Positions 1 through 64,000 of a stretch of 64,000 nucleotides of DNA are shown here, in pieces. How positions within the stretch are numbered: position 1 is the stretch's first letter; the number at the start of each line of letters is the position of its first letter. Made by a program: the position numbers and the translations under genes. The notes beneath the pieces were generated by a model. The model worked only from the letters and a program-made list of their open reading frames with translations. It did not search any database and had not been told where the DNA came from. This DNA is from Merdimmobilis hominis (lineage in GTDB: Bacteria; Bacillota; Clostridia; Oscillospirales; Ruminococcaceae): the NCBI RefSeq assembly GCF_900104615.1, contig NZ_LT629939.1, forward strand, positions 221,616-285,615. The letters run 5' to 3'.

Positions 1-1122
1 CCCCTCCCACCCTTGTGCGGTGAGAAGAGCCGCAGTTTTTCCCGCCTTCCCCGGCCGGGAGGCGGCAAACCCCATGGCCAGGGCAAGGGGCGAACCGGCG
101 CCGCAGCCGTCCACCCCTTTCATCAGCAGGCCAGCCCCCAAGCTGAGGCAGCCGCTTTCCACAAACACAGAGGCTTTTTCCTTTTTTAAGGTGTAAAGCA
201 CCCCGCGCCAGGGGCATCCCGGGCAGAGCTGGGGCGGCCGGGCGGGCAGATCCGGGGAAATGGTCTCTTCGGGCGCCCAGGGGAGGCCGGGTTCCACTGG
301 GATTCCCGCCTCGGCCAGGATGGGGGCGAGGTACCGGCCTTTTTCCAGGAGGTAAAGATGCTCCACCGATTGGGAGAACCGGCGGATCTCCTCCAGGTTT
401 ACCGGCCAGCCCATCCCCAGCTGGAGGACTGCGAGACGCTCCATCTGAGGGACGCTGTGGGCCATTCCGCCGGTGACGATCAGGCCGGTCTCCCCCTCCC
501 CTTTTCTAGTGACACAAGGGGAAACTTCCAGCCAGGAGAGCAGCGCCTTCCGCCGTTCTGCCAACTGTATTTTCTGTTTTTCCGCCCCGGGAAGCCGGAC
601 AAACCGGCCGCTCTCCCGCTGGTAATCCAGGAGAGAGGCGCTCTGCCCTTGTGGAAACTCCACCATGCTGGCGGCATCCAGCAGCCATGGGCCCACTTCG
701 GCCAGCACCGGCGCGGCGATCTTCCCGGAGAGGGCAAAGCCTTCCCCCAGGAGACTGGCGCAGTCCTGGGGCACAGCGGGGGTCAACAAGGGGAGCTCCA
801 GCTGCTGCGCCAAAGGACGCAGGTCTGCGGGCGGCGCATCCTCTTGCCCCACCAAAAGAAAGAGGATCCCTCCACCACAGCCCAGATCGCTGATCCGGCT
901 CAAAACGCCGGCGGAGGACGCCGACAAAACGCAGAGAGCCCTCGCTCCGGCGATAGATGTGCCAAAGGCCCGGTCAATGGCCTCCTCAGGGCGGGAGCAA
1001 CCGGGTTCCTCAAGCAAATCCAAAAGGGAGGCAGTCTCCTGACGCCTCTCCCCAAAAACAAAACACACCTGGCCCTTCGCTGCTTGGGCGAGAGCTTCCC
1101 GCCCGGATTTCCATTCTTTCAC
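1..1122 (-). CDS. Indolepyruvate:ferredoxin oxidoreductase alpha-like protein (partial, C-terminus off window)
   Basis: The open frame continues through base 1, so the C-terminal part is missing; 374 residues are visible. The N-terminal 180 residues resemble the pyrimidine-binding domain of IorA (segment SIAGARALCVLSAS). A CPGCPWRG motif at about residue 300 matches the CPGCPHR signature that opens the TPP-binding domain, followed by ESGCLSLGAG and DGCGAGSPLALAMGF, the cofactor-binding region. IorA oxidatively decarboxylates arylpyruvates to acyl-CoA, reducing ferredoxin in anaerobes. The N-terminal domain is divergent and the CPGC motif lies earlier than I would expect in IorA, so the substrate may differ. 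GTG at 1122 is chosen because the AAGGGGG Shine-Dalgarno site, which overlaps the stop of mnmM, is 9 bases upstream; the ATG at 1131 abuts it. Probably last in the ytqA-mnmM transcript unless iorB follows. Confidence 0.75.
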   Translation of the reverse strand, partial: MKEWKSGREALAQAAKGQVCFVFGERRQETASLLDLLEEPGCSRPEEAIDRAFGTSIAGARALCVLSASSAGVLSRISDLGCGGGILFLLVGQEDAPPADLRPLAQQLELPLLTPAVPQDCASLLGEGFALSGKIAAPVLAEVGPWLLDAASMVEFPQGQSASLLDYQRESGRFVRLPGAEKQKIQLAERRKALLSWLEVSPCVTRKGEGETGLIVTGGMAHSVPQMERLAVLQLGMGWPVNLEEIRRFSQSVEHLYLLEKGRYLAPILAEAGIPVEPGLPWAPEETISPDLPARPPQLCPGCPWRGVLYTLKKEKASVFVESGCLSLGAGLLMKGVDGCGAGSPLALAMGFAASRPGKAGKTAALLTAQGWEG

Positions 1123-1136
1123 CGAGATCATCCCCC

Positions 1137-1700
1137 TTATTTCTTGCGCTGTATGGCCACCAAAAACGGGGCGGAGGGCTGGTTGAGCAGCCGGTAGAAA
1201 AAGCTGTCAAACCGCCTGCTGTCCAGGCCCGCGGCAAGCCTCTGAACCAGCTCCCCCTCCAAGGCGCCCTCCCCATGGCCGGGGTAAACTGCCACCACCA
1301 GGACGCCGCCCGGTTTGAGCATCTCAGTCGCTGTCTGGATGGCGGAAAGGCTGGTCTCATGGCGGGTGGTCACCGCCTTGTCGCTGTGGGGCAGGTACCC
1401 CAGGTTGAACATCCCCCCATCGATGGGGCCCGTCACAAATTCCTTCACCCGGCTGTGGCAGGCGTGGATGAGGGTGTAATTCTCCCGGGCACCCCACTCT
1501 TTTAGATGTTTTCGGGTGCTCTTTACCGCCTCCTCTTGGATGTCAAAGGCGTAAACATGCCCCTCTTCCAGCCATTGGGAGAGGAAAAAGGTATCGTGGC
1601 CGTTGCCCATGGTGAAGTCCACCGCCACCCCGTCCCGCGGGACCAATTGGGTGATGAACTGCTTGGCCACATCTAATATTGAAGTCATGCTATAATCCAT
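1137..1700 (-). CDS. mnmM: tRNA nm5s2U34 methyltransferase MnmM (YtqB family)
   Basis: A 187-residue class I SAM methyltransferase. Motif I reads VDFTMGNGHDT (about residues 28-38), the acidic end of beta2 is YAFDIQ, and the FNLGYLPHSDK segment is the hallmark of the YtqB/MnmM family. In Bacillus and Staphylococcus this enzyme methylates the aminomethyl group of wobble uridine in tRNA to complete mnm5s2U. The ATG at 1700 follows GGAGGAAGAAC, an ideal Shine-Dalgarno site, and lies inside the end of the upstream radical SAM gene (11-base overlap), so the two are translationally coupled. The ytqA-ytqB order is conserved in Firmicutes. Confidence 0.88.
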   Translation of the reverse strand: MDYSMTSILDVAKQFITQLVPRDGVAVDFTMGNGHDTFFLSQWLEEGHVYAFDIQEEAVKSTRKHLKEWGARENYTLIHACHSRVKEFVTGPIDGGMFNLGYLPHSDKAVTTRHETSLSAIQTATEMLKPGGVLVVAVYPGHGEGALEGELVQRLAAGLDSRRFDSFFYRLLNQPSAPFLVAIQRKK

Positions 1701-2646
1701 GTTCTTCCTCCCGGTATTTTTTCCCCTGCCAGCTGTCCCGCCGGGCAAGTTCCTTGTCAATCTCGTTGAGCACCTCCCGCTTGCGGACGCTCCACAAGGG
1801 GCCGATCAGCTTTTCCCGGTCCCCGTCGCCGGTGAGCCGCTGGATTACCACCTGGGGCGGCAGAAGCTCCAGCTGGTCGCAGACCACCGAGACATATTCC
1901 TCCCGGGTGAGCAGCGGGAATTCCCCCGCCCGGTATTGATCTGCGAGAACGGTGCCTTCCAGCACATGGAGCAGGTGGATCTTGATTCCCTGGATGGGCA
2001 GGCGGGCCAGCTGTTCCGCCGTCTTTCGCATCTCGTCCAAGCTCTCGCCGGGGAGACCGTTGATGATGTGGACACAGACCGGGATGCCCCTTTGGTGCAG
2101 CTTCCAAAACCCCTCCAAAAACTCCGCCGTGGTGTGGCCCCGGTTGATCCGTTCCCCCGTCTCGTCTGAAAAGGATTGGAGGCCCAGCTCCACCGTCAGA
2201 TCGGTGCGGCGGGAGAGGTCTTCCAGATAGCCGCAGACCTCATCGGGGAGGCAGTCCGCCCGGGTCGCGATGGCAAGGCCCACCACCCCTGGGAACTTCA
2301 GCACCGGCTCAAACCGCTCCCGCAGAATCTCCACCGGGGCATAGGTGTTTGTCCGGGCCTGAAAATAGGGGATGTACTGGGCTTTCGGCCACTTTTGATG
2401 GAGAATGGCCTTCTGCTCCTCAAATTGCCGTGCCAGGCTGTGGGAGGGGTCACCGGCAAAATCCCCGCTCCCTTGGCTGGAGCAGTAGGTGCAGCCCCCC
2501 ACCCCTTTGGTCCCATCCATGTTGGGGCAGGTGAACCCGGCGTTGAGGGGCACTTTAAACACCCGCCCGCCGTACCGGTGGCGGAGGTGGTAATGCAGCG
2601 TGTGGTAGCGCTTGTTGTCGTCGCTGTAAGCAAAAGGATTCTGCAA
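1690..2646 (-). CDS. ytqA: Radical SAM protein, YtqA / TIGR01212 family
   Basis: A 318-residue radical SAM enzyme of the Elp3-like branch. The cluster-binding cysteines occur as C-x11-C-x2-C (CPNMDGTKGVGGCTYC), followed by GSGDF and a TIM-barrel with GLQSF and HIINGLPGES segments. The family is found beside mnmM in many Firmicutes; its substrate is not established, though a tRNA role is a reasonable inference from the neighbour. The chosen start is TTG at 2646, because AAAGGAGGG stands 7 bases upstream and the length then matches the family (about 312-322 residues); the longer reading frame upstream has no ribosome-binding site. Confidence 0.85.
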   Translation of the reverse strand: MQNPFAYSDDNKRYHTLHYHLRHRYGGRVFKVPLNAGFTCPNMDGTKGVGGCTYCSSQGSGDFAGDPSHSLARQFEEQKAILHQKWPKAQYIPYFQARTNTYAPVEILRERFEPVLKFPGVVGLAIATRADCLPDEVCGYLEDLSRRTDLTVELGLQSFSDETGERINRGHTTAEFLEGFWKLHQRGIPVCVHIINGLPGESLDEMRKTAEQLARLPIQGIKIHLLHVLEGTVLADQYRAGEFPLLTREEYVSVVCDQLELLPPQVVIQRLTGDGDREKLIGPLWSVRKREVLNEIDKELARRDSWQGKKYREEEHGL

Positions 2647-2675
2647 GCTGTCTCCCTCCTTTTCTCTTCCTACAA

Positions 2676-2704
2676 ATTGTAGTGCATTCCCACCTATTTT
2701 GCAA
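2676..2704 (-). promoter_or_regulatory. Sigma-A promoter of ytqA-mnmM
   Basis: On the minus strand TTGCAA (2704-2699) and TACAAT (2681-2676) are separated by 17 bases, about 30 bases upstream of the TTG start. The spacing and hexamers fit a housekeeping promoter. Confidence 0.6.
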
Positions 2705-2836
2705 GGGAGGGGATTTCGCCTGGAAGTTCCCCTTCCCATTTCATTTTCCAATGGATAATTTGGGAAAAGGCGGCCTTGCCTCTACCCTTTCTTCGTCAAA
2801 TGTATTATAATATAAGAAATGAAAGGGGGGATTCTT

Positions 2837-4540
2837 GTGGTATTTACCGGAATCGGCGCATCCTCTGGTCTGGCTTTGGCCCCGGCTTTCTGCCTGACAT
2901 CCAAACGGGGGCCTGTGGGAAGGGCTTCCTCCCGCAGTTTTGAGGAGGCCCGTGAGCAGCTAAAACGGCAGTATGACCAATCCATTGCCGCCCTGACCGG
3001 TGCTGGCCGCCGGGCTGAGGCGGAGGTTCTCCTCTGCCACCGGGAGATGGTATCAGACGTCCTGCTGGAAGAACGGGTCAACCAGGGGCTGATCCAGGGA
3101 TTGGACCCCGCCGCCGCAGTGGAAAAAGCCTGCCACATCCTATGCCAGATGCTGGCCCAGGTAAATTCCGACTACATCCGCCAGCGGGCGGAGGATCTAA
3201 AAGATGTGTGCAGCCGGCTGATCTCCCTCCTGTGCCAGGAGGAGCTCCCCTCCCTGGCTGGTCTGGAGCGGGAGGTGGTTCTGGTCGCCCACCAGCTTTC
3301 CCCCGCTGACCTGGCAACCGCCGACCTCGCCTGCATCAAAGGGATTGTCCTCGCCGGGGGAACCCTGACCTCCCACATCGCCATTCTGGCCTGCAGCTTG
3401 GGAATTCCCGCTGTGGTGGGCTGCCCCCACGCTGTGGAGGCGGCCAAATCCGGGGAGCCCCTCTTTTTGGATGGAGCATCTGGCAAGGTGGAATGCGGAC
3501 TCACCCATCGGCGGAAAACCGAACTGGCCCGCCTAGTCAAAGAGGAAGGGGAACGCGTCCGCCAGCTGGCCCAGCAGGCCCTCCTCCCCTCCGTTACAGC
3601 GGATGGGCTTCCCATCCGGGTGGAGAGCAGCATCTCCGACAGCCGAACCGCACAAAAATCGGTGGAGTACGCCGCTGACGCGGTGGGCCTATTGCGCACC
3701 GAATTCCTCTTCCACAACCGGGAATCCCTTCCCGGCGAGGAGGAACAGCTTCAATATTACCTAGAGATCGCCCGGCAGCTAGGGGGACAGAGATTCACCA
3801 TCCGCACCCTGGACATCGGCGGGGATAAGCCCTCCCCCTGCATTCCCATCCCCAAAGAGGAGAACCCATTTCTTGGGACGCGGGGCATCCGGCTCACCCT
3901 GCGCCAACCTGAAATCCTCTTGTGCCAGCTGCGGGCCATCCTTCGGGCCAGCGCCCAGGCGGACATCCAGGTCATGTACCCTATGATCACCTCTTTGGAA
4001 GAGCTTCAGGCCGCCAAGCAATGGATGGACACCGCTAAAAAACAGCTGGCCCAGGAGGGGCTCCCCTTTGATCCTGCCATCCGGGAGGGCATTATGGTGG
4101 AGGTCCCATCCGCCGCCCTCCTGTGCGACCTACTGGCTCCCCACTGCGATTTTTTCAGCATCGGCAGCAACGATTTGGCCCAATACCTGCTGGCCGCCGA
4201 CCGCAATGGGGAATGCCTTCCCCAGCTGGGGAGCTACCTCCACCCCGCGGTTCTGCGGGTGATTCAGATGGTGCTGGACCGCGCCGCTGAAGAGGGGATT
4301 CCCTGCTCCCTCTGCGGGGAGATGGCAAAAGATCCGCTGGCTACCCCTCTCCTCCTGGGGATGGGCCTGACCAACTTTGTGGTGACTCCCGCAGCCATCC
4401 CCGCCTTAAAAGAGGGGATCTCTAGGCTGGATACCGGCGTCTGCCGCAGGATCGCCCGCCAAGCCCTCGCCTGTTCCACCGCCGGGGAAGTGGTCCGCCT
4501 TCTCCAGATGGAAAAAGGACAGACCGTCCCCGCCCGATAA
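2837..4540 (+). CDS. ptsI: Phosphoenolpyruvate-protein phosphotransferase, PTS enzyme I
   Basis: The 567-residue product has the full enzyme I architecture: HPr-binding helical domain, swivelling phosphohistidine domain with GGTLTSHIAIL (His180 is the phosphorylated histidine), and the PEP-binding TIM barrel with TIRTLDIGGDK, GSNDLAQY and the active-site CGEMAKDP (Cys493). It takes phosphate from PEP and passes it to HPr in the cytoplasm, the first step of all PTS sugar uptake. GTG at 2837 is preferred: GAAAGGGGGG lies 6 bases before it, while the ATG at 2819 has no such site. A TATAAT at 2806-2811 is a likely -10 box. No ptsH or EII gene is adjacent, so the gene is monocistronic. Confidence 0.95.
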   Translation: MVFTGIGASSGLALAPAFCLTSKRGPVGRASSRSFEEAREQLKRQYDQSIAALTGAGRRAEAEVLLCHREMVSDVLLEERVNQGLIQGLDPAAAVEKACHILCQMLAQVNSDYIRQRAEDLKDVCSRLISLLCQEELPSLAGLEREVVLVAHQLSPADLATADLACIKGIVLAGGTLTSHIAILACSLGIPAVVGCPHAVEAAKSGEPLFLDGASGKVECGLTHRRKTELARLVKEEGERVRQLAQQALLPSVTADGLPIRVESSISDSRTAQKSVEYAADAVGLLRTEFLFHNRESLPGEEEQLQYYLEIARQLGGQRFTIRTLDIGGDKPSPCIPIPKEENPFLGTRGIRLTLRQPEILLCQLRAILRASAQADIQVMYPMITSLEELQAAKQWMDTAKKQLAQEGLPFDPAIREGIMVEVPSAALLCDLLAPHCDFFSIGSNDLAQYLLAADRNGECLPQLGSYLHPAVLRVIQMVLDRAAEEGIPCSLCGEMAKDPLATPLLLGMGLTNFVVTPAAIPALKEGISRLDTGVCRRIARQALACSTAGEVVRLLQMEKGQTVPAR

Positions 4541-4547
4541 ACCGACG

Positions 4548-4587
4548 CCCCCGCTCCTGTCCATTCGGAGCGGGGGATTTTGTTTTG
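4548..4587 (+). terminator. Rho-independent terminator of ptsI
   Basis: A perfect 10-bp stem (CCCCCGCTCC with GGAGCGGGGG, 9-base loop) is followed by ATTTTGTTTT, eight bases after the ptsI stop. Confidence 0.9.
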
Positions 4588-4632
4588 CCCGCGGCTGCTT
4601 GCTTTTTTTTGTAAAATTCGATCCGTATTCCC

Positions 4633-4686
4633 TTGACTTTTGGCAAAGCTCTGGTATACTAAAATTAGTTGAAATTTCAACTAATT
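4633..4686 (+). promoter_or_regulatory. MarR-gene promoter with 24-bp perfect palindromic operator
   Basis: TTGACT (4633-4638), a 16-base spacer and TATACT (4655-4660) preceded by TG (extended -10) form a strong sigma-A promoter. Directly downstream, 4663-4686 is a perfect 24-bp palindrome with half-site AATTAGTTGAAA. The predicted start of transcription, near 4667, lies inside it. This is the arrangement expected for autorepression by the MarR dimer encoded next. Confidence 0.8.
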
Positions 4687-4700
4687 GGAGGCTGATATCC

Positions 4701-5144
4701 ATGCTCAAAAGCGAGATCCTGCGGGAAATTGGCGCCCTTTCCCGCTCCATCCACAGCATCAACGATGCCGCGCTTCGCACCTACGGATTGCAGCGGGGGC
4801 AATTCCCCTTCCTCACCCGGATCTGTGAATCCCCCGGTATCACCCCCACCCAACTAGCCGCCGTGCTGCGGATGGACAAAACCACCACAACCAAGGCGGT
4901 GCAAAAGCTGGTCGAGATCGGCCTTGTCGCCAAAGAGCCCGATCCCCGGGACAAGCGGGGGTTCCGCCTGTTCCCCACAGGGGAGGCTCTTCGGCTGTAC
5001 CAGACGATCCTCGACCTAGAAAACCACAATATTGAAACCTGCTTTGCCGGGTTCTCCCCGGAGGAAGAATCCCTTGTGCTGGACTTGATACGCCGGATGC
5101 GGGAGAACAGCGACGAAGAATGGCAGAGGCTGAAACACCCTTAA
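4701..5144 (+). CDS. MarR family transcriptional regulator
   Basis: A 147-residue winged-helix protein of usual MarR length. The recognition helix region (TPTQLAAVLRMDKTTTTKAV, about residues 50-70) and the wing (DPRDKRGFRLFPT) are clear; dimerisation helices lie at both ends. Such proteins are dimeric repressors relieved by ligands, metals or oxidation; there is no obvious sensing cysteine, so the signal is unknown. ATG 4701 follows TTGGAGG. The perfect palindrome over its own promoter implies autoregulation, and the GNAT gene begins 13 bases after its stop, so the two form an operon. Confidence 0.92.
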   Translation: MLKSEILREIGALSRSIHSINDAALRTYGLQRGQFPFLTRICESPGITPTQLAAVLRMDKTTTTKAVQKLVEIGLVAKEPDPRDKRGFRLFPTGEALRLYQTILDLENHNIETCFAGFSPEEESLVLDLIRRMRENSDEEWQRLKHP

Positions 5145-5157
5145 GGAGGCATCCCCT

Positions 5158-5655
5158 ATGATCCGAAAAGCAGTAAAACAAGACGTGGAACCCATTATGG
5201 AGATCATCCGCGCCACCATTGAAGAGATGAAAAGCTACGGCAACACCCAGTGGAACGACCGTTACCCCCTGGCCTGCGATTTTGAAAAGGATGTGGAAAA
5301 CGGCGACCTCTATGTGGATGTGGCGGAAGACGGCTCCCTGGCTGGGTTTGTCTGCATCAATAGCGTAGAACCCCAAGAGTACTCCCCCATGCCCTGGAAG
5401 TACCAAGGCCCTGTCTTGGTCGCCCATCGGATGGCGGTCAACCCACTATACCGGCGCAAGGGGATCGGGACCAAGCTTCTCGCCTTTGCCGAGCAGACGG
5501 CGCGGGATGCCGGTGCCGTCGCCGTGCGCACCGACACCAACTCCGTTAACGCCAAGATGAACGCCTTGTTCTGCAAATTGGGCTATGAGCTGGTTGGGCA
5601 GATTTCCCTTTTTGAGAACCCACATCTTTTCAATTGTTATGAAAAGCGGGTTTAG
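5158..5655 (+). CDS. GNAT family N-acetyltransferase
   Basis: A 165-residue single-domain acetyltransferase. The acetyl-CoA binding loop is present in MAVNPLYRRKGIGTKLLAFAE (about residues 92-112: the R/Q-x-x-G-x-G/A motif), followed by the DTNSVNAKMNALFCKLGY segment typical of ribosomal-protein or small-amine acetyltransferases. The acceptor cannot be told from sequence. It has an AAGGAGG site overlapping the end of the MarR gene and is probably co-repressed with it. Confidence 0.88.
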   Translation: MIRKAVKQDVEPIMEIIRATIEEMKSYGNTQWNDRYPLACDFEKDVENGDLYVDVAEDGSLAGFVCINSVEPQEYSPMPWKYQGPVLVAHRMAVNPLYRRKGIGTKLLAFAEQTARDAGAVAVRTDTNSVNAKMNALFCKLGYELVGQISLFENPHLFNCYEKRV

Positions 5656-5723
5656 CCCTGCCTTTTTTGCCCATATTTGTGTCATCGGCCCTATGTTTCC
5701 CCCAATTTTACTGCCTCGAACCC

Positions 5724-5752
5724 TTGCATAATTGGAAAATTAATGTTAGAAT
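5724..5752 (+). promoter_or_regulatory. Promoter of the manganese riboswitch-mntP unit
   Basis: TTGCAT (5724-5729), 17-base spacer and TAGAAT (5747-5752) with an upstream TG form an extended -10 promoter ending just before the riboswitch aptamer. Confidence 0.6.
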
Positions 5753-5756
5753 GGGC

Positions 5757-5884
5757 TAAGATAAGGGAGTAGTTGGCGCAAAATTGCGTAACCCAGTCAA
5801 CAAACTGGCCCTGCTTTGGGCCTGGCTGTGTTTGAAACAACGAGACTTGTCCCCGCTAAACAGCGGGGCAGGTCTCTTTTTTTG
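5757..5884 (+). promoter_or_regulatory. yybP-ykoY manganese riboswitch with terminator
   Basis: The leader begins with an AAGGGAGTAG element, contains a central paired region (CCCTGC...GGGCCTGGC) and closes with CGAGACTTGTCC, the recurring features of the yybP-ykoY aptamer. The 3' part can instead form a terminator: GAGACTTGTCCCCGCT pairs with AGCGGGGCAGGTCTC and is followed by seven T (5842-5884). In this family Mn2+ binding disrupts the terminator, switching on export. The gene downstream is mntP, a classical partner, which supports the call. Confidence 0.85.
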
Positions 5885-5939
5885 TGTTTCAGGACGCGCA
5901 TTCAACCAGGAAAGGGGAAAACATATGAGTTTTTAGGAA

Positions 5940-6491
5940 TTGATTCTGCTGGCGGTGGGCCTCTCCATGGACGCCTTCGCCGTCTCCATCTGCAAGGGGC
6001 TTTCGGTGCGCAAAGCAGGTGCGCGGGAGAGCGCCATCACCGGTTTGTATTTCGGCGGATTCCAGGCGATGATGCCGCTGGCCGGTTATTCCCTTGCCAC
6101 CCATTTTTCTCAAATGATCACCAGTGTGGATCATTGGATCGCCTTTATCCTGTTAGGGCTCATCGGCGGCAACATGATCAAAGAAGCCTCCAGCGGGTGC
6201 GAGGAATGCGAACGGATGGATTCCTCCTTTGGCTGGCGGGCGATGCTGCCCATGGCCATCGCCACCTCCATCGACGCCTTGGCCATTGGAGTGACACTCG
6301 CCTTTTTGGAGGTAGATATCCTTCCCTCGGTGACCTTGATCGGCATCACCACCTTCTTATTCTCCGCCGCTGGGGTGAAGATCGGCAACCTGTTCGGAGC
6401 CAAGTACAGCACCCGGGCCGAACTGTTCGGCGGGGTGATCCTGGTGCTGATGGGGGGCAAAATCTTGATGGAGCACCTGGGCATTGTGTAA
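5940..6491 (+). CDS. mntP: Manganese efflux pump MntP, with an amber codon near the expected start
   Basis: The protein is a small six-helix exporter with the two diagnostic acidic motifs, GLSMDAFAVS and ATSIDALAIG, that bind Mn2+. It removes excess cytoplasmic manganese. The natural start appears to be ATG 5925, which has AAAGGGG 7 bases upstream and would encode M-S-F-x-E-L-I-L as in other MntP proteins, but codon 4 (5934-5936) is TAG where leucine is expected. The frame given here begins at the TTG at 5940, which has no ribosome-binding site at proper distance. Either translation restarts at 5940 (or GTG further on), the gene is inactivated, or the base is an error. TAG clearly serves as a stop in neighbouring genes (ytqA, GNAT). 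Confidence 0.75.
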   Translation: MILLAVGLSMDAFAVSICKGLSVRKAGARESAITGLYFGGFQAMMPLAGYSLATHFSQMITSVDHWIAFILLGLIGGNMIKEASSGCEECERMDSSFGWRAMLPMAIATSIDALAIGVTLAFLEVDILPSVTLIGITTFLFSAAGVKIGNLFGAKYSTRAELFGGVILVLMGGKILMEHLGIV

Positions 6492-6606
6492 CTTCATCTT
6501 CAAAAATAACAATTCCGCCTTACCCAACCAGGCAATTTTAAGCGCACCCGCTTAAAATTCCACAAATGTCTGAACTTATTTTCTGGACGGGATCTCTTTC
6601 TGCCAA

Positions 6607-6635
6607 TTGAAAAGGAATATATTAGATGTTATACT
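6607..6635 (+). promoter_or_regulatory. Extended -10 promoter of the M55 peptidase gene
   Basis: TTGAAA (6607-6612), a 17-base spacer and TATACT (6630-6635) preceded by TGT; 49 bases before the ATG. Confidence 0.75.
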
Positions 6636-6684
6636 ATAAATAGTAATGCAAGGGGGCTTTTGCCAAAAAACAGGAGGTTGTAAC

Positions 6685-7518
6685 ATGAAAAAAGCATTTA
6701 TCTCTGCTGATATTGAAGGGATGGAGGGCAACGTCTCTCGGCTGCAGTCCTGGAGATCTAAGCCTGACTACACCATTGCCCGCAAACGCTTAGCTGAGGA
6801 TGTCAACGCCGCTATTCGCGCCTGCTTTGACTCGGGTTACGATGAAGTCTATGTCTGTGATGGCCATGGCGACATGGAAAACCTAATTTTAGAAGACATG
6901 GACCCCCGCTGCAAGCTCATTTCCGGCTCCATGCGCAACTCTTTACAGATGGAAGGCATTGACAGCACCTTTGATGCTTACATCTCCTTCGGCCATGCCG
7001 GCGCCGGACAACATGTGGGCGGCGTGTATGACCACTGCTTCAACGGCTTTAAAATTTACAACCTGCGCTTCAACGGAGTAACCATGAACACCGAGACCGT
7101 TGCTGACGCTCTGGTGGCCGGTTTCTATGGGGTGCCTCTGGTCTGCTGCATCGGCGACGTTGCTCTGGCTGAGGAATGCAAAGCCTTTGTTCCCAACATG
7201 GAGACTGTTGTGGTGAAAGAGGGCATCACCCGCTACTCTGCCGTGTCGATTCACCCCACCGTTGCCCGCAAGAAAATCTATGACGGCGTCATGGCTGCTC
7301 TGGCCCGCCGGGATGAGATTAAGCCCCTGCGCCTGGACAACATGGAAGAGCTGACTATGGAAGTGGATTATAAGGATTCCAATTCCGCTGACGCTGCTGT
7401 GCTCATCCCTGGTGTCAAGAGGCTCAATCCCCGCTCCGTCTCCTTCACCGGCGACCCTGAGACCGTATTTAAGCTTCAAGAGGTGTTGCTGTACCGCCTG
7501 CTGGATGTGGTGGAATAG
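6685..7518 (+). CDS. M55 family D-aminopeptidase (DppA-like)
   Basis: A 277-residue zinc peptidase of the DppA family, which forms decamers and removes N-terminal D-amino acids from peptides. The metal ligands of Bacillus DppA are all recognisable: Asp9 and Glu11 in SADIEGMEG, His61 in CDGHGD and His104 in FGHAGAG, with the downstream NTETVADAL acidic position. ATG 6685 follows CAGGAGG; the in-frame upstream start at 6646 has none. It stands alone under its own strong promoter. A second M55 protein lies at 44374-45171; this one keeps the same motif set but shares limited sequence elsewhere. Peptidoglycan-derived D-amino acid peptides are a likely substrate (inference). Confidence 0.88.
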   Translation: MKKAFISADIEGMEGNVSRLQSWRSKPDYTIARKRLAEDVNAAIRACFDSGYDEVYVCDGHGDMENLILEDMDPRCKLISGSMRNSLQMEGIDSTFDAYISFGHAGAGQHVGGVYDHCFNGFKIYNLRFNGVTMNTETVADALVAGFYGVPLVCCIGDVALAEECKAFVPNMETVVVKEGITRYSAVSIHPTVARKKIYDGVMAALARRDEIKPLRLDNMEELTMEVDYKDSNSADAAVLIPGVKRLNPRSVSFTGDPETVFKLQEVLLYRLLDVVE

Positions 7519-7675
7519 GCAACAAAAAGCCGCTATTTTTGAACGGTGGGTCCCCTTTCCCTATTTGGAATCCGCATACTTTTTTCCAGTTGGGGAACAG
7601 TAGGGATGGAACCATTTACCCCATTTATGGGATGTCCCCGCCGGACATTCCACCAGAAAAAGGAGGCTGCAATTT

Positions 7676-8188
7676 ATGTTGGATCCAACCATTGTCACCC
7701 TATTAGACGACCAGTTCGGCAAGGAGCTGTTCTCCGCTTACCTTTATCTCTCCATGGCAAACTATTACGAGGAGGCCAGCCTAAACGGCTTTGCCAATTG
7801 GTTTTTTGTCCAGGCCCAGGAGGAACGGGACCACGCCATGCTGATCCGCACCTACCTGCTGGATAACAACGCCAAGATGAAGATGGGCGCCATCAAAAAC
7901 CCTGAAGGGGATTTTAAAGACTTCCTAGACCCTTTGAAGGCTTCCCTGGAACACGAGCAGTATGTAACCCGCTCCATCCATGAAATTTACGCTGCCGCCT
8001 ACCAGGCCAAGGATTTCCGCACCATGCAGTTCTTGGACTGGTTTGTGAAAGAACAGGGCGAAGAAGAAAAAACCGTTGAAGATCTGATCCAGCGGTTTGA
8101 ACTATTCGGCCGGGACCCCAAGGGCCTCTACTCCCTGGATCAGGAGCTGGGCGCCCGCACCTATGTCCAAGCAACTTTACAGGCTTAA
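7676..8188 (+). CDS. ftnA: Non-haem ferritin
   Basis: A 170-residue four-helix ferritin of normal length. Ferroxidase-centre residues are visible as Glu17 (FGKELFSAYLYLS), Glu50 and His53 (QAQEERDHAM), with a further glutamate in SLEHEQYVT and the KEQGEEEKT segment of helix D. It oxidises Fe2+ and stores it as a ferric mineral in a 24-subunit shell. ATG 7676 has AAAAAGGAGG upstream. The gene is monocistronic and closed by a long hairpin. I saw no clear Fur box in the 157-base leader. Confidence 0.93.
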   Translation: MLDPTIVTLLDDQFGKELFSAYLYLSMANYYEEASLNGFANWFFVQAQEERDHAMLIRTYLLDNNAKMKMGAIKNPEGDFKDFLDPLKASLEHEQYVTRSIHEIYAAAYQAKDFRTMQFLDWFVKEQGEEEKTVEDLIQRFELFGRDPKGLYSLDQELGARTYVQATLQA

Positions 8189-8204
8189 CTTCCCTATTTC
8201 CAGC

Positions 8205-8280
8205 AAGAAAGCGGACGCCTCCCCTCCCGCGCATGGGATTACCCTTTGCGCTGCGGCAGAGGAGGCGTCCGCTTTCTTTT
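8205..8280. terminator. Bidirectional terminator between ftnA and the amidotransferase gene
   Basis: An 18-bp perfect inverted repeat (8205-8222 with 8261-8278) has AAGAAA on one side and CTTTCTTTTATTT on the other, serving both convergent genes. Confidence 0.85.
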
Positions 8281-8305
8281 ATTTGCCCAAGCTGGATGCC
8301 AGAGC

Positions 8306-9007
8306 TTACTGGCAGTGGGCCGCAAACTCATCGAAGATGCGCTGGTGCTGTGGACGCAGGCCGGAGAGCAGTTCCGGGTGCCACTGCACCCCAACTACAT
8401 AGCGGTGATCCAACGATTCAATCCCCTCAATCAGGCCGTCTTCACTGCGGGCGGAGACCACTAGCCCTCCGCCAAGGCGGTCAATCCCCTGGTGATGCAA
8501 GGTGTTGACCCGCAGCGCATTTGCCCGCACTGCCCGGTGCAACCGGGTGCCGGACTCCACCCGGACACTGTGGGCGAGGCCGTGAAGTTTCTCCACTTGT
8601 GAGTGATCCAGGGAACCGGGCCGCTGGGTAGGGATATCCTGGAAAAGGCTCCCGCCGAAGACCACATTCATCACCTGAAATCCCCGGCAGATGGCTAAAA
8701 TAGGCTTCTCTTCCCGAAGTGCCAACCGAAAGAGTGGGAGTTCCATAGCGTCCCGCACCGAATCGATGGGGCCGCATTGAGGGATCCGCTCCTCTCCATA
8801 AAGGGCTGGTTCCACATCCGCCCCGCCGGTGAACAAAAACCCGTCGTAGGCCCGGGCGATCCACTCCAGTTCCCCCTGGCTCACCACTGGGGGCAGAACC
8901 ACCACCTGAGCACCCGTCCGGCGCAACGAGGAAAGGTACATATGCTCCATATAACGTTGGTAAAGTTTTCCTCCCAGTGGCAGAACTGCAATAGTTGGCT
9001 GTTTCAT
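8306..9007 (-). CDS. Class I glutamine amidotransferase-like hydrolase (PuuD/peptidase C26 family)
   Basis: A 233-residue member of the gamma-glutamyl-gamma-aminobutyrate hydrolase group. The nucleophile elbow is AICRGFQ (Cys107) and the catalytic histidine-glutamate pair is in VQWHPELL; FTGGADVEP is the oxyanion-side loop. PuuD cleaves gamma-glutamylated GABA in putrescine catabolism, but related proteins act on other gamma-glutamyl amides and no Puu genes are nearby, so the substrate is open. Its leader carries a hairpin element (9121-9155) that recurs in front of another minus-strand gene at 55583. Confidence 0.85.
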   Translation of the reverse strand: MKQPTIAVLPLGGKLYQRYMEHMYLSSLRRTGAQVVVLPPVVSQGELEWIARAYDGFLFTGGADVEPALYGEERIPQCGPIDSVRDAMELPLFRLALREEKPILAICRGFQVMNVVFGGSLFQDIPTQRPGSLDHSQVEKLHGLAHSVRVESGTRLHRAVRANALRVNTLHHQGIDRLGGGLVVSARSEDGLIEGIESLDHRYVVGVQWHPELLSGLRPQHQRIFDEFAAHCQ

Positions 9008-9120
9008 CCAATCATCCCTTTCGGATTGTTTCTGGGCACACTGGCCCTTCCGGCGATACTGCTTTGGATTTGAGAAGCATCCTCCGCCAAAGGATTTGCC
9101 CGCGGCGTTTCACGAGGGGC

Positions 9121-9155
9121 TCTTCCCCAATGATCGCTTTGCGATCATTGTAACA
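9121..9155 (-). repeat. 35-bp hairpin element, copy 1 (promoter-associated)
   Basis: The core is a perfect inverted repeat CAATGATCGC-TTT-GCGATCATTG (9128-9150). The 35 bases match 55583-55617 at 33 positions. On the minus strand the palindrome begins inside TACAAT, a possible -10 hexamer, about 140 bases before the amidotransferase start. In both copies it lies in the leader of a minus-strand gene. Confidence 0.75.
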
Positions 9156-9272
9156 CAAAACCCACCCAAATAGATGAATTTTTGAAAAAGAATTGGATCC
9201 TGTCCGGTGTAAAAACTATAGAAGGGTAGAAAAAGGGGCCGGATGGCGTTCATCCAACCCCGAAAGAGATTC

Positions 9273-10577
<1,305 letters not shown>

Positions 10578-10590
10578 TCAAATCTCGATG

Positions 10591-12027
10591 TTAAACGGTC
10601 AGTTGAACCCGTTCGCCAAGCAAGTCTTTGTGCTCTTCCAGCAGGGGGTCAATACATCCGGTGAGGAACTCCTCCACCTGCTCCCCAGCCCTGCCAATGA
10701 AGTTTTGAGGGTCGAGAATCCCTTCGACTTCCTCCTGGTGAAGGCCGAAGCTGGGGTCGGCGCAGATCCGTTCGATCAGGTCGTTTTTCCCTCCATCCTC
10801 CTTGACCACCCGGGCTGCCTCAATGGAATGCTGCCGCAGCTTTTCGTGGAGTTCCTGCCGGTCTCCACCTTTTTTGACTGCGCTCATCATGATGTTTTCG
10901 GTGGCCATAAAAGGCAGTTCGCTCATCACTCGGGCGCGGATCACCTTGTCGTACACCACAAGGCCGTCGCAGACGTTCAGGAGAATCCCCAGGATGGCGT
11001 CGGTGGCCAGGAACGCTTCCGCCACTGCGATGCGCTTGTTGGCGCTGTCGTCCAAAGTGCGCTCAAACCACTGGGTGCCTGCGGTAAAAGCGGGGTTGAG
11101 GGCGTCTATCATCACATAGCGGGCCAGGGCGGTAATCCGTTCGCACCGCATGGGATTGCGCTTGTAGGGCATGGCGGAGGAACCGATCTGGTGGGCTTCA
11201 AAGGGCTCCTCCATCTCTTTGAAGTTTTGCAGGATCCGCATGTCACCAGAAAATTTCATGGCGCTTTGGGCGATGCCGGAGAGGGTGTTTAAAACCATGG
11301 AATCCACCTTGCGGCTGTAGGTCTGCCCACAGACGGGGATCACCTTGTCAAAGCCCAGTTCCGCGGCGATGGCCTGCTCCATGGCCTTGATTTTGACCGA
11401 ATCCCCGTCAAACAGTTCCACAAAGCTGGCCTGGGTGCCGGTGGTCCCCTTGATGCCCCGCAGGGCCAGGTTGTCTAGGCGGTGCTCCACCTCCTGGTAG
11501 TCCATATAAAGCTCGTTCACCCACAGGGTGGCCCGCTTGCCCACTGTGGTCAGCTGGGCGGGCTGAAGGTGGGTGTAAGCCAGGGCGGGCATATCTTTGT
11601 ATTTTCTGGCAAAAGCCGCCAGCAAGGCGATGACGCTCAAAAGCTTGCGCCGCACCAGCTGGAGGCCCTCCCGCATGATCAGAATATCGGTGTTGTCCCC
11701 CACATAACAGCTGGTGGCCCCCAGGTGGATGATCCCTTTTGCCTCAGGGCATTGGACCCCATAGGCGTAGACATGGCTCATCACATCATGGCGGGTTTCT
11801 TTTTCCCGGGCGATGGCAACTTCATAGTTGATGTCGTCCTTGTGGGCTTCCAACTGGGCGATCTGCTCCTCAGTGATGGGCAGGCCCTGGGCCTTCTCCG
11901 CCTTGGCGAGGGCAATCCACAGCCGGCGCCAGGTCTTGAATTTATTGTCCTCTGAGAAGATATACTGCATCTCCCGGCTGGCGTACCGGGTCTCAAAAGG
12001 GCTGATGTACCGGTCATGTTGTTCCAT
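10591..12027 (-). CDS. purB: Adenylosuccinate lyase
   Basis: A 478-residue member of the fumarase/aspartase superfamily, with the signature SSAMPYKRNPMRCE at about residue 285 and the catalytic-histidine segment THLQPAQ. It removes fumarate both from SAICAR in IMP synthesis and from adenylosuccinate in AMP synthesis, which explains its place between purF and purA. ATG 12027 is preceded by AAGGAAAGGACG. The spacing to purF is 23 bases. Confidence 0.96.
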   Translation of the reverse strand: MEQHDRYISPFETRYASREMQYIFSEDNKFKTWRRLWIALAKAEKAQGLPITEEQIAQLEAHKDDINYEVAIAREKETRHDVMSHVYAYGVQCPEAKGIIHLGATSCYVGDNTDILIMREGLQLVRRKLLSVIALLAAFARKYKDMPALAYTHLQPAQLTTVGKRATLWVNELYMDYQEVEHRLDNLALRGIKGTTGTQASFVELFDGDSVKIKAMEQAIAAELGFDKVIPVCGQTYSRKVDSMVLNTLSGIAQSAMKFSGDMRILQNFKEMEEPFEAHQIGSSAMPYKRNPMRCERITALARYVMIDALNPAFTAGTQWFERTLDDSANKRIAVAEAFLATDAILGILLNVCDGLVVYDKVIRARVMSELPFMATENIMMSAVKKGGDRQELHEKLRQHSIEAARVVKEDGGKNDLIERICADPSFGLHQEEVEGILDPQNFIGRAGEQVEEFLTGCIDPLLEEHKDLLGERVQLTV

Positions 12028-12050
12028 AAACCCACGTCCTTTCCTTGTTG

Positions 12051-13466
12051 TTAAGCTTCAAACCGGCATTTATCCCCCACCGCAGGCGGCGGCACCGGAT
12101 AGTTGCCGGTAAAACAGGCATCGCAGATACTGTGGGTGAAGTGGGGGACCAGGTTGGGCAGGTCCTCCACCCCCAAATATCCCAAGCTGTCCACCCCGAT
12201 GATCCCGGCGATCTCCTCCACCGAGTGGCGGCAGGCGATGAGGTTTTCTCTGGAATCCACGTCCACCCCAAAATAGCAGGGATAGAGGAAGGGCGGCGAG
12301 GAGAGGCGCAGGTGGATCTCCTTGGCCCCGGCATCCCGCAGCAGTTTGACAATCTGCCGGCTGGTAGTTCCCCGGACAATGGAGTCGTCGATAAGCACCA
12401 CACGCTTCCCTTGGACGGTGCTGGCCATGGGGTTGAGCTTGATCCGCACCGCATTTTCCCGCTGTTTCTGCCCTGGGGCGATGAAAGTGCGGCCGATGTA
12501 CCGGTTTTTCACAAACCCGACCCCATAGGGGATGCCGCTCTCCTGGGAATACCCCAATGCGGCGTCCAGCCCGGAATCGGGGACGCCCACCACCACATCA
12601 GCGCGGACAGGGTGCCGCCGGGCCAGCAACACCCCCGCCCTTAAACGGGCCTCATGGACACTGCACCCGTCGATGACCGAATCCGGCCGGGCAAAATAGA
12701 TGTATTCAAAAATGCACTGGGAACCCCGTCTGCCGCAGTGGGATTTGTGACTGGTAATCCCCTCCTGGCTGGCGACTACGATCTCACCGGGTTCAATGTC
12801 CCGGACAAAGACAGCGCCCACCGCATCCAGGGCACAGCTCTCGCTGGCGAAGAGAACGCTCTCCCCCAGCCGGCCCATGCAGAGGGGGCGGAACCCCATA
12901 GGGTCCCGGGCGGCAATCAGCTTGCGGGGGCTGGTGATCACCAGGGAATAGGCCCCAGACAGCCGGTGCATGGCGGCCTCCACCGCCGCTTCGATGCTGG
13001 GCGCGGTCAGGCGGGCCCGGGTGATGGCGTGGGCGATGACCTCTGTGTCCGAGGTGCCGTAGAAAATGTCCCCTTGAAGCTCAAACTCCTCCCGCAGCTC
13101 GGTGGCGTTGGTCAGGTTGCCGTTGTGGGCCAGAGCCATATTCCCCTTGCGATGGCGGATGAGCAGCGGCTGGGCATTTTCCAGCACCTGACTGCCTGTG
13201 GTGGCATAACGGCAATGACCAATGGCAATCTGCCCCCGCTTCATCGACTTCAGCAGGGATGGTTGGAACACCTCACCAACCAGGCCCAAATTCTTGTAAC
13301 AGGAGATCACCCCCCGGTCGTTGACCGCGATTCCGCAGCTCTCCTGGCCCCGGTGCTGCAAGGCATAGAGGCCGTGGTAACTGGCCGAGACCACATCCAC
13401 CCCGTCAGGGCTGTAGATCCCGAATACTCCGCACTCCTCATGGAGTTCCGACTGCCACTCCATCAT
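12051..13466 (-). CDS. purF: Amidophosphoribosyltransferase (iron-sulfur type)
   Basis: A 471-residue enzyme that makes phosphoribosylamine from PRPP and glutamine, the committed purine step. The glutaminase Cys12 follows an 11-residue propeptide (HEECGVFGIY); the PRPP loop is RVVLIDDSIVRGTT. Cysteines at GSQCIFEY, LYPCYFGVD and the C-terminal SICDACF pair match the 4Fe-4S ligands of the Bacillus-type enzyme, whose cluster makes it oxygen sensitive. Its ATG overlaps the purC stop as TAATG, so translation is coupled. Confidence 0.97.
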   Translation of the reverse strand: MMEWQSELHEECGVFGIYSPDGVDVVSASYHGLYALQHRGQESCGIAVNDRGVISCYKNLGLVGEVFQPSLLKSMKRGQIAIGHCRYATTGSQVLENAQPLLIRHRKGNMALAHNGNLTNATELREEFELQGDIFYGTSDTEVIAHAITRARLTAPSIEAAVEAAMHRLSGAYSLVITSPRKLIAARDPMGFRPLCMGRLGESVLFASESCALDAVGAVFVRDIEPGEIVVASQEGITSHKSHCGRRGSQCIFEYIYFARPDSVIDGCSVHEARLRAGVLLARRHPVRADVVVGVPDSGLDAALGYSQESGIPYGVGFVKNRYIGRTFIAPGQKQRENAVRIKLNPMASTVQGKRVVLIDDSIVRGTTSRQIVKLLRDAGAKEIHLRLSSPPFLYPCYFGVDVDSRENLIACRHSVEEIAGIIGVDSLGYLGVEDLPNLVPHFTHSICDACFTGNYPVPPPAVGDKCRFEA

Positions 13467-14176
13467 TATTCCCCCATCAGGCGCTTCATAACCTCTTGGT
13501 ATGCGCCTTCCGCATTGCCCAAATCCCGGCGGAACCGGTCTTTATCCAGTTTTTCCCCTGTTGTGCTGTCCCAAAAGCGGCAGGTGTCGGGGCTGATCTC
13601 ATCGGCCAGGATCACGGCTCCATCGGGAGTGCGGCCAAATTCCAGCTTAAAATCGATGAGGTCGATATCCGCTTCCTTCAAATACCCCCGCAGGATGTCA
13701 TTGATCTGAAGGGCATAGGATTGGATTGCCTTCATCTCCTCCGGGGTAGCCAATCCCATGGCATAGACATGGGTCTCGTTGATCATAGGGTCGCCCAGTT
13801 GGTCGTTTTTATAACTGTACTCCAGCACGGTGGAAGCCATAGGGGTCCCTTCGGGAAGGCCCATCCGCTTGGCCAGGCCACCGGCGGCGATATTGCGCAC
13901 TACCACCTCCACCGGGATGATCTCCACTTTTTTCACCAAGGTCTCCCGGTCGGAGAGCTGCTGCACATAGTGGGTCGGAATGCCCTTGGCCTCCAGCATC
14001 TGCATCAAGAAGTTGGTCACCTTGTTGTTGATGACCCCTTTGCCTTGGATCGTCCCTTTTTTCAGGCCGTTGAAGGCGGTGGCATCGTCTTTGTACTGCA
14101 CCAGATAGAGATTCTCATCATCGGTTTTGAACACTTTTTTGGCTTTGCCCTCGTAGAGCTGCTCCCGTTTTTCCAT
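13466..14176 (-). CDS. purC: Phosphoribosylaminoimidazole-succinocarboxamide (SAICAR) synthase
   Basis: A 236-residue product, normal for PurC. The ATP-binding N-terminus [10 protein letters not shown] and the signature [20 protein letters not shown] and LEFGR are present. It ligates aspartate to CAIR with ATP. ATG 14176 is chosen because AGGGGGT stands 8 bases before it; an in-frame start at 14197 overlaps the leader hairpin. It is the first structural gene of the operon. Only 24 bases separate the leader terminator from its ATG, too few for a separate promoter, so expression requires read-through of that hairpin. Confidence 0.96.
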
Positions 14177-14200
14177 TGCAAAGTACCCCCTGTTCAAAAT

Positions 14201-14232
14201 GAAAAGGGCCGAGGTGCAGTTGCACCTCGGCC
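14201..14232 (-). terminator. Terminator/attenuator hairpin in the purC leader
   Basis: A perfect 26-base inverted repeat (14207-14232, GGCCGAGGTGC stem with a 4-base loop) is followed on the minus strand by CTTTTCATTTT. It begins 7 bases after the stop of the leader ORF and ends about 25 bases before the purC start. Since no promoter fits in between, it should act as an attenuator for the purine operon. Confidence 0.75.
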
Positions 14233-14239
14233 TTGTTTT

Positions 14240-14311
14240 TTAGAAATCTGCTTTTGGGGTATACGGGGTCCATGCGATTTTGCGCAGCGCATATTTGCAG
14301 CACTTTTGCAT
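14240..14311 (-). CDS. Leader ORF of 23 codons in front of purC
   Basis: ATG 14311 is preceded by AAGAAGGAGG with a 9-base gap, as strong a ribosome-binding site as any in the window. The product begins MQKCCKYALRKIAW and ends TPYTPKADF: a short cationic peptide with a Cys-Cys pair and a proline-rich end. It has no run of one amino acid, so it is not a classical amino-acid attenuator. The stop codon is 7 bases from the terminator hairpin, so a ribosome finishing or pausing there would cover the stem. I do not recognise the peptide family; function is inferred only from position. Confidence 0.55.
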   Translation of the reverse strand: MQKCCKYALRKIAWTPYTPKADF

Positions 14312-14381
14312 AAAGCACAACCTCCTTCTTGCTGTATCTCCCAAAAAGCCGATCCAAACGCCCGCTTGGATCACAGGGTTT

Positions 14382-14410
14382 ATTTTAGTGGATATGGGGC
14401 AAGAAATCAA
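14382..14410 (-). promoter_or_regulatory. Promoter of the purine operon leader
   Basis: On the minus strand TTGATT (14410-14405), 17-base spacer and TAAAAT (14387-14382). The transcript would start near 14376, pass a GATCCAA/TTGGATC hairpin (14350-14371), then the leader ORF. I looked for a purine riboswitch here and found none. Confidence 0.65.
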
Positions 14411-14545
14411 TCTTTTTTGAATAGTTTGCCGCAGGTTCAGTGGGTTCCATAGATGGAAAAGGATTTTAAAGGAATTTTTTGTATTTTTCTACCAAACCCT
14501 CTTTCTGCAAGTGGAAACAGTTGGAATTTCATTTCCAAAAAAGAT

Positions 14546-15535
14546 CTACTCGGCGGTGACTTCCAACGGGCAGACGCCCCCCTCCTCGAACTGTTTGAGG
14601 CTAGTGAGGGCGTTGCGCACCATGTCATCCCCTGCCTGGTCGGTGTAAAAGGCGATGTGATGGGTCATGGTCACATTGGGGAACTGGCGCAGATAGGCCA
14701 TAGCCTGGTTTTGCAGGATGCTGCACCGGTGGTCCTGGAAGTAGATTCCCCCTTCCCCTTCGATGACATCCAGTCCCAAAGCGCCGATTTTCCCCAATTC
14801 CACCCCTTCGATCAGGGCCTGGGTGTCCATCAGTTCCCCGCGGGCGGTGTTGATGAGGACCACCCCGTCCTTCATTTTTTTGAGGCTCTCCCGGTTCACC
14901 ATATGGCGGCTCTCCTCATTGAGAGGCACGTGGAAGGAGAGAATGTCGCTTTCTGCAAAAATCTCCTCCAAAGAGACATACTGGGCAATCCCCTCCAGCT
15001 CCTCGCTTGGATAGGGGTCATAAGCCAGGATCTTGCACCCAAACCCGGTGAGATTTTTCGCCACCGTCCGTCCGATGTGCCCAGTGCCCACAATACCCAC
15101 TGTCAAGCAGCGCAGCTCCCGCCCCTGGAGCCCGTCGATGGTGTAGTCGTTGACCCCTTCCCGGGCGATGGCCTGTTTGGCGTGGCGCAGGCACATAAGC
15201 ATGAGCAGCACTGCAAAGTCGGCCACCCCGTTGGGGGCATAGGCCCCTTTACTGACCCGGATGCCCAGCTCCTTGGCGGCGTTCAGGTCAATGTGGTTGT
15301 AGCCGATGCTGCGGCAGGCGATAAACTTCACCCCGTTGCCGGCAAGGGCTTCCATCAGCTCCCGGTCCAGTCTGCCAGAGCCGGAGATGGAAACCCCTTC
15401 GCACCCTTTGGAAAGCTCTGCATTTTCCAGAGACAGGGTTTCGGTGCAGCGGATGACGGTGCAGCCCAGCTCCTTTTCATACCAGTCAAATGCCGCTGTT
15501 TCATATGGGCGGCAGGAATAAGCGGCGAGTTTCAT
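14546..15535 (-). CDS. D-2-hydroxyacid dehydrogenase, VanH / D-lactate dehydrogenase type
   Basis: A 329-residue NAD-dependent dehydrogenase that would reduce a 2-ketoacid to a D-hydroxyacid, typically pyruvate to D-lactate. The Rossmann motif is VGIVGTGHIGRTVAKNL (about residue 146). The catalytic triad is visible: Arg in NTARGELMDT, Glu in DVIEGEGGIYF and His in THHIAFYTDQA. The wording RSIGYNHID and HIAFYT is closer to VanH and lactobacillar D-LDH than to glycerate dehydrogenases. No vanA or vanX homologue is nearby, so a fermentative role is more likely than glycopeptide resistance. It stands alone on the minus strand. Confidence 0.88.
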   Translation of the reverse strand: MKLAAYSCRPYETAAFDWYEKELGCTVIRCTETLSLENAELSKGCEGVSISGSGRLDRELMEALAGNGVKFIACRSIGYNHIDLNAAKELGIRVSKGAYAPNGVADFAVLLMLMCLRHAKQAIAREGVNDYTIDGLQGRELRCLTVGIVGTGHIGRTVAKNLTGFGCKILAYDPYPSEELEGIAQYVSLEEIFAESDILSFHVPLNEESRHMVNRESLKKMKDGVVLINTARGELMDTQALIEGVELGKIGALGLDVIEGEGGIYFQDHRCSILQNQAMAYLRQFPNVTMTHHIAFYTDQAGDDMVRNALTSLKQFEEGGVCPLEVTAE

Positions 15536-15635
15536 ACAAATATCCCCCTTTGATTGTCTAATTGTAATTCCAGTATATCGGTTTTTCTAGGCATACGCAA
15601 CAAAAACCGGACGGTCTCCCGCCCGGTTTTCCCCC

Positions 15636-16277
15636 TCACAGGGTGAGATTGATTTTATTCTCCCCGTTTTGGATGACAAAATCCGCATCGGTCAATAGGC
15701 CGTCCTGCTTGCAGGAACTGGTCATGACCTCCATCTCCACCGAGAGATCCAGCATATCGTCCTCATAGAGGTTGGCATGCTGTTTTTCCATGGCGGATTT
15801 GATCTCTTTGAGATGCTTTTCCACCTTGTCCCGCTGGTCAGTCATAGTGCCGCTGCGCTCAATCCGCTCATATTTTTCCAGGATTGCCTGGAAGGTGGGC
15901 AGATAGTAGTGGAAAAACCGCTGTACCCCGGGGATGTTTTCTGGCTGCTCCCCCAGGGCGTCCAGGATTTTTTTAGCCGTTTTACAAATGGCCACCGCCT
16001 CGTCCTTGATGCCAGGGTCGTGGATGCGCAGTTCCACCTTCCAAATAGCGTCTAGGTATTGGTTGCCCTCGGCGAGGACCTGCTGGAGCATGGCGGCCCG
16101 CTCCTTAGAAGCAGGGGCCTCCATCTCGGTTTTGCGGGGGCGGAACACCACCCACATCAGCCCAAACACGGCTGCTCCAGCCAGGAGGCCCAAGGGCCAA
16201 TTTTCTGCAAACAGCCACACCACTGCGCCGGACAGGATGCCCAACACGCCGGGGAGGAGGTAACGGTTTAGATTCAT
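15636..16277 (-). CDS. xpaC: XpaC-like membrane-anchored protein
   Basis: A 213-residue protein with two N-terminal membrane helices (about residues 8-22 and 26-44) and a long, mostly helical cytoplasmic part. It resembles the XpaC family, named for 5-bromo-4-chloroindolyl phosphate hydrolysis in Bacillus but of unknown biochemical role. ATG 16277 has AGGAG 8 bases upstream. It follows telA, the partner it also has in other Firmicutes, so the two probably form an envelope-stress or anion-resistance unit. Confidence 0.72.
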   Translation of the reverse strand: MNLNRYLLPGVLGILSGAVVWLFAENWPLGLLAGAAVFGLMWVVFRPRKTEMEAPASKERAAMLQQVLAEGNQYLDAIWKVELRIHDPGIKDEAVAICKTAKKILDALGEQPENIPGVQRFFHYYLPTFQAILEKYERIERSGTMTDQRDKVEKHLKEIKSAMEKQHANLYEDDMLDLSVEMEVMTSSCKQDGLLTDADFVIQNGENKINLTL

Positions 16278-16403
16278 ACAGGAAACTCCTATCGTTTCAA
16301 GTGGATATGATATGTGGAAGCGCAGGGAGGATGGCAAACCAGGTTCCTCCTGCCAGAGGAAGCCCTTGGGTGCGGGATTTCCCCGCACAGCAATTCTCCC
16401 CTT

Positions 16404-17585
16404 CTATCCCCGGATATCCAGTAGCTTCTGCTTCAGCTCGCCTTCGATGCGGCCCAACTCCGCTTCGGCAGCGCGGCGTTTAGCACGGCCGTCCTCCTGG
16501 ATTTTGACTACCTCGTCCAGGGTGGAGATCAGCTGTTGGTTGGTGTATTTGAGAGTCTCCAGGTCCACGATGCCCCGCTCGCTCTCCTTGGCCGCTTCCA
16601 CTGTGCCCATTTTAAGGGTGTCCGCATTCTTCTTGAGGAGTTCATTGGTCATATCGGTGACTGCCCGTTGGGCCTCCATCGCCTCCCGGGAGTGGGCGAT
16701 GCCCAAAGCCAGCACCATCTGGTTTTTCCACAAGGGGATGGTGTTGACCAATGTGGACTGGATCTTCTCCGCCATCAAGGCGTCGTTGTTCTGCACCATG
16801 CGGATCTGGGGCGCCATCTGGATGGATACCATCCGGGTCAGCTCCAGGTCGTGGAGTTTCTTCTCAAACCGGTCGCACATGGCGGCAAAGTCATTGGCCG
16901 CCTGGGCGTCCTCCGCCAAGCCGGATCGCTGGGCTTTGGCTTTCAGCTCTTCCAAAGTGGTGGAGCGGACATCGGCCAGCCGCTTTTTGCCGGCGAGGAT
17001 GTACATGGTCAGCTCTTTAAAATAGGTCAAATTGAGGGCATACAGCTTATCCAGCATAGCAATGTCCTTCATCAGCTGCACCTGATGGCCGTCCAGCACC
17101 CCGGCGATTTTCTCCACATTGAGTTCCGCTTTGTCATAGCGGGCTTTCATCTTCTCCACCTGGTTGGTGGCTTTTTTAAAGAGGCCAAAGAACCCGCCTT
17201 TCTCCTCTTCTTCCAGGGAGAAGCTCTTGAGCTCCACCACCAGATCGGTGATCGCATCCCCCACCTCGCCCAGGTCTTTGGTCCGCACACTCTGAAGGGC
17301 GCTTTCTGAGAAGGCGGCGATCTTCTTCTGGCAGGCTGCTCCGTATTGCAGGACGATGGTGGAGTTATTCACGTCGATCTTCTCGGCAAAATCGCTGACC
17401 ATCTGCCTCTCCTCCGGGGAAAGGGAACTTTCGCTGAGATAGTCCGGGTTCTCCTCCGGGGCGGTGGCCAAGGCTTCCTCCGCCGCAGGCTTCAGCGCCA
17501 GGGAACTCTCCTCATAGGGTTCCAAGGTCAGCACGGGGGCGGCTTCCCCCAGCTCTAATTCGATGGGGTTCTTCTCGTTGGGCAT
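16404..17585 (-). CDS. telA: TelA/KlaA toxic anion resistance family protein
   Basis: A 393-residue, mostly alpha-helical soluble protein with charged coiled-coil stretches and segments characteristic of TelA: DLVVELKSFS, MLDKLYALNLTYFKELTMYILAG and LWKNQMVLALGIAHSREAM. Family members are linked with tellurite and lantibiotic tolerance; the mechanism is unknown. ATG 17585 follows AAAGGAGG with a 7-base gap, so the longer frame starting at 17678 is rejected. A TTGCGC-17-TATAAT promoter lies about 105 bases upstream. Confidence 0.85.
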   Translation of the reverse strand: MPNEKNPIELELGEAAPVLTLEPYEESSLALKPAAEEALATAPEENPDYLSESSLSPEERQMVSDFAEKIDVNNSTIVLQYGAACQKKIAAFSESALQSVRTKDLGEVGDAITDLVVELKSFSLEEEEKGGFFGLFKKATNQVEKMKARYDKAELNVEKIAGVLDGHQVQLMKDIAMLDKLYALNLTYFKELTMYILAGKKRLADVRSTTLEELKAKAQRSGLAEDAQAANDFAAMCDRFEKKLHDLELTRMVSIQMAPQIRMVQNNDALMAEKIQSTLVNTIPLWKNQMVLALGIAHSREAMEAQRAVTDMTNELLKKNADTLKMGTVEAAKESERGIVDLETLKYTNQQLISTLDEVVKIQEDGRAKRRAAEAELGRIEGELKQKLLDIRG

Positions 17586-17690
17586 GTGGTCTCCTCCTTT
17601 AATATCCCCGTCCCCTGTGGGACAAAGTTGGTCGTTCCAAACAACAGGCAGCTTCCTGGGCCTGTCAGATTCAGCCATATTTGTCTTTCA

Positions 17691-17719
17691 TTATACACGG
17701 TTTCCCAATCCAGCGCAAC
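17691..17719 (-). promoter_or_regulatory. Promoter of telA-xpaC
   Basis: On the minus strand TTGCGC (17719-17714), 17-base spacer, TATAAT (17696-17691). Confidence 0.65.
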
Positions 17720-17800
17720 AAAACTTCTCCCGGCGGATGGCAAAAGCCCCCTGGGAATCTGAGGGGTCTGACGGTTCCGCTCTCCCAGGGAATGTCCCTA

Positions 17801-17834
17801 TAAAAAAGCGCCGGATGCAGGCACATCCGGCGCT
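17801..17834 (-). terminator. Terminator of the dhaL-dhaK-lsrF-VOC operon
   Basis: An 11-bp stem (AGCGCCGGATG with CATCCGGCGCT) is followed on the minus strand by TTTTTTATA, just after the last gene of the operon. Confidence 0.88.
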
Positions 17835-17866
17835 GGGCAGGTACTTTTACAGGGGAAAGAATCCCG

Positions 17867-18187
17867 CTATTTCTCCTCGTACAGCTCGATGATGGCGTCG
17901 TCCTGAATCACAAAGGCGATGCGCACCCCAGGGCCGATTTCCTGCGGCCCGAAGATGATCCGGTCGGCGGCGTCCAAATAGGGCTTCATGTCGTCCACCT
18001 TATAAGCCACATGGGGATTTTTGTGCATGATCTCCGGGAAAGGGGTTCCCTCCTCAAATTTCAGGTACTCGATTTTGTAATCGTAATCATCCACGTTGCT
18101 AACCCAGAATTTCATGGCCTCGTTGTAGGTCATGCCGGGTTTTTTGTTGGTCACCGGGATGCCGATGTGCATATAGGTTGCAGACAT
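17867..18187 (-). CDS. Small VOC/glyoxalase-like protein
   Basis: A 106-residue protein opening with YMHIGIPVT and closing with DDAIIELYEEK, the pattern of one vicinal-oxygen-chelate half module in which the first-strand His and last-strand Glu would bind metal. The pairing of such small proteins as dimers is usual. ATG 18187 has AAAGGAGC 8 bases upstream; the frame's earlier start at 18205 overlaps that site. It is the last gene of the dhaL-dhaK-lsrF operon, 22 bases after lsrF, so it probably acts on the same sugar phosphate, perhaps as an isomerase or epimerase (inference). Confidence 0.7.
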   Translation of the reverse strand: MSATYMHIGIPVTNKKPGMTYNEAMKFWVSNVDDYDYKIEYLKFEEGTPFPEIMHKNPHVAYKVDDMKPYLDAADRIIFGPQEIGPGVRIAFVIQDDAIIELYEEK

Positions 18188-18209
18188 GGGGATCGCTCCT
18201 TTCACAAGA

Positions 18210-19094
18210 TTACTTGCTGTTCTTCAGGTCGAGGAAATATTCGTAGGCCAGTTTATCGGTATAGCCTTCGTGGACCACCTTGGCGATGGCTTTGGTCATG
18301 GCCAGCGGGTTCTCCGACTGGAAGATGTTCCGGCCCATGTCCACCCCGTGGGCCCCTTCGCTGATGGCGCGGTAAGCCATGGTCAGGGCCTCGTCCTCGG
18401 GGATCTTCTTGCCTCCGGCGATGACAAGGGGCACCGGGCAGGCGGCAGCCACCTTTTCAAAATCCTCACAGTAATAGGTTTTGACGAAACTGGCGCCGGT
18501 CTCGGCCAGGATGCGGGTGGCCAGGAGGAAGAACCGGGTATCCCGGGCCATCTGCTTGCCCACCGCTACCACCCCCAGGGTGGGGATACCGTACTTGGTT
18601 CCGGCGTCCACTGTGCGGGAGAGGAGCTCCAGGGAGTTGCTCTCCCCCGGGGCGCCGATGAAGGTCTGCACCGCCATGCAGGCGGCGTTCATGCGGATGG
18701 CGTTTTCAATGTCGCAGGAAAAGCCTCCGCCGGCGCTCATCTCCTCTTTGACTACCGAGGAGTCGTAGGTGACCCGCAGGCAGAGGGCCTTGTCGGTAGT
18801 GGGAGGGATACAGCTGCGCAGCGCGCCGCGGGTGGCCATCAGCACATCCACATCGTCCATCAACGGGGGGATGGTGACGTCCAGCCGCTCCAGCCCGGCG
18901 GTGGAACCCATGATGTAGCCGTGGTCAAAGGCCAGCATCACCGTGTTGCCCGACTTGGGGTTGAAGATGCGGGAAAGCCGGTTTTTCATCCCCCAATCAC
19001 AGTGGTTGAGGCCCTTGAGGTAAAAGCCCTCCTGGGCGGGTTTTACATCCAGGTGATAATCTTTGGCAACTTTGTTGCCCTGGTTGTCAGCCAT
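18210..19094 (-). CDS. LsrF-like class I aldolase/thiolase
   Basis: A 294-residue TIM-barrel enzyme. Remembered E. coli LsrF shares long stretches: DWGM, RLSRIFNPKSG, TVMLAFDHGY, VLMATRGALRS, VIAGGKK and GVDMGRNIFQSENP. The Schiff-base lysine would be that of FVKTYY. LsrF transfers an acetyl group from phosphorylated AI-2 breakdown product to CoA; the wider DhnA family contains fructose-bisphosphate aldolases. Here the partners are DHA-kinase subunits and a SorC-type regulator (LsrR is of the same family), without LsrK, LsrG or an Lsr transporter. A ketose-phosphate or AI-2-like substrate is inferred. Confidence 0.82.
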   Translation of the reverse strand: MADNQGNKVAKDYHLDVKPAQEGFYLKGLNHCDWGMKNRLSRIFNPKSGNTVMLAFDHGYIMGSTAGLERLDVTIPPLMDDVDVLMATRGALRSCIPPTTDKALCLRVTYDSSVVKEEMSAGGGFSCDIENAIRMNAACMAVQTFIGAPGESNSLELLSRTVDAGTKYGIPTLGVVAVGKQMARDTRFFLLATRILAETGASFVKTYYCEDFEKVAAACPVPLVIAGGKKIPEDEALTMAYRAISEGAHGVDMGRNIFQSENPLAMTKAIAKVVHEGYTDKLAYEYFLDLKNSK

Positions 19095-19120
19095 GTTGGT
19101 TCTCCTTTTATCAAACGGGA

Positions 19121-20119
19121 TTACTTTTTCAGATAAGGGGTGTTGCAGGGGGCGTTCCAGTAATGGAGGAGTTCATCGTCCATCCGGGCCATGAACATCT
19201 GGAAACCGGCCTGCTCCTGGACGGTCAGCAGCTCGCCCACGTAGTTGGCGACAATCTCGATGTTCTTTTCCTTCAGATAGGATTCGCATTTGCGGTAGAG
19301 GATGAACAGCTCCATCAAAGTGGTGGCCCCAGTGCCGTTGAGGATCAGCATGACCTTCTCCCCCTCTTGGATGGAGAGGTCTTTGAGCAGGGCATCCACC
19401 ATGATGACCGCTGTCTCATCGGCGGATTTCATTGCCTGGCGGCCGCCGCCTCCCTCGCCGTGCTGGCCCATGCCGATCTCCATCTCATCCTCGCCCAAGT
19501 CGGCCAGCATGCTGCCGGTGGAGGGATGGGTCGCCCCGCGGACAGCCACAGCCAGGGTGGCCATATTGTCGGCAAAGCGCTGGGTCACAGCCGCCACCTC
19601 TTCCAGGCTCTTGCCCTCGGCGGCAGCGGCCCCGGCGATTTTATAGGTGGGGATGCAGCCCACCAGACCGCGGCGGTCATCGCTGTTCTCCCGAGGGGCG
19701 TTGGCCACATCCTCCTGGGTGACCACCTTGATCACGTTGAGGCCCTCTTTTTTGCACTGTTTCATGGTCAGGTTGCCGGTGAGCATATCCCCGGCGTGGT
19801 TGAGGACGATGTACAAAACGCCTTTGCCCTTGTCCGCCATCTTAATGGCGTCCACGCAGGCCTTGGGGCCGGGCGCAGCAAAGACGTCGCCTACCACCGA
19901 GATATCCACCATGCCCTCGCCGACAAAGCCGCTGATGGCGGGTTCATGGCCGGATCCCCCTTGGGTGACGATGGTGACCCGGTCGGCGCTCTCCAACTTG
20001 TTGTTGATCACAGTATTCTGGGGCGCAAGGGTGACCAGATCCCGGTTGGCAGCGGCAAAACCCTCCAGCAGTTCCTTGGTCAAATCAGCTGGGTCGTTGA
20101 TAAACTTTTTCATTTTCAT
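19121..20119 (-). CDS. dhaK: Dihydroxyacetone kinase subunit DhaK
   Basis: A 332-residue substrate-binding subunit. The pocket-forming GGSGHEPAISGFVG, GDVFAAPG and the covalent-substrate histidine in GMGQHGEGG (hemiaminal with the ketone) are all present. DhaK holds the ketose while DhaL supplies phosphate. ATG 20119 follows GTGGAGG with a 9-base gap. It lies 70 bases after dhaL. No DhaM phosphotransferase was found in the window, so the phosphate source for the pair is unclear; ATP or a distant DhaM are both possible. Confidence 0.9.
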   Translation of the reverse strand: MKMKKFINDPADLTKELLEGFAAANRDLVTLAPQNTVINNKLESADRVTIVTQGGSGHEPAISGFVGEGMVDISVVGDVFAAPGPKACVDAIKMADKGKGVLYIVLNHAGDMLTGNLTMKQCKKEGLNVIKVVTQEDVANAPRENSDDRRGLVGCIPTYKIAGAAAAEGKSLEEVAAVTQRFADNMATLAVAVRGATHPSTGSMLADLGEDEMEIGMGQHGEGGGGRQAMKSADETAVIMVDALLKDLSIQEGEKVMLILNGTGATTLMELFILYRKCESYLKEKNIEIVANYVGELLTVQEQAGFQMFMARMDDELLHYWNAPCNTPYLKK

Positions 20120-20189
20120 GGCATTGTTCCTCCACTTCTGTTGTCCTATTTCGATGAAAAGCGGATTCCTCCGCAGGATTGCCGTAGAT

Positions 20190-20810
20190 TTACCGAATGG
20201 CGGACGCCATCCCGGCAAAAAACAGGGCGGTGCTCACCGCGCCCGCATCGGGGGTGCCGATGGTCTGCTCCTTGTAGCTGCGGGCCCTCCCAAATTTAGA
20301 GACAAACCCCTCGCTGGCCTTGGCCCCGTCGGCCGCTGCTAAGGCAGCGGCATCCAGGACTGCCTTCACCTCGTCAGGGGCGGCCAAAGCGGCCTCCACT
20401 GCTGGGATGAGGGCATCCATCATGGTTTTGTCCCCTACCTTGGCGGTGGTGATATCCTCCATACTAGAGAGGCTGCCCGCCAGCATCTTTTTGAGAAGGG
20501 CGCCGTCAATCTGCGCCTCCTCCCCCAAGGGCTCGGCCAAGCCGCCGATCAGGGTGCCGTACAAGGGGCCGGCGCTGCCGCCATTGACCCCCATGATGCC
20601 CATGCCTAGATCTTCAATGAAATCGTGGATGCTGGCATCCCCCCAGCCGGCGGCCTCCTGCTCCAGCAGGGCGGCGATTTTGCCGATGGTCACACCGTGG
20701 TCGCCGTCCCCGAACCGGGAGTCGATCTCACTGAGGTGTGCGGCGTTCTCCTGCCAAACCCTGGCCGCGCCTAGAAACATAGCTTTCAAACTTTGTTTAT
20801 CCAAAACCAT
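20190..20810 (-). CDS. dhaL: Dihydroxyacetone kinase subunit DhaL
   Basis: A 206-residue eight-helix nucleotide-binding subunit. The Mg-ADP binding aspartates appear in DSRFGDGDHGVT (about residues 28-39), then GGSAGPLYG and the C-terminal GRARSYKEQTIGTPDAGA complete the site. It would phosphorylate the ketose held by DhaK. ATG 20810 is preceded by TTGGAGG with 7 bases. It is the first gene of the operon, behind a TTGACA-17-TATCAT promoter. Confidence 0.9.
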   Translation of the reverse strand: MVLDKQSLKAMFLGAARVWQENAAHLSEIDSRFGDGDHGVTIGKIAALLEQEAAGWGDASIHDFIEDLGMGIMGVNGGSAGPLYGTLIGGLAEPLGEEAQIDGALLKKMLAGSLSSMEDITTAKVGDKTMMDALIPAVEAALAAPDEVKAVLDAAALAAADGAKASEGFVSKFGRARSYKEQTIGTPDAGAVSTALFFAGMASAIR

Positions 20811-20832
20811 TGGAACACCTCCAAACATCTGT

Positions 20833-20879
20833 TGTAACCTCTGTAACTTGATGATATCGTTTTCAAGCACTGATGTCAA
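20833..20879 (-). promoter_or_regulatory. dhaL operon promoter with TGTAAC repeats
   Basis: On the minus strand TTGACA (20879-20874), 17-base spacer and TATCAT (20856-20851) form a near-consensus promoter. Just downstream the plus strand reads TTGTAACCTCTGTAACTTG (20833-20851), a direct repeat of TGTAAC spaced 9 bases. A related palindrome, TGTTACATATGTAACA, lies at 20979-20994 next to the regulator's stop. These are candidate sites for the SorC-type regulator. Confidence 0.6.
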
Positions 20880-20940
20880 TCAAAAGCTGGATTTTCTATA
20901 AAAATTTGCAACTGTATCGTTTGTTTTTAGAGAGAAAGAC

Positions 20941-20982
20941 AACAAAAAACACCGAGTTCCCCTTTGTGGGGAACTCGGTGTT
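20941..20982 (-). terminator. Terminator of the SorC-type regulator gene
   Basis: A stem of about 15 bp (AACACCGAGTTCCCC with GGGGAACTCGGTGTT, 5-base loop) is followed on the minus strand by TTTTTTGTTG. Confidence 0.9.
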
Positions 20983-20997
20983 ACATATGTAACAAAT

Positions 20998-21945
20998 TTA
21001 AATGGAACCTCCGCATCGCTCCAGCGCCTCCTGTACCAGCCATTCCCGGGCGATGAGATGAGTGATAAGCCCGGTGCGCAGCGCCCCCAACAGGGTGCGG
21101 GGGGTGACGTTGGCCGAGCAGATGCCAATGACGTTGGGACACCGGGCCAACACGCCGGTGGGAATCTGGATGGCATAATCGGTGTCCGACCGGAGGATTT
21201 TTCCCTCGTCGTCGTAGAAATAGGCCAGCAGCCGGCCGGCGGGACGGCGGGTGCTCAGCATCTCACCATAGCGGGCGGCGGCGGCAAAGTCCGGCACCGA
21301 TGGGTAGTTGCCGATGTTGACCAAGGCCACATCCAGCTGCTCCCATTGATGGTATACCGCCTTGTAGTGCTCCATCTGATGGATCAATTCCATGTCCTGC
21401 TGGGACTCGGCAAAGGCGGGGGTGTGCAGGTAATAAGGCTCTGCAAAGGTCTGCTGGGCAAAGATACGCACATTCTCATTGGGGTGGTAATTCCGGTTGG
21501 AAATGCCGCTGTTTCCCACCAAGGGACAGACCGTTTTCAAAGTGGACTGCCGGGGGGATTTTTCCTCCAGCGCGGTGATGAACTCCCCTATCACCGTCCC
21601 CCAGCCAATGCCGAAGTTGGCCCCCTCCAGCTCACAAAGGTAGTGGATGGCGGCTTCGGCCAGCTCCCGGTTCACCATGTTGTCATTGGCCGAATCCCCT
21701 ACCAATGCCCCGCCCTGAATTCCAAAGGCGGCTTTGGCCCGGCTGAGGACTTGGCTGTCTCGCTCCCGCGGGGGGCGGATGCGGATTTCTACAATTCCCA
21801 GCTCCTTGGCCTCCCGGAGCATCCGGCTCACCAAGGGTCGGGAGACCCCGTAGATCTTGGCAATTTCGCTTTGCGTTTTTTCCTCTTGGTAATACAGCTG
21901 GGCGATGCGGACCAGTTTTTCCAATTTTTTTGCGCTGTTACTCAT
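20998..21945 (-). CDS. SorC/LsrR-type transcriptional regulator
   Basis: A 315-residue regulator of SorC-family length. The N-terminal helix-turn-helix is KTQSEIAKIYGVSRPLVSRM (about residues 20-39). The remainder is a sugar-phosphate-binding domain, with GIGWGTVIGEF and a C-terminal GICSANVTPRTLLGAL segment. LsrR, DeoR-like SorC and related proteins repress sugar operons until a phosphorylated substrate binds. It lies immediately upstream of dhaL-dhaK-lsrF in the same direction but behind its own terminator, so it most likely controls that operon. ATG 21945 follows AAGGAAG. Confidence 0.88.
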   Translation of the reverse strand: MSNSAKKLEKLVRIAQLYYQEEKTQSEIAKIYGVSRPLVSRMLREAKELGIVEIRIRPPRERDSQVLSRAKAAFGIQGGALVGDSANDNMVNRELAEAAIHYLCELEGANFGIGWGTVIGEFITALEEKSPRQSTLKTVCPLVGNSGISNRNYHPNENVRIFAQQTFAEPYYLHTPAFAESQQDMELIHQMEHYKAVYHQWEQLDVALVNIGNYPSVPDFAAAARYGEMLSTRRPAGRLLAYFYDDEGKILRSDTDYAIQIPTGVLARCPNVIGICSANVTPRTLLGALRTGLITHLIAREWLVQEALERCGGSI

Positions 21946-22029
21946 TGTTCTTCCTTATTGGGTCGTAGTGTTGTCGTTTTTTCTAGAAATCTATAATTTC
22001 ACTGTATCACAAAGGCCCTTGGCATGCAA

Positions 22030-22071
22030 CCCAAAAGCCCCAGGCCCTGCCAAAGGGCCCGGGGCTTTTTT
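22030..22071 (-). terminator. Terminator after the YfjL-like gene
   Basis: AAAAGCCCCAGGCCCT (22033-22048) pairs with AGGGCCCGGGGCTTTTTT; on the minus strand the stem is followed by CTTTTGGG. It lies a few bases past the gene ending at 22078. Confidence 0.7.
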
Positions 22072-22077
22072 CATGTC

Positions 22078-22881
22078 TCATTCCCGATTCTCAGGGGACT
22101 CTTCCTTCCAGGCATCGGCCTCCTTCTCCCACTGGATCCGGTGCTCTTCCAGCACCTGGGGAAGGTTCTCCGCAGCAAGGCGGGCAGCTGGGAAGTCATA
22201 AATGTTGACTTCCTCCCGCTGGTGGTCATAGACCGGATTGCCATTTTTATCATATTCCACCACATCCGACAGGCGGATGGAGTACCGAGCCACCGCCAGC
22301 TTCTCCCTTTGAAAGATGCCGTCCAGTTCCAAAAGCAGGCGGGCGGCCTGGTCATAGGAGATATCCTCGGTGTCCACCCAAAGGGTGACCTCCACCGGCA
22401 ACGGCAGATGGTACCGGTCAAAAGGCATATCCAAGGTAAGGTCATTGGACATATCCTCCCCTGCTTCCAAGGTGCCGATGACCAGGTTGACCTTATGGGG
22501 GAACTGTTCCTGGACGATCTTCTCCACTAGGCCGTCCAGCTCCCCATCCAGGCGGCGGTAGGTGGAAAACCGGTTCCCCACCTCCGATTCATAGCGGTCC
22601 CAGATTTTCCCCCCACCGTAGTCGATGGAAAAAGCGGTGTCCTCGCTGATGGGCGAGGTGACAAAGCAGCTGTATCCCCCCGTTTTAAAATTGTAATGGG
22701 CGTTTTCCACGGAAAAATTCGCGCCAGGGTAGGTCTCCTTTACATAAGCTGTGATGTTTCGGGTGGCGATCAACGCGGAAATGGGGTTCCCCGCCGTGCC
22801 ATTCCACAGGAAAAGCAGCAGGACGACAAGCAGAAGCCCCAGCCCCCCGGCGAGGATTCTCCTGAGCTTTTGCGGCTTCAT
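22078..22881 (-). CDS. Membrane-anchored conserved hypothetical protein
   Basis: 267 residues: one N-terminal membrane helix (about residues 9-26, LAGGLGLLLVVLLLFLW) with a positively charged start, then an extracytoplasmic domain of about 230 residues. The order and topology recall small lipoprotein-like or YfjL-type proteins, but I do not recognise a named domain with confidence. It follows the anti-sigma gene with no gap (stop codon and start codon adjacent), so it belongs to the ECF sigma operon and may be a sensor or effector of that envelope response. Confidence 0.6.
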   Translation of the reverse strand: MKPQKLRRILAGGLGLLLVVLLLFLWNGTAGNPISALIATRNITAYVKETYPGANFSVENAHYNFKTGGYSCFVTSPISEDTAFSIDYGGGKIWDRYESEVGNRFSTYRRLDGELDGLVEKIVQEQFPHKVNLVIGTLEAGEDMSNDLTLDMPFDRYHLPLPVEVTLWVDTEDISYDQAARLLLELDGIFQREKLAVARYSIRLSDVVEYDKNGNPVYDHQREEVNIYDFPAARLAAENLPQVLEEHRIQWEKEADAWKEESPENRE

Positions 22882-23412
22882 TTATGATTCCCCCCTTTGA
22901 AAGGCAAAGGTGAAAAGGGCGGCGATCAGCGCGCCCAAGGCGGTCAGCGCCATATAGATAACGGCGAAAAACAGGGGCGGCACCAGGAGGTTTGCCCCCC
23001 ATCCAGCACCCTGTCCCAGGGCGCTCCCCACCTGCCACAGATAGGTCAAGAGGCCCACCCCCGCCGGCACCAGGCGCCATCTTTTTTTCAGAAGGAGATA
23101 CCCCATCGCCCCCGCGGCAGGCATCAGCAGAAAGTTGTGGAACATGGCCGATGACTCGGTGATCACCACCCCCAGAATGACCCCAGCCGCCAGGAGCATC
23201 ATCCCCATGTGGGCCAGCTTTCGGCGGATGGAAGCCAAAACCTTGCTGTCGTCCACCTCCTGGCGGAATTCCTCCCCCAGGGCTTCCCGGCAGCTGGGGC
23301 AGACGGCGGTGTGATCCAACACCAGCTGTATGCTCTCCTCGCTGGCCACTCCATCCCGCACCAAGGGGATCAAGTCGAGGCACACCCCGCAGGGAACGTC
23401 TTGTTTTTTCAT
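22882..23412 (-). CDS. Putative anti-sigma factor with zinc-finger N-terminus and membrane helices
   Basis: A 176-residue protein. The N-terminus carries CGVCLDLIPLVRDG and DHTAVCPSC: an H-x3-C-x2-C zf-HC2 arrangement that in this family binds the cognate ECF sigma factor. Three or four hydrophobic segments follow (about residues 60-75, 80-95, 103-120, 140-165). ATG 23412 has AAAGGAGGGG and overlaps the sigma gene's TGA (ATGA), so the pair is made in fixed ratio. Function as a membrane-tethered inhibitor is inferred from this architecture. Confidence 0.85.
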   Translation of the reverse strand: MKKQDVPCGVCLDLIPLVRDGVASEESIQLVLDHTAVCPSCREALGEEFRQEVDDSKVLASIRRKLAHMGMMLLAAGVILGVVITESSAMFHNFLLMPAAGAMGYLLLKKRWRLVPAGVGLLTYLWQVGSALGQGAGWGANLLVPPLFFAVIYMALTALGALIAALFTFAFQRGES

Positions 23413-23891
23413 AGCAGCCCCTCCTTTTCCAAGGTTTGTTTCAGCCATTTTTTGGTGCGGAAATCGATGACCCGCGCCGAGTTTTCGGTGATGCCCAGCT
23501 CCCTGGCGATCTCCTGGTAAGGGGTGCCGTCCACCCGCAGGGCCACCACCCGTCGGGCTCGCTCTTCCTTTTCCCGGAGCAGTTCCCCCACGCGGGCCAC
23601 TGCTTCCCGGGTGAGGAAATGATCGATCATCCCCTCCCCTACATACACCTCCAAAAGGTCGCTGTACTCCACCGTCTTACGGCGGCGGCGCAGCTCCTGG
23701 AGCCACACGTTCCGGGCAATGCCCAGTAGCCAGGTCTTTGAGGTGGAGTCCCCTCGGAACTTTGGGAGGCTTTGAATCGCCTTTAAGAAGGTCTCCGATA
23801 GCAAATCCTCCGCCAAGGAGGGATCCCGGGTCAAACTGAGTAGATAGCCGTAGACATCTTGTTTATAGGTGCGGTACAGTTCCTCCACCAT
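23409..23891 (-). CDS. ECF-family RNA polymerase sigma factor
   Basis: 160 residues, two domains only: sigma2 (YKQDVYGYLLSLTRDPSLAEDLLSETFLKA shape, with KTWLLGIARNVWL) and sigma4 with helix-turn-helix TPYQEIARELGITENSARV. This is the size and order of ECF sigma factors such as SigM/SigW. ATG 23891 follows GAAAGGAGGGGG. The anti-sigma gene overlaps its end. Upstream, TGTAAC and CGAC spaced 16 bases on the minus strand look like a possible autoregulated ECF promoter. Confidence 0.92.
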   Translation of the reverse strand: MVEELYRTYKQDVYGYLLSLTRDPSLAEDLLSETFLKAIQSLPKFRGDSTSKTWLLGIARNVWLQELRRRRKTVEYSDLLEVYVGEGMIDHFLTREAVARVGELLREKEERARRVVALRVDGTPYQEIARELGITENSARVIDFRTKKWLKQTLEKEGLL

Positions 23892-24143
23892 GGCCTCCCC
23901 CTCCTTTCATCCAATGAGTCGCAGAATGGTCCACTTTGTTACAGGTTTGTATCAAAATTCCCTTCTTATCACTATACCAGAAAAAAACCCGTTTGATGAA
24001 ATGTTCATCAAAAGTTTGACAAAATCCTATCCGCCTGCCCGGATGAAATAGGGATTATCACCAACAATTGTGGGAAAAGCCCTGTATTTTTTTCGACACA
24101 TCCTGAAAAATCACTGGATTTTTCCAATAAGTTTTGCAAAATC
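23892..24143. promoter_or_regulatory. Divergent control region between the ECF sigma and BMP transporter operons
   Basis: No gene is seen in this stretch. On the minus strand a TATAGT (-10, 23976-23971) precedes the sigma gene, and a perfect inverted repeat TTTGATGA-5-TCATCAAA (23992-24012) overlaps its -35 region. Closer to the gene, TGTAAC-16-CGAC (about 23944-23919) may be an ECF-type promoter. The rest, to 24143, is AT-rich with no clear structure. Confidence 0.5.
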
Positions 24144-24172
24144 TTTACTTTGCCGACACAAAATGCTACTAT
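24144..24172 (+). promoter_or_regulatory. Promoter of the BMP transporter operon
   Basis: TTTACT (24144-24149), 17-base spacer and TACTAT (24167-24172) preceded by TGC (extended -10). It is about 100 bases upstream of the substrate-binding lipoprotein gene. Confidence 0.55.
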
Positions 24173-24274
24173 AAAAACGCCAGAACATAGCAGGCTGACC
24201 TAGCTGTGTTCAAACTGTTCATCTGCGCGGATTTGCCACGCGCCGGTGAGCATTATCTTTTAGGAGGATCTAAT

Positions 24275-25408
24275 ATGAAGAAACTTTTGGCATTAGTTCT
24301 TTCCCTTAGCCTGGCCTTCTCCCTGACCGCCTGCGGCGGCGGTGGAACCAGCAGTTCTGGGAGCGCTCCCGAATCCGGCTCTTCCACTTCCTCTGAGGCC
24401 GACGGTGAAAAATCCTTCGCCGGTGTAAAAATCCTGCATTTGATCAGCAACACCCGCGGCGACGGCGGCAACCACGACGCCGCAGCTGCTGCCGTTGAAA
24501 AAATGCGCGATGAGTACGGCGCAGAAATCAAGATCGTCGAGATGGGCAACTCCGCTGCCGACGTTCCCAAATACCTGCCCACTACCCTGGACGCCTGCGA
24601 AGAAGGTTGGGATTATATCGTCTGTGGCACCGCCCAGATGGTCGAACCTGTCATGGAGGCCAGCAACGAGTTCCCCGATCAGAAATTCATCGTCTACGAC
24701 GCTGAAATCGTCCGGGAGAGCGAGGACCAGTACCCCAACGTGTACTCCTGCCTGTTCAAACAGAACGAGGCTTCCTTCCTGGCCGGCGCTATGGCCGCCC
24801 AGATGAGCGATACCGGTAAAATCGGCTTCATCGGCGGCATGGAGATCCCCGCTATCAACGACTTCCTGGTTGGCTACATCGACGGCGCCCGCTATATCAA
24901 CCCTGACATCGAAGTCTACTCCGCTTTTGTAGGCAGCTGGAACGACGTTGCCAAGTGCAAAGAGATCGCCAACACCCAGTACCAGCAGGGTGCTTCCCTG
25001 GTGTTCCCCGCCGCTGGCCAGGCTTATCCCGGCGCCTTTGAAGCCGGTTTGGCCGCCCAGAAAATGTACTTGGGTTGCGACGTGGACCGCAGCATCTCCT
25101 ATAAGGAAACCAACCCCGAAATCTGCGAATACATGCCCACTTCTGTGCTGAAATTCGTCGGCAACTCCATTGAGGGAGCTTTCCTGCGCATCATGGAGGG
25201 AGAGAACATCTTCGGCAAACATGAGACCGTCGGCATTGCGGAAAACTGCGTCGGTCTGGCCGAGAATGAATACTATGAGAAACTCGTCCCCGAAGAGGTT
25301 CGCACCAAACTGGATGAGATCAAAGCCGATATCGTCTCCGGCAAAATCGTGGTCAAATCCGCCTATGGTATGAGCCAGGATGAGCTCAATGCATTCAAAA
25401 ATGCCTAA
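24275..25408 (+). CDS. BMP-family ABC transporter substrate-binding lipoprotein
   Basis: 377 residues with a lipoprotein signal peptide; the lipobox is SLTAC, so Cys20 is the lipidated residue. A Gly/Ser-rich linker follows, then a Bmp/Med domain (FAGVKILHLISNTRGDGGNHDAA, FIGGMEIPAIND, VFPAAGQAYPGAF). Relatives such as PnrA and BmpA bind nucleosides. ATG 24275 follows TAGGAGG; the upstream frame to 24206 lacks a site. Stop is followed by a strong hairpin before the ATPase gene, a common way of making more binding protein than membrane parts. Confidence 0.9.
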   Translation: MKKLLALVLSLSLAFSLTACGGGGTSSSGSAPESGSSTSSEADGEKSFAGVKILHLISNTRGDGGNHDAAAAAVEKMRDEYGAEIKIVEMGNSAADVPKYLPTTLDACEEGWDYIVCGTAQMVEPVMEASNEFPDQKFIVYDAEIVRESEDQYPNVYSCLFKQNEASFLAGAMAAQMSDTGKIGFIGGMEIPAINDFLVGYIDGARYINPDIEVYSAFVGSWNDVAKCKEIANTQYQQGASLVFPAAGQAYPGAFEAGLAAQKMYLGCDVDRSISYKETNPEICEYMPTSVLKFVGNSIEGAFLRIMEGENIFGKHETVGIAENCVGLAENEYYEKLVPEEVRTKLDEIKADIVSGKIVVKSAYGMSQDELNAFKNA

Positions 25409-25431
25409 TTCTTTCCCCTGCACCAAGGCAC

Positions 25432-25480
25432 AAACGGTTTTCATGCAGCTAGGCAAAGGCTGCTGAAAACCGTTTTTCGG
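25432..25480 (+). terminator. Intercistronic stem-loop after the binding-protein gene
   Basis: AAACGGTTTTCA (25432-25443) pairs perfectly with TGAAAACCGTTT (25464-25475), extended by GCAGC/GCTGC, and TTTTTCGGTTT follows. It should cause partial termination or stabilise the upstream message. Confidence 0.8.
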
Positions 25481-25528
25481 TTTCTATTCCATCGAATTCA
25501 ACCACCTAGGAAAGGATGGGTCATTTCT

Positions 25529-27085
25529 GTGAGCGAACCTGTACTGTCCATGAAGGGCATCACAAAAATCTACGGCAACGGCATATTGGCCAACGACAAG
25601 GTGGATTTCTCGGTGAATGCCGGCGAGATCCACGCGCTGATGGGGGAAAACGGCGCGGGCAAATCCACCCTGATGAAGATGATCTTCGGCATTGAACACC
25701 CCGATGAAGGGGAAATCTACTGCCGCGGCCAAAAGGTGGAGATCAATTCCCCCACCGATGCCCTCAAACTGGGCATCGGCATGGTGCACCAGCACTTTAT
25801 GCTGGTCCCATCCCTCTCGGTGGCGGAGAATATGGTCCTGCGCAGCGAGCCCCGAAAAGGCATGTTTCTGGACATGGAAAAGGCGGTGGCCGAGACCGAA
25901 GCCATTTCCCAAAAATACAACCTGCCCATCGACGCCCGCGCCCGGGTCTCCGACCTGGCAGTGGGGATGAAGCAGCGTGTGGAAATCCTCAAAGCCCTAT
26001 ACCGTGGGGCGAACATTCTCATCCTGGACGAGCCCACTGCCGTCCTCACCCCCCAGGAGACCAGCGAGCTGTTCAAACAGCTCAAACTGCTGCGGGAACA
26101 GGGGCACACGGTGATCTTTATCTCCCATAAAATCCGGGAGATTAAAGAGCTGTGCGACCGGATCACCATTCTGCGCAGCGGCCGGTCCATGGGCGTCTAT
26201 AATGTAGACGAAGTCTCGGTGGAGGACATCTCCCGGCTGATGGTTGGGCGGGACGTGGTCTCCAAAATCGACAAAGCACCCAAGCACCCTGGAGCCCCTG
26301 TGCTGGAGGTGAAAAACCTCTCCTACGGATACGCACAAGAGAAAATGATGCTGAAAAACGTCAACTTCTCTGCCCGGGGCGGGGAGATTCTGGGCATTGC
26401 CGGGGTAGAAGGAAACGGCCAGCGGGAATTGATTGAGATTATTACCGGCCTTCGCCCAATCGAGGACGGGACCATCAAAATTGGCGGCAAGGACTCCAGC
26501 CATTTTACCGTGCGGCAGATCCGGGACGCCAAGGTGGGCCATATCCCTCAGGACCGGCTGACCTACGGCGCGGCCGGGGATTCCACCATCGCGGAAAACC
26601 TGATCTCCGACAAGAGCGACAGCCCCACTGTCAGCAACGGCCCCTTTTTGAGCGCCAAAAAGATCAAGGACTACTGCACCCGGCTCATCCGGGATTTTGA
26701 GATCAAATGCGCTGACGAGAATGTGTTGGTCAGGATGCTCTCCGGCGGCAATATGCAGAAGGTGGTTGTGGCCCGGGAACTGACTGGCGACCTCTCTCTG
26801 GTCATCGCCGACCAGCCCACCCGGGGCATCGATGTGGGCACCGCCAAGGCCATTCACGAAAAGCTGGTGGAGCTGCGGGACAGCGGCGTGGCTGTGCTGC
26901 TGGTCTCCGCCGACCTCAATGAGATCATGGAGCTTTCCGATTCTATGATCGTGATGTACGACGGCGAGATCGTCGCCTACTTCGAGGATGCCTCCACCCT
27001 CACTGAGGCGGAGTTGGGCCAATACATGCTGGGCGTTCAGCGCCAGACCGAAGACGAGATCCGGGAGGTTTGTTATGAGCAATAA
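25529..27085 (+). CDS. ABC transporter ATP-binding protein (two nucleotide-binding domains, nucleoside type)
   Basis: 518 residues with tandem ABC domains as in NupO/RbsA-type importers. Domain 1 has Walker A GENGAGKST (about residue 37), signature region AVGMKQRVEI and Walker B NILILDEPTAVLTP. Domain 2 has a degenerate P-loop GVEGNGQREL, signature LSGGNMQKV and DQPTRGIDVG, the expected asymmetry. The start is GTG 25529, preceded by AGGAAAGGATGGG. It overlaps the next permease gene by 11 bases. Confidence 0.94.
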   Translation: MSEPVLSMKGITKIYGNGILANDKVDFSVNAGEIHALMGENGAGKSTLMKMIFGIEHPDEGEIYCRGQKVEINSPTDALKLGIGMVHQHFMLVPSLSVAENMVLRSEPRKGMFLDMEKAVAETEAISQKYNLPIDARARVSDLAVGMKQRVEILKALYRGANILILDEPTAVLTPQETSELFKQLKLLREQGHTVIFISHKIREIKELCDRITILRSGRSMGVYNVDEVSVEDISRLMVGRDVVSKIDKAPKHPGAPVLEVKNLSYGYAQEKMMLKNVNFSARGGEILGIAGVEGNGQRELIEIITGLRPIEDGTIKIGGKDSSHFTVRQIRDAKVGHIPQDRLTYGAAGDSTIAENLISDKSDSPTVSNGPFLSAKKIKDYCTRLIRDFEIKCADENVLVRMLSGGNMQKVVVARELTGDLSLVIADQPTRGIDVGTAKAIHEKLVELRDSGVAVLLVSADLNEIMELSDSMIVMYDGEIVAYFEDASTLTEAELGQYMLGVQRQTEDEIREVCYEQ

Positions 27086-28157
27086 AAAGCTGCTGCAATT
27101 CTTCGGGGTGATCAAAACCATGCTGGCCATCCTCATTGCCATGGTTTTGGCCTTCCTGTTTATCATGATGGTGAGCAAGGAGCCTCTGGCCGCCATCAAA
27201 TCCTTCCTGACCGGCCCCTTCAGCACGGTGCGCCGGTTCGGCAACCTGATCGAGTACTTCATCCCGGTCTGCTTTACCGCATTGGGGGTATGCGTCATGT
27301 TCTCGGTGGGCATGAGCAGCGTCATCGGTGAGGGATCGGTCTTCTTCGGCGGCTTGTTGGCGGCCTGGGTGGCCATCTCCTCCGGCTTTACCGGGATGCC
27401 TGCAAAGCTCTCCTCCTTCCTGATGGCAGGCGCGGTCTGCGGCGTTGTCGCCATGATCCCCATGTATTTAAAGCTGAAGTTTGACGCCGACCTGTTTGTA
27501 GGCTCTTTAATGCTAAACTACGTGCTCCTCTACTTGGGGCTGTACATCTTAAACTATGTCATCCGCGACCCCGATGTAGGCATGACCGCCTCCTATGCCA
27601 TCCCCTCCGGGGCGGTACTGGGGACCCTCTTTAAGGGCACCAAAGTGACAAGCGCCCTGATCTTAGCCATTGTGGCCATGGTTTTGGTTTATGTCCTGAT
27701 GGACAAGACCCACATCGGCTACAAAATGCGGCTCATCGGATCCAACATGAAGTTTGCCAAATACTCCGGGGTCAACATCTTCGCCATGTGCATGCTCAGC
27801 TCCTTTTTGGGCGGCTTCCTCAGCGGCGTGGGAGGTGCGGCGGAGATCCTGGGGCGGCACAACCGCTTCCAGTGGATGGCTCTCCCCGGCTTTGGATGGG
27901 ACGGCATCCTGATTGCCACCATCGCCGGGTTTAAACCCAAGTTTGTGCCCATTGCGGCGCTGTTCATCGCCTACATCAAAACCGGCGCCGACATCATGAA
28001 CCGCACCAGCGATGTGGCCAGCGAGCTGGTGGTGGTCATCCAGGCATTTATGATCCTGCTCATCGCAGCCAAAGGCTTCCTGGCTGGCACCCAGCAGAAA
28101 CTGATCGTGAAAAACATCAAAGCCGCCGCAGCGCAGCCGGCAGAAAGCGAGGCATAA
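27075..28157 (+). CDS. ABC transporter permease 1 (BMP/nucleoside type)
   Basis: 360 residues with about eight to ten hydrophobic helices and the BPD_transp_2-type loop SNMKFAKYSGVN. Family relatives are NupP and RbsC-like permeases. ATG 27075 (after GGGAGGTTTG) lies inside the end of the ATPase gene, showing translational coupling. The second permease starts 3 bases after its stop. Confidence 0.92.
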   Translation: MSNKKLLQFFGVIKTMLAILIAMVLAFLFIMMVSKEPLAAIKSFLTGPFSTVRRFGNLIEYFIPVCFTALGVCVMFSVGMSSVIGEGSVFFGGLLAAWVAISSGFTGMPAKLSSFLMAGAVCGVVAMIPMYLKLKFDADLFVGSLMLNYVLLYLGLYILNYVIRDPDVGMTASYAIPSGAVLGTLFKGTKVTSALILAIVAMVLVYVLMDKTHIGYKMRLIGSNMKFAKYSGVNIFAMCMLSSFLGGFLSGVGGAAEILGRHNRFQWMALPGFGWDGILIATIAGFKPKFVPIAALFIAYIKTGADIMNRTSDVASELVVVIQAFMILLIAAKGFLAGTQQKLIVKNIKAAAAQPAESEA

Positions 28158-28160
28158 GAG

Positions 28161-29117
28161 ATGAACGGTTTCTGGAGCGTCATTTTCTCAGCTGGGTTTG
28201 TAGCCACCATCATCCGGGTCACCACACCCATCATCTTCGCCTCTATGGCCTGCCTCATCGCCAAGAAGGCGGGGGTGCGCAACATCACCATTGAAGGCAC
28301 CATGCTGGTTTCCGCCCTGGCGGGCGTCGTGGCCAGCGCTTACCTGAAAAACGTCTGGCTGGCCGTCCTCATCGGGATGCTGGCCGGGGTGGGCATCGGC
28401 CTCTTTCTGGGGTACTTCCACATCATCATGGACACCGACATCTGGCTGACCGGTATCGCCATCAACTTGATCGCCAACGGCGGCACCGTCTTCGCCATGT
28501 TCGCCATCACCGGCGACAAGGGCTCCACCGCCAGCCTGGCCAGCCTTACGGTGCCCAACATCAACATCCCCATCATAAAGGACATCCCCATTCTGGGGGA
28601 GATCCTCTCTGGCCACAGCTTTTTTACCTACCTGGCCATTGTCAGCGTCATCGTCATGTATGTGCTCCTGTATAAGACCCCTCTGGGCCTTCGGATTCGG
28701 GCGGTGGGCGAATACTCTATGGCGGCGGAATCCGTAGGGGAAAATTCCAACCGGATCAAGCTGATCGCCCTGGCCCTCTCCGGCATGTTCGCCTCCTTTG
28801 GCGGAATGTTCATGTCCATGTCCTATGCCAGCCGCTTTGTGCGGGATATGATGGCGGGCCGCGGCTTCATTGGCATCGCAGCGGAATCCATGGGAGGCGG
28901 CCATCCTTTTGGCGCGGCCTTTGCGGCGGCGATCTTCGGCGTAGCAGATGCTCTGGCCAATGTGCTGCAATCCTTTAGCATCCCTTCGGAACTGCTGCTG
29001 ATGATTCCCTACCTGGCCACCATCGTGGGCCTGGTGCTCTACTCCATCCGCCGTCAGGAGGCGGAGAAAAAGCGCATCCAAAAGATGCGCCAATCCAACA
29101 CTGTCAAGGAGGGTTAA
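28161..29117 (+). CDS. ABC transporter permease 2 (BMP/nucleoside type)
   Basis: 318 residues, very hydrophobic, with the EAA-like segment LGLRIRAVGEYSMAAESVG and FVRDMMAGRGFIGIAAESMGGGHPFGAA, diagnostic of NupQ-type permeases. Together with permease 1 it forms the membrane channel of the importer. The next gene begins 3 bases after its stop, so the amidohydrolase belongs to the same transcript. Confidence 0.92.
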   Translation: MNGFWSVIFSAGFVATIIRVTTPIIFASMACLIAKKAGVRNITIEGTMLVSALAGVVASAYLKNVWLAVLIGMLAGVGIGLFLGYFHIIMDTDIWLTGIAINLIANGGTVFAMFAITGDKGSTASLASLTVPNINIPIIKDIPILGEILSGHSFFTYLAIVSVIVMYVLLYKTPLGLRIRAVGEYSMAAESVGENSNRIKLIALALSGMFASFGGMFMSMSYASRFVRDMMAGRGFIGIAAESMGGGHPFGAAFAAAIFGVADALANVLQSFSIPSELLLMIPYLATIVGLVLYSIRRQEAEKKRIQKMRQSNTVKEG

Positions 29118-29120
29118 CCT

Positions 29121-29978
29121 GTGGTCATTGATTTTCGCTCTCGTCCCCCGTACAAGAGCTTTGCCACCAACACTGCCCTCTTCCCCCGCAAGGTGGATGA
29201 GGATTTTGAGAGCCCCGAGTTGGTTCCCGCCCTCAACATGAACAGCGGCGAGATGGAATCGGCCCGCACCTGCGATATGGATCTCTACTTCCAGGAGATG
29301 GAGAAAGCTGGCATCGACCTGGCGGTAATCCACGGCCGCCAGACCCCCACCGAAGGGTATGTCCCCAACGATGAGATCGCTGAACTGGTCGCAAAATACC
29401 CCAATAAGCTGCTGGGCTTTGCCGGCATCGACCTTTCCGATATCCCCGCTGCCGTCCGGGAGATTGAGCGCACCGCCAAGGAGTTCGGCTTCAAAGGCGT
29501 TTCCATTGAGCCGGGGTATTTTGGCCTCTACACCGACGATGAGTGCCTCACCCCCATCTATGACAAGTGCCAGGAACTGGGCCTGATCGTCTCGCTGACC
29601 GACAGCATCTTTGTGGGGCCGGATATGAGCTATGCCCACCCGGTTCACATCCAGCGGATCGCCAACCGCTACCCTGATGTGATCTTCACTGTGGACCACG
29701 GCTGCTGGCCTTTTGTCCAGGAGGCGCTGGGCATGGCGTTGATCTGCCCCAATGTCTACCTGTTCCCCGATTTTTACTGCTACATCCCCAACATGCCCTT
29801 TGCGGATGAGTATGTGAAAGCGGCCAACTACTTCCTCAAGTACCGGATGTTGTTTGCCACTGGTTATCCCATCCGCTCCATGATCCAGAGCATGGAGCAG
29901 TTCCGGGCCCTCCCCTTCCGGGAAGATGTGCTGGAACAGCTGCTGTCTGAAAATGCCAAGCGGATTTTGAAGCTGTAA
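29121..29978 (+). CDS. Amidohydrolase-2-like protein lacking canonical metal ligands
   Basis: 285 residues of the ACMSD-like (amidohydrolase 2) barrel type: FAGIDLSDI, GFKGVSIEPGYFG, FTVDHGCWPF and LSENAKRILKL align with that family. However, the first-strand H-x-H is replaced by DFRSRPP, and the C-terminal catalytic Asp (usually GSDYP or GTDFP) is replaced by FATGYP. Mid-barrel histidines (AHPVHIQ, VDHG) remain. It may be metal-independent or use a different ligand set. GTG 29121 follows AAGGAGGGTTAACCT. As last gene of the transporter operon it probably handles the imported compound (inference). Confidence 0.8.
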   Translation: MVIDFRSRPPYKSFATNTALFPRKVDEDFESPELVPALNMNSGEMESARTCDMDLYFQEMEKAGIDLAVIHGRQTPTEGYVPNDEIAELVAKYPNKLLGFAGIDLSDIPAAVREIERTAKEFGFKGVSIEPGYFGLYTDDECLTPIYDKCQELGLIVSLTDSIFVGPDMSYAHPVHIQRIANRYPDVIFTVDHGCWPFVQEALGMALICPNVYLFPDFYCYIPNMPFADEYVKAANYFLKYRMLFATGYPIRSMIQSMEQFRALPFREDVLEQLLSENAKRILKL

Positions 29979-29986
29979 TATTTTTA

Positions 29987-30022
29987 AACCCCCTCGCTTC
30001 GTTGGAAGCGAGGGGGTTTTCC
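29987..30022 (+). terminator. Terminator of the BMP transporter operon
   Basis: CCCCCTCGCTTC pairs with GAAGCGAGGGGG across a 4-base loop, then TTTTCCGTTTT. Confidence 0.9.
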
Positions 30023-30025
30023 GTT

Positions 30026-30697
30026 TTAAAAAGGGTAGTTTTCAAAGGTGAGCTCTCCCCTGGGGTCGAAGGCATACTGTTCTGCCTCCTCCCACTCCGG
30101 CGGGATAACCTGGAACAGGCTTTGGGCCTTGAAGTAGCCCATCCCCTGCTTCTCCTTGTCCCTGGGGGCAATCGCCAAGTCCACCTCCGGCCCATACTGG
30201 GCGTACAGGAGGCAACGCAAACCCGCCACCGCCAGGATCAAATTCTCCTGGGTGGCCCGCTCCCGATGTGCAGAGTTGGAGGCAAAGACCTTCGCCCCCT
30301 CCAAAAACCAGGGGAGCTCCCCATCTAAGAGCCCTGCAAAAGGGCAGAACTCCTCCCCCGTCATGGTATAGACGGCCCGATATCCGGTGAGGCGGTAGGC
30401 CGGTTCCAGCCTTTTCAACTGGCTTCGATCCACTTTAGTGGGTTTGGGAAGGCCGCTGTCCTCCAAGATTTGCAGAAGGTTTTCTTCCACTTCAAAGGTG
30501 ATGGCTTTTAAAAGGTTATACCGCTTGCGGCCGGGGAAGGGCTGGGGCCAAGGCCCGCCCAACAGGGTGCGCAGCCCGTTTTCCGCACGGGCGTACCCGT
30601 CACACTGTTCCCCAAAGGTGGTGGAGAATCCCTTTTCCACACAGTAAGATGTCGCAGGGCCGGGCCTCCACACATGGCGGAAGGGCTGATGGTACAT
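30026..30697 (-). CDS. Conserved hypothetical protein beside D-aminoacylase
   Basis: 223 residues, soluble, no signal peptide or membrane helix; rich in aromatic residues. ATG 30697 follows GGGGAGG with a 7-base gap, good evidence of translation. I do not recognise the family. Visible landmarks are an N-terminal HVWRPGPA and CDGYARAENGL segment and a C-terminal EVDLAIAPRDKEKQGMGY. It starts 15 bases after the deacylase gene and thus shares its transcript; a role in processing N-acylated D-amino acids is only a guess from context. Confidence 0.65.
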   Translation of the reverse strand: MYHQPFRHVWRPGPATSYCVEKGFSTTFGEQCDGYARAENGLRTLLGGPWPQPFPGRKRYNLLKAITFEVEENLLQILEDSGLPKPTKVDRSQLKRLEPAYRLTGYRAVYTMTGEEFCPFAGLLDGELPWFLEGAKVFASNSAHRERATQENLILAVAGLRCLLYAQYGPEVDLAIAPRDKEKQGMGYFKAQSLFQVIPPEWEEAEQYAFDPRGELTFENYPF

Positions 30698-30712
30698 AAA
30701 TCGGCCTCCCCA

Positions 30713-32317
30713 TTAGCGGCCGCGGCGCAGCACCCGGCCGTTTTTCACTCCAGTGTACCGGCCCTGCTCCACCGCGGGCTTGCCGCCCACCAACACATAA
30801 TCCAGCCCCAGGTTGGGCCGGAAGGGGTGGACATAGTCGCTCTGGGCGCGAAGCTCATCGTAGTCAAAGATGCAGACGTCGCCCCGGGCGCCCTCTCGCA
30901 GAACGCCAATTCCTTGGATGCCGCTCATCTCAGCAGGCAAGCCGGTGATCCGGTGGATGGATTCCTCCAAGGTCATCAGCCGGTGGTCGCGGATCAGGGC
31001 AAGGCGGTTGATAAAAGTGGAGTACCCCCTGGGATGGGCGCCGCCCACCTGCTCCGGGTCGTGGCGGGAGGTGAAGTTGGACCAATCGCTGCCGCCCATG
31101 ACATATGGATGAGCCAACAGACGGAGCATATCTGATTCGTTCTGGCAGAAGTAGATGCCCTGGGCCACGCCGTCGTTGGCGATCAGCAGGTCATAGGAGG
31201 CGTCAAAGGGGTCTTTCCCCTCCTCCTTTGCGATCTGGGCGATGGTTTTCCCAATATATTGGGGAGTTTTGGCACAGCCCACCATCAAACAGCCTTCAAA
31301 CCCGGCGGAGACCCAATGGCTTTCAAACTCCTCCCTTTCGTGGAGAACTGAATGGGTGATCGCCTGGCGGACTTTTGGATCTTTGAGGGACTCTGTCAGC
31401 TTATCGTCCCCGTCCACATGGAACTTTGGGGGGATGCAGCTGATAAAGGGGGCACTCCCCGCCAAGTAGGGGTACTGGTCCGCCCGGACCTTCACCCCGC
31501 GGGCATTGGCTTCCTCCATCACCCGGATGATCTCTTGGGAAAGCCCCTCATTTTCCGCTCCGATCACCTTGACATGGGAGATCACCACTGGGATGCCGGC
31601 CTTTTCCCCGACCCGAATGGCCTCCTCTACCGCTTCGACCACGTTGGCCCCCTCGCCGCGGATGTGGGAATCGTAGCAGCCGCCGTATTCCCCCACTACC
31701 TTGGCCAGTTCCACCAGCTCCTCCTCCCCGGCGTAGACCGAGGGGGCATACACCAGGCCGGTGGTGAAGCCGATGCACCCTGCCTCCATCGCCTCCCGGA
31801 CTAAGGCTTTCATCTCCTCCAGCTGCTCCTCTGTGGGGACGGAGGGGTCAAACCCCATCACCCGGCCCCGGATGTTGCCCTGCGGGATGAAAAAGGCCAT
31901 GTTGGCCCCCAGCTCCATCTGGGAGACATGATCCAAAAAGGAAGGGATGCTGTCGCAGATGGCGTCCCATTTCTGGCACTCCTCTTGGGAGAGTCCCACC
32001 TTGTTTTCATCCACCATGCCGGGGTAACAGGGAGCTGCGCCGGTGCCGCAGAGGCCGGTGACCTGGGTGGTCACCCCCTGTTCCAAGTAGTTATGGGCAT
32101 CCAGGCCCAGGAGAATCCCCGCGTCCGAATGGTTGTGGAAATCAATAAACCCCGGGGACACCACCTTGCCTGCGGCGTCAATCACCCGGGCAGCCTCCCC
32201 AGGGAGGTTCTCCCCTACGGCGGCGATCTTTCCATCTTTTATCGCGATGTCCCCTTTGCGGCAGGGCGCCCCCGTTCCGTCCACTAGGGTGCCGTTTTGA
32301 ATCAAAACATCATACAT
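30713..32317 (-). CDS. N-acyl-D-amino-acid deacylase (D-aminoacylase family amidohydrolase)
   Basis: 534 residues of the urease-related amidohydrolase superfamily, normal for D-aminoacylase. Metal ligands: VSPGFIDFHNHSD after a beta-sandwich opening, SHIRGEG, VVISHVKVIG, and the C-terminal GGSDWSN aspartate; CGTGAAP is the region that usually holds the bridging cysteine. The enzyme would hydrolyse N-acyl-D-amino acids. The C-terminal segment GVLREGARGDVCIFDYDEL restores the beta-sandwich. Start ATG 32317. The operon continues with the hypothetical protein at 30026. Confidence 0.87.
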   Translation of the reverse strand: MYDVLIQNGTLVDGTGAPCRKGDIAIKDGKIAAVGENLPGEAARVIDAAGKVVSPGFIDFHNHSDAGILLGLDAHNYLEQGVTTQVTGLCGTGAAPCYPGMVDENKVGLSQEECQKWDAICDSIPSFLDHVSQMELGANMAFFIPQGNIRGRVMGFDPSVPTEEQLEEMKALVREAMEAGCIGFTTGLVYAPSVYAGEEELVELAKVVGEYGGCYDSHIRGEGANVVEAVEEAIRVGEKAGIPVVISHVKVIGAENEGLSQEIIRVMEEANARGVKVRADQYPYLAGSAPFISCIPPKFHVDGDDKLTESLKDPKVRQAITHSVLHEREEFESHWVSAGFEGCLMVGCAKTPQYIGKTIAQIAKEEGKDPFDASYDLLIANDGVAQGIYFCQNESDMLRLLAHPYVMGGSDWSNFTSRHDPEQVGGAHPRGYSTFINRLALIRDHRLMTLEESIHRITGLPAEMSGIQGIGVLREGARGDVCIFDYDELRAQSDYVHPFRPNLGLDYVLVGGKPAVEQGRYTGVKNGRVLRRGR

Positions 32318-32452
32318 ATGGATTTTTCCTCCTGTTGTTGTCGTTCCTGCGTCAGCGCATAAAAATAGATTGCGCCAGCAGACATAAAAGTCAACATACC
32401 CTCATTATATACCTTCCGCATGGCAGGCGCAATGGCGGGCTCCCCAGCGGAA

Positions 32453-32494
32453 CAAATCCCCGGAGAAAGGGACCTTTCCCTTCGCTCTGGGGAT
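32453..32494 (-). terminator. Hairpin terminator after the PAS/GGDEF gene
   Basis: On the minus strand CATCCCCAGAGCGAAGGGA pairs imperfectly with TCCCTTTCTCCGGGGAT, then TTGTT; it lies right after the stop of the shifted frame at 32500. Confidence 0.55.
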
Positions 32495-32499
32495 GTTGT

Positions 32500-32711
32500 T
32501 TATTCCACCAACGTATTGGGGTCTATGGCGATCTCCATCCGGGCCTTTTTGCCATTCCAGAGGATGAATTTGTCCTTGAGGATATACTCCCGGCGGAGGA
32601 CTTCATTGTAATGCCGCCAAATGTAGAATTTGTCAGATCCCAGCCAGTCGTTGGTGCGGAAGGGGCAGGGCTCCGAACGGCCCATAATGGCCTCATAGCA
32701 CTTGCTTCGGC
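32500..32711 (-). pseudogene. Frameshifted C-terminal tail of the PAS/GGDEF protein
   Basis: One frame from the main reading frame, about 70 codons read SKCYEAIMGRSEPCPF, FYIWRHYNEV and KARMEIAIDPNTL, which continue the PAS-like C-terminal domain started in the main frame (YVSDPETYELYYVNRAM). In related proteins this is one uninterrupted domain ending in A-R-M-E-I-A-I-D. The change of frame lies near 32705-32720 and can be repaired by adding one base. A mutation, a sequencing error or, less likely, programmed shifting could explain it. Confidence 0.7.
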
Positions 32712-35441
32712 GTAGCCAGAACTGGAGTACATCGCCCGGTTGACATAGTAGAGCTCATAGGTCTCCGGGTCACTGACGTAGACAATGGCGTCCAACTGGT
32801 CGAGAAGCTGTTCCGACAGATACCGGCGCTCCAGCACTGCCGACAGGCCGGAGGCGTTCCCCGGCTCCTCTTGATCGATGTTGGTGAGCTGGAAAGAACC
32901 CTCCTGGGAACCGTGCTCTACCTCCCGGTAAAGGACAAACTGGTTGCGGCCATTGTTTTTGGCGGCGTAAAGAGCTTTGTCCGCCCGGCGGTATAGCTCC
33001 TCATAGCTTCTGCCGTCCTCCGGGCAGCAGGACACGCCCACGCTACAAAAGACCCCCTTATCCTGTTCAAACAGCTTGGAGACGGCGTTGCACATCTCCT
33101 TTGCTTTGCGCAAAACCAGCTCCTGAGAGGGAACATTGCGCATAAACACCAGGAATTCATCCCCGCCCAGACGGCCCACTATGTCGCTGGAACGGAACAG
33201 CTGTGACAGCACTTTGCCCGCTTGGGAAAGCACAATATCCCCAAACATATGGCCATAGGTGTCGTTGATCTCTTTAAAATGATCCAGATCCAGGATGAAG
33301 AAGGTGTGACTCCCCTTCTGCTCTTGGAGGATGTTGCGGATTAACGCCTCAGCGGTGCCTTTGTTATACAGCTGGGTAAGGGGGTCTTTTTTGGCCTGGT
33401 ATTGGAGTTCCAGTTCCCGCTGTTTTTCCCGGTTGATGTCCTTCAAGTAGGCCAGGGCCTTGACGTCTCCTGAATCCGGGTCGGCCAGCAGGTGGATGGT
33501 CAGCAACATCCAGACCATCTGGTTGTCCCTATTGAGACGGCGGTGCTGGCAATGGATTTCCCGATTCCCAGCGGCGTAGGACCGGAGCAAATTCTCCCGG
33601 CAGACCACAGAGACATAATTGTCCCAGTCCTCAAAATGGACAAACCGCCGGCTGTTTGCCTCCGCAATCTCCTGGTAGGTGGAAGTTCCTTTCACGGCGA
33701 GGTAGGTCTCCCACAAGCCGGAGATTTTTTCAAACCGGTTCTTAGTCAGGTTGATCTCCCCATAGGCGTCCATGGAGGAGAGCATCGCCTGCCGGTACTG
33801 TTCTTCTTTGAGGAAGGAACGCTCCGCCTCTTTGCGGGCAGTGATATCCTCCATCACCCCAACAGCGGTCACCGGCCGGCCATCCTCCCAATGGATGGTA
33901 GTCAAAGAAATTCTGACCCAGACAAACGGCCCTTCGCCTGTATAGCGCATCAGCACTTCGCTGGAAGCGGCCTTTTCCCCCCGCTGGATGTCCTCAAACA
34001 TCTCCCGGCAATCCTTTAGGGATTCCGGGGCGATCCGCCCTTCCTGGATCACACTGTCCGGGACGTTTTCCAGAGTGCTGTAATCCATCTGGTACCGCCC
34101 TTCGGTAAAGGAGATCTGCTTGGTGGGGATGTGGTAATCAAATACCAGGTTGGTGGTCTGATCCAGCGCGATGCTCAGCCGTTTTTCGCTGACCTTCAGC
34201 TTTTGTTCCATTTCATGGCGGGCGGTGATATCCATCAGCACACTGTACCCATACAGTACTCCGTCCTCCAAAATGGCCCGCTTGGTCTCCTGCACCCAGA
34301 TGTGGGAGCCCCCTTTGGTGCGGAGACGGTACTCCAAAGAAAGGCTGCTCCCTTTGGCGCAGATGTCTTCCGCCGCACGCTCCAGCTCTGACTGAACCCG
34401 GGTGCGGTCCTCCTCCCACAGAAAATCATAGAAACTCCCGCCCAAGGCGATCTCCTGGGCGGAGTAGCCCAGCATCCGGCAAAACCCTTCGGATAGGTAA
34501 ATGGTCCGCAGATCCCCGCCGAAAATGCATTTCACCACACCGCCGGGGATGTTGTTGGCCAATTCCTTTAGCTCCCTGTTTTTCCCCTGTAGTTCTACGG
34601 CGGCCTGCTCCATCTCCTGATGCAGCCGGACTTGGTCACTAATGTCATAGCAGACGCTGAGGGCCACCGGCCGGCCATCCTCCGCCTGGACCCTTTTCCC
34701 AATGTCATGGATCCAAATATACTGGCCGCCTTTGCAGAGCATCCGGTAATCCACCTCATAAAAATCACCGGAATCAAGCATTGCGGTGATCCGTTCCTTC
34801 ACCTTTTCCCGATCCTGCGGGTGGATACAGTTGACTAGTAAGCCGCCAGTTGCCTGTAAAAATTCATCGCAGGTGAACCCCAGGTAGGAGAGCATCTCCT
34901 CATTGATGTAATACAGGGGGCGTCCCTCTTCCATGTAGCCGCCTACAATCCCACCGGGGATACATCGATACAGCAGTTGTGCCGCATTGGCGCGAACCGC
35001 CTTGGTCAGCTCCGAATAGGTGCGCTCCCCAAACCGCATGGGGAAGTACTCCTCTTCCTCCTGGAGAAAGGTGGGCACCGAGGCATGGATGGAGGCAATC
35101 TTCCCCTCCCGGCAGACGGCGGTCACCCGGATTTCCAAGGTGACCGGCTTGCCCTCATCCTCCCCACGGGAGACGGCCAGATGGGTGAAATACATGGCAA
35201 ATCCACCGCCTAAGCAGGTCTCTTTCTCCCCCCAAAAGCGAAGGGTGTAACCCAGGGGTTCAGCAGCAAATTCTGCCTTCAGCGCCTCTTCGGCCTCCCC
35301 GATAGTACGGACAATTTCATGTTTACCCGTACCCACCCACTGCACTTCCGGCAGCAGGTAGGACAGTGTTTTGGCTAGATCCCTCTGTCCCAAATAAGCC
35401 TCAAAAAAACCCTTTATGGTTTCCTTTGGGGTGTTTGGCAT
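32523..35441 (-). CDS. Multi-PAS diguanylate cyclase with SnoaL-like N-terminus
   Basis: 972 residues in this frame. Order: SnoaL/NTF2-like domain (1-140, opening TPKETIKGFFEAYLGQRDL), three clear PAS domains (about 145-275, 295-420, 425-545), a fourth PAS-like region (550-680), GGDEF (685-845) and a truncated PAS-like tail. The active site LGGDEF is intact and an R-x-x-D inhibitory site (RSSD) lies 5 residues before it, so it should make cyclic di-GMP under feedback control. No EAL domain. No membrane segment is seen, so sensing is cytoplasmic. ATG 35441 follows GAGGAGG. The last 59 codons of this frame are out of register with the family because of a shift near 32710. Confidence 0.85.
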   Translation of the reverse strand: MPNTPKETIKGFFEAYLGQRDLAKTLSYLLPEVQWVGTGKHEIVRTIGEAEEALKAEFAAEPLGYTLRFWGEKETCLGGGFAMYFTHLAVSRGEDEGKPVTLEIRVTAVCREGKIASIHASVPTFLQEEEEYFPMRFGERTYSELTKAVRANAAQLLYRCIPGGIVGGYMEEGRPLYYINEEMLSYLGFTCDEFLQATGGLLVNCIHPQDREKVKERITAMLDSGDFYEVDYRMLCKGGQYIWIHDIGKRVQAEDGRPVALSVCYDISDQVRLHQEMEQAAVELQGKNRELKELANNIPGGVVKCIFGGDLRTIYLSEGFCRMLGYSAQEIALGGSFYDFLWEEDRTRVQSELERAAEDICAKGSSLSLEYRLRTKGGSHIWVQETKRAILEDGVLYGYSVLMDITARHEMEQKLKVSEKRLSIALDQTTNLVFDYHIPTKQISFTEGRYQMDYSTLENVPDSVIQEGRIAPESLKDCREMFEDIQRGEKAASSEVLMRYTGEGPFVWVRISLTTIHWEDGRPVTAVGVMEDITARKEAERSFLKEEQYRQAMLSSMDAYGEINLTKNRFEKISGLWETYLAVKGTSTYQEIAEANSRRFVHFEDWDNYVSVVCRENLLRSYAAGNREIHCQHRRLNRDNQMVWMLLTIHLLADPDSGDVKALAYLKDINREKQRELELQYQAKKDPLTQLYNKGTAEALIRNILQEQKGSHTFFILDLDHFKEINDTYGHMFGDIVLSQAGKVLSQLFRSSDIVGRLGGDEFLVFMRNVPSQELVLRKAKEMCNAVSKLFEQDKGVFCSVGVSCCPEDGRSYEELYRRADKALYAAKNNGRNQFVLYREVEHGSQEGSFQLTNIDQEEPGNASGLSAVLERRYLSEQLLDQLDAIVYVSDPETYELYYVNRAMYSSSGYAEASAMRPLWAVRSPAPSAPTTGWDLTNSTFGGITMKSSAGSISSRTNSSSGMAKRPGWRSP

Positions 35442-35635
35442 GGATCTTCCTCCTCTCCCAGTGGACTTGCACCCCCCTGTGGCAGAATGCCCGGACTCAA
35501 CCAGCCAGCAGCCCAAACAAGAGGGACGATATGGAATAATCGTACCCTGACACGCAGCGTTTGTCAAGCCGATAACACCGTCCGTATTACAAAAAGAAAT
35601 GGAGCCGGAGGCAACTGCCCTGGCTCCACCGCCTA

Positions 35636-37195
35636 TTAATTCTGTCTTTTCCCTCCCTCTTCCATCTCCTTTGCCACCGCTTTGGCAAAGTCGGAATCCG
35701 CTTTGGAGAAATACCCCAATACCATGTCCCGGATCCGTTCCTGGACGGAAACCAACTGGGCAGCGATGTTTTCCACCAGGTGCTCCCTCCCCTCAGGGGT
35801 AAGGCTGCGGTATCGCTCTCCTGCCTGGGTAAAGTCGTCTGCCCTGGGGATTTCCTCCCGCACAATGTCCCCGGAGAGGCGTATCCCCTTCCCACTGGAC
35901 AAGGTGGGCTGAGGCCGCCCAGTTCCCCGGGAGCGGTTGACTGGGATCTCCCCAAAGTCCGGCCCCAAGCGGAACCGCTGGGCATCTTTGTAGATAAAGG
36001 AGCGGCCCTGGAGCATCTTATCCGCCGAGAGTTCCGCCCCTTCCAGCAGATTGGTGGGTGCAAAGGCCAGTTCCTCCACCTGATGGAGGAAATTCTCTGG
36101 ATTGCGGTCCAGGGTGAGCCGCCCCACCGGCACCAGGGGGATTTTGTCCTCTGGCCAGATCTTGGTGTCATCCAGCGGATCGAAGGACAGGGACTCCGCC
36201 TCTTCCGGCAGAAGAAGCTGTACCCGAAGTTCATATTCCACCGGCTGCCCCTTGGCAATGGCATCATACAGGTCCTGCCCTGCGATATCCGGATTCTCCC
36301 CAGCCAGTTTCATCGCTTCTTCCTGGTTGATGAATTCCTCCCCAGCCATGGGAATCCAGTGGTATTTGACAAACCGCCGCTCCCCCGCCTCATTGCACCA
36401 CACATAGGTGTTGACGCTGCTGCCACGGATATGCCGCAGGCTCTTTACCGTACCCATATCGGAGTACAACCAGGTGATGAAATGGGTGGATTCCGGGGTT
36501 CGGGCCACAAACTCCCAAAACCGGTTGGGGTCGATGAGGCCGTTGACCGGCGAGGCGGAAAGGGCACGGATCGCCTCGGGGAACCGAATGGCATCCCGCA
36601 CCAGAAACACAGGGATGTGGTTGCAGAGCAGGTCAAACACCCCGCAGCTGGTATAGAACTTGGTGGAAAACCCCCGCACATTCCGGGAGGTATCCGGGGT
36701 GCCTTTGTTGCTCACCGCCAGGGAAAAACGGGTGGCAACCGGGGTTTTTTCCTCCGGGTTCTGTAAAAAGCACAGCTTGGTGTATTCCGCCATCGACCGG
36801 TAGGGGCGGAAATACCCAGTCGCCCCATAACCCTTGGTGTGGACCACCCGGTCCCGGGGGCGGCTGTGTACGAACTGTTCCAGTGTTTCATGAAGTACCG
36901 TGTCTTGCAGCAACACCGGGCCGGTGGGGCCAACCGTCTGGGAGTGGAGTTCCTGGGGCGCATCCCCATAGGGATCGGTCTGGGATTCCCGGCCCCGGCT
37001 CTGCACAATAGAGGGCAGAGGCGCCGCCGGCTGGGGGATTTTTGTGGCAAGCCCCTTTCCCTGCATGGGATAATATTTTTCCTCCATAATGGTTTTGGGC
37101 GCCGGCTCTTTGCGCACCTCGGCGGACTGTGCCTTGGGGGCTGGGGCTTTGGCCTGCCCGTTGTTTTCCAATTTAAACCAACCGCTTTGTTCCAC
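35636..37195 (-). CDS. katA: Haem catalase
   Basis: 519 residues. Catalytic His119 is in RVVHTKGYG, the distal asparagine in LLCNHIPVFLVRDAIRFP, and the proximal haem tyrosine in FIYKDAQRFRLG. It converts hydrogen peroxide to oxygen and water. The start is GTG 37195, 7 bases after AAAGGAGG; the frame extends upstream but without a site. Residues 10-35 form an Ala/Pro/Lys-rich extension not usual in clade 3 catalases, and the haem pocket wording (TRFSLAVSNKGTPDT) is divergent. It lies divergent to the SDR-rubredoxin-PerR operon, with a candidate PerR box between them. Confidence 0.9.
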   Translation of the reverse strand: MEQSGWFKLENNGQAKAPAPKAQSAEVRKEPAPKTIMEEKYYPMQGKGLATKIPQPAAPLPSIVQSRGRESQTDPYGDAPQELHSQTVGPTGPVLLQDTVLHETLEQFVHSRPRDRVVHTKGYGATGYFRPYRSMAEYTKLCFLQNPEEKTPVATRFSLAVSNKGTPDTSRNVRGFSTKFYTSCGVFDLLCNHIPVFLVRDAIRFPEAIRALSASPVNGLIDPNRFWEFVARTPESTHFITWLYSDMGTVKSLRHIRGSSVNTYVWCNEAGERRFVKYHWIPMAGEEFINQEEAMKLAGENPDIAGQDLYDAIAKGQPVEYELRVQLLLPEEAESLSFDPLDDTKIWPEDKIPLVPVGRLTLDRNPENFLHQVEELAFAPTNLLEGAELSADKMLQGRSFIYKDAQRFRLGPDFGEIPVNRSRGTGRPQPTLSSGKGIRLSGDIVREEIPRADDFTQAGERYRSLTPEGREHLVENIAAQLVSVQERIRDMVLGYFSKADSDFAKAVAKEMEEGGKRQN

Positions 37196-37346
37196 AGCTG
37201 AACCTCCTTTGTTTCCACACGCTTGTGGTGAGACCAATTTTTCGAATTCCTTCCATTTTATGCGGCTTTTTTGTCTGCCATACCCTTTTTGCCGGACACC
37301 TTTGTCCCTCAACGGATAAAATGGAAAATAAAATATACAAAAAAGG

Positions 37347-37395
37347 TTGACATTCCCTTGCCGCTGTGGTTTAATAAAATTAAGAATGATTCTCG
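37347..37395 (+). promoter_or_regulatory. Divergent promoter with candidate PerR box
   Basis: TTGACA (37347-37352), 17-base spacer and TTTAAT (37370-37375) drive the SDR-rubredoxin-perR operon. The predicted start of transcription falls on TTAAGAATGATTCTCG (37380-37395), whose core AGAAT-G-ATTCT is symmetrical and resembles PerR/Fur boxes (7-1-7 type). The same site lies upstream of catalase on the other strand. Confidence 0.65.
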
Positions 37396-37482
37396 TAGAT
37401 TTGTCTTGCAAACTGGAAAGGGTTTTCATAAAGCGGTCTTTTCCTGTCAAACTAAGAAATATAAAAAGCAGGAGGAATGCAT

Positions 37483-38226
37483 ATGTTAAAAGGTAAGGTA
37501 GCCATTGTAACAGGAGGAACCCGTGGCATTGGTCTTGCCACCGTGGAAAAATTTTTGGAGAATCACGCTGCTGTGGCTCTGGCCGGCTCCCGGCAGGAAA
37601 CCGCCGATAAAGCAGTTGCCCAGCTGCGGGAACGCTACCCAGACGCCCAGATTATGGGCATTGCCCCGGACCTGTCGGATACCGCCGCTGTGGAAGCCGC
37701 TTTCCAACAGGTAAAAGAAGCTTTTGGCCACCTGGATATTTTGGTCAACAACGCGGGAATCTCTCAGCGGGATTCCCTCTACAACTACGATCCCGCCGAT
37801 TTTGAGAAGATTATAAACCTAAATGTCAACGCCGTGTTCCGCTGCACCCAATCTGCCGCGAAAATTATGAAGGAACAAGGCGGTGGAGTAATCCTCAACA
37901 CCAGCTCTATGGTCAGCCTTTATGGCCAACCCGCTGGCTGCGGCTATCCCGCTTCCAAATTTGCCGTCAACGGATTGACCAAATCCCTTGCTCGGGAGCT
38001 GGGCAAAGACAACATCCGGGTCAACGCAGTAGCCCCCGGCGTCATCCGCACCGATATGGTCGCCGCGCTCCCGGAGGAGATGGTCCAGCGCATTGCCTCT
38101 ACCATCCCTTTGGGCCGGATGGGCGAACCTGAGGATATTGCCAATGCATTCCTGTTTTTGGCAAGTGATATGGCCAGCTACATCACCGGCGCGGTACTGT
38201 CGGTAGATGGGGCTACCATCAGCTAA
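37483..38226 (+). CDS. Short-chain dehydrogenase/reductase (FabG or BaiA-like)
   Basis: A 247-residue classical SDR. Cofactor motif TGGTRGIG begins at residue 10, NNAG at about 88, Ser-Tyr-Lys active site in TSSMVSLYGQPAGCGYPASK. The sequence ERYPDAQIMGIAPDL after beta2 and the C-terminal ASYITGAVLSVDGA resemble clostridial hydroxysteroid dehydrogenases (BaiA, 7-alpha-HSDH) as well as 3-oxoacyl-ACP reductases; the substrate cannot be fixed. ATG 37483 is preferred to the ATG at 37477, which touches the AGGAGG site. First gene of the PerR-linked operon. Confidence 0.85.
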   Translation: MLKGKVAIVTGGTRGIGLATVEKFLENHAAVALAGSRQETADKAVAQLRERYPDAQIMGIAPDLSDTAAVEAAFQQVKEAFGHLDILVNNAGISQRDSLYNYDPADFEKIINLNVNAVFRCTQSAAKIMKEQGGGVILNTSSMVSLYGQPAGCGYPASKFAVNGLTKSLARELGKDNIRVNAVAPGVIRTDMVAALPEEMVQRIASTIPLGRMGEPEDIANAFLFLASDMASYITGAVLSVDGATIS

Positions 38227-38245
38227 TGGAAAGGGAGATTTGACC

Positions 38246-39007
38246 ATGGATACGAAAATTTTTCGAGATCTATCCTATGGCGTGTATATCACCACCACCT
38301 TGGATGGCCAGCGCCCCACTGGTTGTATCACCAACAGTGTGATGCAGATCACCTCTTCCCCCGCTACCTTGGCGGTCAGCGTCAACCATGACAATTTCAC
38401 CAATGGCTGCATCGCCAAAACCGGCAAGTTCGCCGTCTCCATCCTGCCGGAAAACACCGATCCCGTCTTGATCGGCGCTTTCGGCTTTCAGTCCGGCAAG
38501 GACAAGGATAAATTTGCCGGGGTAGATTATGAATTGGCGGAAGGCATCCCAGTGGTGAAAGCCAGCATGGGCTATATGGTCTGCAAGGTGATCAGCACAA
38601 TGGAGACCTCTACTCACACCGTTTTTCTGGGGGAGGTCATCGCCGCCGAGGTCTACGAGCGGACTGCCCCTGCTATGACTTATGCCTATTACCATGCCGT
38701 GCTCAAAGGCAAGAGCCCCAAAAATGCCCCCACCTACCAACCCCCAGAAGAGGAATCCAAACCCAAGGCATCCTCCGGCGGTTTTGTCTGTCAGGTGTGC
38801 GGGTACGTCTACGAGGGGGAAGATCTCCCCACCGGCTTCACCTGCCCGGTCTGCGGCGTGAGCAGGGAGAATTTCAAACCCCGCAAACCCCTCTCGAAAT
38901 TTATGTGCCAGGTCTGCGGCTACGTCTATGAAGGGGAGGAGCTCCCCGCCGGCTTCACCTGCCCAGTCTGCGGCGTGGGCAGGGAGAATTTTAAACAAAT
39001 CAGCTGA
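38246..39007 (+). CDS. Flavin reductase-like protein with two C-terminal rubredoxin-like modules
   Basis: 253 residues. Residues 1-155 are an FMN-binding flavin-reductase (split-barrel) domain (YGVYITTTLDGQRPTGCITNSVMQ). After a proline-rich linker come two almost identical 34-residue modules with C-x2-C-GYVYEGE and C-P-V-C-G knuckles, about residues 180-213 and 219-252. It resembles high-molecular-weight rubredoxin (Hrb) of acetogens, which has one such module and passes electrons for NO, oxygen or peroxide reduction. ATG 38246 follows AAAGGGAG. Position between the SDR and perR suggests an oxidative-stress role. Confidence 0.88.
   Translation: MDTKIFRDLSYGVYITTTLDGQRPTGCITNSVMQITSSPATLAVSVNHDNFTNGCIAKTGKFAVSILPENTDPVLIGAFGFQSGKDKDKFAGVDYELAEGIPVVKASMGYMVCKVISTMETSTHTVFLGEVIAAEVYERTAPAMTYAYYHAVLKGKSPKNAPTYQPPEEESKPKASSGGFVCQVCGYVYEGEDLPTGFTCPVCGVSRENFKPRKPLSKFMCQVCGYVYEGEELPAGFTCPVCGVGRENFKQIS
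38782..38995 (+). repeat. Tandem duplication of the rubredoxin-like coding module
   Basis: The two copies (about 38782-38878 and 38899-38995) keep the same length and roughly four fifths of their bases; the proteins differ at only a few positions (GEDLPTGF against GEELPAGF). This points to a fairly recent in-gene duplication. Confidence 0.8.
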
Positions 39008-39045
39008 CACATCCCCCAAAGCTGTGCTGAAAGGAGGGCAATTCC

Positions 39046-39429
39046 ATGACCAAACACCGCCAACTCATCCATCGAATTATTCAGGAAGCCGACGACCATC
39101 TAACCGCCGATCAAATCTACTTTTTGGCCAAACAGGAAATGCCTTCCATCGCCATCGGCACCGTGTACCGCAACCTCAATCTAATGGTGAAGGACGAGGA
39201 GATCCGCCGGGTGCAGCTGGCTGGGGAACCGGACCGGTTTGACCGTGCCCTTCTTCCCCATGACCACATGCTCTGCCAACGCTGCGGTAAGCTGCTGGAC
39301 GTCCAGCTACAGGGGCTTCTCCAAAAGCTGGAGGAGGACACCGGCACCCCGGTCTTATCCTATGATTTGAAGATCAACATCCTCTGCCCCCAGTGCCGCA
39401 AGGAGCTGGATGAGGAAGGAAAACAGTAA
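39046..39429 (+). CDS. perR: Fur-family regulator, probably PerR
   Basis: 127 residues. The winged helix includes LTADQIYFLAKQEMPSIAIGTVYRNLNLM (YRNL is the family signature); the dimerisation part carries PHDHMLCQRCGKLLDV and ILCPQCRKEL, the four zinc cysteines of PerR/Fur. His and Asp of the DHxHF-like PHDHML segment would bind the sensing iron. Location behind catalase-linked redox genes favours PerR over Fur or Zur. PerR derepresses its targets when peroxide oxidises the iron-liganding histidines. ATG 39046 has AAAGGAGG upstream. It probably regulates its own operon through the box at 37380. Confidence 0.87.
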   Translation: MTKHRQLIHRIIQEADDHLTADQIYFLAKQEMPSIAIGTVYRNLNLMVKDEEIRRVQLAGEPDRFDRALLPHDHMLCQRCGKLLDVQLQGLLQKLEEDTGTPVLSYDLKINILCPQCRKELDEEGKQ

Positions 39430-39431
39430 CC

Positions 39432-39471
39432 AAAAAGCTGCCCATCCCATAGAGGGATGGGCAGCTTTTTA
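39432..39471. terminator. Bidirectional terminator after perR
   Basis: AAAAAGCTGCCCATCCC pairs with GGGATGGGCAGCTTTTT across a 5-base loop, between convergent genes. Confidence 0.92.
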
Positions 39472-39498
39472 TGTATCTAATTTAAAAGAATATCCGCT

Positions 39499-40053
39499 TT
39501 ACTTCTTGGGCTTCTTGTGCAGCTTCAACTCCACGCCCCGCTCATCAGCCCGCTCCCGAAACAGCCTCACCGCCAAAGCGGCCCGTTCCTTGGGGGATTG
39601 GGCGCCAGTGGTCTGGCTGGAAATCTCCTCCCAAACCTCCTGGCAGTCGGAAAGCTCCAACAGGTTGACCGCCAAGCAGAAGAAGGATTTGCGCCGTCCG
39701 TCGTTGTACCCCGCAAGGAGTTTTTCTAAAATGGCGGTCTTCTCCCCCAGCTCTTCGAGATAGGTTTCCATCCCCATTTTTTGGGCCCGGTCCAAATCCC
39801 GAAGCATGTGCTGATGGGTCAGGAACGAATCGAATTCCAAACTGTCCTGCAGGCGCTGGCAGGGGTATTCCTCACACAAAAAGCAGTATTCCACCCCACT
39901 GTGCTGCTGGCTGCACCGGATGACGGCGCAAGGCTGATGGCCCTCCCCTCCTCCGCAGCCTGGACAACCGTCCTCCATGTGGTGAATGGGGAACAAGCCG
40001 CAGTTCAGCCCACACAGGGAGAACCGCGGGTCAGATCTTCGGTAGTTTTTCAT
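39499..40053 (-). CDS. DUF3795 family cysteine-rich protein
   Basis: 184 residues. The N-terminal half holds the DUF3795 cysteine pattern: LCGLNCGLFP, DGCPGCGGG, CAVIRC, YCFLCEEYPC. The C-terminal half is helical and charged, ending in a lysine-rich tail. The cysteines probably bind zinc or a cluster; function is unknown. It is 33 bases downstream of the ccdA-tlpA fusion and probably co-transcribed. Confidence 0.8.
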   Translation of the reverse strand: MKNYRRSDPRFSLCGLNCGLFPIHHMEDGCPGCGGGEGHQPCAVIRCSQQHSGVEYCFLCEEYPCQRLQDSLEFDSFLTHQHMLRDLDRAQKMGMETYLEELGEKTAILEKLLAGYNDGRRKSFFCLAVNLLELSDCQEVWEEISSQTTGAQSPKERAALAVRLFRERADERGVELKLHKKPKK

Positions 40054-40085
40054 CTCGGCTTTTCCTCACAATCTCATGCAGTGTC

Positions 40086-41324
40086 CTAGCCCTGGCGGCT
40101 CTCCCCCTCCGGGAACTTGGGCACCGCGGCCTTCAATGCATCTTCTGTCAAAGTGTATAGGCTGGAGCGGGACACCGCTCCCCGCACCGCCCGGTGGATA
40201 TACCCCTGGTCGTCGATAAAAATGGAAGTGGGAAGGCTGGTGACACCGTAGGCGGCAAACACCTCACCGGATACATCCATTACCACTGGGTATTCATATC
40301 CGCCCTTCTCCAGAAAGTTTTCAACGAACTCCAGGGATTGGTCGTTGGCGAAGGCGTATTCATCGGTCTTGGGATTTGCGACCCCCAAGACCACCAAATC
40401 CTCTTCATTGGAACCATAAACACGATAGATTTCCTTCAAGTCCGGCATCTCTTGGACGCAGTAGGGGCACCAGGTCGCCCAAAAATTGAGGATCACCGTC
40501 TTGCCCCGGTACTCGGACAAGGTGTGGGTATTCCCATACTGGTCCACCAAGGTGAAATCCGGGGCCTCCGTTTTGGCTTTTTCCTCCCCCTGGGAATTTC
40601 CTGAAGTGGCACCGCCAAGGTTCCCCCCTGCCCCGTATATTCCCGTCAGCATCATCACACCCACGATGATCAGCAGTATGCCGCCCGCTTTGGCGGTGAA
40701 GCGGACCACCCTCTGGTGTTTTTTAAAAAAGGATAGGAGGGCAGAAGTAAACCACCCCACAGCCAAAAAGGGCAGGACAAAACCAAGGGTATACACCCCG
40801 ATGAGAAGGATTCCCTCCCCGCGGGAGGCAGCGGAAGACACCATCAGCAAAACACTTGTCAATGCCGGCCCTACACAAGGTGTCCAAGAAAAGCTGAAAG
40901 TGAACCCCATGACCAGGGCGGTGAGGGGATTCATAGCCAGTTGATCCAACCGGAAGGGCAGCCTCCGCTCCCGGCTCAGGGTGAAGGAGCGGAATACCCC
41001 CAGCTGGAACAGCCCGAACACCAAGACAATAGCGCCGCCAAGCCGGGTGAGCGCCACCCGGTGGCCGCTGAAAAACTCGCCCATAGCAGTGGCACCTAGT
41101 CCCAGCAGAAAAAAGGTCCCGCTGATGCCCAGGACAAAGAAAAAGGTATTGGTCAGCACCTTTCCCCGCTGATATGCGACTGTGCCGTCCTCCCCTACCG
41201 TCTGCGCACCGCCGGAAAGATAGCCGATGTACAGCGGCAAAAGGGGCAGCACGCAGGGGGAAAAAAAGCTGAGCAGCCCTTGAAGGAACACCGTAAGCAC
41301 CGATATATTTTCTGTCCAATTCAT
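40086..41324 (-). CDS. CcdA-type membrane thiol transporter fused to a TlpA-like thioredoxin
   Basis: 412 residues. Residues 1-235 are a six-helix CcdA/DsbD membrane domain with the paired cysteines in FFSPCVLPLLPLY and FSWTPCVGPAL. A Gly/Ser linker leads to an extracytoplasmic thioredoxin domain (about 265-405) with active site FWATWCPYC and cis-Pro SLPTS. Electrons from cytoplasmic thioredoxin would pass through the membrane part directly to the attached thioredoxin, to reduce exported protein thiols. ATG 41324 has AAGGAGG; the upstream frame has none. Confidence 0.9.
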   Translation of the reverse strand: MNWTENISVLTVFLQGLLSFFSPCVLPLLPLYIGYLSGGAQTVGEDGTVAYQRGKVLTNTFFFVLGISGTFFLLGLGATAMGEFFSGHRVALTRLGGAIVLVFGLFQLGVFRSFTLSRERRLPFRLDQLAMNPLTALVMGFTFSFSWTPCVGPALTSVLLMVSSAASRGEGILLIGVYTLGFVLPFLAVGWFTSALLSFFKKHQRVVRFTAKAGGILLIIVGVMMLTGIYGAGGNLGGATSGNSQGEEKAKTEAPDFTLVDQYGNTHTLSEYRGKTVILNFWATWCPYCVQEMPDLKEIYRVYGSNEEDLVVLGVANPKTDEYAFANDQSLEFVENFLEKGGYEYPVVMDVSGEVFAAYGVTSLPTSIFIDDQGYIHRAVRGAVSRSSLYTLTEDALKAAVPKFPEGESRQG

Positions 41325-41507
41325 AAACCATTCCTCCTTAAGGGGGGTTGCGATAGAAACCGGCCGGCCTTTTTCCCAATCAGTTGGGCAGCACATTTTT
41401 CTACTTATTTAGTGTACATTATTTTCCGCCGGATTGCCACCCATAGAATGACCAAACCGCTAGATGGTATTTTATGGGATTTGATATCTTTTTACAGGGC
41501 TTAGCCC

Positions 41508-41780
41508 TCAAGGCCGCTCCCACAGGAGGACATCCACCAAATCCCCCGGCTGTTTGCCCAATTTGGCCCGGATGTCTTTGCGCACCCCCAAAATATGCCC
41601 TGGGGTTTTCATCCGCACAAGGCTGCCATCATAAAGGGTTGTGCCATCAAAGACCACCTGGACTTTGACCCGGCCTTTGCCGAATTCCACTCTCACATCA
41701 TAGGGAAATTCGATATAGGCCCCATCAATTTCCGGCACCTTTTGAATTACCGCTGTAAATTGGTATTTTTTCTCGTTCAT
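41508..41780 (-). CDS. DUF1905 domain protein
   Basis: 90 residues, full length for a stand-alone DUF1905 beta-barrel: YQFTAVIQK, GAYIEFPYDV, GRVKVQVVFDGTTLYDGSL and the C-terminal LGKQPGDLVDVLLWE. Function unknown; often fused to or near YdeI-like proteins. ATG 41780 follows AGGGGGT. Single gene. Confidence 0.85.
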   Translation of the reverse strand: MNEKKYQFTAVIQKVPEIDGAYIEFPYDVRVEFGKGRVKVQVVFDGTTLYDGSLVRMKTPGHILGVRKDIRAKLGKQPGDLVDVLLWERP

Positions 41781-41970
41781 GCCAATACCCCCTGCTAAAA
41801 TATAAGGGCCGCTGCCACTTTCCGGCTATAGGCCCGCCTTTGATAGAATTCCCTATCCCGGCAAAAACAGTCAACGCCCGTCACAGGAGGTATCTGTAAG
41901 AGAGGCAGGTTCTGTGAATGCAGTAGAAAAACCGAATGGATCTTCCCGCAGCCGTTTTTCCAGCAGAAGA

Positions 41971-42007
41971 GAAAAAGCACCGGATTCTATGACAGATTCC
42001 GGTGCTT
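41971..42007 (-). terminator. Terminator of rpsB-tsf
   Basis: AAGCACCGGA pairs with TCCGGTGCTT across 13 bases; TTTTTCTC follows on the minus strand. Confidence 0.85.
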
Positions 42008-42033
42008 CCCCATCTTTTATTTCTGTGGAGAAC

Positions 42034-42942
42034 TTATTTGATCATGCTGGCAACTTCATCCGCGAAGTTATCCTCTTTTTTCTCCAAGCCCTCGCCCTTC
42101 TCATAACGGACAAAGCCGGTGACTTTGATGCTGCCGCCCAGCTCTTTGGCCACCTTCTCGGTGTACTGGGTCACAGACAGATCCCCGTCTTTGATGAAGG
42201 GCTGCTCCAGCAGGCAGACCTCTTTGTAGTACTTGCTGATACGGCCCATGACCATCTTCTCAGCGATGTTGGCGGGTTTGCCCTCGTTGATGGCCTGGAC
42301 GGTGAGGATCTCCTTCTCCTTCTCAATGGTCTCAGAGGGGACAGAAGCTTTGTCCAGGTAAGTGGGAGCGGAAGCGGCAACCTGCATGGCGATGTCTTTG
42401 GCGTAATCCTTGAACTCCGCTTTGTCGGCCAAGTCGGTCTCGAAGCCAACCATGACGCCGATTCTGCCGCCGCCGTGGATATAGGTGACGACCTCGCCTT
42501 CGTAGCGGGCAAACCGGCGGATCTTCATATTTTCACCGATGGTGAGGATCTTCTCCCGCAGCATGTCGGCAACGGTCTCGTTAGAGCCAGCCGCTTTGCA
42601 GTCCAGCAGGGCCTCAACGGTAGCGGGGTTCTGCTCGGCAATGGTTTTGGCGCAGGTGTCCACAAAAGCGATGAAGCTGTCGTTTTTGGCGACGAAGTCG
42701 GTCTCGGAGTTGACTTCGATGACAACGCCGATTTTCTTGGCCTCGTCCACATAGGCGTAAACTACGCCCTCAGCAGCGATGCGGCCCGCTTTTTTCGCAG
42801 CGGCAGCCAGGCCTTTCTCACGCAGAACCTCAATTGCTTTCTCCATATCGCCGTCGGTTTCGGTCAGCGCCTTTTTGCAGTCCATCATGCCGCAGCCGGT
42901 TCTCTCGCGCAGGGTCTGTACGTCTTTCGCTGTAAAAGCCAT
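42034..42942 (-). CDS. tsf: Translation elongation factor Ts
   Basis: 302 residues. The N-terminal UBA-like domain and signature LRERTGCGMMDCKKALTETDGD are intact, and the EF-Tu contact SETDFVAKND follows at about residue 76. It is the guanine-nucleotide exchange factor of EF-Tu. ATG 42942 has GGAGG upstream. Second gene of the classical rpsB-tsf operon, 100 bases after rpsB. Confidence 0.97.
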   Translation of the reverse strand: MAFTAKDVQTLRERTGCGMMDCKKALTETDGDMEKAIEVLREKGLAAAAKKAGRIAAEGVVYAYVDEAKKIGVVIEVNSETDFVAKNDSFIAFVDTCAKTIAEQNPATVEALLDCKAAGSNETVADMLREKILTIGENMKIRRFARYEGEVVTYIHGGGRIGVMVGFETDLADKAEFKDYAKDIAMQVAASAPTYLDKASVPSETIEKEKEILTVQAINEGKPANIAEKMVMGRISKYYKEVCLLEQPFIKDGDLSVTQYTEKVAKELGGSIKVTGFVRYEKGEGLEKKEDNFADEVASMIK

Positions 42943-43042
42943 GTTGATTCCTCCAATAATATTTAAAATTCAGGTAATTTTACAGGAATATTGCAAAGAT
43001 GCCCGAACAAAACTGCCCGGGCATCCTTCTTGCGAAGTGGGA

Positions 43043-43777
43043 TTATTCAGCGTCGGCGACAGCTTCTTCTGCTGCATCCTCGGCTGCTTCCTGCACGCCC
43101 TGTCTGCCCTCGATGATCGCATCGGCCATGGTCTGAGCAATCAGCTTCACAGCGCGGATGGCATCGTCGTTGCCAGGGATGACATAGTCGACTTCATCGG
43201 GGTCGCAGTTGGTGTCCACAATGGCGACAACCGGGATGCCCAGTTTCTTCGCCTCAGAAACAGCGATCTTCTCTTTTCTGGGGTCGACAACGAACAGTGC
43301 GCCAGGCAGTTTGTTCATGGTCCGGATACCGCCCATGAATTTTTCCAGTTTCTCGATTTCCAGTCTGAGCTTGATGACTTCCTTCTTGGGCAGGCGGTCA
43401 AAGGTGCCGTCCTCCTCCATTTTCTGGAGCTGGTTCAGGCGTTCAATCCGGCGGCGGATGGTTTTGAAGTTGGTCATCATGCCGCCCAGCCATCTGGCGT
43501 TGACATAGTGGACGCCAGCGCGCTCAGCCTCTTCACGAACGGAATCGCCAGCCTGTTTCTTGGTTCCGACAAACAGCACAGTGTCGCCGTTGGCAGCAAC
43601 GTCACGGACGAACATGTAAGCCTCTTCCAGCTTTTTGACGGTTTTCTGCAGGTCGATGATGTAGATGCCGTTGCGCTCGGTAAAGATGTACTGGGCCATC
43701 TTGGGGTTCCATCTTCTGGTCTGGTGACCGAAGTGCACGCCTGCTTCGAGAAGTTGTTTCATGGATACTACGCTCAT
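43043..43777 (-). CDS. rpsB: 30S ribosomal protein S2
   Basis: 245 residues. Opens [26 protein letters not shown] and includes [23 protein letters not shown] and [12 protein letters not shown], all diagnostic. It ends in an Ala/Glu-rich acidic tail. ATG 43777 follows AAGGAGG; the frame's upstream extension to 43915 covers the leader RNA and is rejected. Confidence 0.98.
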
Positions 43778-43881
43778 TGATAAATCCTCCTTATGGTTGT
43801 GACCTCTGCGGCATGCGCCTTGCCTGGCAATCCGTTTTTGGACACCACAAACCAGGGCAATTATGCCGCATGCGTTTTTCC
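43778..43881 (-). promoter_or_regulatory. Structured leader of rpsB (candidate ribosomal-protein leader)
   Basis: Within the leader TGCGGCAT (43810-43818 region) and ATGCCGCA (43862-43870) form an 8-bp closing stem, with an inner TTGCCTGG/CCAGGGCAA helix. A long-range closed structure right upstream of rpsB recalls S2-binding autoregulatory leaders. I could not match it to a family model by eye. Confidence 0.45.
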
Positions 43882-43886
43882 GGATT

Positions 43887-43915
43887 ATTATAGCACAACA
43901 AAATGCACTTGACAA
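43887..43915 (-). promoter_or_regulatory. Promoter of rpsB-tsf
   Basis: On the minus strand TTGTCA (43915-43910), 17-base spacer, TATAAT (43892-43887): close to consensus. Confidence 0.85.
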
Positions 43916-44034
43916 GCACTTTTTTAACTTTTCCCCTCTTCTCGGCCCAGATTGCCTAAGGGGTGTTCTGGAATATGGGTTGTCCCTATTCCGGTTGTGC
44001 GCCGGCCACGAAAAGCCATTGCACGGGAAGCCGG

Positions 44035-44325
44035 CTATCGGTTTCCCCGGCCGAACATTCGGAACCCCGGCCGCGGCCCCGGCGATGGGCAGTTAAAGTT
44101 GACCAGGATGGTGTCCTCCCCGATCAGCTGGATGTCACACCAGTTGATGACGATGTCATCCTCTCGGCCCAGAAGCCCAAACCACCGGTACCGCCCAAAG
44201 ATCACCAGGCTGACAATCCGGGCGGTGGCGGTGTCCACCTCCACATCGCAAACGCAGCCAAGGCGCATCCCGTCCCGCATATTCACCACATCTTTGTACC
44301 GCAAATCGGTCACTCGGCAATACAA
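44035..44325 (-). CDS. YlmC/YmxH-type sporulation protein (PRC barrel)
   Basis: 96 residues. The core [25 protein letters not shown] and [10 protein letters not shown] matches the YlmC/YmxH PRC-barrel family, seen in spore formers and of unknown mechanism. It continues with an unusual Gly/Pro/Arg-rich tail. The start chosen is TTG 44325, 8 bases after AGGGGGAGG; the GTG at 44334 is too close to that site. Confidence 0.78.
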
Positions 44326-44373
44326 GAGCGCCACCTCCCCCTGTACTATATGAGAAAATGACGCCGGTTATGC

Positions 44374-45171
44374 TTATATGGTAAAGTAGAGGAAACGCAG
44401 AACCTCCATGTAGTCCCCCGACTCAAAGTGGGCAGTTTTTGCCTCCGCCAGGGAAGCTCCCGGGAACTGGGCGGCCCGGTAAGCCAAATGCTGTTCCTTA
44501 AAGCGCAGATCAACTGAGAAATGCTTGGGAAGCTTTACCACTTCAGTCCGGTGGGCTAAAACGGCCTCCTTGACGCCAGTTTCAATCTGTTCCACCGCAG
44601 TTTCGGGGTGGATGGAAAGGCTAGCGTTTCCAATACCTTCCAGTGTGGAGACAGTGGTCAGGCCGGGAATGAACTCACTGGAGCGTTGGCACAGGTTTTT
44701 GTCCCCGCTGACGAACACCACGGGAACGTTGTGGTAAGCAGCGGTGTAGGCATTGAGCATAAACTCGCTGCAGGTCTCGCCGTTGATGGCCACCCTGTCT
44801 ACCTTGGAGACGTTGATGGTGTGCGCAAGGGGGTTGCCATCCCAGCTGGCAGCGGAGTGATAGCCGGTGCAGACCACCATGTCAAAAGTTCTGTCCAGTC
44901 CATCCATCATCAGCTGAGGGCTCCCAAACCAGCCCCGGATGATCCGGACGTTCTTGGGAAGATAGGAAGGGATGATGGTGCTGGCCGGGCCGTGGGCGTC
45001 TTTGATAACCACCTCATCTGCTCCCGCAGCCAGCGCCCCACGGCAAGCGGCCGCCACTTCTCGGGACATCTGTTCCTTAAAATACTGATGGCAGGACTCT
45101 TGGGCACGTGCCTCCTCCCAACGGGCAATCCCTGCGGTGCCTTCAATATCTGCACTGAGAAATACGCGCAT
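44374..45171 (-). CDS. M55 family D-aminopeptidase, second copy
   Basis: 265 residues. Zinc ligands as in DppA: Asp8 and Glu10 (SADIEGTAG), His60 (KDAHGPAST) and His105 (CTGYHSAAS), with the NGETCSEFMLNA acidic helix. It is closer to the amide-specific M55 members than the copy at 6685 in the GYHSA wording. ATG 45171 follows AAAGGAG. A TATAAT promoter lies upstream in an AT-rich stretch. Single gene. Natural substrates are probably D-amino acid peptides or amides from cell-wall turnover (inference). Confidence 0.88.
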   Translation of the reverse strand: MRVFLSADIEGTAGIARWEEARAQESCHQYFKEQMSREVAAACRGALAAGADEVVIKDAHGPASTIIPSYLPKNVRIIRGWFGSPQLMMDGLDRTFDMVVCTGYHSAASWDGNPLAHTINVSKVDRVAINGETCSEFMLNAYTAAYHNVPVVFVSGDKNLCQRSSEFIPGLTTVSTLEGIGNASLSIHPETAVEQIETGVKEAVLAHRTEVVKLPKHFSVDLRFKEQHLAYRAAQFPGASLAEAKTAHFESGDYMEVLRFLYFTI

Positions 45172-45217
45172 GACACAGACTCCTTTCACGGTTTTAATTA
45201 ATAATTAAATTATTTTT

Positions 45218-45246
45218 ATTATAAATTAAATCCAGTGGAATGTCAT
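45218..45246 (-). promoter_or_regulatory. Promoter of the second M55 gene
   Basis: On the minus strand ATGACA (45246-45241), 17-base spacer, TATAAT (45223-45218); the following leader is strikingly AT-rich. Confidence 0.7.
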
Positions 45247-45339
45247 CCTGTATCTTGGCTATAATTTGTTATATTTTTTGTGCTTGTTGCCTATTTTCCC
45301 CAAAAGTATCACCAAACAAAGACGCTGCCCTCCCCTTAT

Positions 45340-45766
45340 CTACTCGTCCATCCGGGGGATGGGCCGGCCGTCGATGGAGGAGGGGACTTCCCCCACCACC
45401 TGGGCGCCCACTTTCCCATAAATCCCCACCGCTTGGGGGCTGGTGACAAAGGAGAAATTTGAAATCCCCCGCGCCCGGCACTGGGACAGACAGTGGTCGA
45501 AGAGCTTTCTTCCAACTCCCTGACCCATTAGGCATAGAAAAACTCCAGCTCCCCTTCTTTGGGCGAGAAGGCGTAAAATCCCAGGAGTTCCCCCTCCCGC
45601 TCCAGAACAAAAGCAGGGTACTTTTCCAGGAGCGCCTGGGTTACCCCATATTGCTCCACAAACACCGTCAAATATTCCTGCTATAGACCCAATAGGCCTC
45701 CGATTCCAATGCTAGGCGGGAAAGGGTTTCCCCACTCCTCCCCCTTAGCCCGGGAATCCGTCCCAT
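45340..45766 (-). pseudogene. GNAT acetyltransferase broken by two frame changes
   Basis: ATG 45766 has AGGAGGGG upstream and the reading begins like a GNAT (LSRLALESEAYWVYS), then meets TGA at 45670. A second frame continues with YLTVFVEQYGVTQALLEKYPAFVLE, GELLGFYAFSPKEGELEFFYA and stops near 45530. A third frame has GQGVGRKLFDHC (the acetyl-CoA loop), SPQAVGIYGKVGAQVVGEVPS and a natural end at 45340. Joined, they make one GNAT of about 140 residues. At least two indels or a small deletion near 45530 disrupted it. Confidence 0.8.
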
Positions 45767-45784
45767 CGCAAAACCCCTCCTAAA

Positions 45785-45829
45785 AGCAAAAATAGGACAA
45801 CAACTGGTCTACCCAGTTATTATCCTATT
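45785..45829 (-). terminator. Terminator after sigG
   Basis: A stem of about 17 bp including G-U pairs (AATAGGATAATAACTGG with CCAGTTGTTGTCCTATT) is followed on the minus strand by TTTTTGCTTTT. It separates sigG from the broken GNAT gene. Confidence 0.75.
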
Positions 45830-45916
45830 CAAAGAGGGGGTTGTCAAAGGGGAGATCGGGCGGGAATCTGCTAGGATATCCCCATGTGGAACCACGCCCC
45901 ACAGCTTCAAGCCGTG

Positions 45917-46687
45917 TCACATCTGCTTTTTGATCCGATCCAAGGCCCCTTTTTCCAACCGGCTGACCTGGGCTTGGGAGATCCCCACCTCTTTGGCTAC
46001 CTCCACTTGGGTCTTTCCGGTGAGAAACCGCAGGGAGAGGATCCGCTTTTCCCGGTCGCTCAGGTTGGTGATGGCGTCTTTGAAGCTCAGTTCATCCAGC
46101 CAGTCGGTGTCCCGGGAAGGGTCCCCCACCTGGTCCACCACATAGATGGTGTCCCCGCCGTCGGAATAGACCGGCTCGTACAGGGAAACTGGCTCCACAA
46201 TGGCCTCCAAGGCCAGGACCACGTCCTCCTTGGGGACGTCCATCCGCTTGGCGATCTCCTCCACAGTGGGCTCCCGGTTGTTCTCGGCGATCAGCGCCTC
46301 TTTGACCTGCATGGCCCGGTAAGCGGTGTCCCGCATGGAGCGGCTGACCCGGATGGCGTTGTTGTCCCGCAGGTAGCGGCGGATCTCCCCAATGATCATC
46401 GGCACCCCATAGGTGGAAAACTTGACCATCAAATCCGGGTTGAAGTTGTCGATGGCCTTGATGAGACCGATGCATCCCACCTGGAAGAGATCGTCCATGT
46501 TCTCCCCCCGGTTGGTAAATTTCTGCACCACGCTGAGCACCAGGCGCAGATTGCCTTGGATCAATTCTTCCCGGGCGGCTTCATCCCCCGCTTTGGCCCG
46601 CTTCAAAAGCTCTACCTTCTCCGCTTCTTTCAACACCGTCAATTTTGATGTGTTGACCCCACAGATTTCCACTTTGTTGATGTACAC
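45917..46687 (-). CDS. sigG: Sporulation sigma factor G
   Basis: 256 residues. The opening NKVEICGVNTSKL is diagnostic for sigma-G; region 2 (DDLFQVGCIGLIKAIDNFNPDLMVKFSTYGVPMI without breaks in between) and region 4 (TQVEVAKEVGISQAQVSRLEK) are complete. It directs forespore transcription after engulfment. GTG 46687 follows AAAAGGGG with an 8-base gap. The gene lies downstream of spoIIGA-sigE as in Bacillus and most clostridia. Confidence 0.96.
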   Translation of the reverse strand: MYINKVEICGVNTSKLTVLKEAEKVELLKRAKAGDEAAREELIQGNLRLVLSVVQKFTNRGENMDDLFQVGCIGLIKAIDNFNPDLMVKFSTYGVPMIIGEIRRYLRDNNAIRVSRSMRDTAYRAMQVKEALIAENNREPTVEEIAKRMDVPKEDVVLALEAIVEPVSLYEPVYSDGGDTIYVVDQVGDPSRDTDWLDELSFKDAITNLSDREKRILSLRFLTGKTQVEVAKEVGISQAQVSRLEKGALDRIKKQM

Positions 46688-46779
46688 CGGCCCATCCCCT
46701 TTTCTGATTGCTACAGAATTCAGTATGGGCAGTCCCTCGGGGAGAAATGCAGGGCGGTGTTTTCCAATTTTTGAGCAGC

Positions 46780-47505
46780 TTACACCAATTTTTCCAAATC
46801 CTTTTTCAGCCGTTTGATGATCCGCTTTTCCAGCCGGGATATGTAGGATTGGGAGATGCCGATGACGTCTGCCACCTCCTTTTGGGTCCGCTCCCGGCCG
46901 TCTAAGATGCCAAACCGCAGCTGCATGATGGTCCGCTCCCGATCCCCCAGCCGGTTGATGGCGTCCATGAGGATGCCCCGCTCCACATCCTGTTCAATGG
47001 GGCGGTTGATGCTGTCGGAATCGGTGCCCAGCACATCGGATAGAAGCAGCTCGTTGCCGTCCCAATCCACGTTGAGGGGCTCGTCGATGGAAATTTCATT
47101 CTTCTGGGACTGGCATTTGCGCAGGTGCATGAGGATTTCATTCTCAATGCAGCGGGAAGCGTAGGTGGCCAGCTTGATATTTCGCTTGGGGCAGAAGGTG
47201 TTCACTGCCTTGATCAGGCCGATGGTTCCGATGGAGATCAAGTCCTCCACCCCGATGCCGGTGGATTCAAACTTCCGGGCGATGTAGACCACCAGCCGCA
47301 GGTTGTGGACAATGAGCTCCTGCTTGGCGGATTCGTCGTTGTTCTCCAGCTTGACAAAGATCACCGCCTCTTCTGCCTGGGTCAACGGCGGCGGGAGGGT
47401 CTCCGGCCCGTTGATGTAGTAGACCGGATGGGCCAAAAACCGCAGGACAATCCCCCGCAGCCAGCCCAGCATCCGGCGGCCCTTTGTTTTTGTTTCCATT
47501 GCCAT
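46780..47505 (-). CDS. sigE: Sporulation sigma factor E precursor
   Basis: 241 residues with the amphipathic pro-sequence at the N-terminus ([18 protein letters not shown]) that keeps it inactive at the membrane until SpoIIGA cleaves it. Regions 2 and 4 are intact: [48 protein letters not shown]. It controls early mother-cell genes. ATG 47505 is given; a GTG at 47517 also fits the frame, but AAGGCAGG lies too close to it. Confidence 0.95.
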
Positions 47506-47553
47506 ACCAGCAAGCACCTGCCTTCTATAATGTAGCCTTTTCGGCCCAAAGGA

Positions 47554-48411
47554 TCATTGCAGCACGTGAGAGACCTCCAGCGGCAGCACCAACCGGTACC
47601 CCTCTCCCCCCACCGGGGCATTGGAAATGGCGAGGAAGCATTCCCCCGCCGGGATATGCCTCCCCTCCCGCAGCAGTTCCATGCCATCCAGCCGGACCGC
47701 CGGCAACAGGCCTGGCCCTGTGGCATCCCGGTAAGGGATCAGCCGCAGGCTGGGTGGATAGCCCTCCCCCTTTTGGATGGCTTCCATCTCCTCCACCGTG
47801 AGGAGGGAGAGGACATCCGAAAGGCTGCACAGTGCCACAGGCAGCCCGGAAAAAGGCTCCCGCAGGTGGTTGCCGGTGTCAAAGAGTGCGGGCAGAACCA
47901 AACGATTCTCCCCCCGGCGCAGGGTGGCAGCTAGCCGTTCCCCTGCGGCCTGCTCCCGGTGGAATATCCGCTGGAATACCGTCAGCAGCAGATAAGCGGC
48001 CCCGGTAAAGAGGATGAGGGTCACCGGGCGGATGTCGAAGTACACCACGCCGCTGTTGTAGATCATCCCCCGGGGGGAGAAGGCCATCCACAGGCCCAAC
48101 ATCGCCCCGGCAAACAAAAAAGAGCTGCAAAAGAAGATCAGCAGCTCCTTGCAGAATTTTCGCCACCCCCCAAAGGGGAAAGCCACAAAGACCATGGCCG
48201 CCGCTGCAACGAAACGGAAAAGGCCCATGCCCAGCACGCTTTCCTGGGGGAGGAATATCCCCAGGGAAAACCCCGCCCCCAGCAGAGCCCCCCAAAAGAG
48301 GCGGAGCCGCACCACCGGCTGCCGGGCCAGGTGGAAAGTCCCCAAAAGAAGAAAGTAGTTGACCACAAAATTGATGGCCAGCAGCACATCCACATAAACG
48401 ACCTGTGTCAT
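47554..48411 (-). CDS. spoIIGA: Sigma-E processing peptidase SpoIIGA
   Basis: 285 residues: five membrane helices in the first 155 residues, then a cytoplasmic aspartic-protease-like domain with LPALFDTGNHLREPFSG (catalytic Asp in D-T-G) near residue 190. It matures pro-sigma-E in the mother cell in response to SpoIIR. ATG 48411 follows AAGGAGG. First gene of the spoIIG operon. Confidence 0.94.
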   Translation of the reverse strand: MTQVVYVDVLLAINFVVNYFLLLGTFHLARQPVVRLRLFWGALLGAGFSLGIFLPQESVLGMGLFRFVAAAAMVFVAFPFGGWRKFCKELLIFFCSSFLFAGAMLGLWMAFSPRGMIYNSGVVYFDIRPVTLILFTGAAYLLLTVFQRIFHREQAAGERLAATLRRGENRLVLPALFDTGNHLREPFSGLPVALCSLSDVLSLLTVEEMEAIQKGEGYPPSLRLIPYRDATGPGLLPAVRLDGMELLREGRHIPAGECFLAISNAPVGGEGYRLVLPLEVSHVLQ

Positions 48412-48780
48412 AGCGGCCTCCTTGGTGTTTCTAATCCTGTCTCCTATTATAGGGCGGGACCTGGGGCAGAGGCTGTCGGAACCGGTGGGAAAATCCTGTC
48501 AAAAAACTCAAGGCCGCCCCTTTCCCTCCCCAGCGGATTCCCCGCTTTTTTGACCGGCTGCACCCTCTATTTTGGGCAAACCAAAGGTGGAATCCCCCTT
48601 CTTTCGGGGCGGTTTTCCTCCCTTCGCCGCTTTTCTCCGGCGCGCCAACAGGTTTGCACCGGTGGGTTCCTGGGGCTTCGCGCGTCTCCTGGCGGGGAGC
48701 TTTTTAGGGGCCGTTTCCACCCGCGGATTCCACCTGAATGGCGACTGTGGCAACGCATCTCTTTAAAACTGCCAAAAAAT
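48412..48780. other. Intergenic region with spoIIG control elements; no convincing gene
   Basis: The first 95 bases hold the spoIIGA promoter. From 48510 to 48780 both strands have open frames rich in Arg, Lys and Pro, but none has a ribosome-binding site or recognisable domain, and I treat them as chance. No repeat or RNA structure was seen apart from the terminator at its right end. Confidence 0.5.
48446..48503 (-). promoter_or_regulatory. spoIIG promoter with 22-bp spacer and candidate Spo0A boxes
   Basis: On the minus strand CCGACA (48479-48474) and TATAAT (48451-48446) are 22 bases apart, the spacing reported for the Spo0A-activated spoIIG promoter of Bacillus. On the plus strand TGTCGGA (48474-48480) and TGTCAAA (48497-48503) each match the TGTCGAA Spo0A box at 6 of 7 positions. 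Confidence 0.55.
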
Positions 48781-48808
48781 AAAAAACAGCCGCTTGTGCG
48801 GCTGTTTT
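48781..48808 (-). terminator. Terminator of the DUF554 gene
   Basis: AAAAACAGCCGC pairs with GCGGCTGTTTTT over a 4-base loop; flanking A and T runs make it work on both strands. Confidence 0.9.
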
Positions 48809-48818
48809 TGTCATTCGA

Positions 48819-49502
48819 TTATAGACCCAGCAACCCCTTCCCCAGGAAGAAGATGGGCGGTACCAACAGGGCAGGCAGCAAGTTGAGGGTTTTGCAGTCC
48901 TTGATTTTCAGGATGGATAGGCCGGAACTGGCGATGAGGAACCCGCCTACCACTGAAATTTCGGTCAGCAGTTCCGGAGTGAGAAACCCGGAGAGCATCC
49001 CCGCCCCCAGGTAGATGCTCCCCTGCCAGCAGAAGAGGAACACCGCCGCCAAAGCGATGCCGACCCCATAGGTGGAGGCCAGCACCATAGAGGTGACAAA
49101 ATCCAAGGTGGCGTTGGTGAACAAGAAGGTGTTGTCCCCATGGAGGGCACTCTCCATCGGTCCCAGGATGGACAAGGTCCCCATACAGAAAAGGAGGATG
49201 GCGGTGGAGAGCCCCTGCCCCAGGTTGCCGGAGGCGAATTTGCCAGTCAGCTTTTGGAACCGGCCATCCACATTGAGGATAGTCCCCACCAGGCTGCCCA
49301 CCGCCAGGCTGACAATAAACAGCACCGGATACTGGCTTTTGGGCATGTTCTGCACCACCGAATTGATCCCCAGGCCCACGGCGGCAAGGCCCATGGCATG
49401 AAAAAGCCCCTCCTGATACTCCTCCCGGATGCCTTTTTTCACTACGCTGCCGATGAGGCTCCCGGTCAGGATGGTGGCGGTGTTGACAATGGTTCCAATC
49501 AT
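48819..49502 (-). CDS. DUF554 family membrane protein
   Basis: 227 residues, about six to seven membrane helices. The opening GTIVNTATILTGSLIGSVVKKGI, the repeat-like FCMGTLSILGPMESALHGDNTFLFTN split across two helices, and VLASTYGVGIALAA are characteristic of DUF554 (YdfK/YqgA). Presumed transporter or channel, substrate unknown. ATG 49502 follows AAAGGAG. Single gene. Confidence 0.88.
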   Translation of the reverse strand: MIGTIVNTATILTGSLIGSVVKKGIREEYQEGLFHAMGLAAVGLGINSVVQNMPKSQYPVLFIVSLAVGSLVGTILNVDGRFQKLTGKFASGNLGQGLSTAILLFCMGTLSILGPMESALHGDNTFLFTNATLDFVTSMVLASTYGVGIALAAVFLFCWQGSIYLGAGMLSGFLTPELLTEISVVGGFLIASSGLSILKIKDCKTLNLLPALLVPPIFFLGKGLLGL

Positions 49503-49597
49503 AGCGGTACGCTCCTTTTTCTGATGTATAGGAACAGAGTAAACCCTCAAGTGGCTAGAGAGTCAAGAGAGGCAAAAAAATTTCCCGGGGAAACCTC

Positions 49598-50413
49598 TTA
49601 CCGGGAAAAAGGGATTTGTAGTTCGGTGACAAACTGGGCTTCATCCCCGGTGATGCCCCCGTCGATAAGGGCAATCTCCACCGAATCCCCCGCTAACCGG
49701 TACCCCCGCTCCGATAGATAGGCCAGCATCTGCCGGTAATAGGACGCCGCATCCTGATGAACCCCGCCAAACCGAAGAACCAAATACTCCGATGCCGCAA
49801 GGCAGGTTTGCGCCTCCGCCTGCTCCCGCCCTTCCAAGAACACAAAGATGCCGCAAAACCGGTCCATCCGGCGGGTGAGGAGATCCTCCCGGCTGACTGC
49901 CACCCCCACCTTCCCCAAAAACATGGCCGCCTCCAGTCGGTTCTGCCGCTCCAGCTCCCGGATGGGGAGTTCCAAATCCTCATCCAACGGGATCTCCCGG
50001 CGCAGGTACGCTACAGGGCGGGGGCCGAACCAGCGCTCCTCGATGACCTCCCTTTGCCCCGTCTGGGCTTCCTCCAGCTGGGCAAGGCGGTTTTGCAGCT
50101 TCTGTTCCGCCAATTCCAACTCCTGACGGTGCCGGGCAATCTCCCCTTGCTGTTCCCGCAAAAGGCCGACAAGGCCAGGTAGTTCCCGGTTTTCACAGAC
50201 GCATTTGATTTTGCCAATGGGAACCGAAAGGCCCCTCAGGTATTTGATGGTGTTGAGCCGTTCAAACTGCCGGGTGGAGTAGTACCGGTAGCCGGTGGCG
50301 GGGTCGGTGTATTCCGGCGGCAGCAGGCCGATTTGATCGTAATACCGCAGGGTGGGGACGCTGACCGCAAACAGCTTGGCCATCTCCCCGATGGAGAATA
50401 AAGTTTTTGTCAT
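49598..50413 (-). CDS. MerR family regulator with effector-binding domain (BmrR-like)
   Basis: 271 residues: MerR helix-turn-helix and wing (FSIGEMAKLFAVSVPTLRYYDQIGLL, TGYRYYSTRQFERL) in residues 5-75, a long coiled-coil dimerisation helix (about 80-125) and a C-terminal GyrI-like ligand domain. Such proteins activate multidrug transporters on binding a drug. No transporter is adjacent. It ends 48 bases before the terminator-less gap to DUF554 and is followed from upstream by the GNAT gene. Confidence 0.88.
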   Translation of the reverse strand: MTKTLFSIGEMAKLFAVSVPTLRYYDQIGLLPPEYTDPATGYRYYSTRQFERLNTIKYLRGLSVPIGKIKCVCENRELPGLVGLLREQQGEIARHRQELELAEQKLQNRLAQLEEAQTGQREVIEERWFGPRPVAYLRREIPLDEDLELPIRELERQNRLEAAMFLGKVGVAVSREDLLTRRMDRFCGIFVFLEGREQAEAQTCLAASEYLVLRFGGVHQDAASYYRQMLAYLSERGYRLAGDSVEIALIDGGITGDEAQFVTELQIPFSR

Positions 50414-50440
50414 ATTTCCTCCTCGCGCTGGAGAGCTCCT

Positions 50441-51046
50441 TCACAGCTCCTCTTTAAAATGCATAGGATGGCGTTCCCAATAGCCCCGGTAGACCCGGTC
50501 ACTCCGCCCATCCAGGTTGAGCTGATACAGCCGGAACACCACCGGAAAGCCCTTGGGCTGCCACTGCTCCTGATAGGAGTAGCAGTAGGCCATGCCCAGT
50601 TTTTGCATCACCCTGCCGCTGGCGGGGTTCTCCCGGTCGTGGGTGGCGGTTAGGTAGGGGACCGACCCCCTCTGCCGCAGGTGTTCCACCACCGCCTGGC
50701 AGGCCTCGGCGATCATGCCGTTTCCCCAATGCTCCCGGGCGATAGCATAGCCGAGATCATAGGGCTCCCCCTCCCCCAGATGGACATACCCGACGGGCTG
50801 TTCGTGCCCTTTTCGGCAGACGGCGTAACGGTATCCCCAAGGCTTGTGGTAAAATTCCAGATACTCCCCCAAAAGCCGCTCTGCCTCCGCCCTCTCCACA
50901 AGTGGGAACCAAGGGAGGAAGGTGTTGACCTCCCTATCGCTCATAAGGGCAAACAGGGCATCCTCGTCCCCTGGGGCAAACCGCCGCAGGATCAGCCGGC
51001 TGGTTTCCAGTTTTGGGGTGTTTTCCGTCTGTGGAAAATCGCTCAT
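50441..51046 (-). CDS. GNAT acetyltransferase, RimJ/RimL type
   Basis: 201 residues. LETSRLILRRFAPGDEDALFALMSD at the N-terminus, LGYAIAREHWGNGMIAEACQAVVEHL as the acetyl-CoA loop and NPASGRVMQKLGMAY near residue 145 are typical of the ribosomal-protein alanine acetyltransferase-like branch. ATG 51046 follows AAAGGAGG. The MerR gene begins 27 bases after its stop and is likely co-transcribed. Confidence 0.88.
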   Translation of the reverse strand: MSDFPQTENTPKLETSRLILRRFAPGDEDALFALMSDREVNTFLPWFPLVERAEAERLLGEYLEFYHKPWGYRYAVCRKGHEQPVGYVHLGEGEPYDLGYAIAREHWGNGMIAEACQAVVEHLRQRGSVPYLTATHDRENPASGRVMQKLGMAYCYSYQEQWQPKGFPVVFRLYQLNLDGRSDRVYRGYWERHPMHFKEEL

Positions 51047-51247
51047 GGTGCATCCTCCTTTCGGGAATGCCTCAGGCATCCCTTTATTTGGCAACATTGT
51101 ACTACAAGAGGGCAGAAAAGTCGACAGCCCCTGCCGTGGAAAAGGGGATTTCCCCTTTGAAAAAGCCTTTCTTCACATTGCGGGGGGCCGTGAAAGATGC
51201 TATCATAGGCTTTGTTGACACATATTGACATTGTTAGGGGGATTGTT

Positions 51248-54200
51248 ATGTACATAGCAGACCTGCACATCCACTCCAAATACTCCCGGGCTACCAGCCG
51301 GGACGGCGACCTCCCCCACCTGGACTACTGGGCCCGGCGCAAGGGCATTGCACTGGTGGGGACCGGCGACTTCACCCACCCCGCTTGGCGCCAGGAGCTG
51401 GAGGAGCGCCTGGCGCCGGCAGAGGATGGCTACTACACCTTAAAAGAGGGATTCCGCCTGCCTCTCTCCATAGCTGGGGAAACACCCCCGCCCCGGTTTG
51501 TCGTCACCGGGGAGATCAGCAACATCTACAAGAAAAACGGCCGCACCCGCAAGGTGCACAACCTGATCCTCCTTCCCAGCCTGGAGGCGGCGGACACCCT
51601 CTCCCGGCGGCTGGAGGCCATCGGCAACATCCACTCCGATGGGCGGCCCATCCTGGGGCTGGACAGCCGGGACCTCCTGGAGATCACCCTGGAAGCCTGC
51701 CCAGAAGCCATCTTCATCCCCGCCCACATCTGGACCCCCCACTTCTCCATGTTCGGGGCCTTCTCCGGTTTTGACACGGTGGAGGAGTGCTACGGCGATC
51801 TGACCCCCTACATCCACGGGGTGGAGACCGGCCTTTCCTCCGACCCGCCCATGAACTGGCGTCTCTCCGCCTTGGACCGGTTCACCCTGCTCTCCAACTC
51901 CGACGCCCACTCCCCTCAAAAGCTGGGACGGGAGGGGAACCTTCTCACCTGCCACCTCACCTACCCAGCCCTTTCCAAGGCCATTGAGACCGGGGAGGGC
52001 TTTGCCGGCACCTTGGAATTCTTCCCCGAGGAAGGCAAATACCACCTGGACGGCCACCGCAGCTGCGGCCTCTGCCTCACCCCCCAGGAGACCATCGCTT
52101 ACGGCGGCAAATGCCCGGTCTGCGGCAAGAAAATTACCATCGGGGTGGAACACCGGGTGGAGGAACTGGCCGACCGGCCGGCGGGTTTTCTGCCCCAGGG
52201 CCGCAAGCCCTTTGAAAGCCTCGCCCCCGTGGACGAGGTGATCGCCGCCTCCACTGGGGCCTCCCTGGGGGTGAAAACCCAGCGGCTCTGCGACCGGTTG
52301 GTGGAGGAACTGGGCCCCGAATTCGCCATCCTGCGGGAAATCCCCATCTCTGACATCGAGCAGGCGGCAGGCCCCTGCGTGGCCGAAGGCATCCGCCGGA
52401 TGCGGCTCGGTCAGGTGGAGCGGTCCGCCGGGTACGATGGGGAATACGGTTCCATCTCCCTCCTTTCCCCCGAGGAAATTGAGTGCATCAGCGGCCAGGT
52501 CTCCCTCTTCAGCGCGCCAGAAGCCGCTCTCATCCGCAAAAAGAAACCGGCACCCCAGGTGAAATACCCCAAAGTCCTCCCCCCTGCCCAGGAAGCGCCC
52601 CGGCCGCTGGCCCAAGGGCTCAACCCCCAGCAGCAGGAGGCGGTGGAAAGTCTCGATCCGGCCGTCGCGGTGGTGGCCGGCCCCGGCACCGGCAAAACCA
52701 AGACCTTGGTGGCCCGGGTGGTCCACCTCATCCGGGAAGAGGGGGTCAAACCCCAAGAGATCACCGCCGTCACCTTCACCAACCAGGCAGCCGCTGAGAT
52801 GCGCCAGAGGCTGGAACAGGAACTGGGCGGCAAACGAGCGGTCAAAGGGCTGACCATCGGCACCTTCCACGCCATCTGCCGGGGGCTTTTGGGGGAAGTT
52901 CGCCTGCTGACCGAGGAGGATTCGCTGGCCCTTGGGGAGCAGCTTCTCGCCGACCTGGGGCGCAAGGGCTCCCCGCAAAAGCTGGTCCGCCAGGTCTCCC
53001 AGCTTAAAAACGGCTGCCCCTCCGATCTGGAAAAAGATGTTTTTGACGAATACTGCCGCCGCCAGCAGGCCACCGGCCTCCTGGACTTTGACGACCTTCT
53101 CCGGCGGGCGCTGGAAGAGGACTTTGGTGGGAATCCCGCTTTCCACCACCTGCTGGTGGACGAGTTCCAGGACTGCAACGACCTACAATACCAGCTGGTG
53201 CGCCAGTGGAGCCAAGGGGGAAAAAGCCTCTTTGTCATCGGCGATCCAGACCAGTCCATCTACGGGTTCCGGGGCGCCCAAGGCCGGTGCTTCGACCGCC
53301 TGCGGGAGGATCTGCCCCAGCTGAGGACCATCCGCCTGACTGAAAACTACCGCTCCACCCCGGAAATCCTGTCCTGTGCCCTTTCCGCCATCGCCCCCAA
53401 TCCAGGGGAGGGGCGGGTGCTCCATCCCAACCGGGAAGGCGGTCCCAGGGTGCGGCTGGTGGAGGCGGACAGCGAAATGGCCGAAGGGATCTTCCTCGCC
53501 AAGGAGATCAGCCGGATGGCTGGCGGCGTGGATATGGTGGAGTCCGACCAGGCGGCGGCCCGCAGCGAGTACCACCCCTTTTCGGAGATTGCGGTGCTCT
53601 GCCGGACCCACCACCAGCTGGACTTACTGGAAAAATGCCTGCGCCACGACAGCATCCCCTGCCTCATCTACGGCCGGGAGGATTACCTTTGTGACCCCCA
53701 AGTGCGGGGGCTACTCAGCTTCTTTCGCTGGATGAAGGACCCCGGCGACACCGCCATGCTGGAACAGGCCCTCTCCAAACTCTGGGATTGCCCAGCGGAC
53801 TTAATCTCCCGCGTTCAAGGGGTTTTTAATAGCTGTAAAGCAATTGACCTTGACAGCCTAAAAGAAGCATTTTCCGGCTTTGGCCACCTGGAATTGTGGC
53901 TGCGTGCAGTGGAGGACACCCTCCCCCATTTTTGCCGGGAAAAGCCCCGCAAGCTGTTCGAACGGCTGCTGGGTGGGGAAAAACCCTCCCGTCCAGTAGA
54001 GAAGCTGCTGCACGCCGCCTCCTTCCACTCCACCATGCCCTCCCTGTTGGATGCCCTACTGCTGGGAAGGGAAGGCGACCTCTGCCGGGCTTCGGGCAAG
54101 GCTTATGCCCCCGGTGCAGTGCGGCTTATGACCCTCCACGGCGCCAAAGGATTGGAATTCCCGGTGGTGTTCCTCTGCGGGGTAAAAACCGGGATGCTCC

Positions 54201-54400
54201 CCTTGGAATCCCCCCAGCATCCCACGGACCCAGAGGAGGAACGGCGGCTCTTCTTTGTGGGGATCACCCGGGCGCGGGAGGAATTGATCCTCACCACTTC
54301 CCCGGAGCCCTCCCCTTTCCTGAACGGTCTGAGGGAGTTGGATCGGGAGCACGCCGGCCCCAAACGCTCGGCTAATATGGAACAGCTGACCCTCTTTTAA
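51248..54400 (+). CDS. EndoQ-like PHP nuclease fused to a UvrD/PcrA-type helicase
   Basis: 1050 residues. Residues 1-400 resemble endonuclease Q: PHP metal ligands in ADLHIHSKYSRAT, GTGDFTHPAW, TGEISNIYKK, KVHNLILL and SNSDAHSP, then a four-cysteine zinc motif (CGLC and CPVCGKK, about 276-298). EndoQ nicks DNA 5' of deaminated bases. Residues 465-1050 are a UvrD-type helicase: Q motif LNPQQQEAV, Walker A AGPGTGKTKT (near 478), DEFQD (636), GDPDQSIYGFRG, LTENYRST, TLHGAKGLEF and FVGITRAREEL. The helicase is short, with reduced accessory subdomains. Lesion nicking coupled to strand unwinding in repair is inferred. ATG 51248 has TTAGGGGG upstream. Single gene. Confidence 0.88.
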   Translation: MYIADLHIHSKYSRATSRDGDLPHLDYWARRKGIALVGTGDFTHPAWRQELEERLAPAEDGYYTLKEGFRLPLSIAGETPPPRFVVTGEISNIYKKNGRTRKVHNLILLPSLEAADTLSRRLEAIGNIHSDGRPILGLDSRDLLEITLEACPEAIFIPAHIWTPHFSMFGAFSGFDTVEECYGDLTPYIHGVETGLSSDPPMNWRLSALDRFTLLSNSDAHSPQKLGREGNLLTCHLTYPALSKAIETGEGFAGTLEFFPEEGKYHLDGHRSCGLCLTPQETIAYGGKCPVCGKKITIGVEHRVEELADRPAGFLPQGRKPFESLAPVDEVIAASTGASLGVKTQRLCDRLVEELGPEFAILREIPISDIEQAAGPCVAEGIRRMRLGQVERSAGYDGEYGSISLLSPEEIECISGQVSLFSAPEAALIRKKKPAPQVKYPKVLPPAQEAPRPLAQGLNPQQQEAVESLDPAVAVVAGPGTGKTKTLVARVVHLIREEGVKPQEITAVTFTNQAAAEMRQRLEQELGGKRAVKGLTIGTFHAICRGLLGEVRLLTEEDSLALGEQLLADLGRKGSPQKLVRQVSQLKNGCPSDLEKDVFDEYCRRQQATGLLDFDDLLRRALEEDFGGNPAFHHLLVDEFQDCNDLQYQLVRQWSQGGKSLFVIGDPDQSIYGFRGAQGRCFDRLREDLPQLRTIRLTENYRSTPEILSCALSAIAPNPGEGRVLHPNREGGPRVRLVEADSEMAEGIFLAKEISRMAGGVDMVESDQAAARSEYHPFSEIAVLCRTHHQLDLLEKCLRHDSIPCLIYGREDYLCDPQVRGLLSFFRWMKDPGDTAMLEQALSKLWDCPADLISRVQGVFNSCKAIDLDSLKEAFSGFGHLELWLRAVEDTLPHFCREKPRKLFERLLGGEKPSRPVEKLLHAASFHSTMPSLLDALLLGREGDLCRASGKAYAPGAVRLMTLHGAKGLEFPVVFLCGVKTGMLPLESPQHPTDPEEERRLFFVGITRAREELILTTSPEPSPFLNGLRELDREHAGPKRSANMEQLTLF

Positions 54401-54405
54401 AGCAG

Positions 54406-54445
54406 AAGCGCCTCCCCATCCCGATGAGACGGGGAGGCGCTTTTT
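54406..54445. terminator. Terminator of the EndoQ-UvrD gene
   Basis: AAGCGCCTCCCC pairs with GGGGAGGCGCTT, then TTTTT; 6 bases after the stop, between convergent genes. Confidence 0.9.
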
Positions 54446-54493
54446 CGATTTGCACACGGCGGTATTCTGGGTGCCCGCTCATGCGCCAACTGG

Positions 54494-55549
54494 TCAGCGG
54501 GCTTTTCCCTCTCCAAAGAGCCGGATGCTGGTGATCCCGGAGGCCATCACCAGACTGCGAAAAAAAGGCTGGTACATCCCCAGGCACTTGATGTTTTTGA
54601 GGAGCAGCTTCCACCGCAGGCTTCGGGTTTTTTGGAAGTAGGCCCGATGGGGGTCTGGTTCCCCTAAGCTTTCACAAAGGGCCACGGCGCTGTTGATGGC
54701 GGAGCTGATCCCTTCCAGCGAACTGGGGCTGATAAATCCGGCTGCCTCCCCAATGAGGAACACCCCATCCCCGCCGCAACAGAAGCTCTTGGGGCTTTTG
54801 GGACGGAGCACCAGGCAGGCTTCGGTCTTGACTGGCTCCCCAAAGGGGAAGCCATACTGCCGCAGTTTCTCTTTCTGCCGTTCAAATTGAGCGCGACAGC
54901 TTTTGGGGGCAAAGGCACCGCCGTAGATCAGGTACTCATCCTTGTGGATGGTCCAGGCGCAGCAGTCGGTAGTTTCCGGGTCAAAGATACAGGAATAAAA
55001 AGGACGGGTTGCCACATCCTTGGCCAAAAACCACTGCTGGATGGCCACATACCGCCGGGTTTTCAGCGGCCCGAAGCACTGGCTTCGCACTACGGAACCC
55101 GCGCCGTCTGCCCCCACCAACTGCTTGGCAAACACGGTGTGGAGGCTTCCCCCGGCAGAATAGCCCACTAGGAAGCCCCCTCCCTGCCGCCGGATGGAAC
55201 AACACCGGCCGCAGACCTGTTCCACCCCTGGGGGCAGAATGGACCGAAGCCAGAGGTCAAATTTCTCCCGATCCAGATTGATGTACATCCGCTGGTAATG
55301 GCGCTCCTTCCAGGTGGCCAGGTCGATGGTTTTGACGGCGAAGATTTGCGGGTCCACCAGGATTTCCTTGGGCAATGTGATTTCAAACCGGGCCAATGCC
55401 TTTTGGGCGTCTGGGGAGAGCAGGCCGCCGCAAGGCTTGGGACGGCCGTTTTGATCCAGCAGAAGGATTTTTCGGTTTTCCCCGGCAATGCGGGCAAAGG
55501 TCGCCCCTGCTGGGCCGCCGCCCACTACTACTATGTCAAACTGCTCCAT
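54494..55549 (-). CDS. FAD-dependent oxidoreductase, geranylgeranyl reductase family
   Basis: 351 residues. The dinucleotide fold VVVGGGPAGATFARIAG begins at residue 6; PCGGLLS is the family signature, GADGAGSVVR the second FAD motif, and GDGVFLIGEAAGFISPSSLEGI the third. Relatives reduce isoprenoid double bonds or hydroxylate aromatics; the substrate here is unknown. ATG 55549 follows AGGAGGG. The leader has a -10-overlapping hairpin element (55583-55617) shared with the gene at 8306. Confidence 0.85.
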   Translation of the reverse strand: MEQFDIVVVGGGPAGATFARIAGENRKILLLDQNGRPKPCGGLLSPDAQKALARFEITLPKEILVDPQIFAVKTIDLATWKERHYQRMYINLDREKFDLWLRSILPPGVEQVCGRCCSIRRQGGGFLVGYSAGGSLHTVFAKQLVGADGAGSVVRSQCFGPLKTRRYVAIQQWFLAKDVATRPFYSCIFDPETTDCCAWTIHKDEYLIYGGAFAPKSCRAQFERQKEKLRQYGFPFGEPVKTEACLVLRPKSPKSFCCGGDGVFLIGEAAGFISPSSLEGISSAINSAVALCESLGEPDPHRAYFQKTRSLRWKLLLKNIKCLGMYQPFFRSLVMASGITSIRLFGEGKAR

Positions 55550-55582
55550 GGCATGCCCTCCTGTTTGTTCAACGGTTTCCAA

Positions 55583-55617
55583 TCTTCCCCAATAATCGCT
55601 TTGCGATCATTGTACCA
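55583..55617 (-). repeat. 35-bp hairpin element, copy 2 (promoter-associated)
   Basis: 33 of 35 bases match 9121-9155. Here the minus strand reads TATGGTACAATGATCGC, with TACAAT as a likely -10 box entering the hairpin GATCGC-AAA-GCGAT. It stands 34 bases before the oxidoreductase start. Confidence 0.75.
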
Positions 55618-55808
55618 TAGAAATCAGGGTGAGGTCGAGTATCCGCACAGTTTTCCAAATGGCCATAATCCTGCTGCAAGCGGAAACCACATCCTATTTT
55701 AAAAGAAACCCGCCATTCTAGCCCATCTTTTCCAGAAAATTTTCGGGATATTCACGGAATTTTTGGAAGAAAGCACAAAACACTGATGAAAAATTTGCAA
55801 CTTTCCCC
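55618..55808. other. Intergenic DNA between divergent oxidoreductase and TetR genes; nothing recognised
   Basis: No reading frame with a ribosome-binding site, no hairpin and no repeat was seen in this AT-richer stretch; it separates two divergent promoters. Confidence 0.5.
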
Positions 55809-55852
55809 TTGACGCTGGGATAAAACGGTGCTATCCTATTCATTGAACAAAC
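55809..55852 (+). promoter_or_regulatory. TetR-gene promoter and candidate operator
   Basis: TTGACG (55809-55814), 17-base spacer and TATCCT (55832-55837) with TG upstream. The predicted start of transcription is at TTGAACAAAC (55843-55852). The same ten bases occur on the minus strand at 55563-55572, in the leader of the divergent oxidoreductase, and the 7-mer TTGAACA recurs twice upstream of the MATE gene. Confidence 0.6.
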
Positions 55853-55876
55853 GTATAATGAAAGTGAGATGATCCC

Positions 55877-56515
55877 TTGGCACGGGCTGAAAAAGCCACT
55901 ATGCGGCAGGAACAGGCCGCAGAAACCAAACAAAAGCTGCTGGATTCCGCCCGGAAACTCTTTGCCGAAAGGGGCTTTTCCGGCACTCCAGTGCGGAGCA
56001 TCAACCGCAGTGTGGGCCTTGCCGACGGCCTTCTGTACCACTACTTCCCCGGCGGCAAAAAGGAGATTTTTCAGGTGATTGTGGAGGAGAGCTTCCGCCG
56101 GATACTAGAGGAAATCCACCAGCGCAGTCTGGAGGACAATTTTGACGGCATCCCTCTGGAAACTGTATTGGAACAGGTCTACCGCAACTTCGCCGAAATC
56201 CTCCGAGACAATCTGGACATCTTCAAAATCTTCTTCCGGGAAGGTGAAGTCCGGGAATTTATCTCGTGGGATGAGATCGACTCCATCCTCAAAAACCGGT
56301 ACCGCTGGCTGCCTGAACTGCTGAAACAGCGGGCGGAAGCGGGTGAAATCCGGGAAATGGATTACGAAAGCGCCGCCGACACCATCATCGCCTTGATGAT
56401 AAATCACTTGATGGCCAAATTGGTGGGTATCGTCCCCCCCCATTTGAGCGATCCCCAAAAGCGGGCGCGGCTGATTCGGTATCAGGTCAGCTTATGGAAA
56501 ATCCCTCGCCCTTGA
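55877..56515 (+). CDS. TetR family transcriptional regulator
   Basis: 212 residues. The N-terminal helix-turn-helix (SARKLFAERGFSGTPVRSIN and GLADGLLYHYFPGGKKEIF) is typical; the C-terminal ligand domain is helical and unassigned. The frame opens with TTG 55877; ATG 55901 is an alternative, and neither has a strong ribosome-binding site. It is divergent from the oxidoreductase and upstream of a MATE pump in the same direction; control of one or both is inferred from shared sequence motifs. Confidence 0.87.
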   Translation: MARAEKATMRQEQAAETKQKLLDSARKLFAERGFSGTPVRSINRSVGLADGLLYHYFPGGKKEIFQVIVEESFRRILEEIHQRSLEDNFDGIPLETVLEQVYRNFAEILRDNLDIFKIFFREGEVREFISWDEIDSILKNRYRWLPELLKQRAEAGEIREMDYESAADTIIALMINHLMAKLVGIVPPHLSDPQKRARLIRYQVSLWKIPRP

Positions 56516-56531
56516 GGCCGGGGGTTTTTTA
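56504..56531 (+). terminator. Terminator overlapping the end of the TetR gene
   Basis: AAATCCC pairs with GGGGTTT (one G-U) around the stop codon, and TTTTTTAC follows. Confidence 0.55.
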
Positions 56532-56782
56532 CAGCAAGGCAATATGCAGCGGCCTCTGAAGTGCTGGCCAATGCCCTATCAACTGGGCATATACAGACAA
56601 AATAGGATGCGCACCATAGAACACCTGCATGGCGCGCCTTGTATTTTTGTGGGCTTAAGACCTCAATGGGGACAGTGTGCCTGTACGCGGGTTCAAAAAA
56701 GCTGTTTCAGCTATTTTTTTACGCCTTTTTGTTCAACAAATGTTCAACACAATTACATCCACTCATTCTAGAAAGAAAGGAT
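56532..56782 (+). promoter_or_regulatory. Leader region of the MATE gene
   Basis: No gene is seen here. The stretch contains a small hairpin AGCTG-TTT-CAGCT between A and T runs (56696-56720), which may be a terminator, and then two direct repeats TGTTCAA (56730-56736 and 56741-56747) spaced 11 bases, one helical turn. The rest shows no recognisable structure. Confidence 0.5.
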
Positions 56783-56830
56783 ATGGGCGCGGCACGGGAT
56801 ACTTCCTCCTGCGGCGCCCGCAGGTTATGA
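56783..56830 (+). CDS. Short upstream ORF coupled to the MATE gene
   Basis: ATG 56783 has AAAGGAT just upstream and encodes 15 residues (MGAARDTSSCGARRL). Its TGA overlaps the ATG of the MATE gene (ATGA). Since the MATE start has no good ribosome-binding site of its own, translation of the short ORF may deliver ribosomes to it. No family is recognised. Confidence 0.4.
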   Translation: MGAARDTSSCGARRL

Positions 56831-58230
56831 CTATGGAAAATCGGGAATCTTACATATTGGGGGAGATGAAAATCTCCAAAGCTTTTTGGACATTGGCCCT
56901 CCCCGCAATCTTGACTATGATCGCCAAGTCGGTGTACAGCGCCGTGGACACCATGTACATCGGTTTTTTGGGCAACAACGCCGCTTTGGCCGCTGTGGGC
57001 ATTGTCAGCCCGCTTCTGGTACTCCTTCAATCCTTTGAGACGGTCCTCTCCCAGGGTATCTGTGTGCTAGTTGGCCGCAAACTGGGCGAAGGCAAAAAAG
57101 AAGAGGCGGATTCGATCGTCTCCACTACCCTGGCCACCTCGATTGGGTTTGGCATCTTTTTCTGCTGTGTTTCCTTCCTCTGTATGGACCCGCTGCTGAA
57201 GCTCTTCGGCGCTTCGGCGGAAGTCCTTCCTTATGCGCGGCAATACGGCGTTTGGGTGTTTGTCAGCATCCTGTTTACCATGCCTGCCGCCTGCCTCAAC
57301 AACGCGGCCCGCGGCGAATCCGCTGTAAAGGTAGCCTCCAATTCCATACTCATTGGCACTTTGCTCAATGTAATCCTGGACCCCATCTTCATCTTTGATT
57401 TTGGCTTAGGACTGGGGGTTGCTGGCGCATCTATTGCCACCACCATTTCTCAGGCAGTCAGCCTCTTGTGCGTGGCTTCCTACTACATCCGGGGCAAATC
57501 TTTGGTAAAAATCCGCTTCTCTGCTGTGCACCATCACAAGGCTATGTACCGGAACCTCGTCTCCATCGGGCTGCCCATGGCAGTGTTTCAATCGCTGATC
57601 AGCGGTGCTTCCGCCTTCACCAACAGCGCCATGGCTGGTTTGCCTGACGGTGACATCTACATCACCGCTTATAGCGTTATCCAAAAACTGGTAATTATTG
57701 TAACCTTCATCTTTTTGGGACTCATCCAGGGTCTGCAGCCTATCCTGGCCTTCAGCGCCGGCGCCAAAAATGGCAAGCGGTTCCGGGAAGGGCTGGCCTA
57801 CTCTGCTAAAATGTTAGTACTGGTGGCATTGTCCATCAGCGCCGCTTGCTTCTTCAGCGGGAAATGGATTATGTCCCTCTTCTCTCCTGACCCCTCGGTC
57901 ACCCAAGCGGGCGAGCTTCTGCTTCGTTCCCAGACCATCTTCTGCGCCATGTTTGCCATGTCCTTTTTGATAATGGTCGCCTTCCAGGCACTGGGCAAAG
58001 GCGTCCAGGGAATTATTATCGCCATCTCGCGCCAGGGCCTTCTGTATATTCCCCTGGTGACAATCCTGCCTCGGTTCTTCGGATTCAACGGCGTGCTGGC
58101 CGCCCAGCCCATCGCCGATCTTCTGTCACTTATCCTTGTGGCCTGTATGTTCCCTCAGCTCAAACGGCTTACCCATCAGCTAGAGGCAGAAAAACTCCCC
58201 GAAGGATCGCAACCAGAAACAGGGAAATAA
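56827..58230 (+). CDS. MATE family efflux transporter
   Basis: 467 residues, twelve predicted membrane helices in two six-helix halves. Helix 1 region KISKAFWTLALPAILTMIAKS and VDTMYIGFLGNNAALAAVG are characteristic of the NorM/DinF-like group; the second half begins near LVSIGLPMAVFQSLISGASAF. It would export cationic drugs or metabolites using Na+ or H+. The ATG at 56827 (or 56833) is chosen because homology begins there; upstream residues of the open frame are not MATE-like. TetR gene upstream is the probable regulator. Confidence 0.9.
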   Translation: MTMENRESYILGEMKISKAFWTLALPAILTMIAKSVYSAVDTMYIGFLGNNAALAAVGIVSPLLVLLQSFETVLSQGICVLVGRKLGEGKKEEADSIVSTTLATSIGFGIFFCCVSFLCMDPLLKLFGASAEVLPYARQYGVWVFVSILFTMPAACLNNAARGESAVKVASNSILIGTLLNVILDPIFIFDFGLGLGVAGASIATTISQAVSLLCVASYYIRGKSLVKIRFSAVHHHKAMYRNLVSIGLPMAVFQSLISGASAFTNSAMAGLPDGDIYITAYSVIQKLVIIVTFIFLGLIQGLQPILAFSAGAKNGKRFREGLAYSAKMLVLVALSISAACFFSGKWIMSLFSPDPSVTQAGELLLRSQTIFCAMFAMSFLIMVAFQALGKGVQGIIIAISRQGLLYIPLVTILPRFFGFNGVLAAQPIADLLSLILVACMFPQLKRLTHQLEAEKLPEGSQPETGK

Positions 58231-58237
58231 ACATACC

Positions 58238-58265
58238 AAAGGCCCCGGATGGATTCCGGGGCCTT
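58238..58265 (+). terminator. Terminator of the MATE gene
   Basis: AAGGCCCCGGA pairs with TCCGGGGCCTT. Confidence 0.8.
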
Positions 58266-58350
58266 CCCCATTTGCCTTGACAGATCAAAACCTTATCAAG
58301 GCCCGCTACGGTTGTGCTATTCCTTTAGAATTCTAAAAATTCAGGAGAAC

Positions 58351-58389
58351 AAAAGCGCGGGAGGCTGTTTTACAGCCTCCCGCGCTTTT
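58351..58389 (-). terminator. Terminator of the DUF362 gene
   Basis: An 18-bp perfect stem (AAAAGCGCGGGAGGCTGT with ACAGCCTCCCGCGCTTTT) over a 3-base loop, with A and T flanks; it lies 24 bases from the stop. Confidence 0.9.
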
Positions 58390-58413
58390 AAAGTGAATTC
58401 AGATACACAGTTT

Positions 58414-59280
58414 CTACAGCTCAATCAGCTCATACTCCCGGGTGCCGACGCCCAGAGCCGCCGCAGCCTCCACTGTGAGGATGCCGTGTCTCGACTCAAT
58501 GCGTTCAATCAGATCCGCCTTGCCGGGATCATCGGAACGGTACACCAGATCCAGGCAAGCCTGATCCAATGCCACCGGGTCGGTAGAGGAGAGAATACCG
58601 ATATCTTTGATCTTGGGGTCCTCCGCTACGGCGCAGCAGTCGCAATCCACCGACATGTTGCACATCACATTGATGTAGACAATCTTGTCGCCGAAATAAT
58701 CCACAATGGATTTGTCCGCGTCCGCCATCGATTCCAGGAAGGAATCGTGGTCTGCCGTCCAAATCTCTTCCGCCTTGCCGGCTCCATGGATATGCGCTTT
58801 GCCGTATGCGGAAGCAATGCCGATGGAGATGTTTTTCAGCGCGCCGCCAAATCCGCCCATGGGATGGCCTTTAAAGTGGGAGAGCACCAGCATGGAGTCG
58901 TAATTTTTTAAATGGCCGCCCACATAGTTGGTTTTGAGCCATTTGCCGTTGGGGATGGGCAGCTCCATGTCCCCGTCTTCATCCATGATATCCACAGTGC
59001 AGATGTCGGTCCAGCCATGGAGCTTCATGGTCTCCCAATGATCTTTTGTGGTGTTGCGTTTGCCTTCATAAGCGGTGTTGCACTCCACAATGGTGCCATT
59101 CACGTGGTCGATCACCGGCTTTAAAAAGGCCGGGCGGATAAAGTTCTGGTTCCCCACTTCGCCGGAGTGAAGCTTTACCGCCACTTTGCCCGGCAGCTTG
59201 ACCCCCAGCGCCTCATACATCTTAACCATTGCCTCAGGAGTGAGCTCCTTGGTGAAGTAGACTTTTGCTTTTTCCATCAT
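58414..59280 (-). CDS. DUF362 domain protein
   Basis: 288 residues, all within one DUF362 domain: KVAVKLHSGEVGNQNFIRP, VLSHFKGHPMGGFGGALKN and TDPVALDQACLDLV are its hallmarks. The 4Fe-4S ferredoxin cassette often fused to it is absent here, although CNMSVDCDCCA is cysteine-rich. Role unknown, thought to involve iron-sulfur or flavin redox. ATG 59280 or 59277 with AAAGGAG upstream. Single gene. Confidence 0.88.
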   Translation of the reverse strand: MMEKAKVYFTKELTPEAMVKMYEALGVKLPGKVAVKLHSGEVGNQNFIRPAFLKPVIDHVNGTIVECNTAYEGKRNTTKDHWETMKLHGWTDICTVDIMDEDGDMELPIPNGKWLKTNYVGGHLKNYDSMLVLSHFKGHPMGGFGGALKNISIGIASAYGKAHIHGAGKAEEIWTADHDSFLESMADADKSIVDYFGDKIVYINVMCNMSVDCDCCAVAEDPKIKDIGILSSTDPVALDQACLDLVYRSDDPGKADLIERIESRHGILTVEAAAALGVGTREYELIEL

Positions 59281-59494
59281 TCATTGCTCCTTTTCCTATA
59301 TGATATATGGATGTTTTTCTCTGTGCGCAACCTTACAGGAAGAGCCGCCGCCCCCACAACTGCCCGTGCAGGATCCGCGCCCTCTTCGTTTACCTATATT
59401 ATAAAACTTGGAGCCAACTCTAAGTCAATAGGTTTTTGTGCTTTTCTGATAATAATATTCCATTTGCCAACCCCAAAACCCAATAAAGTAATGA

Positions 59495-59523
59495 TTGACA
59501 AATGGAAAAACCTGTGGTATTAT
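59495..59523 (+). promoter_or_regulatory. Promoter of tRNA-Ala
   Basis: TTGACA (59495-59500), 17-base spacer, TATTAT (59518-59523), 11 bases before the tRNA. Confidence 0.8.
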
Positions 59524-59534
59524 AATAGAGCTTT

Positions 59535-59610
<76 letters not shown>

Positions 59611-59619
59611 AAAAACAGA

Positions 59620-59665
59620 GAACTGGACTTGGCAAAACGAGTGTCAAGTCCAGTTCTTTCTTTAA
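59620..59665 (+). terminator. Terminator of tRNA-Ala
   Basis: GAACTGGACTTG pairs perfectly with CAAGTCCAGTTC, then TTTCTTT. Confidence 0.88.
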
Positions 59666-59779
59666 AAGAGTAACAAACACACAAAATATTTTTGGGGCAG
59701 GCCAATTGGCCTGCCCCTTTTCAATAGGTTACCCCTTTTTCCCGGAAGATTTAGTCCACATTCCCCACCCTGTTTCCCT

Positions 59780-60532
59780 TTACAGCTTCCTTTGGAAAAA
59801 CGCCTTGGCTTCCTCCAAAGTCATCCCCTCCCGCCCCACAGGAGGAGAGATGACCATCACCTGGGCCCCCACTTCCTGGGCGGCCGACAGCTTTTCAGCA
59901 AACCCTCCAGGGCCGCCGGTGTTCTTAGTCACCAGAATGCTGCACCCAGTCTGACGCAGAAGAGCCGCGTTAAACTCTTGGGAAAAAGGCCCCTGCATGG
60001 CGATGATATGGGCGGGCAGATACCCCAAACGCAGGCATTCCTCCACTACCGCAGGCAAAGGCAGCACCCGCGGATACAGCCGCTGGGCAAAATCCTCCAC
60101 CTGTGTAAAGATAGGGAGTTCCTTGCTCCCCGTGGTGAGAAGGGCCTTTCCCTCCATCTGATTTAAAAGCTGGGCTGCGGCTTGCGCATCTGGGACGGCA
60201 ATGGCCCCCTCCATAGGCCGATCCAGCTGCCGGGAGAGGCGCAGGAGAGGGACCCCAACCGCCTCACAAGCCCGGCGGATGTTCTCCCCTGCCTGGGTGG
60301 CATAGGGGTGGGTGGCATCCACTACCCAGCGGTAGCCTCCCTGGCGGATAACCCCCTCCATCTCCCCCTGGTCCAGTCGGCCGGACAGGCAGGTAACCCG
60401 CTCCCCACGGGGCAGCAGGGAAGCCCCATATTCAGTGGCGGTGGAAACAGTCAGCCCCACTGGGAATCCCGTCAAAAACTCCGCCAGCTCCCGCCCCTCG
60501 GTGGCTCCGGCGAACAACAGCACCCGTTTCAT
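59780..60532 (-). CDS. cobK: Precorrin-6A reductase (CobK/CbiJ)
   Basis: 250 residues, full-length CobK. FAGATEGRELAEFL at the N-terminus, VVDATHPYATQAGENIRRAC in the middle and ILVTKNTGGPGGFAEKLSAA near the C-terminus are its conserved blocks. It reduces a macrocycle double bond with NADPH in cobalamin synthesis. No other cob/cbi gene is in the window, so it is an isolated copy. It starts in the last four bases (ATGA) of the upstream hypothetical gene. Confidence 0.93.
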   Translation of the reverse strand: MKRVLLFAGATEGRELAEFLTGFPVGLTVSTATEYGASLLPRGERVTCLSGRLDQGEMEGVIRQGGYRWVVDATHPYATQAGENIRRACEAVGVPLLRLSRQLDRPMEGAIAVPDAQAAAQLLNQMEGKALLTTGSKELPIFTQVEDFAQRLYPRVLPLPAVVEECLRLGYLPAHIIAMQGPFSQEFNAALLRQTGCSILVTKNTGGPGGFAEKLSAAQEVGAQVMVISPPVGREGMTLEEAKAFFQRKL

Positions 60533-61284
60533 TCAACTATTTCCTCCCTTGGCGTTTTTGGTTGTTCAACAGCCCGGTAGAGGTAGGATCTCCCCTGTTT
60601 TCCCAGGCGGTCCACCACCCCCAGTTGGTGGAGAAGAAGAAGCCCCCGCTGGGCTGAGGGGAGGCTGAGGGCCGCCCCCTTGGCAAACTCCTTCGAGGTG
60701 AACTCCTCCGGCAGCCCAGCTGGAAGGAGAGCCTCATAGCCCACTTTGGCCCCCACCGTGACCTCCCCCAAGAGGGAGACCGGCACCCGATCCATGCGGG
60801 TGGAACCCCGTTTCCGGTCATGGCTCCAACCGTTGAGATAGCGGATTTCCTCCATTTCCAGCAGGAGAATCCGAATGGAAAGATTGGGGTTCCCAAGCAA
60901 ATCCCGGATGGCATAGAGCTCATAGAGGACATCAGCCGGCCCCTTTTTCTTAGGGGACCTGTGCCAAGGGGAGGTCTCCCCAGTCTCCGGGTCCATCCAG
61001 CAAAGGCGCTTTTGGGCAGCCACTGGATACACCACCGTCACCGGACCCAGGGCAAGAAACGCCTCCAGCTTGGCTTGGAGGCGGCCGAACTGCCGTGTTT
61101 GAATCTCGGTGATGCCCCAGCTGTCCTGGATGTCCGCCACCCACCGCCCCACTTTGATCTCGTGGAATGCAGGGTCCGGCTGGAGGTAGTATTTCAGCGC
61201 GGCGTGGAGCGTCCGCTCCCCCAAGGTGCCAATGCCTCCGGCGGACTCTTTCTGGGCCAGTTCCAGCGATTCCTGCAGTGTCAC
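60529..61284 (-). CDS. Hypothetical protein translationally coupled to cobK
   Basis: 251 residues, soluble. Residues 1-150 include LGERTLHAALKYYLQPD, HEIKVGRWVADI and EIQTRQFGRLQAKLEAFL, suggesting an endonuclease-like or sensing fold; the EIQT segment after a conserved Asp resembles a PD-(D/E)xK core (inference). The C-terminal 60 residues look like a winged helix (FAKGAALSLPSAQRGLLLLHQLGVVDR). GTG 61284 is chosen because AAAGGGGG lies 7 bases upstream; ATG 61290 is too close. Family not recognised. Its stop overlaps the cobK start. Confidence 0.68.
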   Translation of the reverse strand: MTLQESLELAQKESAGGIGTLGERTLHAALKYYLQPDPAFHEIKVGRWVADIQDSWGITEIQTRQFGRLQAKLEAFLALGPVTVVYPVAAQKRLCWMDPETGETSPWHRSPKKKGPADVLYELYAIRDLLGNPNLSIRILLLEMEEIRYLNGWSHDRKRGSTRMDRVPVSLLGEVTVGAKVGYEALLPAGLPEEFTSKEFAKGAALSLPSAQRGLLLLHQLGVVDRLGKQGRSYLYRAVEQPKTPREEIVE

Positions 61285-61304
61285 CGGCATTCCCCCTTTC
61301 CATT

Positions 61305-61331
61305 GAAAAAATCCCCGTGGTTCCGGGGATT
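61305..61331 (-). terminator. Terminator of yfcE
   Basis: AATCCCCG pairs with CGGGGATT, followed on the minus strand by TTTTTTC; 11 bases after the yfcE stop. Confidence 0.8.
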
Positions 61332-61342
61332 CCTCCAATAAG

Positions 61343-61891
61343 CTAATGGAAAATGCTCATAGATTTGATGGGCCGCCCCTCCAAATCCCGAATGGTGAAG
61401 ATGCCGTCCTCATAGATCATATAGCTGTTGACATCGTCCCCCTTGGGCAGCGAGATGGAGCCGGGGTTGATATAGAGGTAGTCCCCCATGTCCTCCAATG
61501 CCTGAAGGTGGGTGTGGCCGTGGAGAAGGATGTCCCCTTTTTTCATCGGAGGGAGCTTGTCCTTGTTGTAGATGTGGCCGTGGGTGACAATGCAGGTCCG
61601 CTTTTTCAGCATCAGCATCAAATAATCCGCCAAGATGGGGAACTGGAGCACCATCTGATCCACCTCTGCGTCGCAGTTGCCCCGCACGCAGAGGATTTCA
61701 TCCTTCATCTCATTTAAAATGGCGATGACCCCTTTTGGATTGTAATCCCGGGGCAGGTCGTTGCGGGGGCCGTGGTACAAAAGGTCCCCCAACAAAATCA
61801 AACGGTCCGGCTGTTCTGCCTGCCAAATCTCCTGCATGAGGCGGCAGTAATAGAGGGAGCCGTGGATATCCGATACAAACATCAATTTCAT
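61343..61891 (-). CDS. yfcE: Phosphodiesterase, YfcE/MJ0936 family
   Basis: 182 residues, a complete small metallophosphoesterase. Metal ligands: Asp8 and His10 in VSDIHG, Asp in LLGDLLYHG, Asn in CVRGNCD, His in VTHGH and LHGHTH. E. coli YfcE cleaves bis-p-nitrophenyl phosphate and not cAMP; physiological substrate unknown. Start ATG 61891. Confidence 0.92.
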   Translation of the reverse strand: MKLMFVSDIHGSLYYCRLMQEIWQAEQPDRLILLGDLLYHGPRNDLPRDYNPKGVIAILNEMKDEILCVRGNCDAEVDQMVLQFPILADYLMLMLKKRTCIVTHGHIYNKDKLPPMKKGDILLHGHTHLQALEDMGDYLYINPGSISLPKGDDVNSYMIYEDGIFTIRDLEGRPIKSMSIFH

Positions 61892-62064
61892 AGTTTCACC
61901 TCCCCCTTATTGTAAAGGCGGCCTTGCTGAATGTCAACCTCGAGGGATTGACAACCCGCCCCCAATCTCGACGGGAACCTTGTCCCCATACTGGAAAAAA
62001 TCCTTCTCTTTTTGGTTAGTTTGCTTAGGTTTCCCCTTCCCAGGCGGAAGTTGGGCGGTTTCTA

Positions 62065-62093
62065 TTGAAAAACTGCCTAAAACTGGATATAAT
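62065..62093 (+). promoter_or_regulatory. Promoter of fba
   Basis: TTGAAA (62065-62070), 17-base spacer, TATAAT (62088-62093), about 50 bases before the ATG. Confidence 0.85.
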
Positions 62094-62141
62094 GGAGATA
62101 ATGATTGCCCCTACACCGAATTATAAAAAGGAGTTGTTGTC

Positions 62142-63080
62142 ATGCCACTGGTCACCACAACCGAAATGTTCAAAAAGGCTTACGATGGCGGGTATGCCAT
62201 CGGCGCGTTCAACGTCAACAACATGGAGATTGTCCAAGGCATTACCGAAGCGGCTTCCGAGCTCAATTCCCCTGTGATTCTGCAGGTCTCCGCCGGCGCG
62301 CGGAAATACGCCAAACACGTCTATCTGATGAAACTGGTGGAGGCCGCTATCGCCGACACCGCCGGCATCCCCATTGCCCTGCACCTGGACCACGGCGGGG
62401 ATTTTGAAATCTGCAAAGCTTGCATCGACGGCGGATTCTCCTCGGTCATGATCGACGGTTCCTCCAAGAGCTTTGAGGAAAACATCGCCCTGACCAAACA
62501 GGTGGTGGAATACGCCCACGCCCACGGTGTTGTGGTGGAAGGTGAGCTGGGCAAGTTAGCTGGCATCGAGGATGCGGTCAATGTCAAAGCGGAAGACGCC
62601 TCTTACACCAACCCTGCTGAAGTGGAAGAGTTTGTCACCCGCACCGGCGTGGATTCTCTGGCCATCGCCATCGGCACCAGCCACGGCGCTTACAAATTTA
62701 AACCCGGCCAGAAGCCCCAGCTGCGGTTTGACATCCTGGAAGAGGTCAGCCGCCGCCTGCCTGGCTTCCCCATTGTGCTCCACGGCGCTTCCTCCGTTCC
62801 CCAGGACCTGGTCAAGGTGATCAACGAGTGCGGCGGCGCAATGCCCAACGCCATCGGCATCCCCGAGGAGATGCTCCGTCAGGCGGCTGGTATGGCTGTC
62901 TGCAAAATCAACATTGATTCGGATATCCGGGTCGCCATGACTGCCGCTATCCGCAAGCACATGTTGGAGAACCCCAGCCACTTTGACCCCCGCCAATACC
63001 TGACCCCTGCCCGCGCCGCCGTCAAATCCATGGTCGCCCACAAAATCAGCGACGTCCTCGGCTCCGCCGGCAAAGCGTAA
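62142..63080 (+). CDS. fba: Class II fructose-1,6-bisphosphate aldolase
   Basis: 312 residues of the FbaA (class IIB) type. Zinc ligands lie in HLDHGGDF, VEGELGKLAG, IGTSHGAYKF and VLHGASSVP; the DSLAIAIGTSHG segment binds phosphate. It cleaves fructose bisphosphate in glycolysis. ATG 62142 has AAAAAGGAG upstream. Single gene under a strong promoter, as expected for a highly expressed glycolytic enzyme. Confidence 0.96.
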   Translation: MPLVTTTEMFKKAYDGGYAIGAFNVNNMEIVQGITEAASELNSPVILQVSAGARKYAKHVYLMKLVEAAIADTAGIPIALHLDHGGDFEICKACIDGGFSSVMIDGSSKSFEENIALTKQVVEYAHAHGVVVEGELGKLAGIEDAVNVKAEDASYTNPAEVEEFVTRTGVDSLAIAIGTSHGAYKFKPGQKPQLRFDILEEVSRRLPGFPIVLHGASSVPQDLVKVINECGGAMPNAIGIPEEMLRQAAGMAVCKINIDSDIRVAMTAAIRKHMLENPSHFDPRQYLTPARAAVKSMVAHKISDVLGSAGKA

Positions 63081-63095
63081 TCGAATTATCCTTCC

Positions 63096-63130
63096 AGAAG
63101 GCAGAGGGCGTTCTCTGCCTTCTTCCTTTT
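63096..63130 (+). terminator. Terminator of fba
   Basis: AGAAGGCAGAG pairs with CTCTGCCTTCT, followed by TCCTTTTC. Confidence 0.85.
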
Positions 63131-63160
63131 CTTCACTTTTTTGGAAAAGAGGCCCATTCT

Positions 63161-64000
63161 ATGCCATTTGATTACGACGCCCCCATCTACTATCCCCCCT
63201 ATGAAAACCGTTCCATCCTCATTCCCGCCAGTTACGGCTGCCCCCACAACCAGTGCGCCTTCTGCAGCATGTACAAGGATACCCCATACCGGGAGGTCTC
63301 TTTGCTGGACATCAAGCAGTCCATCCGGGAGGTGTCGGAATACCGCCCCTGCTCCGAACGGGTCTTTCTGCTGGGAGGGCAGTCCTTCTGCCTGAAAGCG
63401 GACAAGCTCAAGGAGATCCTGCGGTATATCCGGGAAAGGCTCCCCCTCTGCGAGGCGGTATCCATGTACGCCTCCATCCGCAGCGTGGCGGATAAAACCG
63501 ATGCAGACCTGGCGGAACTTAAAGCTTTGGGTCTGGGCAAACTCTACATCGGGGTGGAGAGCGGCTGCGATGAGATTTTAGAGGAGATGCACAAGGGGCA
63601 CACAGGGGAGGAAGCTGCCCGCCAGCTGAAGCGGCTCAATCAAGCGGGCATCCCCTTCCACTCCATCATCATGTACGGCATCGGCGGGCGGGGCCGCGGC
63701 ATCCAGAACGCCCTGGCCACTGCAAACGTGCTGAATCAGGTGGAATCGGTAGCCATTGTCCCCATGTGCCTGACCATTATGCCCTCCACCGAGCTGGAAC
63801 GCCGGGTTCATTCCGGGGAATTCGAAGAAGCCAACTTTGCAGAGCTCCTTTTAGAGCTGCGCACTTTGCTGGAAAACCTGGATTTAAACACTCCAACCCC
63901 ATTTGCCACCGATCACGCCACCAATCGTTTTCTTGTGGCGGGCACCCTCCCTCAAGATAAAGAAAAGATGGTTTCTCAGTTGGATCAGATGTTAAAACGG
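63161..64000 (+). CDS. Radical SAM protein (partial, C-terminus off window)
   Basis: 280 codons are open to the last base of the window. Cluster cysteines read SYGCPHNQCAFCSMYK: C-x4-C-x2-C rather than the common C-x3-C-x2-C, a spacing seen in some radical SAM families. FLLGGQSFCLK, YIGVESGCDEIL and MYGIGGRG follow as the SAM barrel strands. No product is assigned. ATG 63161 follows AAAAGAGG with an 8-base gap. It lies 80 bases after fba, beyond its terminator. Confidence 0.85.
   Translation, partial: MPFDYDAPIYYPPYENRSILIPASYGCPHNQCAFCSMYKDTPYREVSLLDIKQSIREVSEYRPCSERVFLLGGQSFCLKADKLKEILRYIRERLPLCEAVSMYASIRSVADKTDADLAELKALGLGKLYIGVESGCDEILEEMHKGHTGEEAARQLKRLNQAGIPFHSIIMYGIGGRGRGIQNALATANVLNQVESVAIVPMCLTIMPSTELERRVHSGEFEEANFAELLLELRTLLENLDLNTPTPFATDHATNRFLVAGTLPQDKEKMVSQLDQMLKR

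Follow-up and report, generated by a model that had tools for sequence, protein, structure and literature searches.

Known controls of de novo purine synthesis are PurR-type repressors and riboswitches, and in many Bacillota the purine (RF00167) and ZTP (RF01750) riboswitches control purine genes. In the amino-acid attenuators of trp and his, a leader ORF is combined with a terminator, and in the E. coli pyrE attenuator, as at the U-rich pauses of the pyr attenuators, it is UTP that is sensed. For the sites at which RNA polymerase pauses, Larson in 2014 reportedly gave a fuller consensus, G-11 G-10 T-3 G-2.

The papers cited from here on were available in part, and statements drawn from them refer to the available portions. 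Purine synthesis is described there as controlled by riboswitches and PurR (PMC13328217). When a ribosome in E. coli occupies a stop codon less than about 27 nt from a hairpin, termination is repressed, and in pyrBI this is enforced by polymerase pausing (PMC4824070). The pause signal of RNA polymerase is G-10 Y-1 G+1 (PMC10268239, PMC12288461); polymerase can leave an elemental pause only with the next NTP, and bypass declines as the supply of that NTP falls (PMC6336406). In the tlrB leader, pausing gives time for translation of the leader peptide (PMC12288461). In many low-GC Gram-positives, polymerase moves faster than the ribosomes (PMC13323073), and we extended this to the group studied here by inference. 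We found no published purine attenuator of the kind described below in the open literature searched, most of the subscription literature being outside that scope, and term searches in the available portions of three reviews (PMC12288461, PMC13328217, PMC11550727) and a motif survey (PMC6429828) found none.

In the 64,000-nucleotide stretch of DNA analyzed here (the window), a leader precedes purC. We lean modestly to the reading that this leader, like those found before purE, is an attenuator that would act through transcription-translation coupling, with low ATP or GTP prolonging polymerase pauses, and not through its peptide. The original prediction had described a promoter, a 23-codon ORF with a strong Shine-Dalgarno site, a stop codon 7 nt before a terminator, and then purC. 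Table 1 shows that all of these elements were found in the sequence; they lie on the minus strand, which the prediction had omitted. A further promoter match was found upstream of the leader at 14491-14463 (minus strand), and none on that strand at the scan threshold between 14382 and purC, in agreement with the claim that no second promoter fits. Because the 7 kb scanned held no more promoter matches than expected by chance (4 against 2.8, sd 1.8), our promoter call rests on conservation. The leader, terminator included, was more stable than shuffles (z -3.33).

Table 1. Leader elements and genes of the purC operon, numbered from the first nucleotide of the window
Feature	Position	Strand	Basis or remark
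Promoter TTGATT-17-TAAAAT	14382..14410 (TTGATT 14410-14405, TAAAAT 14387-14382)	-	Sequence scan; same in L061
5' leader hairpin GATCCAAGC-GGGC-GTTTGGATC	14350..14373	-	Window sequence and fold
Shine-Dalgarno AAGGAGG of leader ORF	14321..14327	-	Read in sequence
Leader ORF, 23 codons and stop, peptide MQKCCKYALRKIAWTPYTPKADF	14240..14311	-	Sequence; counterpart in L061 from 2827
Intrinsic terminator hairpin	14207..14232	-	11 pairs, 9 of them G-C, loop 4; 7 nt after ORF stop
Terminator tail CTTTTCATTTT, short U tract	14196..14206	-	Read in sequence
Two overlapping pause-like words, GG-N6-TGC then A, in hairpin 5' arm and loop	14215..14232	-	Motif scan; GG from 14232, 3' end 14222; GG from 14226, 3' end 14216
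purC	13466..14176, ATG at 14176	-	Name presumed
purF	12051..13466	-	Name presumed; order kept in L061
purB	10591..12027	-	Name presumed; kept in L061
purA	9273..10562	-	Name presumed

The genes downstream of the leader, which we take to be purC, purF, purB and purA, are followed on the same strand by a gene at 8306-9007 (minus), presumably for a class I glutamine amidotransferase-like protein, which is possibly part of the operon. Elsewhere in the genome lies a second PurC-like gene (C3:2408424-2409044, 36% identical). A strong terminator-like hairpin with a TTTTTAT tail was also seen in the window at 17834-17807 (minus).

The arrangement was kept before purC in a member of the same family, Hydrogenoanaerobacterium saccharovorans An564 (NZ_JACSNR010000006.1, locus L061 of genome G061), whose PurC is 86% identical to that of the window and which has the order purC-purF-purB in common with it. 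Its leader carries TTGATT-17-TAAAAT at the same place and an ORF, MSAGNCYVLSRIAWTQCLIRPVSFTNQKRRKAAF, that stops 7 nt before the hairpin. Across the region of the stop codon and hairpin, 49 of 58 columns were identical. The two leader ORFs have IAWT and a final Phe in common, and their lengths differ by 11 residues. As predicted for the window peptide, neither of the two holds a run of one amino acid, and no run of regulatory codons was found in these two peptides or, by eye, in the 92 purE leader peptides described below.

The conservation check also extended to other genera, where the layout recurs before purE. A two-sequence RNA model of the leader 3' end (R1), which matched 159 of 396 genomes at E<=0.5, was used only as a pointer to these purE leaders; a few of its matches among the 14 loci listed (L143-L156) lay before pur genes, the others ending ordinary genes or resembling plain terminators. 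The first purE set was reduced from 271 loci to 223 with purE, 217 with a start codon and at least 250 nt upstream, and 207 that were distinct. Of these 207 leaders, 135 have a terminator-like hairpin no more than 170 nt from purE, and 72 have none. We defined the layout as an ORF of 12 to 80 codons, preceded by a Shine-Dalgarno site, whose end lies between -6 and +20 nt relative to the stem. It was found in 92 of the 135 terminator-bearing leaders, leaving 43 without it, compared with a mean of 5.4 in 100 shuffles (sd 2.5, maximum 13); the leaders are related by descent, and the counts are not independent events.

In these 92 leaders the upstream ORF (uORF) stopped a median of 6 nt from the stem. 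It was 18 to 72 codons long, began with ATG in 71, GTG in 13 and TTG in 8, and was preceded by AGGAG or GGAGG in 63. A promoter match of at least 9 of 12 positions stood before it in 51 of the 77 non-redundant leaders (shuffles 14.6, sd 3.2). In one relative, a ZTP riboswitch was seen before purE-purC (L037, 834-922), and the uORF layout was not detected there. Different lineages may use different purine controls.

The peptides themselves were mostly unrelated. The 92 purE and 2 purC leader peptides fell into 74 clusters of 94, and no conserved C-terminal motif, a feature of arrest peptides, was found among them. Relative to shuffle expectation, they held more Cys (1.42 times), Tyr (1.49), Ser (1.30) and Gly (1.28) and less Leu (0.66), Pro (0.62) and Trp (0.36). 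In a group of four similar leaders, a single inserted nucleotide near the end of one ORF changes the frame, and the stop still lies beside the hairpin. Loss of the frame with the hairpin kept, named by the original prediction as evidence against it, was thus seen only in a weak sense: a short, translated-looking frame survives beside the hairpin, which suggests that position matters rather than sequence. Since peptides are mostly unrelated between genera, in the leaders compared it is the stop-to-hairpin spacing that is conserved rather than the peptide. A search with the window peptide in 197 genomes of the family, which gave matches in 38 at E<=1 and, of 30 loci kept, found purC only at the query's own, is no evidence either way because it missed G061. 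By eye, a small hairpin, GTGTAYCTGYRTACAY, was seen in the uORFs of three close relatives, L088, L089 and L096, one of which shows a C-G to T-A change on each side.

These results bear on the suggestion that the leader conceals a small protein gene. The IAWT and final Phe common to the two purC leader peptides would fit a functional small protein or a ligand-sensing arrest peptide, but the diversity of the peptides between most genera, the tolerated frame change and the lack of any Pfam or NCBIfam match to the window peptide make such a product hardly credible. The original prediction had also left open whether an attenuator here would be controlled by the peptide or by the ribosome; conservation of the layout before both purC and purE favors the ribosome, and the same peptide diversity and frame change speak against the peptide.

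An undescribed riboswitch that overlaps the ORF could instead switch the terminator. The 5' UTR and uORF together folded a little more stably than their shuffled counterparts (mean z -1.05; 16 of 92 below -2 and 0 above 2), and the Shine-Dalgarno site and start codon were slightly more paired (mean +0.05, 52 of 77 leaders), a small effect. However, at gathering score the sole Rfam match in the whole window was a tRNA at 59535, in keeping with the remark that no purine riboswitch was seen, and 20 leader loci matched no family, RF00167 included. The 5' arm of the terminator had no preferred upstream partner that could serve as an antiterminator (mean duplex z -0.05 over 92 leaders, 6 below -2), and no common shape was seen among the folds listed for the 60 of 77 leaders folded. 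We therefore consider a riboswitch of this type very unlikely.

The leaders also contain recurrent words that the original prediction had not mentioned. Counting of k-mers in the 77 non-redundant leaders (of 92) brought out the words GTGYA and GGGAT, which were not confined to a single frame, and when aligned the words read GGGATAAGTGYANCC. After GG-N6-TGY, the next base was A in 62, G in 28, C in 11 and T in 6, compared with shuffle means of 7.4, 8.2, 6.1 and 8.7; the word ending in T, the UTP type, was thus not enriched in the purE leaders. With A as the next base, the spacing between GG and TGY was N4 in 11, N5 in 40, N6 in 62, N7 in 24 and N8 in 6, so that N6 was best, G runs being counted at more than one spacing. 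Among all TGY in the leaders, GG stood at -11/-10 in 62 of 184 followed by A, 28 of 142 by G, 11 of 91 by C and 6 of 107 by T (chi-square p 2.4e-8; A over G, p 0.006; sites treated as independent). The G at -10, the Y at -1 and the purine at +1 of these putative pause words match the RNA polymerase pause signal. The usual consensus itself places G at +1, and it is thus the excess of A alone that speaks for ATP.

The density of GG-N6-TGYA was 6.07 per kb in the leaders, 0.91 in purE coding sequence and 0.2 on the other strand of the leaders. In 864 kb of the window genome, GG-N6-TGY followed by A, G, C and T occurred at 0.53, 0.65, 1.08 and 0.90 per kb, the pyrimidines leading. Of 78 GG-N6-TGYA words, 62 lay in the interval from 60 nt upstream of the hairpin to 20 nt within it. 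The words occupied more than one frame (27, 14 and 13), with a lean to one (27 of 54). Between the uORF and the hairpin loop, 54 of the 77 purE leaders have a GG-N6-TGY-purine word and 23 do not; inside the hairpin it was found in 17 of 77, compared with 13 of 554 hairpins of the window genome. In first-set leaders with a terminator and no detected uORF, the A word was also in excess over shuffles (17 against 3.4), as was the C word (6 against 2.2), and in those with no terminator the A word was found 10 times against 4.4. Since the detector is strict and missed L144, where uORF and terminator are both visible by eye, it may have overlooked a uORF in these motif-bearing leaders, or the motif and the uORF may to some extent occur separately.

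In the purC leader of the window, GG-N6-TGY-purine occurs twice, both times only inside the hairpin, and one other GG-N6-TGY word, over the Shine-Dalgarno site, is followed by T. The hairpin of L061 carries the same two words, and the sole pause-type word in its leader ORF is GG-N6-TGT then C. The pause code is thus weak in the window copy. By comparison, the purE locus of the window genome (C3:2462618-2463703), far from purC, has a uORF-terminator layout of its own with the stop 11 nt from the stem, a 37-residue peptide unrelated to that of purC, and three GG-N6-TGY-purine words, one of them in the hairpin.

The recurrence of GGGATAAGTGYANCC could also reflect a protein or small RNA that binds the repeats in nascent RNA or DNA and prevents or promotes termination, with the uORF only protecting or timing the leader. 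The motif is richer in information than a bare pause signal, with extra preferences (-9G, -8A, -7T, -4G, +3C and +4C) that lie outside the pause consensus, and some leaders hold several copies. Such a factor would leave the tight stop-to-hairpin spacing and the purine at +1 unexplained, and the core positions of the motif coincide with the pause consensus; we regard it as improbable.

Because the motif was discovered and then counted in the first set, only a second set serves as a fresh test, and it comprises 12 leaders with 14 words. From 182 genomes of the order with purE, we took another 85 loci, none of them belonging to the family of the window (25 from a search and 60 picked from the matches listed); 4 leaders already seen were dropped, leaving 81. 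We had settled on the layout and word patterns before reading this set. A terminator was found in 33 of the 81 leaders and the uORF layout in 12 of the 33, compared with a shuffle mean of 1.1 and maximum of 4. In these 12, the next base was A in 5, G in 8, C in 0 and T in 1 (shuffle means 0.8-1.1), so that, unlike in the first set, G exceeded A. No clear purine excess was seen in the 21 leaders with a terminator and no uORF (A 2, G 0) or in the 48 with no terminator (A 4, G 5), the latter having an excess of C (7 against 2.4).

We also considered how specific the layout is. In 864 kb, one third of the window genome, chosen to include both pur loci, there were 554 terminator-like hairpins, 23 of them with an adjoining short ORF and an ORF downstream. 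In 16 of the 23 the short ORF was the tail of a frame of more than 100 codons. The 7 left (at most 100 open codons) were purE, purC, a gene that we take to be ribosomal S21-like, a possible real small gene (L339) and three noise-like cases. The uORF-terminator layout is not general in the 864 kb scanned. As a control, we took 30 pyrB loci from 115 genomes with a match. Of the 22 that were readable, 6 carried a terminator, with a uORF beside it in 1; the pause motif occurred once near terminators (next base A), and 4 times with A, 0 with G, 0 with C and 2 with T in 5,060 nt of the -250 to -20 regions.

The same ribosome-at-stop device might respond to another signal, such as translation or growth rate (charged tRNA, ppGpp or the GTP of translation), with the pauses merely allowing the ribosome to catch up. 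This would explain the layout and spacing equally well, and a purine (G) at +1 belongs to the general pause consensus (PMC10268239, PMC12288461). On the other hand, first-set words have A as the next base more often than G (62 to 28, p 0.006; in the second set 5 to 8, with no such excess), and the layout is rare upstream of pyrB (1 of 22). Both points speak against a general signal, and we consider this alternative possible though doubtful.

In the mechanism that we propose for a coupled, purine-sensing attenuator, RNA polymerase would by default run ahead of the ribosome, the hairpin would fold, and transcription would end before purC or purE. When ATP or GTP is scarce, polymerase would dwell at GG-N6-TGY sites that have a purine as the next base. 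The ribosome on the leader ORF would then catch up and reach the stop codon, where it would cover the base of the stem, so that the terminator could not fold and the pur genes would be transcribed. In the window copy, even pauses at the words in the hairpin would delay polymerase immediately ahead of synthesis of the 3' arm. The pur genes would come on when purine NTP is low, a sign of regulation that fits feedback control.

The layout, the spacing, the indifference to peptide sequence and the purine at +1 of the pause words are supported by sequence statistics. We infer translation of the ORF, pausing at the words, a dwell that depends on ATP or GTP, and the direction of regulation. For the window copy, a coupled attenuator is well supported by the sequence comparison, purine sensing less so. 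We see the evidence as evenly poised on whether a family of such attenuators exists across the order, in which the polymerase itself would be the ATP and GTP sensor, through pauses poised at A or G, and an ORF of arbitrary sequence the actuator.

Compared with known systems, the proposed attenuator most resembles E. coli pyrBI (PMC4824070, available portion) and pyrE, in which a leader ORF likewise runs up to or through an intrinsic terminator, a ribosome blocks the hairpin during pausing and a nucleotide end product is sensed (both proposed here), and the peptide sequence is unimportant. The stop codon lies just before the hairpin as in pyrE, not inside it as in pyrBI. The present leaders differ in serving purine genes, in belonging to Bacillota, in having words of TGY followed by a purine rather than U-rich runs, and in that their sensing is presumed. 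In the available account of the Salmonella mgtM leader of mgtCBR (PMC3641672), the peptide is also non-conserved, polymerase is proposed to wait for ATP at positions that are conserved, and coupling decides the outcome. There, however, high ATP turns mgtC on by means of alternative stem-loops and possibly Rho, whereas the present genes would be turned on by low purine NTP, and our search revealed no alternative stem. Bacillus tlrB (PMC12288461) and vmlR (PMC9226507) likewise use pausing in leader control in Bacillota, but in the portions available their pauses are NusG-dependent, occur at TTNTTT and serve an antibiotic response.

Unlike the trp and his attenuators, these leaders have no single-codon run and no detectable antiterminator pairing, and in contrast to genes under RF00167 or RF01750, neither riboswitch was matched in the window or at 20 leader loci. 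If the proposal is true, a purine gauge based on polymerase pausing would parallel the classic UTP-sensing pyr attenuators. Coupled attenuation would then extend to Bacillota, in many species of which polymerase reportedly runs ahead of the ribosome, and the pause sites suggest how this could occur. The proposal yields a simple base-identity code, TGY and then a purine, in which the +1 base of the pause site would be readable as a regulatory code.
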